A DNA stretch of 48,818 nucleotides from Myxococcales bacterium. GTDB lineage: Bacteria; Myxococcota_A; Polyangia; GCA-2747355. Where the stretch lies: NCBI GenBank assembly GCA_020431405.1, contig JAGQIK010000413.1:1-48818 (forward strand), given 5' to 3'. Both the position numbers and the translations under genes were made by a program. This document shows positions 1-48,818 of the stretch, piece after piece (position 1 is the stretch's first letter; every line of letters starts with the position of its first letter). The notes under the pieces were generated by a model. That model ran no database searches. It was not told the DNA's origin and was given only the letters and a program-made list of their open reading frames with translations.

Positions 1-2
1 CC

Positions 3-377
3 GCGCCAGCCGCCACGCCCGCCGCGCCACCCGCCACGACCACTGCGACGCGAGCTGCGCCCACGAGCAAGCCCGCGAGCAAGACGGCCGGCGTGCGTGC
101 GACGACCCTCGGCGCCGAGCGGCGCGTGCTCGACCAGGCGCGCGCGGCGCTGGCGGCTCGTCGCCCGGCCTCGGCGCTGACGCTGCTTCGCGCGCATCGG
201 CGGCGCTTCGCGCGGCCGGCCCTCGCCGAGGAGCGCGAGGCGCTCTTCGTGCTGGCGCTGGTCGACCTCGGGCAGGGCAGTCAGGCGCGCGCTCGGGCCG
301 CGACGTTTCGTCGGCGCTATCCGCGCAGCCTGCTGTGGCGCGCGATCGAGCGCGCGCTAGCCAAGGTGAGCAAGTGA
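3..377 (+). CDS. C-terminal part of a TPR-like/FecR-neighbour-type protein (5' truncated)
   Basis: The frame is open from the first bases of the window, so the gene starts upstream. The visible N-terminal 30 residues are an Ala/Pro/Thr-rich linker. They are followed by about 95 Arg/Ala-rich helical residues that look like one or two tetratricopeptide-type hairpins (LLRAHRRRF, then RATFRRRYPRS). In myxobacteria such tails commonly close the periplasmic protein that follows an ECF sigma factor or FecR-like gene; that is family knowledge, and neither partner is visible here. The stop codon overlaps the next start by 4 bp (GTGA), so the two are probably translationally coupled. A GTG at 93 could be an internal start but has no convincing ribosome site. 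Function not assigned. Confidence 0.6.
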   Translation, partial: APAATPAAPPATTTATRAAPTSKPASKTAGVRATTLGAERRVLDQARAALAARRPASALTLLRAHRRRFARPALAEEREALFVLALVDLGQGSQARARAATFRRRYPRSLLWRAIERALAKVSK

Positions 378-1123
378 GCCGACGCGTGGCGGCGTTGCTG
401 CTCGCGGTGGCCGTCGCCGCAGGCTGCAACGCGGACAAAGCGGTGGGCTCTTTCGCTGACGGTGGGCGCGGCGACAGTCTGCCGGGCGACGCCGTCTCCG
501 GCGACGCCTATGGCAGCGGCGGCAGCGGCAACGGCGTGCTACGCGTCAGCGCCGTCATCGAAGCCAGCGAGGAGGTCGACAACGCCTCGTCCGCCGATCA
601 ATTCAAAGCGGAGCTGACCGTCGACGTGACGCGCGCCGGCGCGGCGGTGACCGATGCCGTCGTCACCATCGCCAGCAGCGCGGGCACCGTCACGCTCTCG
701 CACGAAGGTTCAGGCCGCTACACGGCCGAACAGGCAGGCTACGCGCGTCGCTATCAGCTCGACGTCGTCGCCGGCGCCGACGCGGTGCGCGGCGTGCGCG
801 CCGAGGGGCCGCGGATCCACACCATCGACAACCCCAGCGAGGGCGCTCGCCATCCGACGGCGCAGCCGCTCGAAGTGCGCTGGACCGCCGGCTCGGCCAC
901 CGAGGTAACGGTGGAGAGCGAGCGCATGCCGCGCGCTACGACCACCGACTCGGGGCGCTTCTCCATCGCGGGCACGTATCTGACGGCAGAGGCGGGCAAG
1001 GAAGAGACGGATCGCGTCCGCGTGCGCCGCAGCAACGTGCAGCTCGCGGCAGGCGGCAGCGCCGGCTCGGATGTCACGGTTCTCGTTCGCAACCAAGTCG
1101 AATTCCTGATCGACGCCCGATAG
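374..1123 (+). CDS. Secreted lipoprotein, probable beta-sandwich, unknown function
   Basis: A 249-residue protein. I chose the GTG at 374, not the upstream in-frame ATG at 335, because it gives a clean lipoprotein signal (VSRRVAALLLAVAVAAGC, lipobox AAGC) and a GTGA overlap with the preceding stop, with AAGG a few bases upstream. After the cysteine comes a Gly/Asp/Ser-rich spacer, then about 190 residues of alternating polar and hydrophobic residues typical of one or two beta-sandwich (Ig-like) domains. No catalytic motif is visible. It is probably anchored in the outer membrane. The next gene encodes another lipoprotein 22 bp downstream, so all three genes here probably form one operon. Confidence 0.7.
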   Translation: MSRRVAALLLAVAVAAGCNADKAVGSFADGGRGDSLPGDAVSGDAYGSGGSGNGVLRVSAVIEASEEVDNASSADQFKAELTVDVTRAGAAVTDAVVTIASSAGTVTLSHEGSGRYTAEQAGYARRYQLDVVAGADAVRGVRAEGPRIHTIDNPSEGARHPTAQPLEVRWTAGSATEVTVESERMPRATTTDSGRFSIAGTYLTAEAGKEETDRVRVRRSNVQLAAGGSAGSDVTVLVRNQVEFLIDAR

Positions 1124-1145
1124 CATTCACGATGGGAGGACTTAG

Positions 1146-1502
1146 ATGACACGTCTTGCAACGACTACGGTCGCCGCCGCGGTGATGCTGCTCGCCGTCG
1201 CCTCGGCGCCGGCCTGCGGTGGTGACTCGGTGGGCAACCAGGGCCTCACCGTCGGCGGCTCGTGCGCCAACGATCGCGACTGCGACCAGAAATGTCTCAC
1301 CGGCGGCGACTTTCCCCAGGGCACCTGCAGCGTGCGCTGCAGCAACGACGCGCAGTGTCCAGGCGGCACGGCGTGCGTCGACAAGGACGGTGGCTACTGC
1401 TTGCTGACCTGCGACTTCAGCTCCGATTGCCGCGGCGGCTACACCTGCAAGGGCAAAAAGCGCGTCGACAAGAGCGGCGAGGTGCTGGTCTGCATCGAGT
1501 GA
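1146..1502 (+). CDS. Small cysteine-rich lipoprotein
   Basis: A 118-residue protein with a strong ribosome site (GGGAGGA) about 5 bp before the ATG. The signal peptide ends in a lipobox (SAPAC). The mature part carries about ten cysteines in C-x(5)-C and C-x(3)-C spacings, with repeated motifs such as CSNDAQCPGG and CDFSSDCRGG. This resembles the small disulfide-knotted repeats common in secreted proteins of myxobacteria. Such domains are thought to be extracellular and structural or adhesive; nothing here identifies a ligand. It is the last gene of the short plus-strand group and faces the minus-strand gene that ends at 1531. Confidence 0.75.
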   Translation: MTRLATTTVAAAVMLLAVASAPACGGDSVGNQGLTVGGSCANDRDCDQKCLTGGDFPQGTCSVRCSNDAQCPGGTACVDKDGGYCLLTCDFSSDCRGGYTCKGKKRVDKSGEVLVCIE

Positions 1503-1530
1503 TCCGCGTCGACTGGTCGGGGCGCGCGCC

Positions 1531-3651
<2,121 letters not shown>

Positions 3652-3701
3652 CTCCCGACCATAGCAACCCGCGCGCGCTCGTCCTGCGCTAGCCTCGGGT
3701 C

Positions 3702-4796
3702 ATGTCTGCAATGCGCTTCGTCGCCGTCGTGCTCTCGCTGCTGACTCTCCCGGCGCTCCAGCGCGCGCGGGCCTGTGCGCCGGCGCCGCCGCCCGGCGTC
3801 GAGGTGGAGATCGCCGACGAGGAGGCGGTGATCGTCTGGGACGCCGCGCGCGGCGTGGAGCACTTCATCAGGCGCGCGGCGTTTCGCGCGCGAGGGGACA
3901 AGGGCATGCCGCACTTCGGCTTTCTCGTGCCCACGCCGAGCAAGCCCGAGCTCGCCGAGGCGCCCGATGGCCTGTTTGCCACCCTGGCCTGGCACACGCG
4001 CCCGCGCGTGGTGGAAAAGTGGCGCACCGCGCTCGACGTCAACGTCAGCTGCATGCTGTTTCTGGCGCGCAGCAAGCGCGGCGCCGACCGCGGCCTGGCG
4101 GTCAGCGGCGTGCGCGTCGAGCACCGCCAGCGCGTCGCCGGCTACGACGCCGTCGTGCTCTCGGCCGACGACGCCGACGCGCTCGCCGCGTGGCTCAAGA
4201 AGCACGGCTACGCGCAACGGCCGAGCCTCGCGCAGTGGCTGTCGCCCTACGTACAGGCCAAGTGGAAGATCACGGCGTTCAAGATCGCCGCCGGCAAGCG
4301 GTCAGACGACATCGCCACCTCGGCGGTGCGCATGAGCTTCAAGGCCGAAAAGCCGTTCTATCCGTATCGCGAGCCCGCCGACATGCGCGAAAAGCACGAC
4401 AGCGCCGCCAAGCGCCGGCTGCGCGTGTTCTTCGTCGCGGCCGAGCGCTACGCAGGCTCGCTCGCCGGCGTCGAAGGCGGCTGGCCAGCCAAGGTCAAGC
4501 TCGCGGCGCCGGTCGACGCGCTGCGCACCGAGCTCTCGGTCGCCAAAGGCATGGCCTTGCCGGCGAGCAGCAAGCCGCTGTGGCTGACCGTTTACTCAGA
4601 CACGTCGTCACCGCGCCCGGGCGTCAACGACGTCTTCTTCGCGCCCGCGGCCAAGCTCGGCGTGATGCGCCCGCCGCCCGTGGTGCGCTGGCGCGAGAGC
4701 AAGATCCCGCTCCCTGTCGATCTGATCCTGCTCGTGCTGCTCGCCATCGTGCTGGTGGTGCGCCGCGTGCGCCGTCGCAAGCGGTCGAGCACCTAG
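3702..4796 (+). CDS. DUF2330 domain membrane-anchored protein
   Basis: A 364-residue protein with an N-terminal signal peptide ending near RARA, followed by CAPAPPPG, the conserved cysteine-containing start of DUF2330. The motifs EAVIVWD, GVEHFIRRAAF and FGFLVPTPSKPEL are typical of that family. A C-terminal hydrophobic helix (PVDLILLVLLAIVLVV) ends in an Arg/Lys cluster, so the protein is probably exported and held by its C-terminus with the bulk outside the cytoplasm. The family has no established function. There is no Shine-Dalgarno sequence, but a -10-like TAGCCT sits 6 bp before the ATG. An in-frame ATG at 3711 is an alternative start. The 3' end is 6 bp from the convergent gene's stop. 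Confidence 0.85.
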   Translation: MSAMRFVAVVLSLLTLPALQRARACAPAPPPGVEVEIADEEAVIVWDAARGVEHFIRRAAFRARGDKGMPHFGFLVPTPSKPELAEAPDGLFATLAWHTRPRVVEKWRTALDVNVSCMLFLARSKRGADRGLAVSGVRVEHRQRVAGYDAVVLSADDADALAAWLKKHGYAQRPSLAQWLSPYVQAKWKITAFKIAAGKRSDDIATSAVRMSFKAEKPFYPYREPADMREKHDSAAKRRLRVFFVAAERYAGSLAGVEGGWPAKVKLAAPVDALRTELSVAKGMALPASSKPLWLTVYSDTSSPRPGVNDVFFAPAAKLGVMRPPPVVRWRESKIPLPVDLILLVLLAIVLVVRRVRRRKRSST

Positions 4797-4802
4797 CGCC
4801 GC

Positions 4803-5705
4803 CTAGCGTCGCGCGAGGCGCTCGGTCACGGCGCCTACCATCGGCGCGAGCGCGGCACGGCCGGCGGGAGAGGCTCGCCCGAGCTCGTCACGCATGCGGC
4901 GTCCGATCGCGCCGAGCGTGGCCGCGAAGGCGAGATTGAGACGTCGCGCGGGGGCGAGCATGCCTGCGGCCGGAAGCTTTGCGCCCGCCGCCTCCGCGAC
5001 GCGCGCGATGAAGCGCACGAACACGCCGGGCTGGAGCTGAGCTGCGTTAGCGCCGAGGCGCGGCGCCGCCACACCAAAGGCCGATCTCAGCGGGTCAGCG
5101 ACGGCGCGGATGCGCAGCTGAGGCTGCAGCTCTCGCGACCCCGCTAGCCGCGTCAGCACGCCGAGCAGACCGACCACGCGGGCGTCGGCACTGTACTTGC
5201 CGAAGTCTCCGCGCAGCAGCGCATCGACCCCGCGGCCGGGCGCGAGCTTTGCCGCCGCGCTGCGCACGACGTTTTCGTCATTGGGCGCGGCTTTGATGCG
5301 CCGTACGGCGCGGCGGAAATGCAGCGCTTCACGATGCATCGTCACGATGGCACCGAGCAGGCGCGCGATCGGCACGCGATCGACGTGCTTGCTGCTGTCG
5401 ATCGCCCCGCGCATGACGGTCACTATCCCCACCGACACGGCGCGCAGCGCGGAAAGGCCTTCTTCGGGGCGGCCGAGCGTGGTCAGCACGGCGCGGCAGC
5501 GTGACAGCGCCTCGGCCTTGGGCGACGACGCGCCGCTGACCCACGCTGGCCCGGACCAGCAGTGGGCCGCGTCGAGGATCATCGCGTACGGGTCCTTGAC
5601 GGAAACGCTGGCGCCGCTGGCGGGCGGCCTGTCTTGATGCGAGCTGCACGATACGACCGAGATGGCCGCTGCTACACCCCAGTTGAAGCTAAGCACGCGT
5701 TTCAT
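4803..5705 (-). CDS. Lipoprotein of unknown function
   Basis: A 300-residue lipoprotein. I chose the ATG at 5705, not the upstream GTG at 5720, because AAGG is correctly spaced for it and it gives a signal peptide with lipobox VVSC. The mature part is Arg/Ala-rich and predicted to be mostly helical, with no recognised domain. It follows the USP gene on the same strand after 18 bp, so it probably shares the sigma-54-type promoter at 6684-6699. The linkage suggests an envelope role during the same stress response, but nothing in the protein shows what it does. Confidence 0.65.
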   Translation of the reverse strand: MKRVLSFNWGVAAAISVVSCSSHQDRPPASGASVSVKDPYAMILDAAHCWSGPAWVSGASSPKAEALSRCRAVLTTLGRPEEGLSALRAVSVGIVTVMRGAIDSSKHVDRVPIARLLGAIVTMHREALHFRRAVRRIKAAPNDENVVRSAAAKLAPGRGVDALLRGDFGKYSADARVVGLLGVLTRLAGSRELQPQLRIRAVADPLRSAFGVAAPRLGANAAQLQPGVFVRFIARVAEAAGAKLPAAGMLAPARRLNLAFAATLGAIGRRMRDELGRASPAGRAALAPMVGAVTERLARR

Positions 5706-5723
5706 TGCTTGCACCTTCACCCT

Positions 5724-6647
5724 TCACAGCGCGTCGCGCGCCGACGACGGAATGACCAGCACGCTGCACGGCAGCGCGCGCAGAATCCGTTCGGCGGTGG
5801 TGCCGATCGGCAGGTGACGAAGTCGAATGCGTCCGCGGCGGCCGATCACGAGCAGGTCGGCAGCGCACCGTGCGACATGCTCGACGATGCCGACGCCGAT
5901 GCTGTTGGCCGCGACGATCGGGCGGCGAACCTCGGGAACGGCGTCGTGCGGCAAAGTGTCGTCCCACGCATCCGTGCTCACGGCCTGCTCGTTGATCTCT
6001 CGCAGCGTCGCCTCGAGCCCGGCTACATAACGCTGCTTGAGCTCGGGGTCTGTCTGCGTCGGCGTGCGATAGTTGATATTGCGCCACGGCGGCCGATAGA
6101 CGTGAAGCAGGTCAACATTGGCCTGGTCGGCCGCGGCTGTCGCGAGCGCCCAACGCGCGATGCGCGGTGCCGCCGCCGACAGATCTACGCAGCCGACAAC
6201 GTGGCTGAACGGACGGTCGTGCCTGTCGTCGACGACGAGCACCGGCGCATGGCAGCGCCTCGCGCACATCGCAGCCAGTGCCCCTGCGCCAGGTCCGCGA
6301 CCGCTGCCGCCCGACAGGCCGAGCACGAGTAGCTGGCGTTCGCCGTCGATGGCCGCCAACAGCTCGTCGCTGGGGTAGCCGACGACCACACGCGAGTGGG
6401 CGCTTTCGGCGCCGTCGCCGAGCCACTGCCGAAGCTGTTCATGCGCGCGCTCTGTTGCCATCTGCTCGACGGCTTCCTTCGACATCCGCATCGCCATCGC
6501 CAGCTCACGAACGATGCGTCGATCGATCACGTGCAGCACGACGAGCTCGGCGCCAGCGCCTCGCGCCCGATGGGCCGCCTGCGTTAGCGCCGATCGAGAG
6601 CCGATCGAGAAGTCGACGCCAACGACCACACGTTCGATTTCAAGCAA
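5724..6647 (-). CDS. Tandem universal stress protein (USP)
   Basis: A 307-residue protein with two UspA domains. Domain 1 (about residues 3-145) has the starting strand ERVVVGVDFS. Domain 2 (about 150-300) starts with VVGCVDLS and ends in the ATP-binding pattern G-x2-G-x9-G-T (VIGRRGRIRLRHLPIGTTAER). Domain 1 has a looser glycine pattern. The TTG at 6647 is chosen because GAGAGGAGA lies just upstream; the longer ATG start at 6683 lacks a site and would lie upstream of the predicted transcription start. The motif VYRPPW is shared with the USP at 7646, indicating recent common origin. Such proteins bind ATP and help survival under energy or oxygen stress (family knowledge). It probably forms an operon with the lipoprotein gene that ends at 4803. 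Confidence 0.9.
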   Translation of the reverse strand: MLEIERVVVGVDFSIGSRSALTQAAHRARGAGAELVVLHVIDRRIVRELAMAMRMSKEAVEQMATERAHEQLRQWLGDGAESAHSRVVVGYPSDELLAAIDGERQLLVLGLSGGSGRGPGAGALAAMCARRCHAPVLVVDDRHDRPFSHVVGCVDLSAAAPRIARWALATAAADQANVDLLHVYRPPWRNINYRTPTQTDPELKQRYVAGLEATLREINEQAVSTDAWDDTLPHDAVPEVRRPIVAANSIGVGIVEHVARCAADLLVIGRRGRIRLRHLPIGTTAERILRALPCSVLVIPSSARDAL

Positions 6648-6683
6648 CCTCGTCTCCTCTCGGCAAGCCGAGCTGTGAAACAC

Positions 6684-6699
6684 AGCAATGTTCGCGCCA
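6684..6699 (-). promoter_or_regulatory. Sigma-54 (-24/-12) promoter for the USP/lipoprotein operon
   Basis: On the minus strand the 16-mer TGGCGCGAACATTGCT matches the RpoN consensus TGGCACG-N4-TTGCW at all key bases (GG, ten-base spacing, GC). The inferred transcription start is near 6674, leaving about 27 nt that hold the GAGAGGAGA ribosome site before the TTG at 6647. It is divergent from a second sigma-54-like site at 6803-6818. Confidence 0.75.
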
Positions 6700-6802
6700 G
6701 GCCTTCTCCCTCGAACCCGTGGCGTGGCCTCCGATCGCTCGCATCTGCTCGGCTCGGCTCGCCGCGGCGCCGTCGATCGGAGTTACAGAGTCCGTTACCC
6801 GC

Positions 6803-6818
6803 TGGTCTGGACCTTGCT
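6803..6818 (+). promoter_or_regulatory. Sigma-54 (-24/-12) promoter for the CBS-VOC/USP operon
   Basis: TGGTCTGGACCTTGCT has the GG and TTGCT elements with the invariant spacing. The inferred start, about 12 nt after the GC, falls near 6829, only about 3 nt before the ATG at 6832. No ribosome site precedes that ATG, so the message may be essentially leaderless. Confidence 0.6.
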
Positions 6819-6831
6819 GGGCAGTTGCTCC

Positions 6832-7644
6832 ATGAGCGACCTGACCGTGGGCGAGCTGATGAGCCGCAGCCTCGTCACGCTCGAGGCCGAGCAGAGCGTG
6901 CCGCTAGCGCGCGAGCTGATGGAGATGGAGCGCATCCGTCACCTGCCGGTTGTCGATGGCAAGCGACTGATCGGACTCGTCACCTATCGGGACCTGCTCG
7001 CGGCGCATCGACAGCGTGTCGACGGCCTTATCGCCGAGCTCGACGAGCCCATCGACCTCGCCATCCCCGTCTCGCGGGTGATGCGCCGCCAGCTGTGGAC
7101 CGTCAACCCGCAGACGCCCGCCCTCGAAGGCGCACGCATCATGTCGGACCACGACTTCGGCTGTCTGCCGGTGATCGACGACGGCGACCTGGTGGGCATC
7201 GTTACCGAGGCGGACTACCTCGAGATGGCCATGCGCACGCTCGCACGCGAGCGTGTCGAAGGAGAGCTCGTCAGCCGTGGCTCCACGGCGCGCATCACCA
7301 GCATCTGCCTCGATGTCGATGACCTCGCCACGACCCTGCGCTTCTACCGCGTCGGCTTCGGCTGGTCGGCGACACCCGACGGTCGAGCGATGGTGCTGTC
7401 GATGCCAGGCACGACGACGCTGACCCTGCTGCCGCGCTCGGCGCGAGCCGAGTCGAGGGCGCCAGCCGCCGCGAGGCTGCGGGTCTACTGCCCCGACCTT
7501 CACGGCGTGCTCTCGCGCCTCGAGGCACTCGGCGCGCGACCGGTGACGCCGTTGACGAGAATCGACGACGAACAGCTGGCGACGTTTTCCGATCCGTCGG
7601 GAAACCTCGTCACTGTTATCCGGTGCGACGGCGACAGGGGCTAG
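6832..7644 (+). CDS. Two CBS domains fused to a VOC/glyoxalase-like domain
   Basis: A 270-residue protein. CBS repeat 1 (about residues 5-60) contains TVGELMSRSLVTLEAEQSV and HLPVVDGKRLIGLVTYRDLL. CBS repeat 2 (about 82-135) contains CLPVIDDGDLVGIVTEADYL. CBS pairs bind adenine nucleotides and act as energy sensors. After about residue 155 comes a VOC-superfamily domain (CLDVDDLATTLRFYR, then FSDPSGNLVTVI), which in other proteins binds metal or small ligands. The fusion is uncommon. The ATG at 6832 fits the CBS domain start; longer in-frame readings back to 6688 would cross the promoter. The next gene begins 1 bp after the stop, so they are co-transcribed. Confidence 0.85.
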   Translation: MSDLTVGELMSRSLVTLEAEQSVPLARELMEMERIRHLPVVDGKRLIGLVTYRDLLAAHRQRVDGLIAELDEPIDLAIPVSRVMRRQLWTVNPQTPALEGARIMSDHDFGCLPVIDDGDLVGIVTEADYLEMAMRTLARERVEGELVSRGSTARITSICLDVDDLATTLRFYRVGFGWSATPDGRAMVLSMPGTTTLTLLPRSARAESRAPAAARLRVYCPDLHGVLSRLEALGARPVTPLTRIDDEQLATFSDPSGNLVTVIRCDGDRG

Positions 7645-7645
7645 C

Positions 7646-8575
7646 GTGGAATCGTCGACCCAGGGCCCACAGGCGCTTGGCATCCTCGCGGCATTCGACT
7701 TTAGCGCCTGCGCGCAGCATGGCGCGAAGGTCGCCTCCGCGCTGGCGACGCGCCTCGCGTTGCCGCTGACGCTGCTTCACATCGTCGACGACGAGGTCGT
7801 GGGGCTGCTCGACAGCGTCTTCGACCACGGCGAGTCTGTCGAGACGGCTTGGGGCCTGTGCGAGACGGCCGAGATCACCATTCGCGAGTGGGCGCAGGCG
7901 CAGCAGATATCGGCGCGCAGCGAGGCCCAGCTGGCACACCCGCTCGAGGCGATCCTCGAAGCGGCCGAGCATGCCGAGCTGCTCGTGCTCGGCCGCACCG
8001 GGCACCTTCCGGCCGCCGCCGGCGTCAGCGCGATGGCGCTGCAGTGCGTGCGACGGGCCTCGTGCGACGTGCTGCTGGTCGGTGACGGGTTGCCGCAACC
8101 TGCCCTCGAAGCACGGCGCGTCGCGGTGGTCGCCGTCGACACGATTCCCAACGCACCCGAGCTCGTACGCCGCGCCACGCGTTGGCTCGGCGCTTCGCTC
8201 GCCATCGACATCGTGCACGTCTATCGCCCACCATGGCGTGCAGCCGACAATGAAGCCGGCGTGCCGCTCGCCGACGACGAGCGCGCCAGGCTCGTCGCGC
8301 AGCAGCAACGTGACCTCGAGCAGCTCGTCGCGCGAGCGCTGCCGAGCCTGCCGGACAAGGCTGCCGTCAGCGTCCACGCCATCGCCGCCGAAAGCGTCGT
8401 CGGCGGCCTTCTGCGCTACGTCAGCGCGCGGCAGCCAGACTTGCTCGTTGTCGGCCGACGTGGCCGTCGCCGCCTTCGCGACGTGTTGCTAGGCACCGTC
8501 GCCGAGCGGCTCAACAGCGCGGCACCTTGCAACGTGCTTACCATCGGGCATCTCTCCCCGATCGAGCACGACTAG
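7646..8575 (+). CDS. Tandem universal stress protein (USP)
   Basis: A 309-residue protein with two UspA-like halves. Half 1 begins LGILAAFDFS and has LLVLGRTG-type glycines near residue 115. Half 2 (about 150-300) contains VHVYRPPW and the ATP-binding pattern VVGRRGRRRLRDVLLGTVAER. The GTG start follows the CBS-VOC stop by 1 bp, with AGGGG just upstream, so translation is likely coupled. The next ATG follows its stop directly. It is closest to the USP at 5724-6647 on the other side of the divergent promoter region, suggesting a duplicated pair under common control. Confidence 0.92.
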   Translation: MESSTQGPQALGILAAFDFSACAQHGAKVASALATRLALPLTLLHIVDDEVVGLLDSVFDHGESVETAWGLCETAEITIREWAQAQQISARSEAQLAHPLEAILEAAEHAELLVLGRTGHLPAAAGVSAMALQCVRRASCDVLLVGDGLPQPALEARRVAVVAVDTIPNAPELVRRATRWLGASLAIDIVHVYRPPWRAADNEAGVPLADDERARLVAQQQRDLEQLVARALPSLPDKAAVSVHAIAAESVVGGLLRYVSARQPDLLVVGRRGRRRLRDVLLGTVAERLNSAAPCNVLTIGHLSPIEHD

Positions 8576-9292
8576 ATGTCGCCCGAGGACGGCCAGATGC
8601 AGCCATCGTTCATCTGCCCAACCTGCGGCAAGTCACGCTCGTCGTCACAGCGGGTAGCCGCCGAGCGGCTGCTGGACAAGATCCGCAGCCGCATTCAGGC
8701 CAACCTGCCCGGGTGGGATGGTCAGGTGACCTGCCGAACCTGTCTGCGTCACTATCGCGTGCTCGTCCTACGTGAAGCGATGGAACGCCAGCGAGGCTCG
8801 ATCGACGACCTCGACGCTTCGATCCTCGCGCGCATGGAGCAGAATCAGCTGCTGGCACGAAACCTCGCGCAGCCACCGCCGCGGCTCGGAGCGCGCGTCG
8901 CCGACGCCGTCGCGACGTTTGGCGGAAGCTGGCTCTTCTTGGGGCTGTTTGGCGGCGTGCTCGCCGTCTGGATGATGGTCAACGTGCTGCTGCTGTCGCG
9001 TCCGTTCGACCCCTATCCGTTTATCCTGCTCAACCTGGTGCTGTCGTGTCTGGCTGCCGTGCAGGCGCCGGTGATCCTGATGAGCCAAAACCGCCAGGCT
9101 ACCCGTGACCGCGCGCGCGCGGAGCATGACTACGAGATCAACCTCAAGGCCGAGCTCGAAGTGCGCCTGCTGCACGAGAAGGTCGACCACCTCGTGCTCG
9201 ACGAGTGGCAAAACCTGCTCGAGGCGCAGGCGGTGCAAACCGAGATGCTCGACGAGCTGCTCGAGCGCGTGAGTGACGACGAAGCGCACTAG
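8576..9292 (+). CDS. DUF1003 membrane protein with an N-terminal zinc-ribbon-like motif
   Basis: A 238-residue protein. The N-terminus has two CxxC pairs (C14/C17 and C53/C56), which look like a zinc ribbon. DUF1003 follows: two membrane helices (about residues 115-137 and 146-170), the conserved segment FDPYPFILLNLVLS and APVILMSQNRQ, then the charged NLKAELEVRLLHEKVDHL. The C-terminal segment is probably a coiled coil. DUF1003 proteins are inner-membrane proteins of unknown function that often lie beside stress genes. The ATG directly abuts the preceding stop codon, so this is the third gene of the sigma-54-type operon starting at 6832. Confidence 0.88.
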   Translation: MSPEDGQMQPSFICPTCGKSRSSSQRVAAERLLDKIRSRIQANLPGWDGQVTCRTCLRHYRVLVLREAMERQRGSIDDLDASILARMEQNQLLARNLAQPPPRLGARVADAVATFGGSWLFLGLFGGVLAVWMMVNVLLLSRPFDPYPFILLNLVLSCLAAVQAPVILMSQNRQATRDRARAEHDYEINLKAELEVRLLHEKVDHLVLDEWQNLLEAQAVQTEMLDELLERVSDDEAH

Positions 9293-9315
9293 CAGACAAC
9301 CACCGGAGGACCGAG

Positions 9316-9653
9316 ATGCTTACGCTACCCATGCAGGCACATCGTGGCCACGCCATCACGCTCGCGTTGCTGCTCGCCCTATCCGCATGTGCGACGACAG
9401 CCGAGGTCAGCGTGTCGCGTTGAACGCCACCGTCGCGATGAATGCCACGGCCGGTGTTGCAGGTGCGACGTGGTATCGCGGCCCCGCCGCGAGCGTTATC
9501 AAGGTGGCAGGTCGCGAGCCGCCACGCGTGGTCCACATCGCGCCACCGAGCCCGGGCGTCGTCGCGCGCGTGCGCGTCAAAGGGGGCAGCGCCGCCGTGG
9601 AGCGCCGCGTCGCATTCAGCCCCAGTTCGGGTCGCCGCGGACGACGCTGGTAA
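9316..9653 (+). pseudogene. Small lipoprotein gene, apparently frameshifted
   Basis: A GGAGGA ribosome site lies 5 bp before the ATG at 9316. The ORF gives a clean lipoprotein signal ([10 protein letters not shown]) but stops at 9421-9423 after 35 codons. In the next frame (codons in register with 9411) a plausible mature protein continues to 9653: short beta-like segments such as [17 protein letters not shown] and [16 protein letters not shown]. One indel near 9400-9420 would join them into a lipoprotein of about 110 residues. It may be a true pseudogene or a sequencing/assembly error. A 35-residue peptide alone is also possible. No slippery heptamer suggesting programmed frameshifting is visible. 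Confidence 0.45.
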
Positions 9654-9682
9654 CTCGCGAGTCTCGCATACGGAGAAGGAAC

Positions 9683-11179
9683 ATGACCGCACCACAGTTC
9701 TCGCAACCGGCCGTCAGAGTCAGCCCTGGCGCGTTCGAGCACGCGCAGCACTACTACCCGCGCGTGCTCAATTCGCAGATCCACCCCACGGTGGCGCACT
9801 TTCTGGCGCTCTCTACCGAGCGACTGGTCGCGCGCTACTGTCACATGAACCCGCGTGTCGATCGGGAGCGGCTTCACGAGCTGTTCGCCTACGAGCCGCG
9901 CTTCTTTGCCTGGGCGGGATCCGATCTGTTCAACGTCGCGACAGCCCAAGGACAGCGGCAGATGGTCATCATCGAGACCAACTCGTGTCCGTCGGGCCAG
10001 AAGTCGATGCCGCTTCGCGACGAGACGGCGGAGGAGGGGGGCTACGCGCTGCTGATGGAGCGCACGTTTCTTCCGAGAGCACGGGCGCGGCGGCTCCCCC
10101 CTGGCGAGCTCGCGGTGGTCTACGACAAGAACCCGATGGAGAACACTGGATACGCCGCGGCGCTCGCCGGTGTCGCCGGCGAACCGGTATGGCGCGTGCT
10201 GTGGCACGACCGCGATCCGGATCCGTCCGCGCGCTTCGACGACGGCGTGCTGCACGTACGCGACGAGGCTGGCAGCTGGCACCCGATCCGAGCCGCATTT
10301 CGCTACGTCACGCAAAAGCCATGGAACCGCCTGCCGACCAACGTGCGTACGTTCCTGCTCAACTCCACGCGCTGCTGCCTAGCAGGCGGCCGCAACAAGG
10401 CCGTGGCCGCGAAGGCCTACGACATCTTCAACGCCGAGCTTGCCGGCAGCGGTCTCCAGATCCGAACCCCCGAGACGATCTGGGACGTCGGCCACAGCGA
10501 GGTGCCGCTGTGGGTCAAGAGCCTCGGCGGCCTCGCGGTGATCAAGAACCCCTACAGCAACGCCGGTCAGGGCATCTGGACGATCACCAACGACAGCGAG
10601 CTCAAGGCCTTCATGAAGCTCGAGCAGGACTACGACCAGTTCATCGTTCAGAGCCTGATCGGCAACTACCACTGGTCATCCAAGGGGCGCGCGGGGCGCC
10701 TCTTTCACGTCGGCACCGTGCCGAACAAGCACGTGGCCAGCTACGTGGCGGACCTGCGCATGATGGTCCACTGGACACCGGACGGCTATCGGCCGCTGGC
10801 GATGTACGCGCGCCGCGCTCGGGAGCCGCTGACGGAAAAGCTCGAGGCGCAGCAGAGCTCGTGGGACATGCTCGGCACCAACCTCTCGGTCAAGCTGGGC
10901 GACGGCGGCTGGGACAGCGAGACGCAGCGGCTGATGCTAATGGACCGGCGCGACTTCAACGCGCTAGGCCTCGGCATCGACGACCTCACCGAAGCCCTCG
11001 TACAGACGCTGCTCTCGGTGATCGCCATCGACAAGATGGCACGCGAGCTGACCACACAGAAGGGCCTATTTCGGCTCAAGCTGTTCAGCTCGATGAACAA
11101 CGACCCCGCGCTCGTCGGCGAGATCACGCGCTGTCCGGGCGGCCGCGTGCCCGCGCCCCTGCCGGAGCCGTCGGCGTAA
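9683..11179 (+). CDS. ATP-grasp-like protein of unknown substrate
   Basis: A 498-residue protein starting at an ATG preceded by GGAGAAGGAA. It has no signal peptide and is predicted cytoplasmic. The central part contains [20 protein letters not shown], which resembles the lysine plus glycine-rich loop of ATP-grasp ligases. An acidic/Asn-containing stretch follows ([24 protein letters not shown], with the Arg/Asp pattern of an ATP-grasp metal site). A second conserved-looking block is [17 protein letters not shown] near residue 95. This is fold-level recognition only; the reaction (perhaps carboxylate-amine ligation) is inference. It is the last gene of the 6832-11179 stress operon and converges on a USP with 5 bp between stops. 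Confidence 0.6.
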
Positions 11180-11184
11180 AGCAC

Positions 11185-12117
11185 TCAGGCCTCGTCGAGC
11201 CCGTCTTGATAGAACATGGCGAGGTAAGGCCGACAAAGCAGCAGCACCGGCGCGCGGGCTTCGGCTGCGACGCGTTCGGCCATCGAGCCGAGCAAGATCG
11301 CGTCGAGCTCGCTATCGCCGTGCGTCGCGAGCGCCAGTATCGCGCCCTCGTCGGTGGCGAGGCCATCGAGCGCCGGGGCAACCTTCTCGGCGAGCAGCAG
11401 CTCGGGCACGACGTCGTCGTCGAGCGACGCGGCGAGCACTTCGAGCCGGGCGCCTGCTGACTCGCGCAGCGCCGCTTCGAGCTGGGCCATCGCACGCTGA
11501 GTGACGGCCGAGTCGTCCCTTAGCAAAGACGCGTATGGTGTGACGACATGTGCCAGCGTCAGCTTGGCGCCGACCCGTCGCGCGAAGTCGAACGCTGCGC
11601 GGGCGCCGAGGTCGCTGATCGCGCTCAGGTCTGTCGCAGCGACGACGTGCTCGATGGCCGGCAGCTGATCGAGGTTTCGCGGCTCGCCTTCGGAGCACAA
11701 GAGCAGCGGGACTTCGGCGTGACGTGCGAGGCGCTTGGCGGTCGTGCCGAGCCCCGGCGCGTCGGGGCCACGACCAGCCACGATCAGATCGGCGCCGAGC
11801 TCGCTGGTCAGCTCGAGCAGCCCGCGCCAGACCGAGTGCTCGCTGACGATCGCCATCTCGGCGTCGACGCCGGCGTCGCGTAGCGCGTCGCGGTCGCGCT
11901 CGAGCCTGCCGAGCGTAATGGCCTGACGCTCTTCGATATACGCGCGCACCATCTCGAGCCCTGGCAAGCGCCAGCGGATCGTTCCGTCGACGTGCGCGAG
12001 CGTGATCTTGGCGCCGACAGCTCGCGCCAGACGCACACCTTGAGCGTATACGGCCGCAGTGTGCGAGCTCAGTGATGTGGCAACGACGATGTGTGATAGG
12101 TCCATCAAGTGTTCCAT
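11185..12117 (-). CDS. Tandem universal stress protein (USP)
   Basis: A 310-residue protein. Half 1 begins LSHIVVATSLS and contains LIVAGRGPDAPGLGTTAKR, an ATP-loop variant. Half 2 begins IEHVVAATDLS and contains LATHGDSELDAILLGSMAERV, closer to the standard G-x2-G-x9-G(S/T) pattern with substitutions. It has a strong ribosome site (GGAGG) before the ATG and a sigma-54-type promoter at 12142-12157. It differs clearly from the USPs at 5724 and 7646 (no VYRPPW), so the family members here are not all recent duplicates. Confidence 0.9.
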   Translation of the reverse strand: MEHLMDLSHIVVATSLSSHTAAVYAQGVRLARAVGAKITLAHVDGTIRWRLPGLEMVRAYIEERQAITLGRLERDRDALRDAGVDAEMAIVSEHSVWRGLLELTSELGADLIVAGRGPDAPGLGTTAKRLARHAEVPLLLCSEGEPRNLDQLPAIEHVVAATDLSAISDLGARAAFDFARRVGAKLTLAHVVTPYASLLRDDSAVTQRAMAQLEAALRESAGARLEVLAASLDDDVVPELLLAEKVAPALDGLATDEGAILALATHGDSELDAILLGSMAERVAAEARAPVLLLCRPYLAMFYQDGLDEA

Positions 12118-12141
12118 GCGGCCTCCAATGCTTCATGTTGG

Positions 12142-12157
12142 TGCAACCGCCGTACCC
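12142..12157 (-). promoter_or_regulatory. Sigma-54 (-24/-12) promoter for the USP at 11185-12117
   Basis: On the minus strand GGGTACGGCGGTTGCA matches TGGCACG-N4-TTGCA with two substitutions (first T to G, C4 to T). The inferred start is near 12131, 14 nt before the ATG at 12117, and the GGAGG ribosome site lies inside that leader. Confidence 0.65.
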
Positions 12158-12365
12158 GCCCTCGAAGACCGTGAGATGACATGCTCGCGCCCATCGCCTG
12201 GGCGCGACCAGAGCTCGGTTGCACGCAAAGCGGAGGTTGCAGTGCCGAAGACGCTGGCGCGCGACCTGCAGACGTTCTTCGACAAGCTGCGAGACGGCCA
12301 ACGTCGAGGATCTGCAGCACGGCTGTCTCGCTATCGCTTGGCGAGACGATATTCCGGAGCGCGGT

Positions 12366-13202
12366 ATGTATCGAGCGACGCTGCGCGTGACCCTAATCAT
12401 TGGAGCGCTCGTCGGGGTCAGCGCGTGTGCCACCACCAGCGCGTCGAGTCGCGGACGAGCGCGCAGTGCGCCCGCGGCGTTCGGCGCGTTCTATCCGCAC
12501 CTGGAGCGGCACGGCCGCTTCTTCGTTCACCATCACCTCGGCTGGGTTTTCAAGCCGAACCATCAGCGCGTCGGCGACGACTTCTTTCCGTACGCTTCGC
12601 ACGGTCGCTTCGTGGCCACCTCGCTAGGCTGGGCCTTCGTCAGCGATCTGCCCTTTGGTTGGATCACATTTCACTACGGACGCTGGAGCCACGACGACAA
12701 GGCGGGCTGGATTTGGCTGCCGGGTCCCCACTGGGCGCCGGCCTGGGTCGGCTGGCGCGAGGGCCCCGGCGTCGTCGCTTGGGCTCCGCTGCCGCCGCGC
12801 GCGCCGGCGAGCGCACGCGCCTTGAGGCACCTCGCACCGTGGGTCGCCAGTGCGCGCGCGGCGCTGGGCGTGCCGCTCTCGCCGCCGATGCTCCTGCATG
12901 GGCCAGCGCTCGCACGAGCGCTGCGCGGCGCTGCCATCATCGGCGACAAGGTTGCCTCGGACCGCGTGCGCTGGTATCGCGGCCCAGCGTTGCCAGCGCA
13001 CAAACATCAGCTCGTCGCGCCACAGCCGAGCACCTTGGCGCGCCTCGAGCAAAAAGGCGAGCTGCTCACGCTGACGCCGCTCGGCCCGCTCGTGATCAAA
13101 CCGCGCGCGGTCAAGCCCCGCTCGCACTCGCGCTTGCGTGTCAGTCCGTGGTCGGAGCACCGACCGATCTTCCCCGTCATGCCCGGCGTAGACGCGTACT
13201 AG
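12366..13202 (+). CDS. DUF6600-like Trp-rich lipoprotein
   Basis: A 278-residue protein. The ATG at 12366 gives a lipoprotein signal (RVTLIIGALVGVSAC). A long Trp/Gly/His-rich block (about residues 45-140) contains LGWAFVSDLPFGWITFHYGRW, then GWIWLPGPHWAPAWVGWREG and VAWAPLPP. This spacing of Trp-Pro-Gly repeats is typical of DUF6600-type secreted proteins, whose role is unknown. The C-terminal part is basic. Its last codons (MPGVDAY-stop) match a remnant at 20636-20668. The efflux operon starts 38 bp downstream, so it may be the first gene of that operon. A weak sigma-54-like element (12255-12270) precedes it. Confidence 0.8.
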   Translation: MYRATLRVTLIIGALVGVSACATTSASSRGRARSAPAAFGAFYPHLERHGRFFVHHHLGWVFKPNHQRVGDDFFPYASHGRFVATSLGWAFVSDLPFGWITFHYGRWSHDDKAGWIWLPGPHWAPAWVGWREGPGVVAWAPLPPRAPASARALRHLAPWVASARAALGVPLSPPMLLHGPALARALRGAAIIGDKVASDRVRWYRGPALPAHKHQLVAPQPSTLARLEQKGELLTLTPLGPLVIKPRAVKPRSHSRLRVSPWSEHRPIFPVMPGVDAY

Positions 13203-13240
13203 CGACCGCAACGAGCTTGCTTGCATCGAGTGAGTGGCAG

Positions 13241-14647
13241 ATGAGCAGACAACGGCCAATGCTTGCTGTCTCGACCGCCGTCGCAATGTCGGTAGCCGCA
13301 CTCCCGAGTGCTGGCGCCCGCGGCCCAGCCACCGCGCCGGCGTGGTCGCAACCAGCTCGCGAGCGCGCGGTGACACTCGCCGAGCTAATGCGCGCTGCGC
13401 GCCAGCATGCTCGACGAGTGGCGATCTCGCGCGGCGAGCTGGCGTTGGCACGCGCCCAGGTGCTCCGCGCGAGCGCGTCGCTGCTGCCGTCACTTGCGGC
13501 CACAGGGGCATTGCTGCGCAATCAGTACTCCGCCATCGCCACGTTGCCAGCGGCGAGCGGCTCGCGGCAGGTCACCATCCTGCCCAACAATCAGCTCGAC
13601 GCTCAGGTCACGCTCGGCGTGCCGCTGGTCGACGCTTCTGCCTGGGCACGCCGCGCGCAGAGCCGCCGGGACGTGTTGGTGGCGGACGCGACGATGCGAG
13701 CGACTGTCGAGGACGTCCAGCTCACCATGGTGCGGCTCTACGCTCAGGCGATGGCCGCGCAGAGCCGTCTACGCTCGGCCAAACGCACCGAACAAGCCGC
13801 GCGGAAAGACCTCGCCGTCATCGCGGCGCGACGCAGTGCAGGTACCGTGACCGAGCTCGTCGTTGCTCGGGCGCAGCTCGAACGCCACCGCGCGCGCCAA
13901 CTGATCGTCGACACAGGCCGCGTCCTGCTCCAGACGCTGCGCGCCATCGGCACCCTCGCAGGCCGCAAGCCGCCTGCGCGCGTAGCGGTGCTCGCCGTGC
14001 AGATGACGAAGGTGCTGCCGCTGCGAACGCGCGCGGATAAGGGCGAGCTGCGCCGCGCGCTGCGCTCGAAGCCGGAGCTACGCCAGGCACGCGCGGCGCT
14101 CGCCTCGACGCGGGCCTCCATCTCGGCAGCGTGGCTCGGCCTGCTGCCGTCGGTGGTGCTGGCCGCGAGCGAGCACTTCACAAACGCCACCGGATTCGCC
14201 GGACGGGTCGCCAGCTATCAGCTCAGCGCCTCGCTGCGGTGGACGTTCGACCTCACGCGCGTCGCCGAGATCCGCACCCAGCGTGCGCAGAGGAGCCTGG
14301 CTCTGCAGAAGCTGCACACGGCCGAAGATGACGCGCGCGACGCGTTGGCCAACGCGCGGCTCGACGTGCGGTCGGGCACCGTAGCGTTGAAGATCGCGCG
14401 CGAGGCCGAGGCGGTCGCGGGCCGTGCGGCAAAGATCGCGCACGCTCAGTTCGCGCTCGGCGCCGGCTTGCAGAGCGACGTGATCGACGCCGAGCGCGAC
14501 CTGGTGCGCGCGGAGGCCGATCGCGCGCAGGCCGAGGCCGACTTGCTCGTTGCGCGCCACACGCTTCGTCGCGCGCGCGGCGAGCCCCTCGCAGCGGCAA
14601 CGCACCAGCAACCGCAACGTGCCGACATCGGGCAGGGGCTTCCGTGA
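13241..14647 (+). CDS. TolC-family outer-membrane efflux protein
   Basis: A 468-residue protein with an N-terminal signal peptide ending about residue 26 (ALPSAGA). It has the two-fold repeated OEP organisation: long helical hairpins rich in Ala/Arg/Gln/Leu separated by beta segments (QVTLGVPLVDASAWARR, then LSASLRWTFDLTRVAEIR). Length is normal for TolC-type channels. It is the exit duct for the tripartite exporter encoded immediately downstream. The frame is open far upstream of the ATG only because of high GC; the ATG at 13241 is supported by the signal peptide. The stop overlaps the next start by GTGA. Confidence 0.9.
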   Translation: MSRQRPMLAVSTAVAMSVAALPSAGARGPATAPAWSQPARERAVTLAELMRAARQHARRVAISRGELALARAQVLRASASLLPSLAATGALLRNQYSAIATLPAASGSRQVTILPNNQLDAQVTLGVPLVDASAWARRAQSRRDVLVADATMRATVEDVQLTMVRLYAQAMAAQSRLRSAKRTEQAARKDLAVIAARRSAGTVTELVVARAQLERHRARQLIVDTGRVLLQTLRAIGTLAGRKPPARVAVLAVQMTKVLPLRTRADKGELRRALRSKPELRQARAALASTRASISAAWLGLLPSVVLAASEHFTNATGFAGRVASYQLSASLRWTFDLTRVAEIRTQRAQRSLALQKLHTAEDDARDALANARLDVRSGTVALKIAREAEAVAGRAAKIAHAQFALGAGLQSDVIDAERDLVRAEADRAQAEADLLVARHTLRRARGEPLAAATHQQPQRADIGQGLP

Positions 14648-15906
14648 GCGCTTCGACCACGCGCGACGACGGCGAGGCCAGCGCCTCGTACACGTCCGAC
14701 ATCACCGTCCAGCGGCCGATCGAGCCGCCGCCTCCGCGCGCTCGAGCGACCGGCCGCCGTGCGCGGCGAAGTCGTAGACGCGCCCTGCTGACGCTGGCGG
14801 TGCGCATGCTGCTACACGACCGGCTCAAGCTTGCTGGTATCCTCGTCGGCGTTGTCTTTGCCACCGTGCTCGCAGGTCAGCAGGCCGGCACCTTTCTCGG
14901 CTTGCTACGCAAGAACACGATGTTCGTCGCCAACGCGGGCGCCGACATCTGGATCATGCCGCCGTCGACGCGTCAATTTCAGGCCGGCGACACGATCTCG
15001 GACGCAGCGCTCACACGCGCCCGCGCTGTCGCCGGCGTCGCCTGGGCTGCACCGCTATGGCTCGGCGGGGCCACCATCAAGCTGCCGCAGGGGGGCGCCG
15101 AGCAGGTCCAGCTCGTCGGCATAGACATGTCGCGAAGAGCGGGTGGTCCTTGGAATCTCGTTGGCGGCGATGTCAGCAAGCTGGCCTTACCCGACGCGAT
15201 GGTCTTCGAGGATGCGGAGCGCGAGCGCCTGGGTGGCCTCAATATCGGATCGCTGCGCGAGATCAACGGCCATCGCGTCCGGGTGGTCGGCTTCACCTGG
15301 GGATTGTTGCCCTTCGGGCCGTCGTACGCCTTCGCCTCCGAGCGCCTCGCGCGCGAAGTGCTCAAGGTCGAGCAGCATCGCCTCAGCTACGTGATGGTCG
15401 GGGCCAGCGCGGGCGTTGCGCCCGACGCGCTCGCCAAGCGCCTCCAGCGCCAGCTGGCGAACGTCAAGGTGATCACGCGCGAATCGTTCATACGCAATAC
15501 TGTCAGCTACGTGCTGCTGCGCACGCCGATCGGCGTGACCTTCGGCAGCTCGGCGTTGTTTGGTCTGCTGGTCGGCCTGGTGATAGTTGGCTTGACCATG
15601 TTCTCCGCGGTGGTCGACAACGTGCGCGAGTTCGGCACGCTCAAGGCCATCGGTGCACGAAACGGCGACCTCGCGCTGCTGCTCGTCGGACAAGCAATCG
15701 CCGTCGCGCTCGTCGGCGCGCTGATCGGTCTGGCGATCGTCGGTCGCATCGCCACGGCCGTACGTTCGCCAAAGCTCGCGCTCGACCTGCCGTGGCCGGT
15801 GCTGGCGACACTCGTGGTCGTGATGATCCTGTTGTGTGTCGTCGCCTCGCTTCTCGCGTTGTCGCGGGTGCGGCGACTCGAGCCCGGGTTGGTGTTTCGT
15901 GGCTAA
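14644..15906 (+). CDS. ABC transporter permease, DevC/MacB (FtsX-like) type
   Basis: A 420-residue protein. A basic cytoplasmic N-terminus is followed by one membrane helix (about residues 57-80, LAGILVGVVFATVLAG), a large periplasmic domain (ADIWIMPPSTRQFQ is characteristic of DevC-like proteins), and three C-terminal helices with the FtsX motif VREFGTLKAIGA. The topology is that of an exporter of lipids, peptides or antimicrobial compounds that works with a TolC channel. GTG start, overlapping the TolC stop by 4 bp. The start of the ABC ATPase gene overlaps its end by 8 bp. Confidence 0.92.
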   Translation: MSASTTRDDGEASASYTSDITVQRPIEPPPPRARATGRRARRSRRRALLTLAVRMLLHDRLKLAGILVGVVFATVLAGQQAGTFLGLLRKNTMFVANAGADIWIMPPSTRQFQAGDTISDAALTRARAVAGVAWAAPLWLGGATIKLPQGGAEQVQLVGIDMSRRAGGPWNLVGGDVSKLALPDAMVFEDAERERLGGLNIGSLREINGHRVRVVGFTWGLLPFGPSYAFASERLAREVLKVEQHRLSYVMVGASAGVAPDALAKRLQRQLANVKVITRESFIRNTVSYVLLRTPIGVTFGSSALFGLLVGLVIVGLTMFSAVVDNVREFGTLKAIGARNGDLALLLVGQAIAVALVGALIGLAIVGRIATAVRSPKLALDLPWPVLATLVVVMILLCVVASLLALSRVRRLEPGLVFRG

Positions 15907-16618
15907 CGCCGTGCAGGCCATCGGCGCGAGCAAGACCTATGGCGAGGGCCGCATCGCGGTGCAGGCTCTCAAGCCGACGGACCTGACCATACCGCTCGGT
16001 CAGATCTGCTTTCTTGTTGGCCCTTCGGGCAGCGGCAAGACAACGCTGCTGTCGCTGATCGGCTGCGTGCTGCGACCAACTGCTGGTCGCGTGGTGCTCT
16101 TTGGAGACGCGGTGTCCGAGCGGCGCGAGCGTGATCTTCCGGACCTGCGCCTGGCGCTGGTCGGGTTCGTTTTTCAAGGGCACAATCTGATCGCATCGCT
16201 CTCCGCGCTCGACAACGTCGCGTTGCCGCTGCGCTTGACCGGCACACCGAGCCTCGAAGCTCGACAGCGTGCGGCCCACCTGCTCGACGCCGTCGGTCTG
16301 GGCAAGGAGCTAGCACGGAAGCCGGCGGCGCTGTCGGGCGGTCAGAAGCAGCGTGTGGCGATCGCGCGCGCGCTGGTCGGAACGCCCCCGCTACTGCTGG
16401 CCGACGAGCCAACCGCATCGCTCGACGCGGCAGCTGGCCGACACGTCGTGGAGCTGATGGTCGAGCTGTCGCGAAAAATGCGCGTCACCCCGATCATCGT
16501 CACGCACGACAATCGCATATTCGATCTCGCCGAGCGCATCGTGCAGCTCGAAGATGGACGCATCGTCGCAGACTCGCTCACTGCGGCTGCTGGCGGTGCA
16601 GTAGGGAGCGCGACATGA
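15899..16618 (+). CDS. ABC transporter ATP-binding protein (exporter type)
   Basis: A 239-residue ATPase with Walker A GPSGSGKTT, Q-loop VFQGHNL, signature LSGGQKQRVAIARAL, Walker B LLLADEPTASLD and switch His in VTHD. It resembles the LolD/DevA/MacB group. The GTG at 15899 overlaps the permease stop by 8 bp and gives the family's normal N-terminus; the longer in-frame start at 15836 would lie inside the permease gene. It energises the permease from the cytoplasm. Confidence 0.95.
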   Translation: MANAVQAIGASKTYGEGRIAVQALKPTDLTIPLGQICFLVGPSGSGKTTLLSLIGCVLRPTAGRVVLFGDAVSERRERDLPDLRLALVGFVFQGHNLIASLSALDNVALPLRLTGTPSLEARQRAAHLLDAVGLGKELARKPAALSGGQKQRVAIARALVGTPPLLLADEPTASLDAAAGRHVVELMVELSRKMRVTPIIVTHDNRIFDLAERIVQLEDGRIVADSLTAAAGGAVGSAT

Positions 16619-17760
16619 CGTGGCGTGAACGGATCGGACACGTGCGCTGGCTGATGCTAGGCGTCCTGGCGTCTGTCGTGATTTGGTCGACTGCCGACCT
16701 GATGCTTCACGGCGGCGACTTCGCCCCCTCAGATCGCGATCGCGTGCGAGTCAAGCGCACGGCACGCGGGTTCGGACAAGGCAGCGCCGCTGACCCTCGC
16801 ACCAGCGTTCCCGACTCGACGACCCTGATCGGGGGCAACGGCCTGGTCGAGCCCTTGGGGCGCGAGATTCGAATCGGCTCGGCGGTTGCTGGGCTGGTCA
16901 AGCGTGTTCTCGTCAAGGAGGGCCAGCAGGTCAAGGCAGGCCAGCCTTTGGTGCAGCTCGACGACTCGCTGGAGGAGGCGGCTGTCAAGATCGCGACGGC
17001 GGATCTCGGTTTCGCGATCGCCACCTTGAGGCGAACGCGCGGAGCGCTGCGCTGGGAGGACCGACGCGCGGCCTACGCCGACGCCGACGCCGCGCGAGCG
17101 CGCGCCCAGTTGGCGCAGCAAAACTACGAGCGCATTCGCAAGCTCGTCGCACAAGGCGCGGCCACCGAGCAGGACCGCGACAACGCAAAGCTTACGGCCC
17201 AGTCAGAAAGCGCCTCGGCAAAAGCGATGGCGGAGCGGGCTCGCGCGGCAAAGGCTGGCGCACGCGCCGACGACCTCAGCGTGAGCGTGCGTGCGGTGAT
17301 GCAGGCAGAGGCGCGACTGGCCTCTGCCCGCGCGACTCGACAACGGCTCCTCGTTCGCGCACCGCGCGCGGGCCAGATACTGCAGGTGCTCGTGCGCGCC
17401 GGCGAGTACTTCAGCCCCGCCGGGCCCCCGCTGAGCACGGGCGGTCCGGCCTCGGGCTCGTGGTTGCTCGTGCTCGGCGACACCGGGCGGCTGCAAGTGC
17501 GCATGGATGTCGACGAGCGCGATATCAGCAAGGTCAAAGTCGGCGCCCGCGCCTACGTCACGGCGGACGCTTTTGGCTCGCGGCGATTCGAGGGCGTCGT
17601 CGTCGAGATCGGACGCCGCATGGGGCGCAAGAACGTACGCACGGACGAGCCCACGGACCGCATCGATACGACGATCCTCGAGGTTGTGCTAAAGCTCGAC
17701 GGCGTTTCCAAGGAGCTCGTGCCCGGGCTTCGCGTGGCGGCCTACGTGTCGACGAAGTGA
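16615..17760 (+). CDS. HlyD/DevB-type periplasmic adaptor (membrane fusion protein)
   Basis: A 381-residue protein with one N-terminal membrane helix (WLMLGVLASVVIWSTADLML). The first lipoyl half is VAGLVKRVLVKEGQQVKAGQPLVQLDDS. A long helical hairpin follows (about residues 115-225, Ala/Arg/Gln-rich), then the second lipoyl half (RAPRAGQILQVLVRAGEYF) and a beta-barrel. It links the ABC permease to the TolC channel. ATGA overlap with the ATPase gene. Order TolC-permease-ATPase-adaptor makes a self-contained tripartite export operon; the substrate cannot be told. Confidence 0.93.
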   Translation: MTWRERIGHVRWLMLGVLASVVIWSTADLMLHGGDFAPSDRDRVRVKRTARGFGQGSAADPRTSVPDSTTLIGGNGLVEPLGREIRIGSAVAGLVKRVLVKEGQQVKAGQPLVQLDDSLEEAAVKIATADLGFAIATLRRTRGALRWEDRRAAYADADAARARAQLAQQNYERIRKLVAQGAATEQDRDNAKLTAQSESASAKAMAERARAAKAGARADDLSVSVRAVMQAEARLASARATRQRLLVRAPRAGQILQVLVRAGEYFSPAGPPLSTGGPASGSWLLVLGDTGRLQVRMDVDERDISKVKVGARAYVTADAFGSRRFEGVVVEIGRRMGRKNVRTDEPTDRIDTTILEVVLKLDGVSKELVPGLRVAAYVSTK

Positions 17761-17802
17761 GCGTCGAGCGCGACACCGGAGCGGGGTGACCGTGACGGCC
17801 AA

Positions 17803-17818
17803 CGTTGGGTCTCCAACG
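17803..17818. terminator. Possible hairpin terminator between convergent genes
   Basis: CGTTGG-GTCT-CCAACG forms a 6-bp stem with a 4-nt loop, located between the end of the efflux operon (17760) and the end of the facing USP gene (17907). No long T-run follows on either strand, so the call rests on position and symmetry only. Confidence 0.3.
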
Positions 17819-17906
17819 GTTCCTTCCGGGCCAGCACCGAGTGTTCCAGCGCTGCCGCGCAGACCGCGACTCGGCTACGAGCATGGGCGTCGCGACAACG
17901 TACGAG

Positions 17907-18797
17907 CTAGGCCTCGACGAGCAGCACCGAGCACGGCGCGAGTCGCACGACGCGCTCGGCGGTGAGGCCTACGAGCAGCTCGACGATACGACTGTGACCG
18001 CGGCGGCCGACCACCAGCAGGTCCGCGTCGAGCTCGCGCACCTTCTGAGCGAGGCCGCGTGCGACCTTTTGATGCTCCAAGAGGCTTACGTGCGCGACGG
18101 CACCCGCCGCCGAGGCGGTGGCCACGAGCTCGGCGAGCCGTGCCTCGAGGTTGTCGATGATCGCCTGTTCGAACGTCGGCGGCGTTTGAGTGCGTTCTCG
18201 ATAGCGCAGGATGTGCCAGTGACCACTGTAGACGTGAAGCAGCTCGAGCGCCGCGGCGTTGTCGAGCCGAACCTGCTCGGCCGCGCGCGCGACGACCGCT
18301 TCGCTGCGAGGCGAGAGGTCGACGCCCGCGACGATGGTGCGGAACGGCCCGTGGTGTTGGGCCTGCACGAGCAGCACGTCGGTCTTGCAGCGGCGCGTGC
18401 AGCGCGCGGCGACGGCGCCGATATCGCCCTGATCGCTGGCGCCCGCGCTCGAGCCGAGGCACAGCAGCTTGACCCCGAGCGCCATCGCGCGATCGATCAG
18501 CACCTCCGGCGCGTGTCCGCGCACGACGTCGAACACCACGCGGCGCGGCAGATCGATCGCCGACAGCTCGTCTTCGAGGTGCGCCGTCGCCTGCTCGATG
18601 GTCGCCGCCTCGAGCGCGTTGACCTGCGCCTCGTCGAGCACGTCACGCAGCTGATAGAGCGTGGTGCGTTCGACCACGTGCACCACGCGCAGCGTCGCGT
18701 CAGCGCGCGTCGCCAGGCGCGCCGCCTGTCTCAGCGCGGCGAGCGAGGCGGGTGAGAAGTCCACCCCTACGACGATGGTGTAGCTCGATGCTGTCAT
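17907..18797 (-). CDS. Tandem universal stress protein (USP)
   Basis: A 296-residue protein. Half 1 begins YTIVVGVDFSPASLAALRQAARLA, with a shortened loop (CLGSSAGASDQGDIGAVAARC). Half 2 begins RTIVAGVDLSPRS and contains VVGRRGHSRIVELLVGLTAERV, the ATP-binding loop. No clear ribosome site. It lies 43 bp after the stop of the lipoprotein gene on the same strand, so it could share the sigma-54-type promoter at 19674-19689; no separate promoter is evident in the short gap. Confidence 0.92.
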   Translation of the reverse strand: MTASSYTIVVGVDFSPASLAALRQAARLATRADATLRVVHVVERTTLYQLRDVLDEAQVNALEAATIEQATAHLEDELSAIDLPRRVVFDVVRGHAPEVLIDRAMALGVKLLCLGSSAGASDQGDIGAVAARCTRRCKTDVLLVQAQHHGPFRTIVAGVDLSPRSEAVVARAAEQVRLDNAAALELLHVYSGHWHILRYRERTQTPPTFEQAIIDNLEARLAELVATASAAGAVAHVSLLEHQKVARGLAQKVRELDADLLVVGRRGHSRIVELLVGLTAERVVRLAPCSVLLVEA

Positions 18798-18840
18798 CGC
18801 TCGAGGTTATCGTGGCGTGATGCGGAAAACCTAAGCCCGC

Positions 18841-19638
18841 TCAGTGGATCTGGAACGTCTGAATGGGGATCGCCGTGGGGCAGGACTCGGTCATCGCAGG
18901 GCCGCCGACGTGCTCGTTGGTGGCCGTGTAGGTCTCGCCGCTCGTGAACGAGGCGGTGCGGTCGGCGCGCTGGTACGTGTTGCGGATGAAAGGCGTAGTG
19001 CACACGCTCGTCGAGCAGAGCTCCACCGAGAGGTAGTATGTGCCGACAGCGCCGCCCACCACGCCCGCACGAAAGTCGAGTGTCTTGACGCTGGAAGGTG
19101 CCGCGTCATCGGCTGTGCCTCCAAGATACGCGTTCGAGCCCACCTCGTAGATCCCGACGATGACCCGCCGAGTGTCCTCGTCGACCGGGACGCTTACGGT
19201 CATCGGGTCGCCTGCGGCGTAGTCGGAGCCGAGACCCGCGATCGGGCCCGTCATCTCGGGGACGCCGACCGTGTTGCAGGTCGTCGTCCCGCCGCCGCAA
19301 GCGCGGATCTCGTTCGCGCAGTTGACTGAGAGGCAGTTCTCGTCGACGCACGCATTGGCCTCCCCGCACTTGACGAGGTCGGTGACCAGCGCGACGGCCG
19401 TCGGCGTGCCGCGGGCCAAGCACGCCTTGACGCACGGGTCGTCTCCATCGGCGCACAGGCCCACGCAGTCGAAGACCCCTTGGCAGTCGATCCCTTGTGA
19501 GCCCGCGTCAATTTGTGAGCCCGCGTCACCATCGGACATGCCCGAGTCGGGGCGGGCGTCGGATCCTCCGCCGCACGCTGCGAGCATCAGGCCCAGACAG
19601 GACACGAGCGCGACAACCATCGATGGCAGACTTTTCAA
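18841..19638 (-). CDS. Cysteine-rich lipoprotein of unknown function
   Basis: A 265-residue lipoprotein. I chose the TTG at 19638 because GGAG sits 7 nt upstream and it supplies the Lys at the start of the signal peptide (LKSLPSMVVALVSCLGLMLAAC); the ATG at 19620 is an alternative. An Asp/Gly/Ser-rich tether follows the lipobox. A segment with paired cysteines comes next (about residues 50-110, CQGVFDCVGLCADGDDPC and CGEANACVDENC), and then a beta-rich domain. The style is typical of myxobacterial surface lipoproteins. No catalytic motif is seen. Confidence 0.8.
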   Translation of the reverse strand: MKSLPSMVVALVSCLGLMLAACGGGSDARPDSGMSDGDAGSQIDAGSQGIDCQGVFDCVGLCADGDDPCVKACLARGTPTAVALVTDLVKCGEANACVDENCLSVNCANEIRACGGGTTTCNTVGVPEMTGPIAGLGSDYAAGDPMTVSVPVDEDTRRVIVGIYEVGSNAYLGGTADDAAPSSVKTLDFRAGVVGGAVGTYYLSVELCSTSVCTTPFIRNTYQRADRTASFTSGETYTATNEHVGGPAMTESCPTAIPIQTFQIH

Positions 19639-19673
19639 AGTTGCACTCCATTCCAGCGTTGTAGGTAGCGGCG

Positions 19674-19689
19674 AGCACGCGGCGTGCCA
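19674..19689 (-). promoter_or_regulatory. Sigma-54 (-24/-12) promoter for the lipoprotein/USP genes
   Basis: On the minus strand TGGCACGCCGCGTGCT matches TGGCACG-N4-TTGCW with one change (T12 to G). The inferred start near 19663 leaves a 25-nt leader carrying the GGAG site for the TTG at 19638. Confidence 0.65.
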
Positions 19690-19829
19690 CGCCGAGCGGA
19701 GGTCCTGCCACCGACCGCCGTCGGCGGCGGTCGCTGGCGTGGTCGGAGACGCGACCGCCGGTGGCGGCGGCATGGGCGATGCAGCATCGCGGCGCGTGGC
19801 TCCGATACGCAGCCGAGGAGGCTGCCGAC

Positions 19830-20285
19830 ATGTTTCGCTCTACGCAGCGCGTTGAACCAGCGCGACCGACCGTCCTGCTCGGCGGGCTCGACGTCGGTGA
19901 TCGCATGCTCCTTCGTCATCTGCTGGAGCGCGCCGGCTACGCCGTGACGCCCAGCGCGACAGTCGAGGAGCTCGTCGAGCAGCTCGAGCGCGTCGGACAG
20001 GCCGCGCCGGCGGTGGCCGTGTTCGGCGCGTGCCCCGGCGAGGGCGAGCTACCAGACGCCGCCGACGCCGACGCGGAGCTCGCCAACAGCGCGCGCCGCC
20101 TGCGCGCCGTCACGCAGCTTCCGCTGGTGGCGCTCGCTTACGCGCCTTCGGCCTTCCTGCAAGCGGTGCTGCAGCGCGCGCGCGTGGCACTGCTCGTGCG
20201 CCCGCTGCGCTTCGAGCAGCTGCAGGGCTGTCTGGACAGCATCGTGCACGACCCGGCGCCCGGCGCCTGGCAACAGAGGCACTGA
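19830..20285 (+). CDS. Degenerate response-regulator receiver-like protein
   Basis: A 151-residue protein with a GAGGAGG ribosome site 8 bp before the ATG. The fold pattern is receiver-like: strand PTVLLGGLDVGDRM, helix LLRHLLERAGYAVTPSATVEELVEQL, strand AVAVFGACPG, strand LPLVALAY, final strand plus helix ALLVRPLRFEQL (matching the KPf loop position, but with Arg for Lys). The Asp expected after the third strand is replaced in VFGACPG, and the acidic pair is absent, so phosphorylation by a kinase is unlikely. It may be a pseudo-receiver. It is followed after 3 bp by the broken methyltransferase-like gene. Confidence 0.6.
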   Translation: MFRSTQRVEPARPTVLLGGLDVGDRMLLRHLLERAGYAVTPSATVEELVEQLERVGQAAPAVAVFGACPGEGELPDAADADAELANSARRLRAVTQLPLVALAYAPSAFLQAVLQRARVALLVRPLRFEQLQGCLDSIVHDPAPGAWQQRH

Positions 20286-20288
20286 TCC

Positions 20289-20638
20289 ATGAACGACCAG
20301 ACACCCTCGCGCGTCATCGTCTTTCCGCCAGTCATCCCGATCAGCGGGTTTCTGCTCGGCGCCGGCGAGCCCATGGGTGCCCGCGTCCGCGGATCCTGGC
20401 CTGCGCATTCTCGGCGGACTGCTGTCCGTCTGTGGCGTAGCGGGGTTCGTCTGGATGGTGCGCACGATGAAGCGCTTCAAGACGCCCATCAACAACTCGA
20501 AGGTGCCCACCACGCTCGTCGAGGCGGGGCCGTATCGCTTGACCCGAAACCCGATGTACCTGTTCGGCGCCGTTGCCTACAGCGGGCTCGCGCTGCTGCT
20601 CGTGCTGCCATGGTCTCTGGCGCTGCTCCGGCTCTTTC
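20289..20638 (+). pseudogene. Isoprenylcysteine carboxyl methyltransferase-like gene, frameshifted and truncated
   Basis: The first part (from the ATG at 20289, frame of 20289) reads SRVIVFPPVIPISGFLLGA, the usual first membrane helix of these proteins. From about 20377 the homology continues in the +1 frame: GLRILGGLLSVCGVAGFVWMVRTM, then TTLVEAGPYRLTRNPMYLFG, the family's signature (GPYrxtRNPmYlg). So an indel lies near 20370-20385. The C-terminal third, with the usual E-x8-9-Y-x3-R motif, is missing: homology stops about 20635. These are integral-membrane SAM-dependent methyltransferases. The 3' end runs into a short remnant of an unrelated lipoprotein gene (20636-20668). Confidence 0.7.
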
Positions 20639-20668
20639 TCCATAATGCCCGGTGTCGACACGTACTAG
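20636..20668 (+). pseudogene. 3' remnant of a DUF6600-like lipoprotein gene
   Basis: These codons read F-S-I-M-P-G-V-D-T-Y-stop and match the last codons of the lipoprotein gene ending at 13202 (F-P-V-M-P-G-V-D-A-Y-stop). Eight of ten residues are identical, and most differences fall at third codon positions. This suggests that a paralogue of that gene once ended here and that a deletion fused its tail to the methyltransferase-like gene. The match is short, so chance is not fully excluded. Confidence 0.45.
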
Positions 20669-20681
20669 TCTCGACGTGCCG

Positions 20682-22487
20682 ATGTCACCGGCAACGACCA
20701 CACCGCGCCGTCTGACGATTCGCGCCGTCGCGACGGGTGCGCTGCTCGGCGCGCCGCTGGCGGTCTGCAACATCTACGCGGGCCTCAAGATCGGTTGGGG
20801 CTTCAACATGTCAGTCGTCGCCGCGCTCGCGGGCTACGCGGTATGGCGTGCCCTCGGTGCCTTCGGCAAGGCGGGCGGCTTTTCGATCTACGAGAGCAAT
20901 ATCAGTCAGACCGCTGCATCTGCGGCCGCCTCGATCTCGTCGGCCGGCCTGGTGACGGCGGTACCCGCATTGACGATCATCACGGGCAAGACGCTGTCGC
21001 CGGTCGCGCTGGGCGTGTGGTTGCTGTCCGTATCGCTCGTTGGCGTCGTGGTCGCGGTCGCGCTGCGCCGGCAGTTCCTCGAAGAGCAGAATCTTCCCTT
21101 TCCGCACGGCGTCGCTGCCGCCGAGCTACTCAAGCAACTGCATCGCGCGCCATCCGAGCCGGACGAGGGCGACCACGCTGCGAGCCCAGCGCTGAGGACA
21201 GCCACGCTGCTGGTCGCGAGCGTTGTCGCCGCCGCCGCCAAGGCGCTCACGGAGATCATGAAGATTCACCCGCCGGCGTTTGGTGGCGCGTTCCAGGTCG
21301 TGGTGGCTGGCGCGCGCACGACGCGGCGGCTGGCGCTCGCGTCGCTGGGCTTCGCCATCGAGCCGGGCCTGCTGATGGTCGGCGCCGGCGCGGTGTCCGG
21401 CGCGCGTGTCGGGTTGTCGATGCTCGTGGGCTCGCTTGTCACGTGGCTTGTCATCGCACCGCGGGTGCTCGGCGCGAGCCTCATCCCGTGGCCGTCCGAG
21501 GACGCGACGGTCTACAAGTCGCTCGTGTCGGAGTGGCTGATCTGGCCCGGGGCGGCGTTGATGGTGTCGGCCTCGCTGGCCGGCTTTGTCTTCGCCACGG
21601 TGGCGATGTTTCGGCGACGAAGGAGCCGCGAAGAGGCAACGTCCACCCCGGAAGACGTCCGCTCGCGCGCACGCCGTAGAAGGCTCTGGATCGGTTGTGC
21701 GGCGCTGGTGTCTGCCTTGTCGGTGACGTTACAGATCGTGCTCTTCGGCATCCACTGGTGGGTCGCGGTCGGGGCGGTGCTGATGAGCTTCGCGCTCGCC
21801 GTCGTCGCTGCGCGCGTCTCGGGCGAGACGGGCATCACGCCCAAGGGGCCGATGGGCAAGCTGACTCAGCTTCTGTTCGGCGTGGTCGCGCCGGCGGCGC
21901 CTGCAGCCAACCTGATGACCGCCAACGTGACCGCGGGCGCCGCGGCGCAGTGCGCCGACCTGCTTCACGATCTCAAGACCGGAACGCTGATCGGGGCTAT
22001 CCCGGCGCGACAGATCGTCGGGCAGCTGTTCGGCGTGCTCGTGGGCGCCATCGTGGGCGGTTTCGTCTATCCGTTGCTGCTGCCCGATCCGGCGAGCACC
22101 GTCGGCACGGCGAGCTGGCCAGCGCCCGCCGTGTTGATGTGGAAGGCCATCGCCGAGCTGCTCGGGGGCCACGAGAGCTTCGCTCCGAAGGTGGCCCAAG
22201 CCGTGATCGCCGCCAGCGCGCTCGGTGTGGCGCTGGCAGCCGCCGAGCACTTCATGCCGAAGTGGGGCAAGCGCCTGCTGCCCGGACCGACGAGCCTTGG
22301 CCTCTCGATGGTGTTGCCGCCGTACGTGTCGTTGGGCATCGCCGCCGGCGGCATCGGAGGCTTGCTGTGGACCAAGCTGCGCCCCAACCGCAAGTCGCTG
22401 GTGATGGTCGCCGGCTCGGGGTTTATCGCCGGCGACAGTCTGACAGGTGCTCTGCTCGCAGCTATCGCGACGGTCCGCGGCGTCTGA
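20682..22487 (+). CDS. OPT-family oligopeptide transporter
   Basis: A 601-residue integral membrane protein with about 14-16 hydrophobic helices. Family motifs: LAVCNIYAGLKIGWGFNMS near the N-terminus, NISQTAASAAASISSAGLV, NLPFPHGVAAAELLK, GETGITPKGPMGKLTQL and ANVTAGAAAQCADLLHDLK. OPT proteins are proton-coupled importers of small peptides or metal chelates. The ATG at 20682 is preferred; a GTG at 20652 lies inside the upstream gene remnant, and neither start has a clear ribosome site. It converges on the barrel-protein gene with 22 bp between stops. Confidence 0.92.
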   Translation: MSPATTTPRRLTIRAVATGALLGAPLAVCNIYAGLKIGWGFNMSVVAALAGYAVWRALGAFGKAGGFSIYESNISQTAASAAASISSAGLVTAVPALTIITGKTLSPVALGVWLLSVSLVGVVVAVALRRQFLEEQNLPFPHGVAAAELLKQLHRAPSEPDEGDHAASPALRTATLLVASVVAAAAKALTEIMKIHPPAFGGAFQVVVAGARTTRRLALASLGFAIEPGLLMVGAGAVSGARVGLSMLVGSLVTWLVIAPRVLGASLIPWPSEDATVYKSLVSEWLIWPGAALMVSASLAGFVFATVAMFRRRRSREEATSTPEDVRSRARRRRLWIGCAALVSALSVTLQIVLFGIHWWVAVGAVLMSFALAVVAARVSGETGITPKGPMGKLTQLLFGVVAPAAPAANLMTANVTAGAAAQCADLLHDLKTGTLIGAIPARQIVGQLFGVLVGAIVGGFVYPLLLPDPASTVGTASWPAPAVLMWKAIAELLGGHESFAPKVAQAVIAASALGVALAAAEHFMPKWGKRLLPGPTSLGLSMVLPPYVSLGIAAGGIGGLLWTKLRPNRKSLVMVAGSGFIAGDSLTGALLAAIATVRGV

Positions 22488-22509
22488 TCATCCCGGCGAC
22501 GCGCAACGG

Positions 22510-23469
22510 CTACCAGTGGTAGTACATGCGAAAGACCGCCGTGTACTGCTTCTGCTCCGACTGCAGCTGCGTCGCTAGCAGCACGCCGAGATCGAGGTTG
22601 CGACGACCGCTGTAGACCACGCCCGACTCGAGCAGGTGCGCCGTGCTATCCGAGCCGCTCTCGGCGCCGAGCGCGGCGGTGAGCTGGTACACGAGCGGCA
22701 GCGCTATCGGCACGTAGCGCCGCAGATCGAGGGTGGCGCCGACGCCCCACACGATCTCCTTGCTGGTCGTGGCGTCGCTGCCGGCGACGCTGGTCTTGCC
22801 AAAGCGAAACGTGAAGCTCGACTGCAGCCCGACGAGCGAGATCGGCGCGAAGGCCACCATCAGCTCGGGGAAGATGGTCCACTCGTTGACATCGCGCAGG
22901 ATCGTCGAGGCGTTGAGGGTGCCGCTGTTGAGCAGCTCGGTGACCACACCGAGCGGCGAGATGCTCTTGCCGATGGCATAGCTGCCGCCGAAGGCCGCGC
23001 CGATCTGCAGCATGCGGCCGCGCCAGATGCGGCCGATGAGCCGACCGCCGAACTCGGCGCGAAACAGCGCGCCGAGGTTGAGCGCGCTGTCTATGTTGCT
23101 GCCGGAGGCCACGGCGCCGCTGGCGCTGATCTGCAGGCCGATCCAGTCGTAGAAGCCGAGGCCGAAGTCGAGGCGCGGCGCGAGCACCGCGGCGTTGACC
23201 GTCAGCGACTGCGCGTTGCCCTGTTGATCGATCCCCTGCGGCACGTTGAAGCGAAACGCGCCAACGCCGAACGACATACCGGCGTAAGTCGACGCGAATG
23301 GCCACGACACGAGCTCGGAACGAACGAACGCGTGGTCGTTGAGCGAGCGAGACTGCGCCTCCTCGGGCTGCCGAGGCGCAGGCTCGGGTGGTTTTTCTGC
23401 GTGGGCCAACGGACCCAGGGTCGCGCACGCAAGCGCGACGGCGAGCGATGGGACAAGAACGTGTTTCAT
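22510..23469 (-). CDS. Outer-membrane beta-barrel-like protein
   Basis: A 319-residue protein with a signal peptide (MKHVLVPSLAVALACATLGPLAHA), a short Pro/Glu-rich spacer and then amphipathic strands with aromatic girdles, ending in YTAVFRMYYHW with the C-terminal aromatic typical of barrel proteins. The ATG at 23469 fits the signal peptide; the frame is open further upstream only as a Thr-rich shadow of the neighbouring acidic repeat. No substrate can be assigned. It follows two genes on the same strand, so it may belong to a 24914-to-22510 transcript. Confidence 0.8.
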   Translation of the reverse strand: MKHVLVPSLAVALACATLGPLAHAEKPPEPAPRQPEEAQSRSLNDHAFVRSELVSWPFASTYAGMSFGVGAFRFNVPQGIDQQGNAQSLTVNAAVLAPRLDFGLGFYDWIGLQISASGAVASGSNIDSALNLGALFRAEFGGRLIGRIWRGRMLQIGAAFGGSYAIGKSISPLGVVTELLNSGTLNASTILRDVNEWTIFPELMVAFAPISLVGLQSSFTFRFGKTSVAGSDATTSKEIVWGVGATLDLRRYVPIALPLVYQLTAALGAESGSDSTAHLLESGVVYSGRRNLDLGVLLATQLQSEQKQYTAVFRMYYHW

Positions 23470-23518
23470 GACACGACCTATGCCGACGAAGCGGCCTGGG
23501 TATGACGCGCTTTGAACA

Positions 23519-24571
23519 CTAGAAGTCGTCGCCGAAGCCTCCTCCGCGGTCGTCGTCGAAGTCGCCGCCGTCGAAGTCGCCATCGTCGTAGTCGCCGTCT
23601 TCGTAGTCGCCCGCGTCTTCGTAGTCGCCGTCGTCTTCGTAGTCGCCGTCGTCTTCGTAGTCGCCGTCGTCATACGATCCGTCGAAGTCGTCGACGTAGA
23701 CGTCGTCGAAGTCGTCGAAGTCGACGACGTCGGTCCAACCCAGATCGACGCCCCACGGATCGATGATCGTGTAGTGCGGCATCACCGCCCAGGTCAGCAT
23801 CGAGGTCCAGAACAGCGCGGCGTAGAGGTCGTCGATGGGCGACGGGTAGTAGACGATGTAGGGATCGTAGTACTCGACGACGGGGGCGCCGCCGTCGCGC
23901 CGCCGGCGGCGCTTGCGGTCGCGTTCGCGGGTGGGCTGCGCGACCTTGGCGCCGGCGTCGGCGACGACCACGCGCGCCTCGGCGAGCGTTCCGCGCAGCG
24001 CGTCGGCCAGGCGCTGCACGAACGACTCGAACTGCATGCGGTGCGCCTCGAAGGCCGCGGGGGTCTTCATCAACGGCTCGACGCGCACGCGATAAGCGTC
24101 GGCGCTCTCGCCCGGTCGCGGAGTGAACTCCTGGATGCGTGCGCCGATGGTCACACGCGCCGCGGGCTCGTCGACCTTGTGCTCTCCGCGGGCGTCGATC
24201 TCGATGACATGGTGCAGCCCCGACTCCTCGTGCTCGACGACGAGCTTGAGCGTCTCGAAGCCCTCGCCGAAGACGGCCGAGCTGTCGTGGAAGGCGAGCA
24301 TCAGATCGACGAGGTCGTCGGGTCGGCCCTCGCGATCTTCGAACAACACCTGGTCGTCGATGGCCAGCGAGATGGCGTTGGATGCGCCGACCCGCTCGAG
24401 CGCCTGTCGTGCGCCTTCGACCAGTGTGGCGGCGTGCAGCGACGTCTTGAAGCGGTCGGTGCGCAGGTCGACCTTGCCGCCGAACGCGCGTTTGAACTTG
24501 TCCCAGGCCTTGGGCGCGCGCAGCACTTGCTCGCCCTTGGCGCGGATTTCGATCACGCCGTGAAGCTTCAT
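23519..24571 (-). CDS. Protein with a highly acidic repetitive C-terminus, unknown function
   Basis: A 350-residue protein with a good ribosome site (AGAGGAA) before the ATG. The first 220 residues look like a soluble alpha/beta protein (ASNAISLAIDDQVLFEDREG, LHHVIEIDARGEHKVDEPAARVTIG). A basic patch (RERDRKRRRRRDGG) is followed by a Tyr/Pro-rich hydrophobic stretch (EYYDPYIVYYPSPIDDLYAAL) and then an Asp/Gly/Tyr/Glu repeat of the unit DGDYED up to the C-terminus. No signal peptide. The acidic tail could bind Ca2+ or a basic partner; this is a guess. It lies 28 bp after the preceding lipoprotein gene. Confidence 0.75.
   Translation of the reverse strand: MKLHGVIEIRAKGEQVLRAPKAWDKFKRAFGGKVDLRTDRFKTSLHAATLVEGARQALERVGASNAISLAIDDQVLFEDREGRPDDLVDLMLAFHDSSAVFGEGFETLKLVVEHEESGLHHVIEIDARGEHKVDEPAARVTIGARIQEFTPRPGESADAYRVRVEPLMKTPAAFEAHRMQFESFVQRLADALRGTLAEARVVVADAGAKVAQPTRERDRKRRRRRDGGAPVVEYYDPYIVYYPSPIDDLYAALFWTSMLTWAVMPHYTIIDPWGVDLGWTDVVDFDDFDDVYVDDFDGSYDDGDYEDDGDYEDDGDYEDAGDYEDGDYDDGDFDGGDFDDDRGGGFGDDF
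23581..23670. repeat. 18-bp tandem repeat encoding DGDYED units
   Basis: About five near-identical copies of GTCGTCTTCGTAGTCGCC run head to tail. They encode the acidic tail of the protein at 23519-24571 on the minus strand. Such in-frame arrays change copy number easily. Confidence 0.8.
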
Positions 24572-24599
24572 GGTGGTTCCTCTTACTGGATAGCGGGAT

Positions 24600-24914
24600 C
24601 TAGAAGCAGTCGACTCCGAGCAGTGACGTCATGAAGGCCTGACAGCTGGCGACGCCCTGGTCGACGGCCGCGCAGTCACCGCAGCCGTTTGCCAGACAGC
24701 GCGTGCAGACATCGATGGCGATCTGCTCGTTGTCGGCGAGCTTGTCGTAGGTGCCGGTGCAGCTCCAACCTGTATTGCACGCCGTGCACCGGGTCAGAAA
24801 GATATCGTAGTTGGCGCAGGCTGCCTCGGCCGACGGCGAGCTGGGGCTGCCGCCGCCACAGCCGACCGTCGCGAGCGCGACCGCGAGCAGGACGAGCTTC
24901 GAGATTCGGTTCAT
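24600..24914 (-). CDS. Small cysteine-rich lipoprotein
   Basis: A 104-residue protein with lipoprotein signal KLVLLAVALATVGC and a Gly/Ser/Pro tether. The mature part has about ten cysteines, including C-x2-C pairs (CTACNTGWSC, CTRC, CGDC), likely disulfide-bonded outside the cytoplasm. A near-perfect sigma-54 element lies just upstream (24927-24942), with its inferred start only about 2 nt from the ATG. It is probably the first gene of a three-gene transcript with the acidic-tail protein and the barrel protein. Confidence 0.75.
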   Translation of the reverse strand: MNRISKLVLLAVALATVGCGGGSPSSPSAEAACANYDIFLTRCTACNTGWSCTGTYDKLADNEQIAIDVCTRCLANGCGDCAAVDQGVASCQAFMTSLLGVDCF

Positions 24915-24926
24915 GCTCCAGGACCG

Positions 24927-24942
24927 AGCAAAACTCAGGCCA
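24927..24942 (-). promoter_or_regulatory. Sigma-54 (-24/-12) promoter for the 24914-to-22510 genes
   Basis: On the minus strand TGGCCTGAGTTTTGCT carries every conserved base of TGGC-N8-TTGCT. The inferred start is near 24916, just before the ATG at 24914. It is back to back with the element at 24984-24999. Confidence 0.75.
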
Positions 24943-24983
24943 GTCGATCAGAGCTTCCGACTCCGGAATGCTGTAGCGCTGGA

Positions 24984-24999
24984 AGGCCTTGGACTTGCT
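24984..24999 (+). promoter_or_regulatory. Sigma-54 (-24/-12) promoter for the OmpA-family lipoprotein gene
   Basis: AGGCCTTGGACTTGCT keeps GG, the ten-base spacing and TTGCT; only the first T differs. The inferred start near 25010 leaves a 15-nt leader containing AAGAGGAGA before the ATG at 25025. Confidence 0.65.
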
Positions 25000-25024
25000 A
25001 AGGTGACCAACAAGAGGAGACGAC

Positions 25025-25753
25025 ATGCGTTCATCGCTCGCTCTCGCCACGGCTGCCGTGCTGCTCAGCGTGGGCTGCGCCACCTCCCGCCCGAAGCCCC
25101 AGCGCGGAGCACAGATGGGTGGCGACGATCGCGGAGAGGCAAAGCGCTGCAAGCGCGAGCTCGCGCACGCGCACGAGCAGACCAAACGTTGCCATCAGAT
25201 CTCCGAGGAGCGCCGAGCGCGCCTCGCTCGTGCGAGGTCCAGCGCGGCGCATTGTCGTGGCGCGCTGCGCGTCGAGACTAGGTTTCGCAAAGACCTCTCG
25301 CGCGAGCTGCGCGGCGTGCTCGGTACCTCGGGCCTCGCCGTCCGTGATCGCGACGGTCGCCTGGTCCTGAGGCTCCCTGCGGCTGTGTTGTTCCGCACGG
25401 CCCAGTCGACGCTGAGCAAAGGCGGCGCGCTGACGATCGAGAAGATGGCGCCGATCCTCGCGCGCCTTCGCAGTCGACGTTTTCTGGTGGCCGGACACAC
25501 CGACACCACACCCGTGCGGCGGGGCGCCAAGTTTCGCAACAACTGGGAGCTGTCGGCGCTGCGCGCGATCGCGGTGGTCCAAGCGCTGGTGCGGCACGGC
25601 GTCGCGGCGACGCAGCTCGCGGCCGCGGGCTATGGCCAGCACAGCCCGATCGCAGCCAACGACTCGGCTGCTGGGCGACAGAACAATCGGCGCATCGAGA
25701 TCATCTTGATGCCGCGCACCACCGCGCCGAGCGAGCGCGGCGTGATGCGCTGA
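25025..25753 (+). CDS. OmpA-family lipoprotein
   Basis: A 242-residue protein with lipobox LSVGC (Cys18) and a charged helical spacer (about residues 40-100, rich in Lys/Arg/Glu/His). The C-terminal OmpA domain contains AVLFRTAQSTLSKGG, VAGHTDTTPVRRG, NNWELSALRAIAVVQAL, AAAGYGQHSPIAAND and NRRIEIIL, all matching the peptidoglycan-binding core. It should tether the outer membrane to the cell wall. Strong ribosome site (AAGAGGAGA). Confidence 0.93.
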   Translation: MRSSLALATAAVLLSVGCATSRPKPQRGAQMGGDDRGEAKRCKRELAHAHEQTKRCHQISEERRARLARARSSAAHCRGALRVETRFRKDLSRELRGVLGTSGLAVRDRDGRLVLRLPAAVLFRTAQSTLSKGGALTIEKMAPILARLRSRRFLVAGHTDTTPVRRGAKFRNNWELSALRAIAVVQALVRHGVAATQLAAAGYGQHSPIAANDSAAGRQNNRRIEIILMPRTTAPSERGVMR

Positions 25754-25835
25754 CTGCGGCCGATGGTATGCTGACGTGCGCTGGCGAGCGACGCGCGCGA
25801 CAAACGGACACGTCAACGAGACCCGCGAGGAGACG

Positions 25836-26705
25836 ATGGCAAGCGTCATCATCGCCACAGACCTCGGCGATCTGGCTCCGATCGGCTACCGCTATGGCGA
25901 GCTGTTCGCCGCCGCGCTGGAGCTGTCCGTAGCGCTGGTGCATGTCGACGAGTCGGCCGAGCTCAAGCTGCCCGGTGGCGAAGAGCTCCTCGCGCAGTAC
26001 CGCGAGGACGTGCGCGCGATGCAGCTGCGCGCCATCGGCGACGCCAGCGCTGATCTCGCGGCGCGCTCGATACGGGTCGAGTACACGGAGCTCTGCGAGG
26101 GTCCGGTGTGGCGGCAAGTGCTGCGCGTGGCGCACGAGCAGGGCGGGCAGCTCGTCATCGCGAGCAAGCCCACGGACAGCCGCATCGCGGGCTCGACGGC
26201 GCTGCGCCTGGCACGCCACAGCGACGTGCCGCTGCTCATCGTCGACGCGGCGAGCGAGACCCGCGCTCCCGAAGCGATCGACGTCGGACGTCTGATCGTG
26301 CCGCTCGACCTGAGCGACCATACGGCCAAGGCCCTCGTGCCTGCGCTCGAGCTGGGGCGCGCCTTTGGCGCCGACGTGGTGGCGGCACACGTGCTGTCGC
26401 AGCAGATCCAGCCTTCGTTGGTCTCGAGCGAGGGATTCGAGGCGGCCACGCACCTCCAGGCGGCACTGGGTCAGCGCGCAGAACAGCGCCTGCAAGCCAT
26501 CGCAGGCGGCACCGACAGCGTGCTGCTCTCGGGCAGCGTCGCGCACGCACTCGACGCCTTCGCCGATCAGCCCGACGACATGTTTGTGGTCTCCTCGCAC
26601 GGCCGCGGCGCGCTGACGGCCGTGCTGCTGGGCAGCACCACCGAGACGCTGCTTCGCGCCACGCGACGACCCGTGCTGATCTATCCGCGTCGCGCGCTGC
26701 CCTGA
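25836..26705 (+). CDS. Tandem universal stress protein (USP)
   Basis: A 289-residue protein. The ATG at 25836 follows GCGAGGAGA. Half 1 begins ASVIIATDLGD. Half 2 begins GRLIVPLDLSDHTAKAL and ends with VVSSHGRGALTAVLLGSTTETLL, the ATP-binding loop G-x2-G-x9-G-S/T in slightly changed form. The stop overlaps the start of the permease gene (TGATG), so the two proteins are made together. USPs encoded beside transporters can bind them and tune uptake with ATP level; that is known for other systems and only inferred here. Confidence 0.92.
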   Translation: MASVIIATDLGDLAPIGYRYGELFAAALELSVALVHVDESAELKLPGGEELLAQYREDVRAMQLRAIGDASADLAARSIRVEYTELCEGPVWRQVLRVAHEQGGQLVIASKPTDSRIAGSTALRLARHSDVPLLIVDAASETRAPEAIDVGRLIVPLDLSDHTAKALVPALELGRAFGADVVAAHVLSQQIQPSLVSSEGFEAATHLQAALGQRAEQRLQAIAGGTDSVLLSGSVAHALDAFADQPDDMFVVSSHGRGALTAVLLGSTTETLLRATRRPVLIYPRRALP

Positions 26706-28150
26706 TGGCGCAGGGCGGCGCGTCATATCAGGACGTCGACGCGAGCTATCTCGAGAAGCGCTCGCTGCGCAAGGGCGCCACCACGGCGCTCTTGTGGGCG
26801 CTTGGCGTCGGCGCGGTGATCTCCGGCGACTACTTCGGCTGGAACTTCGGCCTCGCGGCGGGCGGCTTCTGGGGCATGTGCATCGCGACCATGCTGATGG
26901 CGCTGATGTACGTCTGCATGGTCTTTTCCATCGCCGAGCTGTCGGCGGCGCTGCCGCACGCGGGCGGCTTCTACGCCTTCACCCGCGCGGCGCTCGGCCC
27001 GCTCGGCGGCTACCTGTGCGGCGTCACCGATACCATCGAGTACGTCATCACGCCGGCGGTGATCGTCGACGGCATCGGCGGCTATCTGTCGCAGCTCGTG
27101 CCCGACGTGCCGGCGTTTGTCTGGTGGCTGCTCGCCTACGGCATCTTCGTGGCGATCAACATCCGCGGCGTGGAGCTGACGCTGCGCGTGGGCCTCGTCA
27201 TCACCGTGCTGGCCGTGGCGGTGCTGGTGGTCTTCTACAGCGGCGCCATCGTCACCGGCGCCTTCAGCGCCGACCGCCTCTTCAACATCGCGCCCGAGGC
27301 CGGCCAGTCGGCGACGTTTCTGCCGCGCGGCGTGCGCGGCGTGTTTGCCGCCTTGCCCTACGCGATCTGGTTCTACCTGGCGATCGAGCAGCTGCCGCTG
27401 GCCGCCGAGGAAGCGCACGACGCCGCCGCTTCGATGCCGCGCGCGCTGCTCTACGGCATCGGCACGCTGCTGGTGCTGTCGCTGCTGACGTTGGTGCTCA
27501 ACTCGGGCGTCGGCGGCGGCGCGCTCGAGGTCTCGGCGTCCAAGGCGCCGCTCGAGGTCGGCTTGCGCGCGGTCTTCGGGCGTGGCGCCACCTCGGCGGT
27601 GCTCACCATGACGGCGCTGGCGGGCCTGGTGGCGAGCTTTCACAGCGTGATCTACGCCTACGGTCGCGTGCTGTTCTCGCTGTCGCGCGCGGGGTATTTC
27701 CCGCGCTCGATCTCGCTGACGAGCAAGAACCAGACGCCGCACGTGGCGCTGCTGCTCGGCGCCGTCATCGGCCTCGCCGCCACCTTCGCCATCGACCGCT
27801 TCCGCAAGGGCGTCGTCGGCGCGGCGCTGCTCAACATGGCCGTGTTCGGCGCGGTGATCTCGTACGCCCTCGTGATGTTGAGCTATATCCGGCTGCGCGC
27901 GACACGCCCGGAGCTTCCGCGCCCCTATCGCAGCCCGCTCGGCGTGCCCGGCGCGGCCCTCGGCGCGCTGCTGTCCATCGTCGCGTTGGCGGCGACCTTC
28001 TACACCGAGGAGTACCGGCCCGCCGTCTACGGCGTGGCGATCTTCGTCGGCCTCGCGCTGCTCTACTACCTGCTCTACAGCCGCACGCGCCTGGTGGCGC
28101 AGGCACCCGAGGAGCAGATCGCGCTGTCTCGCGATCACCAAAAACGCTGA
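26705..28150 (+). CDS. eat: Amino acid/ethanolamine permease of the APC superfamily (Eat-like)
   Basis: A 481-residue protein with about 12 membrane helices. The N-terminal block GVGAVISGDYFGWNFGLAAGGFWGM is characteristic of the ethanolamine permease group, followed by SIAELSAALPHAGGFYAFTRAALGP and AIEQLPLAAEEAHDAA. Length fits the family. It should import ethanolamine or a related amine by proton symport. No ethanolamine ammonia-lyase genes are in the window, so the substrate is by family only. TGATG overlap with the USP gene is the most informative context. Confidence 0.85.
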   Translation: MAQGGASYQDVDASYLEKRSLRKGATTALLWALGVGAVISGDYFGWNFGLAAGGFWGMCIATMLMALMYVCMVFSIAELSAALPHAGGFYAFTRAALGPLGGYLCGVTDTIEYVITPAVIVDGIGGYLSQLVPDVPAFVWWLLAYGIFVAINIRGVELTLRVGLVITVLAVAVLVVFYSGAIVTGAFSADRLFNIAPEAGQSATFLPRGVRGVFAALPYAIWFYLAIEQLPLAAEEAHDAAASMPRALLYGIGTLLVLSLLTLVLNSGVGGGALEVSASKAPLEVGLRAVFGRGATSAVLTMTALAGLVASFHSVIYAYGRVLFSLSRAGYFPRSISLTSKNQTPHVALLLGAVIGLAATFAIDRFRKGVVGAALLNMAVFGAVISYALVMLSYIRLRATRPELPRPYRSPLGVPGAALGALLSIVALAATFYTEEYRPAVYGVAIFVGLALLYYLLYSRTRLVAQAPEEQIALSRDHQKR

Positions 28151-28158
28151 CCTGTGGC

Positions 28159-28164
28159 TATAAT
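28159..28164 (+). promoter_or_regulatory. -10 box (TATAAT) abutting a start codon
   Basis: A perfect TATAAT ends 7 bp before the ATG at 28172. If used, transcription would begin at about the start codon and give a leaderless message. No good -35 sequence is seen at 17 bp, and no Shine-Dalgarno precedes the ATG. Confidence 0.5.
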
Positions 28165-28171
28165 CTAGGCC

Positions 28172-29971
28172 ATGCGCAAACTGTGGTGGATCGGCGTGCC
28201 AGCAGCCTTCGCGCTGCTGCTGAGCGGTATCATACCGGCCTGCTCCGGTGAGGTTGGTGGAACGGGCGGCCTGACCGACGGCGGCGGCAACGGCAGCGGC
28301 GACGGCGTCGGCGTCGGCGACGGCTCGGGCGTCGGCGGCGGCGATGGCAGCCCCATCGCACCCTGCGTCAACTGCAAGAACCAGGGCGTGGGCAACGGCG
28401 GGTCGCCCTTCGATCCGGGCAACAACGAGAGCAACGCCGTGGGCACCGATCCCGGCGGTGCGCTCGTCATCGATCAGAAGGGCAGCGCCAGCCAGTACAA
28501 CCGCTTCCTGTGGGTCGCCGACACGAATCTGCCCGGCGTGGTCAAGATCGACCTCGACACGCTGCAGATGGTCGCGCGCTACCGCACCGGCGGCAACAGC
28601 ACCTCGCGCACGACGGTCAACGTGCTCGGCGAGGCCTTCGTCGGCGCGCGCACCAGCGGCACCCAGGGCAAGTTCGGCGTGACCAAAGTGCTGCCCTACG
28701 GTGACAAGTGCCCCGACACCAACAACGACGGCAAGATCACCACATCCAAAGGCCCCGACGACGTGCTGCCTTACGGCCAGGACGACTGCGTGGCGTGGCA
28801 CGTCGAGACCGAAGGCGACATCCGCGGGCTCGCCGCCGAAGACATCGCCGGCGTCAACCCGGCCAAGGACGGCTGCGCTGGCTTCAACAAGAGCGAGTTC
28901 CCCGACGCCGGCGTGCCGAGCAAGCCGAGCGAGCACTACCTCTGGATCGGCGGCCTGCACGGCAAGATCTACAAGCTCGACGCCAAGACCGGCAACGTGC
29001 TGATCAAGATCAAGTCGCCGTCGCCGGTCTACGGCATGGCGCTCTCGGGTGACGGCAAGCTGTGGACCGCCAACCGCATGTCGTTCGTCGACACCAAGCA
29101 GTGCAAGGACACAGCGACCTGCGAAGCGGCGCCGACCTGCACCCAGACCTGCACCGAGACGGTTTGCCCGGCCACCTGCGACGGCGCGGTCAAGGGCGTC
29201 TACAGCAACATCAGCGGCTACGGCATCACCGTCGACTTCAAAAAGCGCGTCTGGATCAGCTCCGGTCCGACCAAACGTTACGATCCCTCGGCGCCGGTGG
29301 ACCAGCGCTACAAGACCGGCCCCAGCACCGGCGGCGGCGGCATCGCGGCCGACGCCGACGGCTGGGTCTGGGTCTCCTACAACAACAAGACCGTGCGCAT
29401 CCACGGCGACACCATGCAGCACATCGAGATCGACGCGCCCAACAAGGGCGTCGCCGTCGACACCAAGGGCCGCGTGTTCGCCATCCGCAACACCGGCGTT
29501 CACCTCATCACGCCCGGCGCCACGCTCAATCAGTTCCAGCTGCAAAACGACATCATCACGCTCAAGGGCTTCGCTTACGCCTACTCCGACATGACGGGCG
29601 TGCAGACGCGTCTCGCCGCCGACATCGCCGGCTGGTATCAGCACAAGTTCACCGGCTGCGACAAGACCGAGACCGCCTGGAAGATCCTCAACTGGGACGT
29701 CGACGCGCCCACGGGCACCGCCGTGATCTTCCACGTGCGCTCGGCGGACACCGCGGCGGACCTGGCCAACGCCAAGTGGATTCCCGTGACGTGCGTTGGC
29801 CCGCCCGGCGGCAAGGGCCAGGCGCCGATTCCCACCGGCGCGACCAAGGGCAAGCTGATCGAGGTCAAGGTCGACCTCAACGCCACCACCGACCCGCAGA
29901 CGCAGACGACCGTCTCGGCGAAGGTCAACGCCTTCAGCGTCGACTACAGCTGCGCGGTGCCGATCAACTAG
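28172..29971 (+). CDS. Large lipoprotein with a beta-propeller-like (NHL/YncE-type) region
   Basis: A 599-residue lipoprotein (signal ending GIIPAC). A Gly/Asp/Ser-rich tether of about 45 residues is followed by repeated blades: RFLWVADTNLPGVVKIDLDTLQMV, HYLWIGGLHGKIYKLDAKTG, YGMALSGDGKLWTANRM, GGIAADADGWVWVSYNN, and GVAVDTKGRVFAIRN. A Cys-rich insert (CEAAPTCTQTCTETVC) interrupts the propeller. The C-terminal 120 residues are a separate beta-rich domain. It is likely a surface or periplasmic binding protein. The upstream TATAAT suggests housekeeping expression from a leaderless message. Confidence 0.85.
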   Translation: MRKLWWIGVPAAFALLLSGIIPACSGEVGGTGGLTDGGGNGSGDGVGVGDGSGVGGGDGSPIAPCVNCKNQGVGNGGSPFDPGNNESNAVGTDPGGALVIDQKGSASQYNRFLWVADTNLPGVVKIDLDTLQMVARYRTGGNSTSRTTVNVLGEAFVGARTSGTQGKFGVTKVLPYGDKCPDTNNDGKITTSKGPDDVLPYGQDDCVAWHVETEGDIRGLAAEDIAGVNPAKDGCAGFNKSEFPDAGVPSKPSEHYLWIGGLHGKIYKLDAKTGNVLIKIKSPSPVYGMALSGDGKLWTANRMSFVDTKQCKDTATCEAAPTCTQTCTETVCPATCDGAVKGVYSNISGYGITVDFKKRVWISSGPTKRYDPSAPVDQRYKTGPSTGGGGIAADADGWVWVSYNNKTVRIHGDTMQHIEIDAPNKGVAVDTKGRVFAIRNTGVHLITPGATLNQFQLQNDIITLKGFAYAYSDMTGVQTRLAADIAGWYQHKFTGCDKTETAWKILNWDVDAPTGTAVIFHVRSADTAADLANAKWIPVTCVGPPGGKGQAPIPTGATKGKLIEVKVDLNATTDPQTQTTVSAKVNAFSVDYSCAVPIN

Positions 29972-30091
29972 CCTCCGTCACCGCCGTAGGTGTTACGGCG
30001 CGCACCCGATCGGTGGAAGTCGCGCTGTCCGCCGCGCCCTGCGCCGCGGCGATCTCGCACCCACCTCGCCGAAATCACGTCGACCCTGGCG

Positions 30092-30107
30092 CGGAACAGA
30101 ACTTGCT
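30092..30107 (+). promoter_or_regulatory. Sigma-54-like (-24/-12) promoter for the secreted protein at 30135
   Basis: CGGAACAGAACTTGCT keeps GG, the correct spacing and TTGCT. Positions 1, 4 and 7 differ from consensus, so it is the weakest of the set. The inferred start near 30118 leaves 17 nt, including the CGGAGGA ribosome site. Confidence 0.5.
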
Positions 30108-30134
30108 CCTCCGCACGCGACCACGGAGGACACA

Positions 30135-30761
30135 ATGTTCAAACAAGCTACAAGATATCTCGCCGGCGCGGCGGTCATCGCGGGGCTGCTCGTCGCCGGT
30201 TTTCCTCGTTCCGCCAGCGCGCGCCCCGAGCGCCAGGTCAGGCGCAGCGACTACAACGCGACCATCAAGGCCACGGGGCGCGCGATCCGCAAATGGGTCT
30301 TGCGCAACCCTTCCACCGCGCGCCGCATCAGGCGGCTCAACGAACGCCAGATCAACTGGGACCAGGCCGGCGTTGGACTGCTGCACTACGCGCTGACGCC
30401 GCGCCTTCTGCGACCGCTCGTGAGCCTATGGAACGCGGGCACGGGCGAGATCAGTCAACGCGCGCGCCGCAAGGCGGCTCCGCTGATCAAAGCGCGCACC
30501 GAATGGATCCGACAGGAGCTCGTGCGACAAGGCATCGAGCCGGGCAAGCTCTCGAGCAGCGACATCGATCGCTCGGCTGACAACTTCGTCAAAGACCTTC
30601 CGGCGCTCGGGCGCGCCGCGGCCAAGCACGGCGTCAACCTGCGCAACCTGCCCGCCGAGCTCGCCGCCAAGCTCGTCGAGCACCACGTGCGGACGCCCGA
30701 CGGTAAGATCAGCTTCCCCGCCGGCTCGCTCGACTACGCGATCGGTCGCAGCTCGAGGTAG
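30135..30761 (+). CDS. Secreted basic helical protein, unknown function
   Basis: A 208-residue protein with a strong ribosome site (GGAGGA) and a signal peptide (YLAGAAVIAGLLVAGFPRSASA). The mature protein is Arg/Lys-rich and helical (DYNATIKATGRAIRKWVLRNPSTARRIRRL, given in part). No cysteine, no known domain. Its last 28 bp overlap the end of the facing MscS-like gene. It is probably periplasmic. Confidence 0.7.
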   Translation: MFKQATRYLAGAAVIAGLLVAGFPRSASARPERQVRRSDYNATIKATGRAIRKWVLRNPSTARRIRRLNERQINWDQAGVGLLHYALTPRLLRPLVSLWNAGTGEISQRARRKAAPLIKARTEWIRQELVRQGIEPGKLSSSDIDRSADNFVKDLPALGRAAAKHGVNLRNLPAELAAKLVEHHVRTPDGKISFPAGSLDYAIGRSSR

Positions 30762-31510
30762 CGCGAGAGCACGCGGTCGCGCGCGGCACGGACCTCGCCG
30801 GGGGCCACCGGGAGCGTCGCCGTGACCGTTTGCGTGTCCTTGCTCGTGCTGTTGAGCTCGACGTGTGCGCCGTCGGTGCCGAGCTCGAGCTCGACCGCGC
30901 GCGCCAGGCGCGAGCGTGCGTGCGCCGCGGCGTTGCCCGGGACGGTGATCGTGACGACGCAGCCGACGGTGGAGGGGATGCGCGTCAGCACGCGCGTGAC
31001 GAATAGGCCGTTGGGCAGCGTGATGATCGCGCCGGTCTTCTCGCCGGGGTCGACGCTCGAGCACTCGACGATGTCGCTCGACAGCAGCCGCTGTGCGACG
31101 AGCTGGCCGCGCGTCTCGCCGACGGCGATGAGGTCGCCGAGCGCCGGTCTATCGCCGGCGGCGCTGCGCAGCCCCCAACCGAAGACCGAGCGCGACACCA
31201 CCTGGACGGCACGCGCCACCGCCACGGCCAGCGCGACCAGCACGAGGTGCAGCGACTGCTGCTTGGGCCGCCAAAGCCACGACAGCGTCATGATCACGCC
31301 GACGAGCGTGGCCAGCCACACGCCGCGGTTGGCGCGCTGCGCCAGGGCCGCGTCGCGCAAGGTGCGGCGCAGCAAGCGTCCGACGAGCACGGCGACGACG
31401 ATGGCGCCGACGATCACGGCGATGCTGAGCCACAGCTGAGTGCCGCCAAAGATGTCGGCGAGCGCCTCCGGCGAGATGCGCTTGCCGAACATGCGCACCG
31501 GCGCGCTCAC
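30734..31510 (-). CDS. Degenerate MscS-like membrane protein
   Basis: A 258-residue protein with three N-terminal membrane helices (LWLSIAVIVGAIVVAVLVG, GVWLATLVGVIMTLSWLW, LVLVALAVAVARAVQVV) and a cytoplasmic part with the MscS-like IVECSSVDPGEKTGAIITLPNGLFVTRVLTR. The glycine/alanine pore helix and the beta-domain are weaker than in its neighbour. GTG start overlapping the neighbour's stop by 4 bp, so the two may make a mixed channel. Function as a tension-gated channel is not certain. Confidence 0.7.
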   Translation of the reverse strand: MSAPVRMFGKRISPEALADIFGGTQLWLSIAVIVGAIVVAVLVGRLLRRTLRDAALAQRANRGVWLATLVGVIMTLSWLWRPKQQSLHLVLVALAVAVARAVQVVSRSVFGWGLRSAAGDRPALGDLIAVGETRGQLVAQRLLSSDIVECSSVDPGEKTGAIITLPNGLFVTRVLTRIPSTVGCVVTITVPGNAAAHARSRLARAVELELGTDGAHVELNSTSKDTQTVTATLPVAPGEVRAARDRVLSRYLELRPIA

Positions 31511-32427
31511 GTGCTGCTCTCCGTGGCCGGCGGCGGAGGCGCAGTCTCGGCGACAACCGTCGTGTCGGCGGCCGCCGGGGTCGTCGCGGCCGCAGGCGCC
31601 GCCGCGGCTGCAGGGGCCGCCGGGGCGGCAGGCGCCGGCAAGCGTGCCAGATAGCCCGCCAGCACGGCGTCGCAGGTCTCGGGCAGCACATCGAACGGCA
31701 TCATCATCATCGCCTCGAGCTGCACGCCCTTGTCGTCGATGCCCTTGATGAACACGCGCGGTCCCACCGGTCCGAGCGTGCAGTCGTGCGCCTCCTCGAA
31801 CTGCTCGACGGCGGCGCGAAGGTCGCCCTCGTAGCGGCCGAACACTTCGGCGGCGGCCGCCGTCAGCGCCTCGCGTGCTTGATCGAAGTCACGGTCCTTG
31901 GGGACCAGCAAGGTCACGGTGCGAAACGCGTAGGGCAGGCCGCGACTCTCGTTGCGCACGACCTTGGACAGGAGCTGGCTGTTGGGCAGTGTCTGCACCG
32001 TGCCCATGGCCACGCCCTCGCGCCCGAGCAGCGACGTCGATAGCAGGCCGTGATCGATGACCTCGCCCGACGCGTCGCCGACGATGACGCGCTCGCCGAT
32101 GCGAAAGGAGCGCGAGGCAATGCGCATCCACCAGCCGAGGATGCACTGCAAGATCTCGCGCAGACCGATGACGATCGCCACGGCGAACGCGCCGAGCAGC
32201 AGCGCCACGGATTTGAGCTTCTGCGCCCAGATGATGATGATGATCGAGACGAGCGCGATGAAGATCACCGCGCGCGCGACGCGATTCGCGCGCCGGCGCT
32301 GCTCGGCGGTGAGCTGGCTGCGCTTGATCGCTCGCGAGAGCAGCGCGCCGGAGGCGAGCAGCACGGCGACCGCCAGGACGGTCAGGATCGGGCGCGTCTG
32401 CGCGAAGTTGTCGACGAGCCACTGCAT
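31507..32427 (-). CDS. MscS-family mechanosensitive channel
   Basis: A 306-residue protein with membrane helices near residues 12-32, 50-66 and 70-95. The pore-side segment is SVALLLGAFAVAIVIGLREILQ, followed by the MscS beta-domain (FRIGERVIVGDASGEVIDHGLLSTSLL, TVQTLPNSQLLSKVVRN). An Ala/Pro-rich tail ends the protein. It should release solutes on hypo-osmotic shock. The ATG at 32427 is chosen; a TTG one codon earlier is possible. A -10-like TAGCAT lies about 18 bp upstream. Confidence 0.85.
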   Translation of the reverse strand: MQWLVDNFAQTRPILTVLAVAVLLASGALLSRAIKRSQLTAEQRRRANRVARAVIFIALVSIIIIIWAQKLKSVALLLGAFAVAIVIGLREILQCILGWWMRIASRSFRIGERVIVGDASGEVIDHGLLSTSLLGREGVAMGTVQTLPNSQLLSKVVRNESRGLPYAFRTVTLLVPKDRDFDQAREALTAAAAEVFGRYEGDLRAAVEQFEEAHDCTLGPVGPRVFIKGIDDKGVQLEAMMMMPFDVLPETCDAVLAGYLARLPAPAAPAAPAAAAAPAAATTPAAADTTVVAETAPPPPATESST

Positions 32428-32499
32428 CAAGCGATCGCGCGACGGATGCTAGTCTGCCTCGGGGGCGTTGTCGAGCACGCGCGATCGAGGGGCTGACGG

Positions 32500-33219
32500 C
32501 TAGCCGCGGCGGCGTCGGCGTCGGCGCAGCGCGAGCAGCAAGCCGATCAACACCAGCGGGATGACCTGCCCCGCGGGCGCGCCGGCGATGGCGCAGCCGC
32601 CGTCGTCCTTGGTGGGGATCGTGCCGGTGTCGGCTTTGGGGGCGGTGTCGCTGGCAGCGGTGGTGTCCTTCTTGGCGTCCTGGCCGGCGTCGAGCGGCTT
32701 GACCGAGTCGAGGAAGTTGTAGCTCGGCTGGATCAGCGCGGCCTCGGCGGCGGTCAGGCCGCTGGTGGCGATCCAGGTGTGCGCGCCGCGCGTCTTGATC
32801 TGCTCGACGTAGGCGAGGTTTTCGCGGGCGGCGACGGCGCGCGCGGCTGCGGCGCCGCCGTTGTGCAGCATCAGGTAGCCGACGGCGCAGGCGCGGCCGC
32901 CGTCGTCGATGAAGATCGGGCGCCGCCCCGCGACGCGGTGGTTGTGCGGAAAGACGCCAGCCTTCCAGTAGCGGTGCAGCAGATCGAGGTTGCGCGCGCG
33001 GGCCGCCTTGAGCGACTCGGAAAGGTGCGAGACGTCGCGCGCGCGCAAAAGCGATTCGACCAGCTCGAGGTGGCGTTGGATGCGCACGCGATCGACTTCG
33101 ACGAGCGCGCGTTGCGCTTTTGTGAGGGTAGGGGCGTTGGCGCTGCGGGCGTTGGCGCTGCGGGCGTTGGCGACGAGCAGCCCGAGCGCGCACGAGACGA
33201 GAGCAACTCTTCTAAGCAT
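32500..33219 (-). CDS. Secreted protein with MYXO-CTERM-like C-terminal anchor
   Basis: A 239-residue protein with a signal peptide (RRVALVSCALGLLVANA), a small SANAR repeat, a helical region and the block FIDDGGRACAVGYLMLHNGG, then ENLAYVEQIKTRGAHTWIATSGLTAAEAALIQPSY. A Thr/Asp/Lys linker precedes GGCAIAGAPAG, a hydrophobic helix (VIPLVLIGLLLAL) and eight residues almost all Arg. This matches the MYXO-CTERM sorting signal, which directs cell-surface anchoring in myxobacteria. Strong ribosome site (AGGAGAAG) and sigma-54 element upstream. Confidence 0.88.
   Translation of the reverse strand: MLRRVALVSCALGLLVANARSANARSANAPTLTKAQRALVEVDRVRIQRHLELVESLLRARDVSHLSESLKAARARNLDLLHRYWKAGVFPHNHRVAGRRPIFIDDGGRACAVGYLMLHNGGAAAARAVAARENLAYVEQIKTRGAHTWIATSGLTAAEAALIQPSYNFLDSVKPLDAGQDAKKDTTAASDTAPKADTGTIPTKDDGGCAIAGAPAGQVIPLVLIGLLLALRRRRRRRG
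33134..33173. repeat. 15-bp direct repeat in the MYXO-CTERM protein gene
   Basis: Two copies of GCGTTGGCGCTGCGG plus a partial third lie inside the signal-peptide end of the gene on the minus strand and encode a short SANAR repeat. In-frame slippage would lengthen or shorten the mature N-terminus. Confidence 0.7.
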
Positions 33220-33248
33220 CAGCTTCTCCTATGGATGCCGTCGCATGA

Positions 33249-33264
33249 AGCAAGCGCGAGGCCA
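33249..33264 (-). promoter_or_regulatory. Sigma-54 (-24/-12) promoter for the MYXO-CTERM protein gene
   Basis: On the minus strand TGGCCTCGCGCTTGCT keeps TGGC, the spacing and TTGCT. The inferred start near 33238 leaves a 19-nt leader with the ribosome site before the ATG at 33219. Confidence 0.75.
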
Positions 33265-33398
33265 GCGCGCGCCTGACATCTATCACCGCGAAAAGTGGCG
33301 TCGAGGCGCCGCGGTCGCGGGGTGGCGCGTGACAGAAATCTGAGGTGCTGTGCGCCGTCGATGGCGGTGATACCGTCGCGCACCTCAAGGAGGAGCGC

Positions 33399-34448
33399 AT
33401 GCGCTACAACCAGTTTGGACGCACGGGTCTGGTCGTCTCGCGCCTCGCCTTCGGCGCGATGAACTTCGGCGATTTCGACTTCAACGGCTTCAAGGCCAAC
33501 GTCGACGAAAAGCTCGCGCGCGAGCTGGTGGCGCGCGCGCTCGATGGCGGCGTCAACGTCTTCGACACGGCGGACATGTACTCGGCCGGTCAGTCCGAGC
33601 GCATTCTCGGCAAGGTGCTCGGCGCGCGCCGCAAGGACGTCGTGCTGGCCACCAAGTGCTTCTTCCGCAGCGCGCCCGACGTGCTGCACGCTGGCCTCTC
33701 TCGCCGCCACGTCATCGCCGCCGCCGAGGCGAGCCTCGAGCGCCTCGGCACCGACTACATCGATCTCTTGTTGCTGCACAACGTCGACCCACGCACACCG
33801 CACGAGGAGACGGCGCGCGCGCTCGACGACCTACAGCGCAGCGGCAAGGTGCGCTACGTCGGCATCAGCAACTTTGCCGCCTGGCAGGCCGAGCGGCTCA
33901 TCGGCACGCAGCGGCGGCTGCGCTTCGACGCGATCTGCGCGCATCAGGTCTACTACTCGCTGCTCGGCCGCGACATCGAGCACGCCGTGGTGCCGCAAGC
34001 CGAGCAGGCAGGGCTCGGCATGATGGTCTGGGGGCCGCTGGCGGGCGGCTTCCTCAGCGGCAAGTACACGCGCGAGCAGCCCGACGGCGGCGGCGCGCGC
34101 CGTGCCACGTTCGACTTTCCGCCCGTCGACCGCGACATCGGCTACGACGTGGTGGACAAGCTCAACGAGATCGCCGCCACCCGCGACGCCAGGCCGGCCC
34201 AGATCGCCATCGCTTGGGCGCTCTCACGTCCCTGGGTGCACACGCTGCTGATGGGACAGACCAAGATGAGCCAGCTCGAGTCGAACCTCGCCGCTGCCGC
34301 GCTCGAGCTGAGCAGCGACGAGATCGCCGCCCTCGACACACTCACCGCCACGCCGCCGCCCTATCCGCACTGGATGCATTGGGGCGATCAAGTCACCGAG
34401 GCGGCGATCGCCGAGGGCTTCACGCCGACGGTCTACAAGCCGAACTAG
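33399..34448 (+). CDS. Aldo/keto reductase
   Basis: A 349-residue NADPH-dependent oxidoreductase. N-terminus MRYNQFGRTGLVVSRLAFGAM (in part) is typical of the AKR11/YajO-like group. Catalytic tetrad residues are visible: D and Y in FDTADMYS, K in VLATKCF, and H in LLLLHNVD. The cofactor region includes VRYVGISNFAAWQ and GQTKMSQLESNL. The ATG at 33399 has a strong AAGGAGGAG site. Substrate unknown; such enzymes reduce aldehydes and ketones. It is a single gene between opposite neighbours. Confidence 0.95.
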   Translation: MRYNQFGRTGLVVSRLAFGAMNFGDFDFNGFKANVDEKLARELVARALDGGVNVFDTADMYSAGQSERILGKVLGARRKDVVLATKCFFRSAPDVLHAGLSRRHVIAAAEASLERLGTDYIDLLLLHNVDPRTPHEETARALDDLQRSGKVRYVGISNFAAWQAERLIGTQRRLRFDAICAHQVYYSLLGRDIEHAVVPQAEQAGLGMMVWGPLAGGFLSGKYTREQPDGGGARRATFDFPPVDRDIGYDVVDKLNEIAATRDARPAQIAIAWALSRPWVHTLLMGQTKMSQLESNLAAAALELSSDEIAALDTLTATPPPYPHWMHWGDQVTEAAIAEGFTPTVYKPN

Positions 34449-34460
34449 ATCGATCCAGGT

Positions 34461-36107
34461 CTAGTTGTCGTCCTGTACGAGCTGACAGAGCGCGCGCAGC
34501 TGCGCCGCGTCGCACGGGCTGTGCAGCGTGGCGCACGCGCCGCGCGATAGCAGCGTCGCGGCCCACTGGCCTTCGCCGTCGCCGGTGAGCAACGCGATGG
34601 GCGTGGCCGGGTAGCGCTCGCGCGCGCGCACGAGCGTCATCTCGGCCTCGGCGATCGGGGTCGACTCGTCGACCACCAGCAGGCTGACGCGACCCTCCTC
34701 GTCGGCGTGGGCCAGCACCTCGAGCACCTCGACGCCGGCGGCCGCGTGCACCAGGCGAAAGCCAGCGCCGCGCACGGCGCGCGCGTTCTGGCCGTGCACG
34801 CCGCCGCGCGGGTCGAGCAGCACCAGCGTGCGCACGGGCGCTGCCTGGAGGTCTGGCGGCGTGAGCGACGCCGGCGATACGAGGCCCACGCGCGTGGCGC
34901 GCCGGGCGCGGCCGTGATGGCTGGGCGCCGGCAGCAGCAGCGTGAAGCGCGTGCCGCGTCCCGGCTCGCTGTCGACCTGCACGTGGCCGCCGTGGTCGCG
35001 CACCAGGTTGTAGACCGTCGAGAGGCCGAGTCCGGGGCTGCTGTCCTGCTTGGTCGAGTACATCGGCTCGAAGATGCGGCGCCGCGTCTCGGCGTCCATG
35101 CCGCAGCCGTTGTCCTCGACCACCAGCGAGATGTAGCGCCCGGGCTCGACGAAGGGGCTCATCTCGTGTGCGTGGCTGAGGCGCATCTCCTGCGCCGAGA
35201 CGCGCAGCTCGAGCGCGCGGCCGTCGTCGTCGGCCATCAACAGCGCGTCGCGCGCGTTGAGCGCGAGGTGCGTGAGGATCTGGTCGAGCGCGAGCGGGTC
35301 GGCGAGCACGCGCATGCCGGCCGGCACGCGGTTGAGCGGCACGATCACGCCGTCGAACGAGGCCGAGAGCAGAGACAGCACCTTGTGTACGGCGTCGGCG
35401 AGATCGACGGCGCGCGTCTCGGGAGCGCGGCGGCGCGCGATCTCGAGCAGCCGGCGCGTGAGCTCGTTGCCGCGTTCGACGGCGCGGCCGATGTCGCGCA
35501 GGCTTTCGAGCGTGTCTTCGTCTACCGGCAGCTCCTCGAGCGTCTCGCTGAGGTAGGTCACGTTGCCCTGCACCGCGGCGAGCAGGTTGCCGAAGTCGTG
35601 TGCGATGCCGCCGGCCATCTGGCCGAGGGCCTCGAGCTTTTGCAGCTGCTGCAGCTGCTCGTCGATGTGGTCGTAGTGCGTGAAGACCAGCACGTGCTGC
35701 GTGCCGATGTGAATGCGATCGCCGAAGCGCAGCGCGCGCGCCTGCACTGGCAGGCCGTTGACGCGCGTGCCGTTCTTGCTCGAGAGGTCCTCGAGCATGA
35801 AGTGTCCGGGGTGCGGCTGCGTGATGCGGGCGTGGGCACGGGAGATCTCTTCGCGCTCGATGCGCAGGTCGGCGTCGAGGCCGCGGCCGATGACGATCGG
35901 GTCGCTGCCGATGCGGTGCACGCGGCTCTGGCCGTCCGCGCTGAGCACCACCAGCTGCGCGTGCTCGACGGCGGCCTCGTCGAAGGGCGGATCGAGCGTC
36001 GTGACGCTGTCGCCGAAGCGCTCGAAGCGCTCGCCATCGGCGTGCCGACCCTCGAGCGCCACGTCGATCGCGAAGCGGTCGCGTCGCGCTGATCGCTCGC
36101 TGTTCAC
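34461..36107 (-). CDS. Hybrid sensor histidine kinase: FHA - HisKA/HATPase - receiver
   Basis: A 548-residue soluble protein. The FHA domain (about residues 50-145) has IGRG, SRAH and the SSKNGTRVNG loop for phosphothreonine binding. The kinase has the H-box GGIAHDFGNLLAAVQGN (His about 170), N-box LALNARDAL, G1 DNGCGMD and G2 GLGLSTV. The C-terminal receiver-like domain contains LVVDEST at the phospho-acceptor strand. No membrane helix. The FHA domain replaces a usual sensor, so input may come from a Ser/Thr kinase, a common myxobacterial wiring. The GTG at 36107 is a tentative start; a TTG at 36149 is also in frame. Confidence 0.9.
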   Translation of the reverse strand: MNSERSARRDRFAIDVALEGRHADGERFERFGDSVTTLDPPFDEAAVEHAQLVVLSADGQSRVHRIGSDPIVIGRGLDADLRIEREEISRAHARITQPHPGHFMLEDLSSKNGTRVNGLPVQARALRFGDRIHIGTQHVLVFTHYDHIDEQLQQLQKLEALGQMAGGIAHDFGNLLAAVQGNVTYLSETLEELPVDEDTLESLRDIGRAVERGNELTRRLLEIARRRAPETRAVDLADAVHKVLSLLSASFDGVIVPLNRVPAGMRVLADPLALDQILTHLALNARDALLMADDDGRALELRVSAQEMRLSHAHEMSPFVEPGRYISLVVEDNGCGMDAETRRRIFEPMYSTKQDSSPGLGLSTVYNLVRDHGGHVQVDSEPGRGTRFTLLLPAPSHHGRARRATRVGLVSPASLTPPDLQAAPVRTLVLLDPRGGVHGQNARAVRGAGFRLVHAAAGVEVLEVLAHADEEGRVSLLVVDESTPIAEAEMTLVRARERYPATPIALLTGDGEGQWAATLLSRGACATLHSPCDAAQLRALCQLVQDDN

Positions 36108-36272
36108 AAGCGATCCATCGGCGGTTTTGCCTCCGCATGCAGGGTTCAAGGGCGCTGCAAATGTGTCTCGCGCACGCTCGCATAGTGCAGTGAATCCGAT
36201 GATTTGCCTGTATTTCCTCGCCTTTCACGTCCTCGCCACCGAGCTGACACATCGCGCCATCAGATCACAGGC

Positions 36273-37364
36273 GTGTCAGACGACGCGTCACACCACGCCC
36301 GGCGAAGCCCCATCGAGCGGCTGCGCGACGAGGGCCGCTTTCTGACCACGCTGGGGCTCGGCTTTGTCGTTGTCGGCCTGACCTATCGCATTCCCTGGCT
36401 CGCCGCCTGGGTCGGCTTCGCGCTGGCCGGCTACTCGGTGGTCGCCAACGACAGCATCCAGACCATCGGCACGTTCTTGTCGTCCAACAGCCGCACCCGC
36501 TGGCACGTGCTGTGGCTGTTCGTCGCCGGCGTCTTCGCCGTCACCACGGTCTACGGCTGGGCGACCCACTCGGGCGACGTCAGCTACGGTCGGCTGTCGG
36601 CCAAGGGCTTTCAGCACGCGCCGACCAGCTTCAGCTATTTGCAGCTCGCGGCGCCGCTGTTTCTGCTGGTGCTCACGCGCCTTCGCATGCCGGTCTCGAC
36701 GACGTTTCTGATCCTCTCGAGCTTTGCCAGCAAGGCCCAGGGCATCAAGGCCGTGCTGCTCAAGAGCCTCAGCGGCTATGGCGTCGCCTTCGTCTCGGCG
36801 CTGCTGCTGTGGCCGATCCTGACACCCATCACCGACCGCATGATCGCCCGCCAGCGCGAGGCCCATCCGGCCTGGCGCGCGGCGCAGTGGATCACCACCG
36901 GCTTTCTGTGGTCGGTGTGGCTGATGCAGGACGCGGCCAACGTCGCCGTCTACCTGCCGCGCTCGCTCTCGCTGGGCGCGATGCTCGCGTACGTGTCGCT
37001 GATCTCGTTCGGCTTGGCGCTGCTGGTGGTGCAGCGCGGCGGCAGCATCCAAGGCGTGGTCAGCGAAAAGAGCAACGTCCTCGACGTGCGCCCAGCGACC
37101 CTCATCGACCTCGTCTACGGCGCGATCCTCTACGTCTTCAAGGTCATCAGCAAGGTGCCGATGAGCACCACCTGGGTCTTCATCGGGCTGCTCGGCGGCC
37201 GCGAGCTCGTCATCAACCTGGTGACCCGCGAAGACCGCCGCAGCCTGCGCGACGTGGGGCGCATCATCGCGCGCGACGTGATGTTCGCCAGCATCGGCCT
37301 TGTCGTCTCGCTGCTGCTCGCCGTGCTGATCAACCCGGTGGTGCGCGAGGCGCTGCTCGGCTAG
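36273..37364 (+). CDS. PiT-like (phosphate permease-like) membrane protein
   Basis: A 363-residue protein with 9-11 hydrophobic helices and two-fold internal symmetry. Half 1 has VANDSIQTIGTFLSS with MPVSTTFLILSSF. Half 2 has MQDAANVAVYLPRS with VPMSTTWVFIGLLGG. These match the two PiT signatures (GANDVANA-like, and VPVSTTH-like) but with altered residues, so it belongs near the inorganic phosphate transporter superfamily and may carry another ion. The GTG at 36273 is a tentative start; no ribosome site is clear. It is divergent from the kinase gene. Confidence 0.7.
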   Translation: MSDDASHHARRSPIERLRDEGRFLTTLGLGFVVVGLTYRIPWLAAWVGFALAGYSVVANDSIQTIGTFLSSNSRTRWHVLWLFVAGVFAVTTVYGWATHSGDVSYGRLSAKGFQHAPTSFSYLQLAAPLFLLVLTRLRMPVSTTFLILSSFASKAQGIKAVLLKSLSGYGVAFVSALLLWPILTPITDRMIARQREAHPAWRAAQWITTGFLWSVWLMQDAANVAVYLPRSLSLGAMLAYVSLISFGLALLVVQRGGSIQGVVSEKSNVLDVRPATLIDLVYGAILYVFKVISKVPMSTTWVFIGLLGGRELVINLVTREDRRSLRDVGRIIARDVMFASIGLVVSLLLAVLINPVVREALLG

Positions 37365-37432
37365 CGACGCCGCGCGCCGTCAGCCACTATGCTGGTTGAC
37401 GTGAAGACCGCCCGCGATCACACAGCGCGGTC

Positions 37433-38824
37433 ATGACCGCCTCGTCCTCCAATGTGCCCTCGCGCGTGCGCTGCTACTGCGTCGACACCACCGACGCGCG
37501 GCGCGGCGACCAGGGGCTCTCGTGGATCGAGCTCGACCGCGAGGCGCGGCGTGTCAGCTTCATCGGCCCCAACAACCGCGAGATCGAGACCCACGACACC
37601 GCGGCGGCTGCCAGCGCCGCCTTCGACGCGCTGGTGGCGCGCCAGCGAGAGCGGGGCTGGGCGGTGGTCGACGACGAGGTGGCGGCGCACGAAGCGCTCA
37701 GCGCGCGCGAGCCCGAGCTCGAGCAAGCGATCCGCGACGCGCCCGACGACGACCAGCTGCGCGAGGTCTACGCCGACTGGCTGCAGCAGCAGGGCGACGT
37801 GCGCGGCGAGCTGATGGCGCTGCAGATCGCGCGCGGTCAGGCGCGCCGCGGAAACCCCGAGCAGTCGCTGGGGCTGGCCGAGCGCGCGCTGCTGTCGCGT
37901 CACGGCGGCCATCTGCTCGGCGACGTCGCCTGGTCGGAGCGGCTCTCGGAGGTCGAGCTCTCGTGGGCGCGCGGCTTCGTCATCGAAGCGGCGCTGCGGC
38001 TCGCCGTACACGACCCCAAGGCCGTCGCCCACCTGTTGCGCGCGCTGTTCGCGCTGCCGGTGTGCATGCTGCTCGAGCGCGTCAGCGTGTCATCGGATCG
38101 CGACAGCGCCGCGTTCTTCGACGGGCTGCGCGGCGCGCGGCTGCCCGAGAGCGTCGAGAGCCTGCGCGTCGGCGATGGCCGCGACGTCACCGAGCGCAGC
38201 GGGCACGTCGACGCCTCGGAGGTTTGGCATCAGCTGACCGCGCTGCAGCGGCTGAGCGTTAGCTGCGGCGACTTCGTGGTGCCCGAAGGCGCTGGGCTTT
38301 CGCGGCTGCGCGAGCTTTCGGTGCGTGCGCGGCGGCTGGGGTCAGGGGCGATGGCGCGTCTTTCGCGGCTGAGCATGCCCGCGCTCGAGCTGCTCGAGCT
38401 GCGCTGCGGCACCGCGGCCTACGACCCGTTCTGGCGCCGTCGCTATCGCGCGTACTACTGGGACTACTACGGCGACGACGACATCGATCGCCCCGGCCTC
38501 GCTGCCGACGAGATCGTGCAGCTGCTCTTCGCGCGCGGCTACGGCGCGCTGCGGCGCCTCGAGCTGAGCGAGCTGTCGTGTGGCGACGATCTGGCAGAGC
38601 GGCTGGCGGGCGCGCCGCTGCTGGCGCAGCTCGAGGTGCTGGTGCTGCGCGACGTGGCGATGACCGACGAGGGGGCGCGGCGCATCGCCGAAAACCGCGA
38701 CGCGTTCGAGCATCTCTATGCGCTTCACCTCGAGCGCAACGTGATCGGCCGGCGCGGCGAGCGCATGCTGCGGCGCGCGCTGGGCGACCGCGCGATCGTC
38801 GGCTTGCAGCGGGAGCAGGGTTAG
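37433..38824 (+). CDS. TIGR02996 repeat-companion protein with N-terminal WGR-like domain
   Basis: A 463-residue protein. Residues about 10-75 look like a WGR domain (SWIELDREARRVSFIG, then a helix with FDALVARQRERGW). The TIGR02996 domain follows (about 95-130, AIRDAPDDDQLREVYADWLQQQGDVRGELMALQ, in part). The rest has irregular leucine-rich-like repeats (LRELSVRARRL, LRRLELSELSCGDDL, YALHLERNVI). Proteins of this type are abundant in myxobacteria and planctomycetes and are thought to mediate protein contacts; function is unknown. A -10-like TATGCT lies about 45 bp before the ATG. Confidence 0.82.
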   Translation: MTASSSNVPSRVRCYCVDTTDARRGDQGLSWIELDREARRVSFIGPNNREIETHDTAAAASAAFDALVARQRERGWAVVDDEVAAHEALSAREPELEQAIRDAPDDDQLREVYADWLQQQGDVRGELMALQIARGQARRGNPEQSLGLAERALLSRHGGHLLGDVAWSERLSEVELSWARGFVIEAALRLAVHDPKAVAHLLRALFALPVCMLLERVSVSSDRDSAAFFDGLRGARLPESVESLRVGDGRDVTERSGHVDASEVWHQLTALQRLSVSCGDFVVPEGAGLSRLRELSVRARRLGSGAMARLSRLSMPALELLELRCGTAAYDPFWRRRYRAYYWDYYGDDDIDRPGLAADEIVQLLFARGYGALRRLELSELSCGDDLAERLAGAPLLAQLEVLVLRDVAMTDEGARRIAENRDAFEHLYALHLERNVIGRRGERMLRRALGDRAIVGLQREQG

Positions 38825-39034
38825 AGGCCACGGGCCGCAGGCCACGGGCCACAGGCCACGGGCCACAGGGGTCGATCGCGGACGCTCTGCACGCGTTGCA
38901 GCGCGAAGGCGGCGCGGGCCGGGCAGCGAAGCTACGCTCCAGCGTCTCGCTCGAAGTCTGCCGCCGCGGCGGCGAAGCGTCTCCCGCGCCCCGCTTGACG
39001 GCCCTGTGGCCCGTGGCCCTGAGCCCGTGGCCTC
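38825..39034. repeat. Intergenic palindromic element with 14-bp tandem units
   Basis: Three head-to-tail copies of a 14-bp unit (AGGCCACGGGCCAC or one-base variant, 38825-38866) start right after the stop codon. Their reverse complement recurs at 39001-39034 (CCTGTGGCCCGTGGCC, then CCCGTGGCCTC). Between them a smaller inverted pair is seen (GGCGCGGG near 38911 and CCCGCGCC near 38984). The RNA or single strand could fold into one long hairpin about 210 nt across. No ORF with natural composition lies inside. It resembles a REP/MITE-like element. Confidence 0.65.
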
Positions 39035-39060
39035 GTCTTGACGCGACCGACAAAAGCGAT

Positions 39061-39077
39061 CAGAGGCGCGCCCTCTG
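39061..39077 (+). promoter_or_regulatory. Hairpin just upstream of the second TIGR02996 gene
   Basis: CAGAGG-CGCGC-CCTCTG makes a 6-bp stem with a 5-nt loop, ending 9 bp before the ATG at 39087. No Shine-Dalgarno is seen there, so the hairpin may influence initiation or be incidental. Confidence 0.35.
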
Positions 39078-39086
39078 GTCGCACCC

Positions 39087-40175
39087 ATGAGCACTCCCGA
39101 CGACAACGTCGAGCCGGCGCGTGACGCCGCGCTCGAGGCCGCCATCGTTGCGGCGCCTGCCGCCCTCGAGCCGACGCGCGTCTACTGCGACTGGCTGTGC
39201 GAGCGCGGAGACGTGCGCGGCGAGCTGATGGCCATCCAGCTGCAGCGCGAGCTGTGTCGCGACGCGCGCGAGGAGCGGCGGCTGGCTGTCGAGCAGCGCG
39301 AGCTGATCGAGCGCCACTACCTCGATCTGTTCGGGCGGGTGGCCTCCTCGGGCCAGCTGCGCAAGGTGCGTCTGGTGTGGCGGCGCGGGCTCGTGCGCGC
39401 GGCCGAGCTGTGGCTCGAGACCGGCGATGGGTTCGACGAGGCGGAGCGTATGTTGGCGGCCGTGCAGCAGCTTCCGAGCGCGATCGTGCTCGAGCGGGTG
39501 TTGCTCTCGGTCGCCGATACCTTCGGCGCGTTCAGCGGCGCCATCGGGCGGGTCGGGCTATCGCCGTGCGTGCGCGAGCTGGTCTTCGACAGCAACCGCT
39601 ATCGCGAGGGCGAAGTCTGCTGGGAGCTGATGCAGCCGGGCATCCAGCACGTCGAGCGGCTCGACCTCTGCTGCGAGCGCGTCACCCTGCCCGACAAGCC
39701 GCGGCTCTTGCAGGCGCGCTCGTTGTCGCTGCGGCTGGGCAGCATCAGCTGCGGCGAGCTCGAGACGCTCGGCAGGCTCGAGGCACCCGAGCTCGTGTCG
39801 CTTTCGCTGGCCGTCACCGAGTATCACGGCGGCCGCGGCTGGCTCGGCACGCTCTACGCGCCGCTCGGCCGCGAGGTCGTGCCGCTGTTGCGCCCAGCCG
39901 GCACGCCGGCGCTGCGCGAGCTGGAGCTTCGCCGGCTGCGTCGCGGTGACGAGGTGATCGAGGCGCTGGTCGGCGAGCCGTGGCCAGCGCTCGAGCAGCT
40001 CGGGCTGGTCAGTTGCCGCGTCACCGACCAAGGGGTCGCGCTGCTGTGCAAGCACGCGGCGACCCTCGGCAACATCGCGCGCCTCGACCTGAGGCGCAAC
40101 GCGATCACGGCCGGCGGCCGGCTGGCGCTGCGTCGCGCGTTTGGCGAACGGGTGCTGCTCGGCGGCAACCCTTGA
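39087..40175 (+). CDS. TIGR02996 repeat-companion protein
   Basis: A 362-residue paralogue of the preceding gene without the WGR-like part. The TIGR02996 domain is at about residues 15-50 (AAPAALEPTRVYCDWLCERGDVRGELMAIQ, in part). Leucine-rich-like segments follow (VRLVWRRGLVRAAEL, LRELELRRLRRGDEV, LEQLGLVSCRVTDQGVALL, IARLDLRRNAI). No signal peptide. Both paralogues precede the FtsH-like operon on the same strand, but with 66 bp between this stop and the next start it may be a separate unit. Confidence 0.82.
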   Translation: MSTPDDNVEPARDAALEAAIVAAPAALEPTRVYCDWLCERGDVRGELMAIQLQRELCRDAREERRLAVEQRELIERHYLDLFGRVASSGQLRKVRLVWRRGLVRAAELWLETGDGFDEAERMLAAVQQLPSAIVLERVLLSVADTFGAFSGAIGRVGLSPCVRELVFDSNRYREGEVCWELMQPGIQHVERLDLCCERVTLPDKPRLLQARSLSLRLGSISCGELETLGRLEAPELVSLSLAVTEYHGGRGWLGTLYAPLGREVVPLLRPAGTPALRELELRRLRRGDEVIEALVGEPWPALEQLGLVSCRVTDQGVALLCKHAATLGNIARLDLRRNAITAGGRLALRRAFGERVLLGGNP

Positions 40176-40241
40176 GCGTCCGCTAGTTACGATCGCGCCA
40201 CTGTCCACCTGGCAGGGCTGCTATGGTTTGGAGCCCCGTAA

Positions 40242-40883
40242 ATGAGCGCCATCGAGACGAAAAAAGACCGGCCGCGGCTGCGTGTGGCCCAGCTCGTTCG
40301 CGACACCGACGCGGAGGGGCCCGGGCGCCGCTTCGCTCTGTGGGTCCAGGGGTGCACCCTGCGCTGCGCGGGCTGCTGCAATCCCGAGATGTTCGGCGAG
40401 CGCGGCGGCGAGCTGCGCGAGGTCGCCGAGCTCGTCGGGCTGGTGGCGTCGACGCCGCACATCGAAGGCCTCTCGCTGCTCGGCGGCGAGCCGCTGCAGC
40501 AGCCGGCCGGCGCCGCGGCGCTGCTCGCCGGCGTGCGCGCGCGCGGCCTGAGCACGATGGTCTACTCGGGCTACACGCTGGCCGAGATCGAGGCGCAGGC
40601 CGAGCGCGACGCGGCGGTGCGCGCGCTGCTCGAGGCCACCGACCTTCTGGTCGACGGGCGCTACGACGAGACGCAGCCCGAGCCGACGCGCCGCTGGATC
40701 GGCTCGCGCAACCAGCAGATGCACTTCCTCAGCGATCGATACGCGCCCGACGACCCGCGCTTCGTCGCCGACAACCAGGTCGAGATCCGCTTCGAGAACG
40801 GCCAGCTGCTCGTCAACGGCTGGCCGGCGGCGGCCGATGCGCTGCGCGACGCGCTGCGCGCGGGGCAGAGGAACAACCGATGA
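40242..40883 (+). CDS. Radical-SAM, NrdG-like activase-type protein
   Basis: A 213-residue protein with the [4Fe-4S]-binding CTLRCAGC motif (C-x3-C-x2-C) in LWVQGCTLRCAGCCNPEM. Also present are the SAM-binding LLGGEPLQQP and the later LLVDGRYDE typical of anaerobic ribonucleotide reductase activase and related short radical-SAM proteins. No glycyl-radical enzyme is encoded nearby. Instead it is the first gene of the AAA+/M41 operon, which suggests an activating or modifying role in that system (inference). The stop overlaps the next start by ATGA. A -10-like TATGGT lies about 14 bp before the ATG. Confidence 0.85.
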   Translation: MSAIETKKDRPRLRVAQLVRDTDAEGPGRRFALWVQGCTLRCAGCCNPEMFGERGGELREVAELVGLVASTPHIEGLSLLGGEPLQQPAGAAALLAGVRARGLSTMVYSGYTLAEIEAQAERDAAVRALLEATDLLVDGRYDETQPEPTRRWIGSRNQQMHFLSDRYAPDDPRFVADNQVEIRFENGQLLVNGWPAAADALRDALRAGQRNNR

Positions 40884-41974
40884 AGCGCGTCGCCGCGAGC
40901 GAGCATCGCGTGCTGAGCGTGGCGCGCGCGCTGGTCGGGCAGATCGGCGCCGACGCCATCGAGCCCGTGCTGCGTTCGAGCTACGCCATGCCGCCCAAGC
41001 TCGGCTCCACGGCGATGGCGCTGCTCGAGCAGACGCTGCGTGCCGGCGTGGTGCTCGCGCTCTGCCGGCGTGGCGGCTGGCGGCGCGTCGAGCACGCCGA
41101 CGCCGAGGGCGAGGTGCGCCGCGGGCGAATGTGGCAGCGCCACGGACCGCCGGCGCTGCGCTTCTCGCCGATGTCGGTGCAGCTCTGCCGCTGGCTGGCG
41201 GGCGAGGCGTTGGTGACCTCCGGTGCGACGCTGTCGTGGCGCGGAAAGCCGACGCTCGGCGATCAGCTGCTGCTCTATCTGGCCTGCGACCTCACGCTCG
41301 CCTGCGACGTCTCGCGGCGCGTCGCGGTCTCGCCAGCCTTTCGGCGCTCGCCGCTGTGCTGGCTCGGCTTTCCCGACGTGCTCTCCGCGGGCGAGGCCCC
41401 CGAGGCGCGCGAGCTCGACGCGTCGTCGTTCGATCCGTTCGTCGCCGGCGGCGACGGTGTCGTCGTGCTCGAGGCGCTGCAAGACGATCTCGTGGCGCGC
41501 TGGACGCGCATCGAGCGCCTAAAAGGGCGTGTTCGCAAGCCGTCGGCGCTGATCGCGCTCGGCGAGAGTCAGCGACGCGTGCTCGATCTGCTGATGGATT
41601 CGGCAGAGCGCTACGGGCGGCGCGACATCTGCGCCTTCGTCATCGAAGCCAGCGCGGCGCTGATGCGCGGCCCGCGCGACCCAGCGCAGTGGATCGGCAA
41701 CTTGACCCGCGCCGCGTCGCTGTCAGAACGCCAGCGCGCGCGCGAGGCGGCCGGCGCGCTGCTCGCCGGGCTCGAGCGGGTCAGCAGCTGGGTCGAGGGC
41801 GCGCGCGGCACACGCTTCTTTGACGATGACTACGCGCTGTCGCAGCTTCTGCTGCGGCGCTTCGAGCCGCTCGGCCCGGAGGGGCTTTCGCGCGCGCGCG
41901 CGCTGCGCTCGCAGCTCAGCGCGCTCGATGCCGACGCGGCAGATGTTTCGGCGCCCGAGCAGGCGCCGTCGTGA
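40880..41974 (+). CDS. Unknown protein of the FtsH-like operon
   Basis: A 364-residue protein. ATG overlapping the radical-SAM stop (ATGA), with AGAGGAA upstream. It is Arg/Leu-rich and helical with no signal peptide, and has blocks that look conserved: SYAMPPKLGSTAMALLEQTLRAG, WRGKPTLGDQLLLYLACDL and RSPLCWLGFPDVLS. I recognise no known domain. Its place inside the operon suggests one of the partner ('X') domains predicted for FtsH ternary systems, but this rests on context only. Confidence 0.75.
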   Translation: MKRVAASEHRVLSVARALVGQIGADAIEPVLRSSYAMPPKLGSTAMALLEQTLRAGVVLALCRRGGWRRVEHADAEGEVRRGRMWQRHGPPALRFSPMSVQLCRWLAGEALVTSGATLSWRGKPTLGDQLLLYLACDLTLACDVSRRVAVSPAFRRSPLCWLGFPDVLSAGEAPEARELDASSFDPFVAGGDGVVVLEALQDDLVARWTRIERLKGRVRKPSALIALGESQRRVLDLLMDSAERYGRRDICAFVIEASAALMRGPRDPAQWIGNLTRAASLSERQRAREAAGALLAGLERVSSWVEGARGTRFFDDDYALSQLLLRRFEPLGPEGLSRARALRSQLSALDADAADVSAPEQAPS

Positions 41975-42014
41975 GCAGTACCGGCCCGCAGTCGGGTCGC
42001 CACAGGAGGAACCG

Positions 42015-42578
42015 ATGAGTCGCGCCTATCGAATCGCCGTCTCCGAGACGCTGAGACGACACGTCAAGGTCGAAGACGGCGTGCAGACGCAGCTCGAGCT
42101 TCTTCACGTGCTCGCCGCCGAGCGCATGCGCGAGATCCTCGCCGCCGAGCTGGCCGAGCTCGGCTTCGAGCGCGACGGGCAGGTCTGCCGGCGCGTCGAC
42201 GAGGACGGCGTGGAGGTGACCGTCGACCTCGACGCCGGCACGGTCACCGTCAAGCTCGCCGCCGAGGAGGAGCTCGACATGACCGCGCGCGAGTCGGCAG
42301 CCTCGACACGCGCCGCCAACCCCGAGCTCGAAGAGCAGCTGCGCCAGCGCGCGCAAGAGCGGCTCGAGCGGCGCGCCGACGCCCGCACCGAGCGCATGCG
42401 CGAAGAGGTGACGGCGACGCTCGAAAAGAAGCTGCGCGATCTGCGCGCCGAGCTCGACGGCGCCGTCAACCGCGCCACCGGCGCGGCGCTCAAGGAAAAG
42501 GCCGCCGAGCTGGGCGAGATCGAAGAGATCACCGAGGACGACGAGACGGGATCGCTCACCATCCGCGTGCGCGTGTAA
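42015..42578 (+). CDS. Coiled-coil protein of the FtsH-like operon
   Basis: A 187-residue protein with a strong AGGAGGAA site. The N-terminal half is a small alpha/beta domain (LHVLAAERMREILAAELAELGFERDG, then EVTVDLDAGTVTVKL), loosely like the DUF1257/Ycf35 arrangement. A charged coiled coil (about residues 100-165) and an acidic C-terminal strand (EEITEDDETGSLTIRVRV) follow. DUF1257- and DUF2997-like genes accompany AAA+ genes in cyanobacteria and planctomycetes (recalled, not searched). Likely an adaptor or substrate of the protease. Confidence 0.75.
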   Translation: MSRAYRIAVSETLRRHVKVEDGVQTQLELLHVLAAERMREILAAELAELGFERDGQVCRRVDEDGVEVTVDLDAGTVTVKLAAEEELDMTARESAASTRAANPELEEQLRQRAQERLERRADARTERMREEVTATLEKKLRDLRAELDGAVNRATGAALKEKAAELGEIEEITEDDETGSLTIRVRV

Positions 42579-42596
42579 TACGCACCCAGAGATACC

Positions 42597-44756
42597 ATGA
42601 AGCTGCGTGAAGAAGACCTGCCGGTCGAGCTGTCGCCGTTCGAGGCGGTGGAGGCCGCGTATCCGAAGGAGCTGACGTCAGCGCAGGAGAGCCTGCGGCG
42701 CTCGCTGCCGGTGATGATCGAGTGCGACAAGGAGCTGACGCCCTTCTTCTATAAGTGCCTGCGCGACCGGCTCAAGAAGGACGAGCTGCGCTGCATCTAC
42801 CTCGACGGGCGCGTCGAGGTGCAGGGCGGCATGCCGCAGAGCATCGTCTCGACGATGATCGGACAGCTGCGCGAGGCGGTGCGCGGCGCGGTGGACCGGC
42901 GCGTGGTCGTGCTGCCGCACCTCGATCTGATGACCACCTCCAGCGGCGCGCTGACCAGCGAGGCGCGCGAGGTCATCTCGCTGCTCTACGAGAACCCGCA
43001 GCTTTTGTGGGTTGGCTTCAAGGATCCGTCGTTCGTGGTGCCGAAGGTCATCGAGCGGCTCTTCGCGCGGCGCGAGAGCATCATCGGCATCCCGCGCGAT
43101 CGGCTGCGCTACCTCGTCACGCAGCGCGAGTCGCGCAAGTTCGGCAAGCGCCTCAACCCCTATCAGCTCTACAAGTACGTCTCGGGCGTCAACGCCGTGA
43201 GGCTGCGGCGGCTGCTCGAGTCGGTGCAGGCCGAGGACTATGCCGAGGACCCCTCGCGCGCCTACGACCAGCTGCGCCAGGCCACGGTGGCTGGCGACGT
43301 CTCGATCCCCGACATCGATCTCGACGACGACATCGGCGGCTACGACAAGGTCAAGCGGCGCCTCAAGCAGGAGATCATCTCGCTGCTCGCGCGCAAGGAC
43401 GGCCTCGAGGACGCCGCGTCGGTGCAGCGCATCGAGTCGCTGCTGCCGCGCGGCATGATCTTCTGGGGCCCGCCCGGCACCGGCAAGACGCTGTTCGCCA
43501 AGGCGATGGCCACCTCGTTGGGCGCCGCCGTGGTGGTCGTCAGCGGCCCCGAGCTGAAGAGCCGCTGGGTCGGCGAGAGCGAGGAGCGCATCCGGCAGGT
43601 CTTCGTGCGCGCGCGCCAGAGCGCGCCGTCGATCATCATCTTCGACGAGCTCGACTCGTTCGCCACCGCGCGTGGCACGTATACCGGCTCGGGCGTCGAG
43701 CACTCGATGGTCAACCAGCTGCTCACCGAGATGGATGGCTTTCGCCTCAACGAGCTCGTCTTCGTCGTCGGCACGACCAACTTCGCCGAGTCGCTCGACC
43801 CGGCGCTGCTGCGTCCGGGGCGCTTCGAGTTTCATCTACAGGTGCCCTATCCGGCAGCCGACGACCGGCGCGCGATCTTCGAGATCTACGACCGCAAGCT
43901 CTCTTTGCAGCTCAGCGCGCGCGCGCTCGACTACGCGGTCAAGCGCACGGCGGACCTCGTCGAGGGCACCGACACGCGCTACTCGGGCGATCACATCCAG
44001 GCGCTTTGCCGCGCCGTGGCGCGCCGCCGCGTGCGCGACGAAGTCAACGCGCCCACCGAGGTCGACGACATCGAGCGCGCGCTCACCGAGTATCTCGAGC
44101 GGCCCGAGCTGACCGCGGCCGAAGAGCGCGTCGTCGCGACCCACGAGGCGGGCCACGCCGTCTGCGCGCTGTACTGCCCGACGGCGCCGCCCATCGATCG
44201 CATCTCGATCCGTGGCGATCTCGCCGGCGCGCTCGGCTTCGTCAGCTACTCCGATCCCGCGCATCGCTACGTCACCACGCAGGCGGCGCTGCGCGACTCG
44301 ATCTGCACCCTCTACGGCGGCCGCGAGGCCGAGTCGCTGCTGCTCGACGACGTTTCTATCGGCGCGATGGGCGACCTGCAGCGCGCCACCGGCATCGCGC
44401 GCGGTCTCGTCGAGCAGTTCGGCTTCGGGCCGGACTCGCTGGGCCTGCGCATCTTCGAGCAGGACAAGGAGCGCCCGGGCTTTTCCGAGGACGCGCGGCG
44501 CAAGCTCGAGGAGGCGGTGCGCGCCGTGCTCGACGTCGAGCAGGCGCGCGCGCGCCAGATCCTCGCCGAGCACCAAAAGGAGCTCGAGGTCTTGCGCGAT
44601 CTGCTGCTCGAGCACAAGGTGCTCGACGCGACGGCGCTGGCCGAGATCGGCATCAAGAAGAAGCGCGGCGACGACAAGACCGGCGCGCCGAAGAAGCGCG
44701 CCGCCAAGGCGGCCGCCACCACCACCAAGGCCGCGAAGGACCCAAGCGATGGCTGA
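42597..44756 (+). CDS. FtsH-like AAA+ protease: degenerate AAA - AAA+ - M41 peptidase, soluble
   Basis: A 719-residue protein. Residues 1-210 resemble a degenerate AAA domain (RRVVVLPHLDLM in the Walker B place, no Walker A), as in Ycf46-type proteins. The active AAA+ domain has Walker A GPPGTGKT (about 291-298), Walker B IIIFDE (346-351) and the arginine-finger region RPGRFEFHLQ. The M41 zinc peptidase has HEAGH (516-520) and the third ligand Asp in GAMGDLQRAT (about 593), with normal FtsH spacing. Unlike FtsH it has no N-terminal membrane helices. A Lys/Ala-rich tail ends the protein. It should unfold and degrade selected proteins; the flanking genes probably supply its regulators or substrates. 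Confidence 0.93.
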   Translation: MKLREEDLPVELSPFEAVEAAYPKELTSAQESLRRSLPVMIECDKELTPFFYKCLRDRLKKDELRCIYLDGRVEVQGGMPQSIVSTMIGQLREAVRGAVDRRVVVLPHLDLMTTSSGALTSEAREVISLLYENPQLLWVGFKDPSFVVPKVIERLFARRESIIGIPRDRLRYLVTQRESRKFGKRLNPYQLYKYVSGVNAVRLRRLLESVQAEDYAEDPSRAYDQLRQATVAGDVSIPDIDLDDDIGGYDKVKRRLKQEIISLLARKDGLEDAASVQRIESLLPRGMIFWGPPGTGKTLFAKAMATSLGAAVVVVSGPELKSRWVGESEERIRQVFVRARQSAPSIIIFDELDSFATARGTYTGSGVEHSMVNQLLTEMDGFRLNELVFVVGTTNFAESLDPALLRPGRFEFHLQVPYPAADDRRAIFEIYDRKLSLQLSARALDYAVKRTADLVEGTDTRYSGDHIQALCRAVARRRVRDEVNAPTEVDDIERALTEYLERPELTAAEERVVATHEAGHAVCALYCPTAPPIDRISIRGDLAGALGFVSYSDPAHRYVTTQAALRDSICTLYGGREAESLLLDDVSIGAMGDLQRATGIARGLVEQFGFGPDSLGLRIFEQDKERPGFSEDARRKLEEAVRAVLDVEQARARQILAEHQKELEVLRDLLLEHKVLDATALAEIGIKKKRGDDKTGAPKKRAAKAAATTTKAAKDPSDG

Positions 44757-45018
44757 GCTGACGATTAGACTGCGCGTTGATCCACAGACGGGCAAAAAGG
44801 ACGTGATCATCAGCTACGAGGCCGACGACGACGCCATGCCGCTCGAGCACGAGGACGAGCACAAATCGCTCGTCGACCGCCTCATCGAAGGCGGCGCGCT
44901 CAAGGCCGCCGAGGTGGGCAAGATCATCGTCGAGCGCGAGAGCCGCAAGGGCGAAGCCGCTGCGCTCCCCGTCGGCGAGACCGGCGAACAGCGCGAGTCC
45001 GAAGAACAAGGACAATAG
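44749..45018 (+). CDS. Small acidic protein of the FtsH-like operon (DUF2997-like size and place)
   Basis: An 89-residue protein. The ATG overlaps the protease gene by 8 bp. A short beta-hairpin (ELTIRLRVDPQTGKKDVIISYEAD) is followed by PLEHEDEHKSLVDRLIEGG and a charged, probably disordered C-terminus. DUF2997 proteins have a similar hairpin and companion AAA+ gene, but the match is not strong enough to name it. Very tight coupling implies fixed stoichiometry with the protease. Confidence 0.75.
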   Translation: MAELTIRLRVDPQTGKKDVIISYEADDDAMPLEHEDEHKSLVDRLIEGGALKAAEVGKIIVERESRKGEAAALPVGETGEQRESEEQGQ

Positions 45019-45104
45019 GGTCACTCTATGACTCGCAAGTCCCCGACATCGTTGGCCGCACAGCCCACAATGACAAAACCCGACGACGGGTGGGATCGAT
45101 AGAC

Positions 45105-48100
45105 ATGGCCGTGCTCGTCTTTCCGGGCGCCGCGGCGCTCGAGGCCTGTCTTCGCGGCGAGCTGGTGCCGCAGGAGATCCAGCGCGCGCCGGCGCGCTTT
45201 CGCGAGGGCGACGACGGCGAGATCGTCGTCGAGGTCAGCGGCATCGACCGCAAGCGTCGCGCCGAGCTGAAGAAGCTCGGCGTGGGCAGCGCGCGCGCGC
45301 TGGGGCGCACCCCCGACGTCAACGAGGTCAGCTGCTGGGCCGAGATCTTGCGCCCCGTGTTCGTCGGCGACGAGGCGCTCGACTCGGCGGTGGCGCTGTT
45401 TTGGCTCGAGCGTCAGGAGGACCTCGTCGCGCTGGCGGGCGAGCTGTTGCGCCTCGGCTGCGACCGCCAAGAGCTCTGCGCGCTGCCCGACGAGTTGATC
45501 GCGCAGGGCGGCCCTGCGGCGCTGGTGCGCGCGGTGGACCCGCCGTTCTACACGCTGGTGCGCGCGCTCGACCGGCCGGGTGGCTTGCGCGCGTTCGTGC
45601 CGGCGCCCGCCGGCCAGGAGCAGATCTTCGTCGAGGCAGGCTATCGCCACCCGCTGGTCGAGCACGTGCAGCGCGGCAGCGCGCCGCTGCTCTTGATCAC
45701 CGCCGAGGGACATTTTGTCCCGCTCGAGGAGCTTTCGTTTCAAGGGCTCTATCAGCTGATCGACGTCGCCCCGCCGCGCGGCGACGCGCGCCACGCGCCG
45801 CTGCCGCCGCCGCCGCGCGTGCAGGTCACGCTCACGCTGGTGCCGCGCGCGCGCGAGGCGCTGCCCACGCTGTGGGTCATTCGCGAGCGCGCTATCGAAT
45901 CCGTCGAGCGTCTCATCGAGCGCCTGCCCGAAGCCGAGCTGTCGAAGCTGCTCTTCGCGGCCACATCGTCAGCGGGCGGCGACAGCGGCGAGCCCACGGT
46001 GCTGCTTCGCGTGCGCCCCGGCCGCGGCTCGCCGCCGGTGCTCGATCTGCCCGGCGAGGCCTTCGCGCCGTGGCTCGAGATCGACAACCTCTACCTGCCG
46101 TCCGACGCGATCCTCGAGCCGCCCCTGCGCCGCGAGACGCTGCGCAATCTGCTCGCCGAGCGCTCCGACGAGGTCTGCTGGCTCACGCCGCTCGACGCCG
46201 AGCCCAGCGCCGGCGGCAACGGCGCGGGCAACGGCGCGGCCGCCACCGCGGCTGCCGGCGTACGCCCACCCGAGCGCGCGCGGCCGTTCCAGCTCGAGCG
46301 CGCGCCGGAGAGCGCCTTCGCGCCGCTTTCGCACTGGGTGCAGTACGTGGTGCACTCCAGCGCAGAAGCGCTCGAGCCGTGGGTTCGCTCGTCGACGTTC
46401 GACTTCGAGGCCTTCGAGTCCACCGGGCTCGAGTGGAGCGACAGCCCACCGCAAGAGGAGCGCGAGCCGCGCAGCACGCGCAAGCGCCGCCGCCGCCGCG
46501 ACGACATCGACGACGAGCCCAGCGGCGAGCGCGCCAGCGAAGCGCTGCCAGACTACGAGATCGAAGACGACGAGATCGACGACGAGCCGGAGCCGATGCT
46601 CGAAGCGCCGCCGCCGGTGGTGGTCGAAGAGGGCGCAGAAGCCCAGCTGCTCTCGCAGCTCGAGGCGCGCTATCTCGAGCTCGAGGCGCCAGCCGATGAT
46701 CCCGAGCGCACGCGCCTGTGGGCCGAGATGGGCGAGCTCAACGCGCGTCTCGAGCGCGAGCGGCAGTCGCGCCTGTGCTTCGCGCGCGCCGTGTGGGAGC
46801 TCGACGGCGACGCGGCCAACACCGTGGTGGCGCGTTGGGCCGCCTCGATGGGCGTCGAAGGAGACGATGTCGCCGCCTCCATCGGTGACGGCGCCGACGC
46901 CGAGGCTGGCCTGGTGGTGCTCGGCGTGCTCGGGCCGGCGCTCGCCCAAGCCGACGGCGCGCTGCTGCAGCGCGTGCAGCTGTGGCTCGACGAGAAGGAC
47001 GGCTCGCTCGACGTGCGCACCATCTGGCTCGCGCGCGTGGCCCTCTCGCGCGCCGTCGGTGGCGATCGACTGCAGCTTCTGCGCGCGCGCGATCGCATCG
47101 TCGCGCGCCTGTCGCGCGGCCTCTCGCTCGCGCGCGACGTGCCCACGTTCATGCGCTTCGCCGGCAGCAGCGGCGGCAGCGAGGGCGCCGCCCATCGCCA
47201 GCTCGTGCGGCGCCTGACGGCGTTTCTCGATCGCTTCCGCAAGACGCGCCGCTCGGTGCCCTTCAACGCCGGCGCCGACGCGCGCACAGACGCCTACGGG
47301 CTATTGCTGTTCGCCTACGGCTTCGCGCGGCTAGGCGAGGCCGAGCACGCGCGCGCTCTGCGCGAAGAAGCGCTCGGCGCCATCGACACCAGCGACCCGA
47401 TCCACGCCATCGCGGCGCCTGCCTACGCCGTGCGCGTCGACCACGCCCTCGAAGGGCTTCCGCTCGAGACCAAGCTGCCCGACGAGATCGAGGCGCGCCT
47501 CAACGAGCTGCCCAAGTTCAAGCGCTACACCATCGACCGCCTGCGCCACGCCTCGCAGGTGCTCGAGCCGCAGGAGCGGCTGCAGATCTACACCGGCTTT
47601 CTCGGCGACGCCGACGATCCGCGCGGCGCCGAGTTCGCTTCGCTGCGCGGCCTCGGCGACGCGGCGCAGCTTCGCGTGGCGGTCGACGAGGTGCTCGCGA
47701 TGGCCGAGGGCTTCGCCGACGAGCCGCAAGAGCGCGCGCGCCTGCTCGACGGCGTGATGGACTTCTTCCCGCTGCTCGCGGAAGCCGAGGCGGTCCCGCG
47801 CATCGAGCGCGTCGCCGCCGCGCTGGAGGGCATCGAAGCGCCGCGCCGCGCCGAGCTGCTCGACGAGGCGCTGATGCTCGCCGCGCTCTTCGGCCGCGCC
47901 GCGCTCGTCGAAGCGCTCGCCACGCGCTTGCAGGTGCTGTTCGCCGAGCTCGGCGAAGCGCACATCGAAGTGCTCGGGCGGCTGCTCGGCGGCGTGCTGC
48001 GCAGCCTGCGCCGCGCTGGCCTCGGCGAGCGCGCGGCCGAGCTGCTGACGGCCGCCGAGTCGGCGGTGCAAGGCGACGAAGGCCCCGCGCTGCAGGCGCG

Positions 48101-48500
48101 CCTCTCGCTCGGCACGGCGCTCGCCGATCTGGGCCGCTACGACGAGGCGCGCGCCATCGCCGGCGTCGCGCGCAAACGCCTCGCCGACGTGGTCGGCGCC
48201 AACAAAGGGCCACCGCTGCTCGAGACGCTCAATCTCGCACGCGGTCTCGCCGAGCTCTACGCCTGTCTGCCGCTCGACGAGGCCCTTGGCGGGCTCGAAG
48301 CGCTCAGCGAGCACCTCGGCTCGGTGAGCGACATCTACTCGTCGAACACGCACTTCTGCGTCTCGGTGCTCGAATTTGTAGAGTCGCTGGTGCTCGGCTA
48401 CGCCTCTGACCAGCTGTCGCTCGGCGAGGTCGGACGCCGCCTGCTCGACGAAGACGAGTACCTCGTGCGCCGCCGCGTACACCGCGACACACGCCTGTAG
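45105..48500 (+). CDS. Very large unknown protein of the FtsH-like operon
   Basis: An 1131-residue protein. The ATG at 45105 is chosen; a GTG at 45090 is also in frame. Residues about 1-230 form an alpha/beta domain (IVVEVSGIDRKRRAELKKLGVG, VSCWAEILRPVFVGDEALDSAV). A second region (about 240-440) is followed by an acidic, Arg-clustered linker (about 450-530, RKRRRRRDDIDDEPSGE). The C-terminal half is helical repeat-like (ELLTAAESAVQGDEG, RLSLGTALADLGRYDEARAIAGVARKRL), as in TPR solenoids. No membrane segment. It may be the scaffold or recognition subunit of the protease system; no known domain was recognised. Confidence 0.85.
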   Translation: MAVLVFPGAAALEACLRGELVPQEIQRAPARFREGDDGEIVVEVSGIDRKRRAELKKLGVGSARALGRTPDVNEVSCWAEILRPVFVGDEALDSAVALFWLERQEDLVALAGELLRLGCDRQELCALPDELIAQGGPAALVRAVDPPFYTLVRALDRPGGLRAFVPAPAGQEQIFVEAGYRHPLVEHVQRGSAPLLLITAEGHFVPLEELSFQGLYQLIDVAPPRGDARHAPLPPPPRVQVTLTLVPRAREALPTLWVIRERAIESVERLIERLPEAELSKLLFAATSSAGGDSGEPTVLLRVRPGRGSPPVLDLPGEAFAPWLEIDNLYLPSDAILEPPLRRETLRNLLAERSDEVCWLTPLDAEPSAGGNGAGNGAAATAAAGVRPPERARPFQLERAPESAFAPLSHWVQYVVHSSAEALEPWVRSSTFDFEAFESTGLEWSDSPPQEEREPRSTRKRRRRRDDIDDEPSGERASEALPDYEIEDDEIDDEPEPMLEAPPPVVVEEGAEAQLLSQLEARYLELEAPADDPERTRLWAEMGELNARLERERQSRLCFARAVWELDGDAANTVVARWAASMGVEGDDVAASIGDGADAEAGLVVLGVLGPALAQADGALLQRVQLWLDEKDGSLDVRTIWLARVALSRAVGGDRLQLLRARDRIVARLSRGLSLARDVPTFMRFAGSSGGSEGAAHRQLVRRLTAFLDRFRKTRRSVPFNAGADARTDAYGLLLFAYGFARLGEAEHARALREEALGAIDTSDPIHAIAAPAYAVRVDHALEGLPLETKLPDEIEARLNELPKFKRYTIDRLRHASQVLEPQERLQIYTGFLGDADDPRGAEFASLRGLGDAAQLRVAVDEVLAMAEGFADEPQERARLLDGVMDFFPLLAEAEAVPRIERVAAALEGIEAPRRAELLDEALMLAALFGRAALVEALATRLQVLFAELGEAHIEVLGRLLGGVLRSLRRAGLGERAAELLTAAESAVQGDEGPALQARLSLGTALADLGRYDEARAIAGVARKRLADVVGANKGPPLLETLNLARGLAELYACLPLDEALGGLEALSEHLGSVSDIYSSNTHFCVSVLEFVESLVLGYASDQLSLGEVGRRLLDEDEYLVRRRVHRDTRL

Positions 48501-48610
48501 CGCGGCGGCCGCAGCCGCGCGCGCACGCTCTGCCCAGCGAGTGGGCAGGGCTTGCTCACCTTCCGCCACGCGCCGCAGGATCTCGCGCACTTGAGTCGGG
48601 CACGCGCTGT

Positions 48611-48640
48611 GCTCCTGGCCACAAACCGTGGCCAAGGAGC
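48611..48640 (+). promoter_or_regulatory. Hairpin that masks the ribosome site of the last gene
   Basis: GCTCC-TGGCCAC pairs with GTGGCCA-(A)-GGAGC across the loop AAACC: a 12-bp stem with one bulged A. The 3' arm contains AAGGAG (48634-48639), the Shine-Dalgarno for the ATG at 48646. No T-run follows. This looks like translational control (thermometer-like or protein-gated) or a processing site, not a terminator. Confidence 0.6.
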
Positions 48641-48645
48641 ACTCG

Positions 48646-48818
48646 ATGACAGCGAACGATCGCTACTGTGTCGTCGACCTCGACGATGCCGCGCGGCTGT
48701 TTCGGCGCCTTTCGCGGCGCGCTCTCGGCGAGGGCACGCGCTTCGATCACCTCACCATCGCCGGCGGCGGCATGTCCATCGGGGGTCAGTCCGCGCACGC
48801 CGGGCGTAACGCCCACCG
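48646..48818 (+). CDS. Start of a further operon gene (3' truncated by window end)
   Basis: The ATG at 48646 follows AAGGAG at 6 nt. The visible 57 residues (TANDRYCVVDLDDAARLFRRL, then HLTIAGGGMSIGG) have no signal peptide and no recognised domain. The 145-bp gap from the previous gene holds the ribosome-site hairpin. It is on the same strand as the FtsH-like operon and probably belongs to it. Confidence 0.7.
   Translation, partial: MTANDRYCVVDLDDAARLFRRLSRRALGEGTRFDHLTIAGGGMSIGGQSAHAGRNAH

What the first reader, a model, noticed from the sequence alone, without database searches (positions are those of the whole stretch)
40242..48818. A protease-centred operon resembling the predicted FtsH ternary systems, with a radical-SAM gene at its head
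Six or seven same-strand genes: radical-SAM activase-like, unknown 364 aa, coiled-coil 187 aa, soluble AAA+/M41 protease, acidic 89 aa, unknown 1131 aa, and the beginning of another. Several junctions overlap (ATGA, 8 bp). The gene content fits the computationally predicted 'FtsH ternary system' class, in which an FtsH-like protease is combined with several unknown partner domains. I recall that class from comparative genomics and did not search it. A radical-SAM partner could make or repair a modified substrate. Conflict defence or protein quality control are both open.
Basis: partly seen in the sequence, partly recalled or inferred. Interest (0 to 1): 0.8.

Follow-up and report, generated by a model that had tools for sequence, protein, structure and literature searches.

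The report
FtsH ternary protease operon, radical-SAM led
This is a real, conserved operon for a predicted but untested bacterial protein-processing machine (a soluble FtsH-like protease plus helper proteins) that almost always travels with a radical-SAM enzyme, and that enzyme family turns out to sit beside other protein-unfolding ATPases in unrelated bacteria, which points to an unstudied 'radical chemistry plus unfoldase' partnership.

Summary
Genes 2-6 hit Pfam's 'FtsH ternary system' models: fvmX6, fvmX5, AAA+/M41, fvmX3-analog and fvmX7, four of them models made for this system. The protease has a P-loop-less N-terminal AAA+ domain (predicted fold, Z about 12.9), an intact second AAA+ domain, intact M41 zinc residues and no membrane segment. 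The window is a whole contig. The MoxR and degenerate vWA partners that complete the system lie on another contig, C65. In relatives the order rSAM-X6-X5-FtsH-X3a-X7-MoxR-vWA is conserved across Myxococcota and Planctomycetota. X6 and vWA co-occur in 23 of 25 genomes (p about 6e-26). The radical-SAM gene is a near-constant core part, NrdG-like but not NrdG: none of the 25 genomes has NrdD. Its clade also includes enzymes beside Ycf46-type and Clp-like ATPases on plasmids. My reading: a soluble AAA+ protease whose small partner proteins are marked by the radical-SAM enzyme. The locus is a new member of a known, never-tested class; the recurring rSAM-AAA+ pairing is the fresh lead.

The parts
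40242..40883 (+). Radical-SAM enzyme (213 aa), NrdG/PFL-activase-like, Fer4_12 + Radical_SAM; CTLRCAGCC cluster motif, LGGEP motif, GSxNQ motif
   Evidence: Pfam PF13353 5.7e-30 and PF04055 7.2e-07; invariant C38, C42, C45, G81-G82-E83-P84 in 19 homologues; ortholog in 24 of 25 X6-bearing genomes
40880..41974 (+). fvmX6 (364 aa), all-helical protein, high-confidence model, no convincing match in the PDB by Foldseek
   Evidence: PF20004 1.2e-66; AlphaFold2 mean pLDDT 92.5; no Foldseek PDB hit with E <= 0.001
42015..42578 (+). fvmX5 (187 aa), coiled-coil-like middle, conserved C-terminal end (GxLTI[RK]V)
   Evidence: PF20003 1.6e-52; Gly50, Ala163, Gly167 in 66/66 and the near-invariant C-terminal TI in 66 homologues
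42597..44756 (+). Soluble FtsH-type protease (719 aa): P-loop-less N-terminal AAA+ domain (about 1-240), active AAA+ domain (about 280-490), M41 zinc protease domain (about 505-683)
   Evidence: PF00004 2.3e-41 and PF01434 2.1e-33; N-domain AAA fold; Walker A/B, KSRWVGESE pore loop, HEAGH and the third Asp intact, no transmembrane segment
44749..45018 (+). fvmX3-analog (89 aa), small acidic protein with invariant P-x-E-H-E-x-x-H motif
   Evidence: PF20002 5.2e-31; P31, E33, H34, E35, H38 in 48 of 48 homologues
45105..48500 (+). fvmX7 (1131 aa): N-terminal fvmX7 domain and C-terminal region with weak TPR-like matches
   Evidence: PF20005 6.6e-56; TPR_10 0.0064, below cut-off

Best explanation
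The operon encodes the FtsH arm of an FtsH-vWA-MoxR ('FtsH ternary', simple subtype) system. Shown by sequence and predicted structure: a soluble AAA+ protease with a dead N-terminal AAA+ domain, an active AAA+ domain and an intact M41 site; small partners X5 and X3-analog; a large X7 protein; a radical-SAM enzyme paired with the helical protein X6; and MoxR plus a metal-motif-less vWA elsewhere in the genome. Inferred mechanism: the radical-SAM enzyme, held by X6, makes a radical-dependent change in a small partner protein. X5 is my first candidate (invariant glycines and a fixed C-terminal tail) and X3-analog (invariant PxEHExxH) the second. The FtsH ring engages this partner, so it acts as adaptor or substrate, while MoxR-vWA assembles or disassembles the complex on X7. 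The outcome would be conditional proteolysis or peptide release gated by an Fe-S/SAM enzyme. Identity as an FtsH ternary system is about 97% sure; the proposed radical-SAM-marks-a-partner mechanism about 35%.
For: Family hits. N-terminal AAA+ fold without P-loop in 17 of 17 members; active AAA and M41 residues in 17 of 17. Own-genome MoxR and ivWA with helical N-domain. Conserved gene order; X7 in 25/25, ivWA in 23/25 and rSAM in 24/25 X6-bearing genomes. The rSAM is not an anaerobic RNR activase: NrdD in 0/25 genomes and any glycyl-radical domain in only 5/25. X6 lies directly downstream of the rSAM in 69/80 loci, and the rSAM-X6 pair also stands apart from the other genes in some genomes. 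The same rSAM clade sits beside other AAA+ unfoldases.
Against: No experiment exists in the papers I could search. The substrate of the rSAM is unknown; X5 and X3-analog have no recognisable glycyl-radical motif. MoxR and vWA are not in this operon in this genome. X6 has no known relative by fold, so its role is a guess. Five of 25 genomes, including this one, do carry a glycyl-radical enzyme elsewhere.
Confidence: 0.5

Rival explanations
1. A biological-conflict (anti-phage or self/non-self) system, as proposed for the whole MoxR-vWA class: invader sensing triggers MoxR-vWA remodelling and FtsH/rSAM release an effector peptide.
For: Authors' proposal and statistical link with multicellular bacteria; patchy presence, 25 of 379 phylum genomes; rSAM cousins on plasmids beside PIN-domain and AAA genes, one near an antirestriction gene.
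Against: In the loci read here the gene set is nearly fixed: no diversifying effector domain or variable toxin gene was seen. X6 and the FtsH N-domain have no match in 72,556 plasmids, and the FtsH N-domain none in 50,697 phages. No PADLOC model beyond general AAA/rSAM similarity.
Confidence: 0.3
2. A cofactor- or protein-maturation machine: MoxR-vWA pairs such as NorQ/NorD insert metal cofactors, and here the rSAM and FtsH would mature or proof-read a particular client enzyme.
For: Known role of NorQ/NorD in Fe insertion, and related MoxR-vWA couples acting on fumarate reductase and RuBisCO (PMC9976466); fixed composition; Fe-S enzyme in the operon.
Against: No client metalloenzyme gene is conserved in the loci; the vWA lacks the DxSxS metal motif in 8 of 9 members.
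Confidence: 0.2
3. The radical-SAM gene is only the activase (NrdG) of anaerobic ribonucleotide reductase or another glycyl-radical enzyme and is next to the operon by chance.
For: Best named family is NrdG (93.9 bits); closest solved structure is PFL-activating enzyme, 8.7e-15.
Against: Below the NrdG cut-off of 126.1; NrdD in 0 of 25 genomes and a Gly_radical domain in 5 of 25; rSAM in 24 of 25; X6 adjacent in 69 of 80 loci; branch 100/98 separates it from NrdG.
Confidence: 0.03

Closest known systems
FtsH ternary (FtsH-vWA-MoxR, 'fvm') systems, simple subtype; eLife 2020 (PMC7159879)
   Same: fvmX6, X5, X3-analog, X7, dead+active AAA FtsH, MoxR, ivWA with helical N-domain, radical-SAM gene
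   Different: MoxR-ivWA on another contig in this genome; the paper's text does not mention the M41 protease domain (0 hits for 'M41'), which is intact in all 17 members checked here; NEFF1 effector not seen or tested
Ycf46-DUF1257(Ycf35)-DUF2997 gene triad
   Same: AAA+ ATPase plus two small proteins, and on Paenibacillus polymyxa plasmid pPPM1a and actinobacterial plasmids a related radical-SAM gene in the same cluster
   Different: No M41 domain, no X6/X7/MoxR/vWA; small-protein homology not established
Anaerobic ribonucleotide reductase activase NrdG / PFL-activating enzyme
   Same: Radical-SAM core with CxxxCxxC and GGEP motifs
   Different: No NrdD in any of 25 genomes; own clade; in the loci read, nearly always with AAA+ genes
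Membrane FtsH protease
   Same: AAA+ followed by M41, zinc ligands
   Different: Soluble, extra dead AAA+ domain, KSRWVGESE pore loop, 271.8 bits against a family cut-off of 600

Membership tests
FtsH ternary system (PMC7159879) | FtsH component with two AAA+ domains, the first lacking the P-loop | tested here: met
   No GxxxxGK[ST] in residues 1-240 of 17/17 members; predicted N-domain aligns to AAA+ ATPases, best Z 12.9 over 204 residues, rmsd 3.8, 145 Foldseek hits at E<=0.001
FtsH ternary system (PMC7159879) | Second AAA+ domain with active-site motifs | tested here: met
   Walker A/B, sensor, arginine finger intact in 17/17
FtsH ternary system (PMC7159879) | MoxR-type AAA+ partner | tested here: met
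   C65:2884-3462, bpMoxR family 1.6e-59, next to ivWA
FtsH ternary system (PMC7159879) | Highly divergent vWA partner | tested here: met
   C65:1120-1668, ivWA 6.6e-34; helical N-domain 2.4e-11; DxSxS absent in 8/9
FtsH ternary system (PMC7159879) | MoxR, vWA and FtsH encoded in one neighbourhood (usual, not strictly defining) | tested here: not met
   Split over two contigs here: C65 carries other genes upstream of MoxR; joined in L032, L033, L036, L037, L038, L043, L048, L060
FtsH ternary system (PMC7159879) | fvmX domains | tested here: met
   X6, X5, X3-analog, X7 over curated cut-offs
FtsH ternary, simple subtype | Stand-alone radical-SAM gene and vWA with helical N-terminal domain | tested here: met
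FtsH ternary, complex subtype | Ubl-E1-E2-E3-JAB conjugation genes | not tested
   None among the genes of the operon; rest of the genome not searched for them
FtsH ternary system (PMC7159879) | Function in biological conflict | not testable with these tools
   Authors' prediction only; no experiment found
NrdG activase | Score over family cut-off and NrdD partner | tested here: not met
   93.9 of 126.1 bits; NrdD 0/25 genomes
FtsH (membrane protease, TIGR01241) | Score over cut-off, N-terminal transmembrane anchor | tested here: not met
   271.8 of 600 bits; highest 19-residue hydropathy 1.64, inside the AAA+ domain
Ycf46-DUF1257-DUF2997 system | X5/X3-analog homologous to DUF1257/DUF2997 | tested here: inconclusive
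   X5 vs DUF1257 C-terminal end: 0/60 column shuffles as good but hhalign probability 2%; X3-analog vs DUF2997: 26/60 shuffles as good; X5 HMM vs actinobacterial partner E 0.001 in a 38-protein set

The most novel reading that the evidence does not exclude
A family of NrdG-derived radical-SAM enzymes has become a general partner of AAA+ unfoldases (FtsH-type in fvm systems, Ycf46-type with DUF1257/DUF2997, ClpB-like with PIN genes on proteobacterial plasmids). It modifies a small adaptor or substrate protein that the unfoldase then handles: a radical-installed protein mark that gates unfolding or proteolysis.
Probability: 0.3. Interest if true: 0.85.

Novelty: new member of a known kind. Interest (0 to 1): 0.55.

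Why it matters
The FtsH ternary class has been only a computational prediction since 2020. This work shows that the radical-SAM gene is a core part rather than an accessory, that the protease is predicted to be catalytically intact and soluble, and that the rSAM cannot be an RNR activase in these genomes. It also links the class, through the rSAM clade, to uncharacterised Ycf46-DUF2997 clusters and to Clp-like plasmid loci. That narrows an open question (what do these systems chemically do?) to a short list of candidate substrates that mass spectrometry can test. Strains of Myxococcus xanthus, Pyxidicoccus and Nannocystis carry complete operons, so culturable hosts exist.

Tried and rejected
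(1) Upstream LRR-like genes 37433-38824 and 39087-40175 as part of the system: rejected, 42 TIGR02996 matches in the genome and homologues near only a few loci. (2) Direct joining of the window end to MoxR: rejected, C65 has other genes upstream of MoxR, and the window's terminal bases are not found in the 20 kb of C65 fetched. (3) X3-analog as a DUF2997 relative: no support. X5 as a DUF1257 relative: suggestive only. (4) FtsH N-domain against Ycf46 N-domain by profile: no support (1.4%, 1/60 shuffles as good), although the fold is AAA+. (5) X6 by fold: no Foldseek PDB or viral hit with E<=0.001; VIA best Z 5.6, below the level at which helical proteins are informative. (6) A conserved glycyl-radical motif in X5, X3a or X6: none recognised. 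(8) The 12 phylum genomes with ivWA but no X6 were not examined.

Full report
OBSERVATION. The window is the whole of contig C194 of an 11.2 Mb, 733-contig Myxococcota genome. On the + strand, 40242-48500 holds six tightly packed genes: 213, 364, 187, 719, 89 and 1131 aa. Junctions are an ATGA overlap, 40 bp, 18 bp, an 8-bp overlap and 86 bp.

IDENTITY. Pfam assigns fvmX6 (1.2e-66), fvmX5 (1.6e-52), AAA + Peptidase_M41 (2.3e-41, 2.1e-33), fvmX3-analog (5.2e-31) and fvmX7 (6.6e-56). The four fvm models carry the name of the 'FtsH ternary system' class of the eLife 2020 paper (PMC7159879). That class is MoxR + vWA + an FtsH protein with two AAA+ domains, the first dead. The paper's simple subtype has a vWA fused to a helical domain and a stand-alone radical-SAM gene, as here.

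DEFINING FEATURES TESTED. (a) The first 240 residues of the FtsH protein lack a P-loop in 17/17 relatives. They are predicted (pLDDT 83.7) to form a classical AAA+ domain: 145 Foldseek hits at E<=0.001 and best Z 12.9 over 204 residues, rmsd 3.8, against a proteasomal ATPase. (b) The second AAA+ domain and the M41 zinc ligands are intact in 17/17 (HExGH and the third Asp), and no membrane segment is predicted. The paper's text never mentions M41, so the intact protease is worth stating. (c) MoxR (1.6e-59) and ivWA (6.6e-34; helical N-domain 2.4e-11) exist in this genome but on contig C65, with unrelated genes upstream of MoxR, so the system is split over two places here. (d) The vWA lacks DxSxS in 8 of 9 members.

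CONSERVATION. fvmX6 occurs in 25 of 379 sampled phylum genomes, in 17 genera. Of these 25, X7 is in 25, an rSAM ortholog in 24 and ivWA in 23; 12 of the 354 X6-less genomes have ivWA (Fisher p about 6e-26, which ignores relatedness). The order rSAM-X6-X5-FtsH-X3a-X7-MoxR-ivWA is complete in several loci (L032, L033, L036, L038, L043, L048). It is conserved in Myxococcus, Pyxidicoccus and Nannocystis and, in large part, in Gemmataceae and other Planctomycetota. Of 80 best rSAM loci, 69 have X6 directly downstream. In some genomes the rSAM-X6 pair stands alone while X7 and vWA lie elsewhere. This makes rSAM-X6 a separable but essentially constant module.

THE RADICAL-SAM ENZYME. It is nearest to NrdG by model (93.9 bits, cut-off 126.1) and to PFL-activating enzyme among solved structures (8.7e-15). 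Yet none of the 25 genomes has NrdD, and only five, including this one, have any glycyl-radical domain. In plasmid records its nearest relatives sit beside other AAA+ ATPases. Actinobacteria have Ycf46-like AAA, a 141-aa protein, DUF2997, a helix-hairpin-helix or hypothetical protein, then rSAM. Paenibacillus polymyxa has AAA-DUF1257-DUF2997-rSAM, a more distant rSAM that falls outside the main clade. Proteobacterial plasmids have PIN, a ~375-aa protein, ClpB-like AAA_2, then rSAM. A branch with support 100/98 holds the fvm, Clp-linked and actinobacterial Ycf46-linked enzymes and excludes NrdG (several rows have long branches). Published work linking Ycf46, DUF1257 or DUF2997 to rSAM was not found; in Synechocystis DUF2997 and DUF1257 (Ycf35) neighbour a ferredoxin gene (PMC4284462).

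UNKNOWN PARTNERS. X6 is predicted with high confidence (pLDDT 92.5) as a nearly all-helical protein without a convincing PDB or viral match. X3-analog has an invariant P-x-E-H-E-x-x-H in 48/48, and X5 has invariant Gly50, Ala163 and Gly167 in 66/66 plus a near-fixed hydrophobic C-terminus. These are the sensible places to look for a modification. A kinship of X5 with DUF1257 was tested and is only suggestive.

MECHANISM (inferred). A soluble, presumably hexameric FtsH with a structural dead AAA+ ring on an active ring and protease chamber; X5 and X3-analog as adaptor or substrate; rSAM with X6 modifies one of them; MoxR-vWA (with X7 as scaffold) remodels the assembly. Shown: composition, motif integrity, conservation, rSAM clade and context. 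Inferred: every interaction, the modified residue, the physiological output. Conflict function remains the class authors' proposal. The near-fixed gene set, the lack of variable effectors, and the absence of X6 and the FtsH N-domain from plasmids and of the FtsH N-domain from phages make a dedicated protein-processing role at least as likely.

VERDICT. The locus itself is a new member of a known, experimentally untested kind. The recurrent rSAM-AAA+ partnership is the part that would surprise a specialist if biochemistry bears it out.

Noticed in passing
G000 contig C235: 873-1565 and 3116-3688 (L118, L051): A second, weaker fvmX7-like protein beside the best bpMoxR hit (1.4e-77): probably a beta-propeller-type MoxR-vWA ternary system in the same genome.
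   Followed up: no
37433-38824 and 39087-40175 (+): Two adjacent paralogous LRR-like/TIGR02996 genes just upstream of the operon; the genome has 42 TIGR02996 matches, so probably a lineage expansion.
   Followed up: partly
34461-36149 (-): FHA domain fused to histidine kinase (HisKA + HATPase) with a possible degenerate receiver domain, on the opposite strand.
   Followed up: no
L275 (Paenibacillus polymyxa pPPM1a) 715-3582: AAA-DUF1257-DUF2997-radical SAM gene cluster on a plasmid: an uncharacterised module parallel to the fvm operon.
   Followed up: partly
L264, L265, L268, L269, L271: Proteobacterial plasmids share a cassette of large AAA-domain gene, PIN gene, ~375-aa gene with a weak DUF2997-like match in two copies, ClpB-like AAA gene and radical-SAM gene; in L265 it lies near ArdA. 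The ClpB-like AAA gene matches PADLOC candidates PDC-M37B and DolB.
   Followed up: partly
G000 contig C376:14360-14674: A glycyl-radical domain in a 1065-aa open frame in this genome, although NrdD is absent.
   Followed up: no
12 genomes such as G019, G078, G122, G234, G331: ivWA present without fvmX6; these may be the complex Ubl-linked subtype.
   Followed up: no
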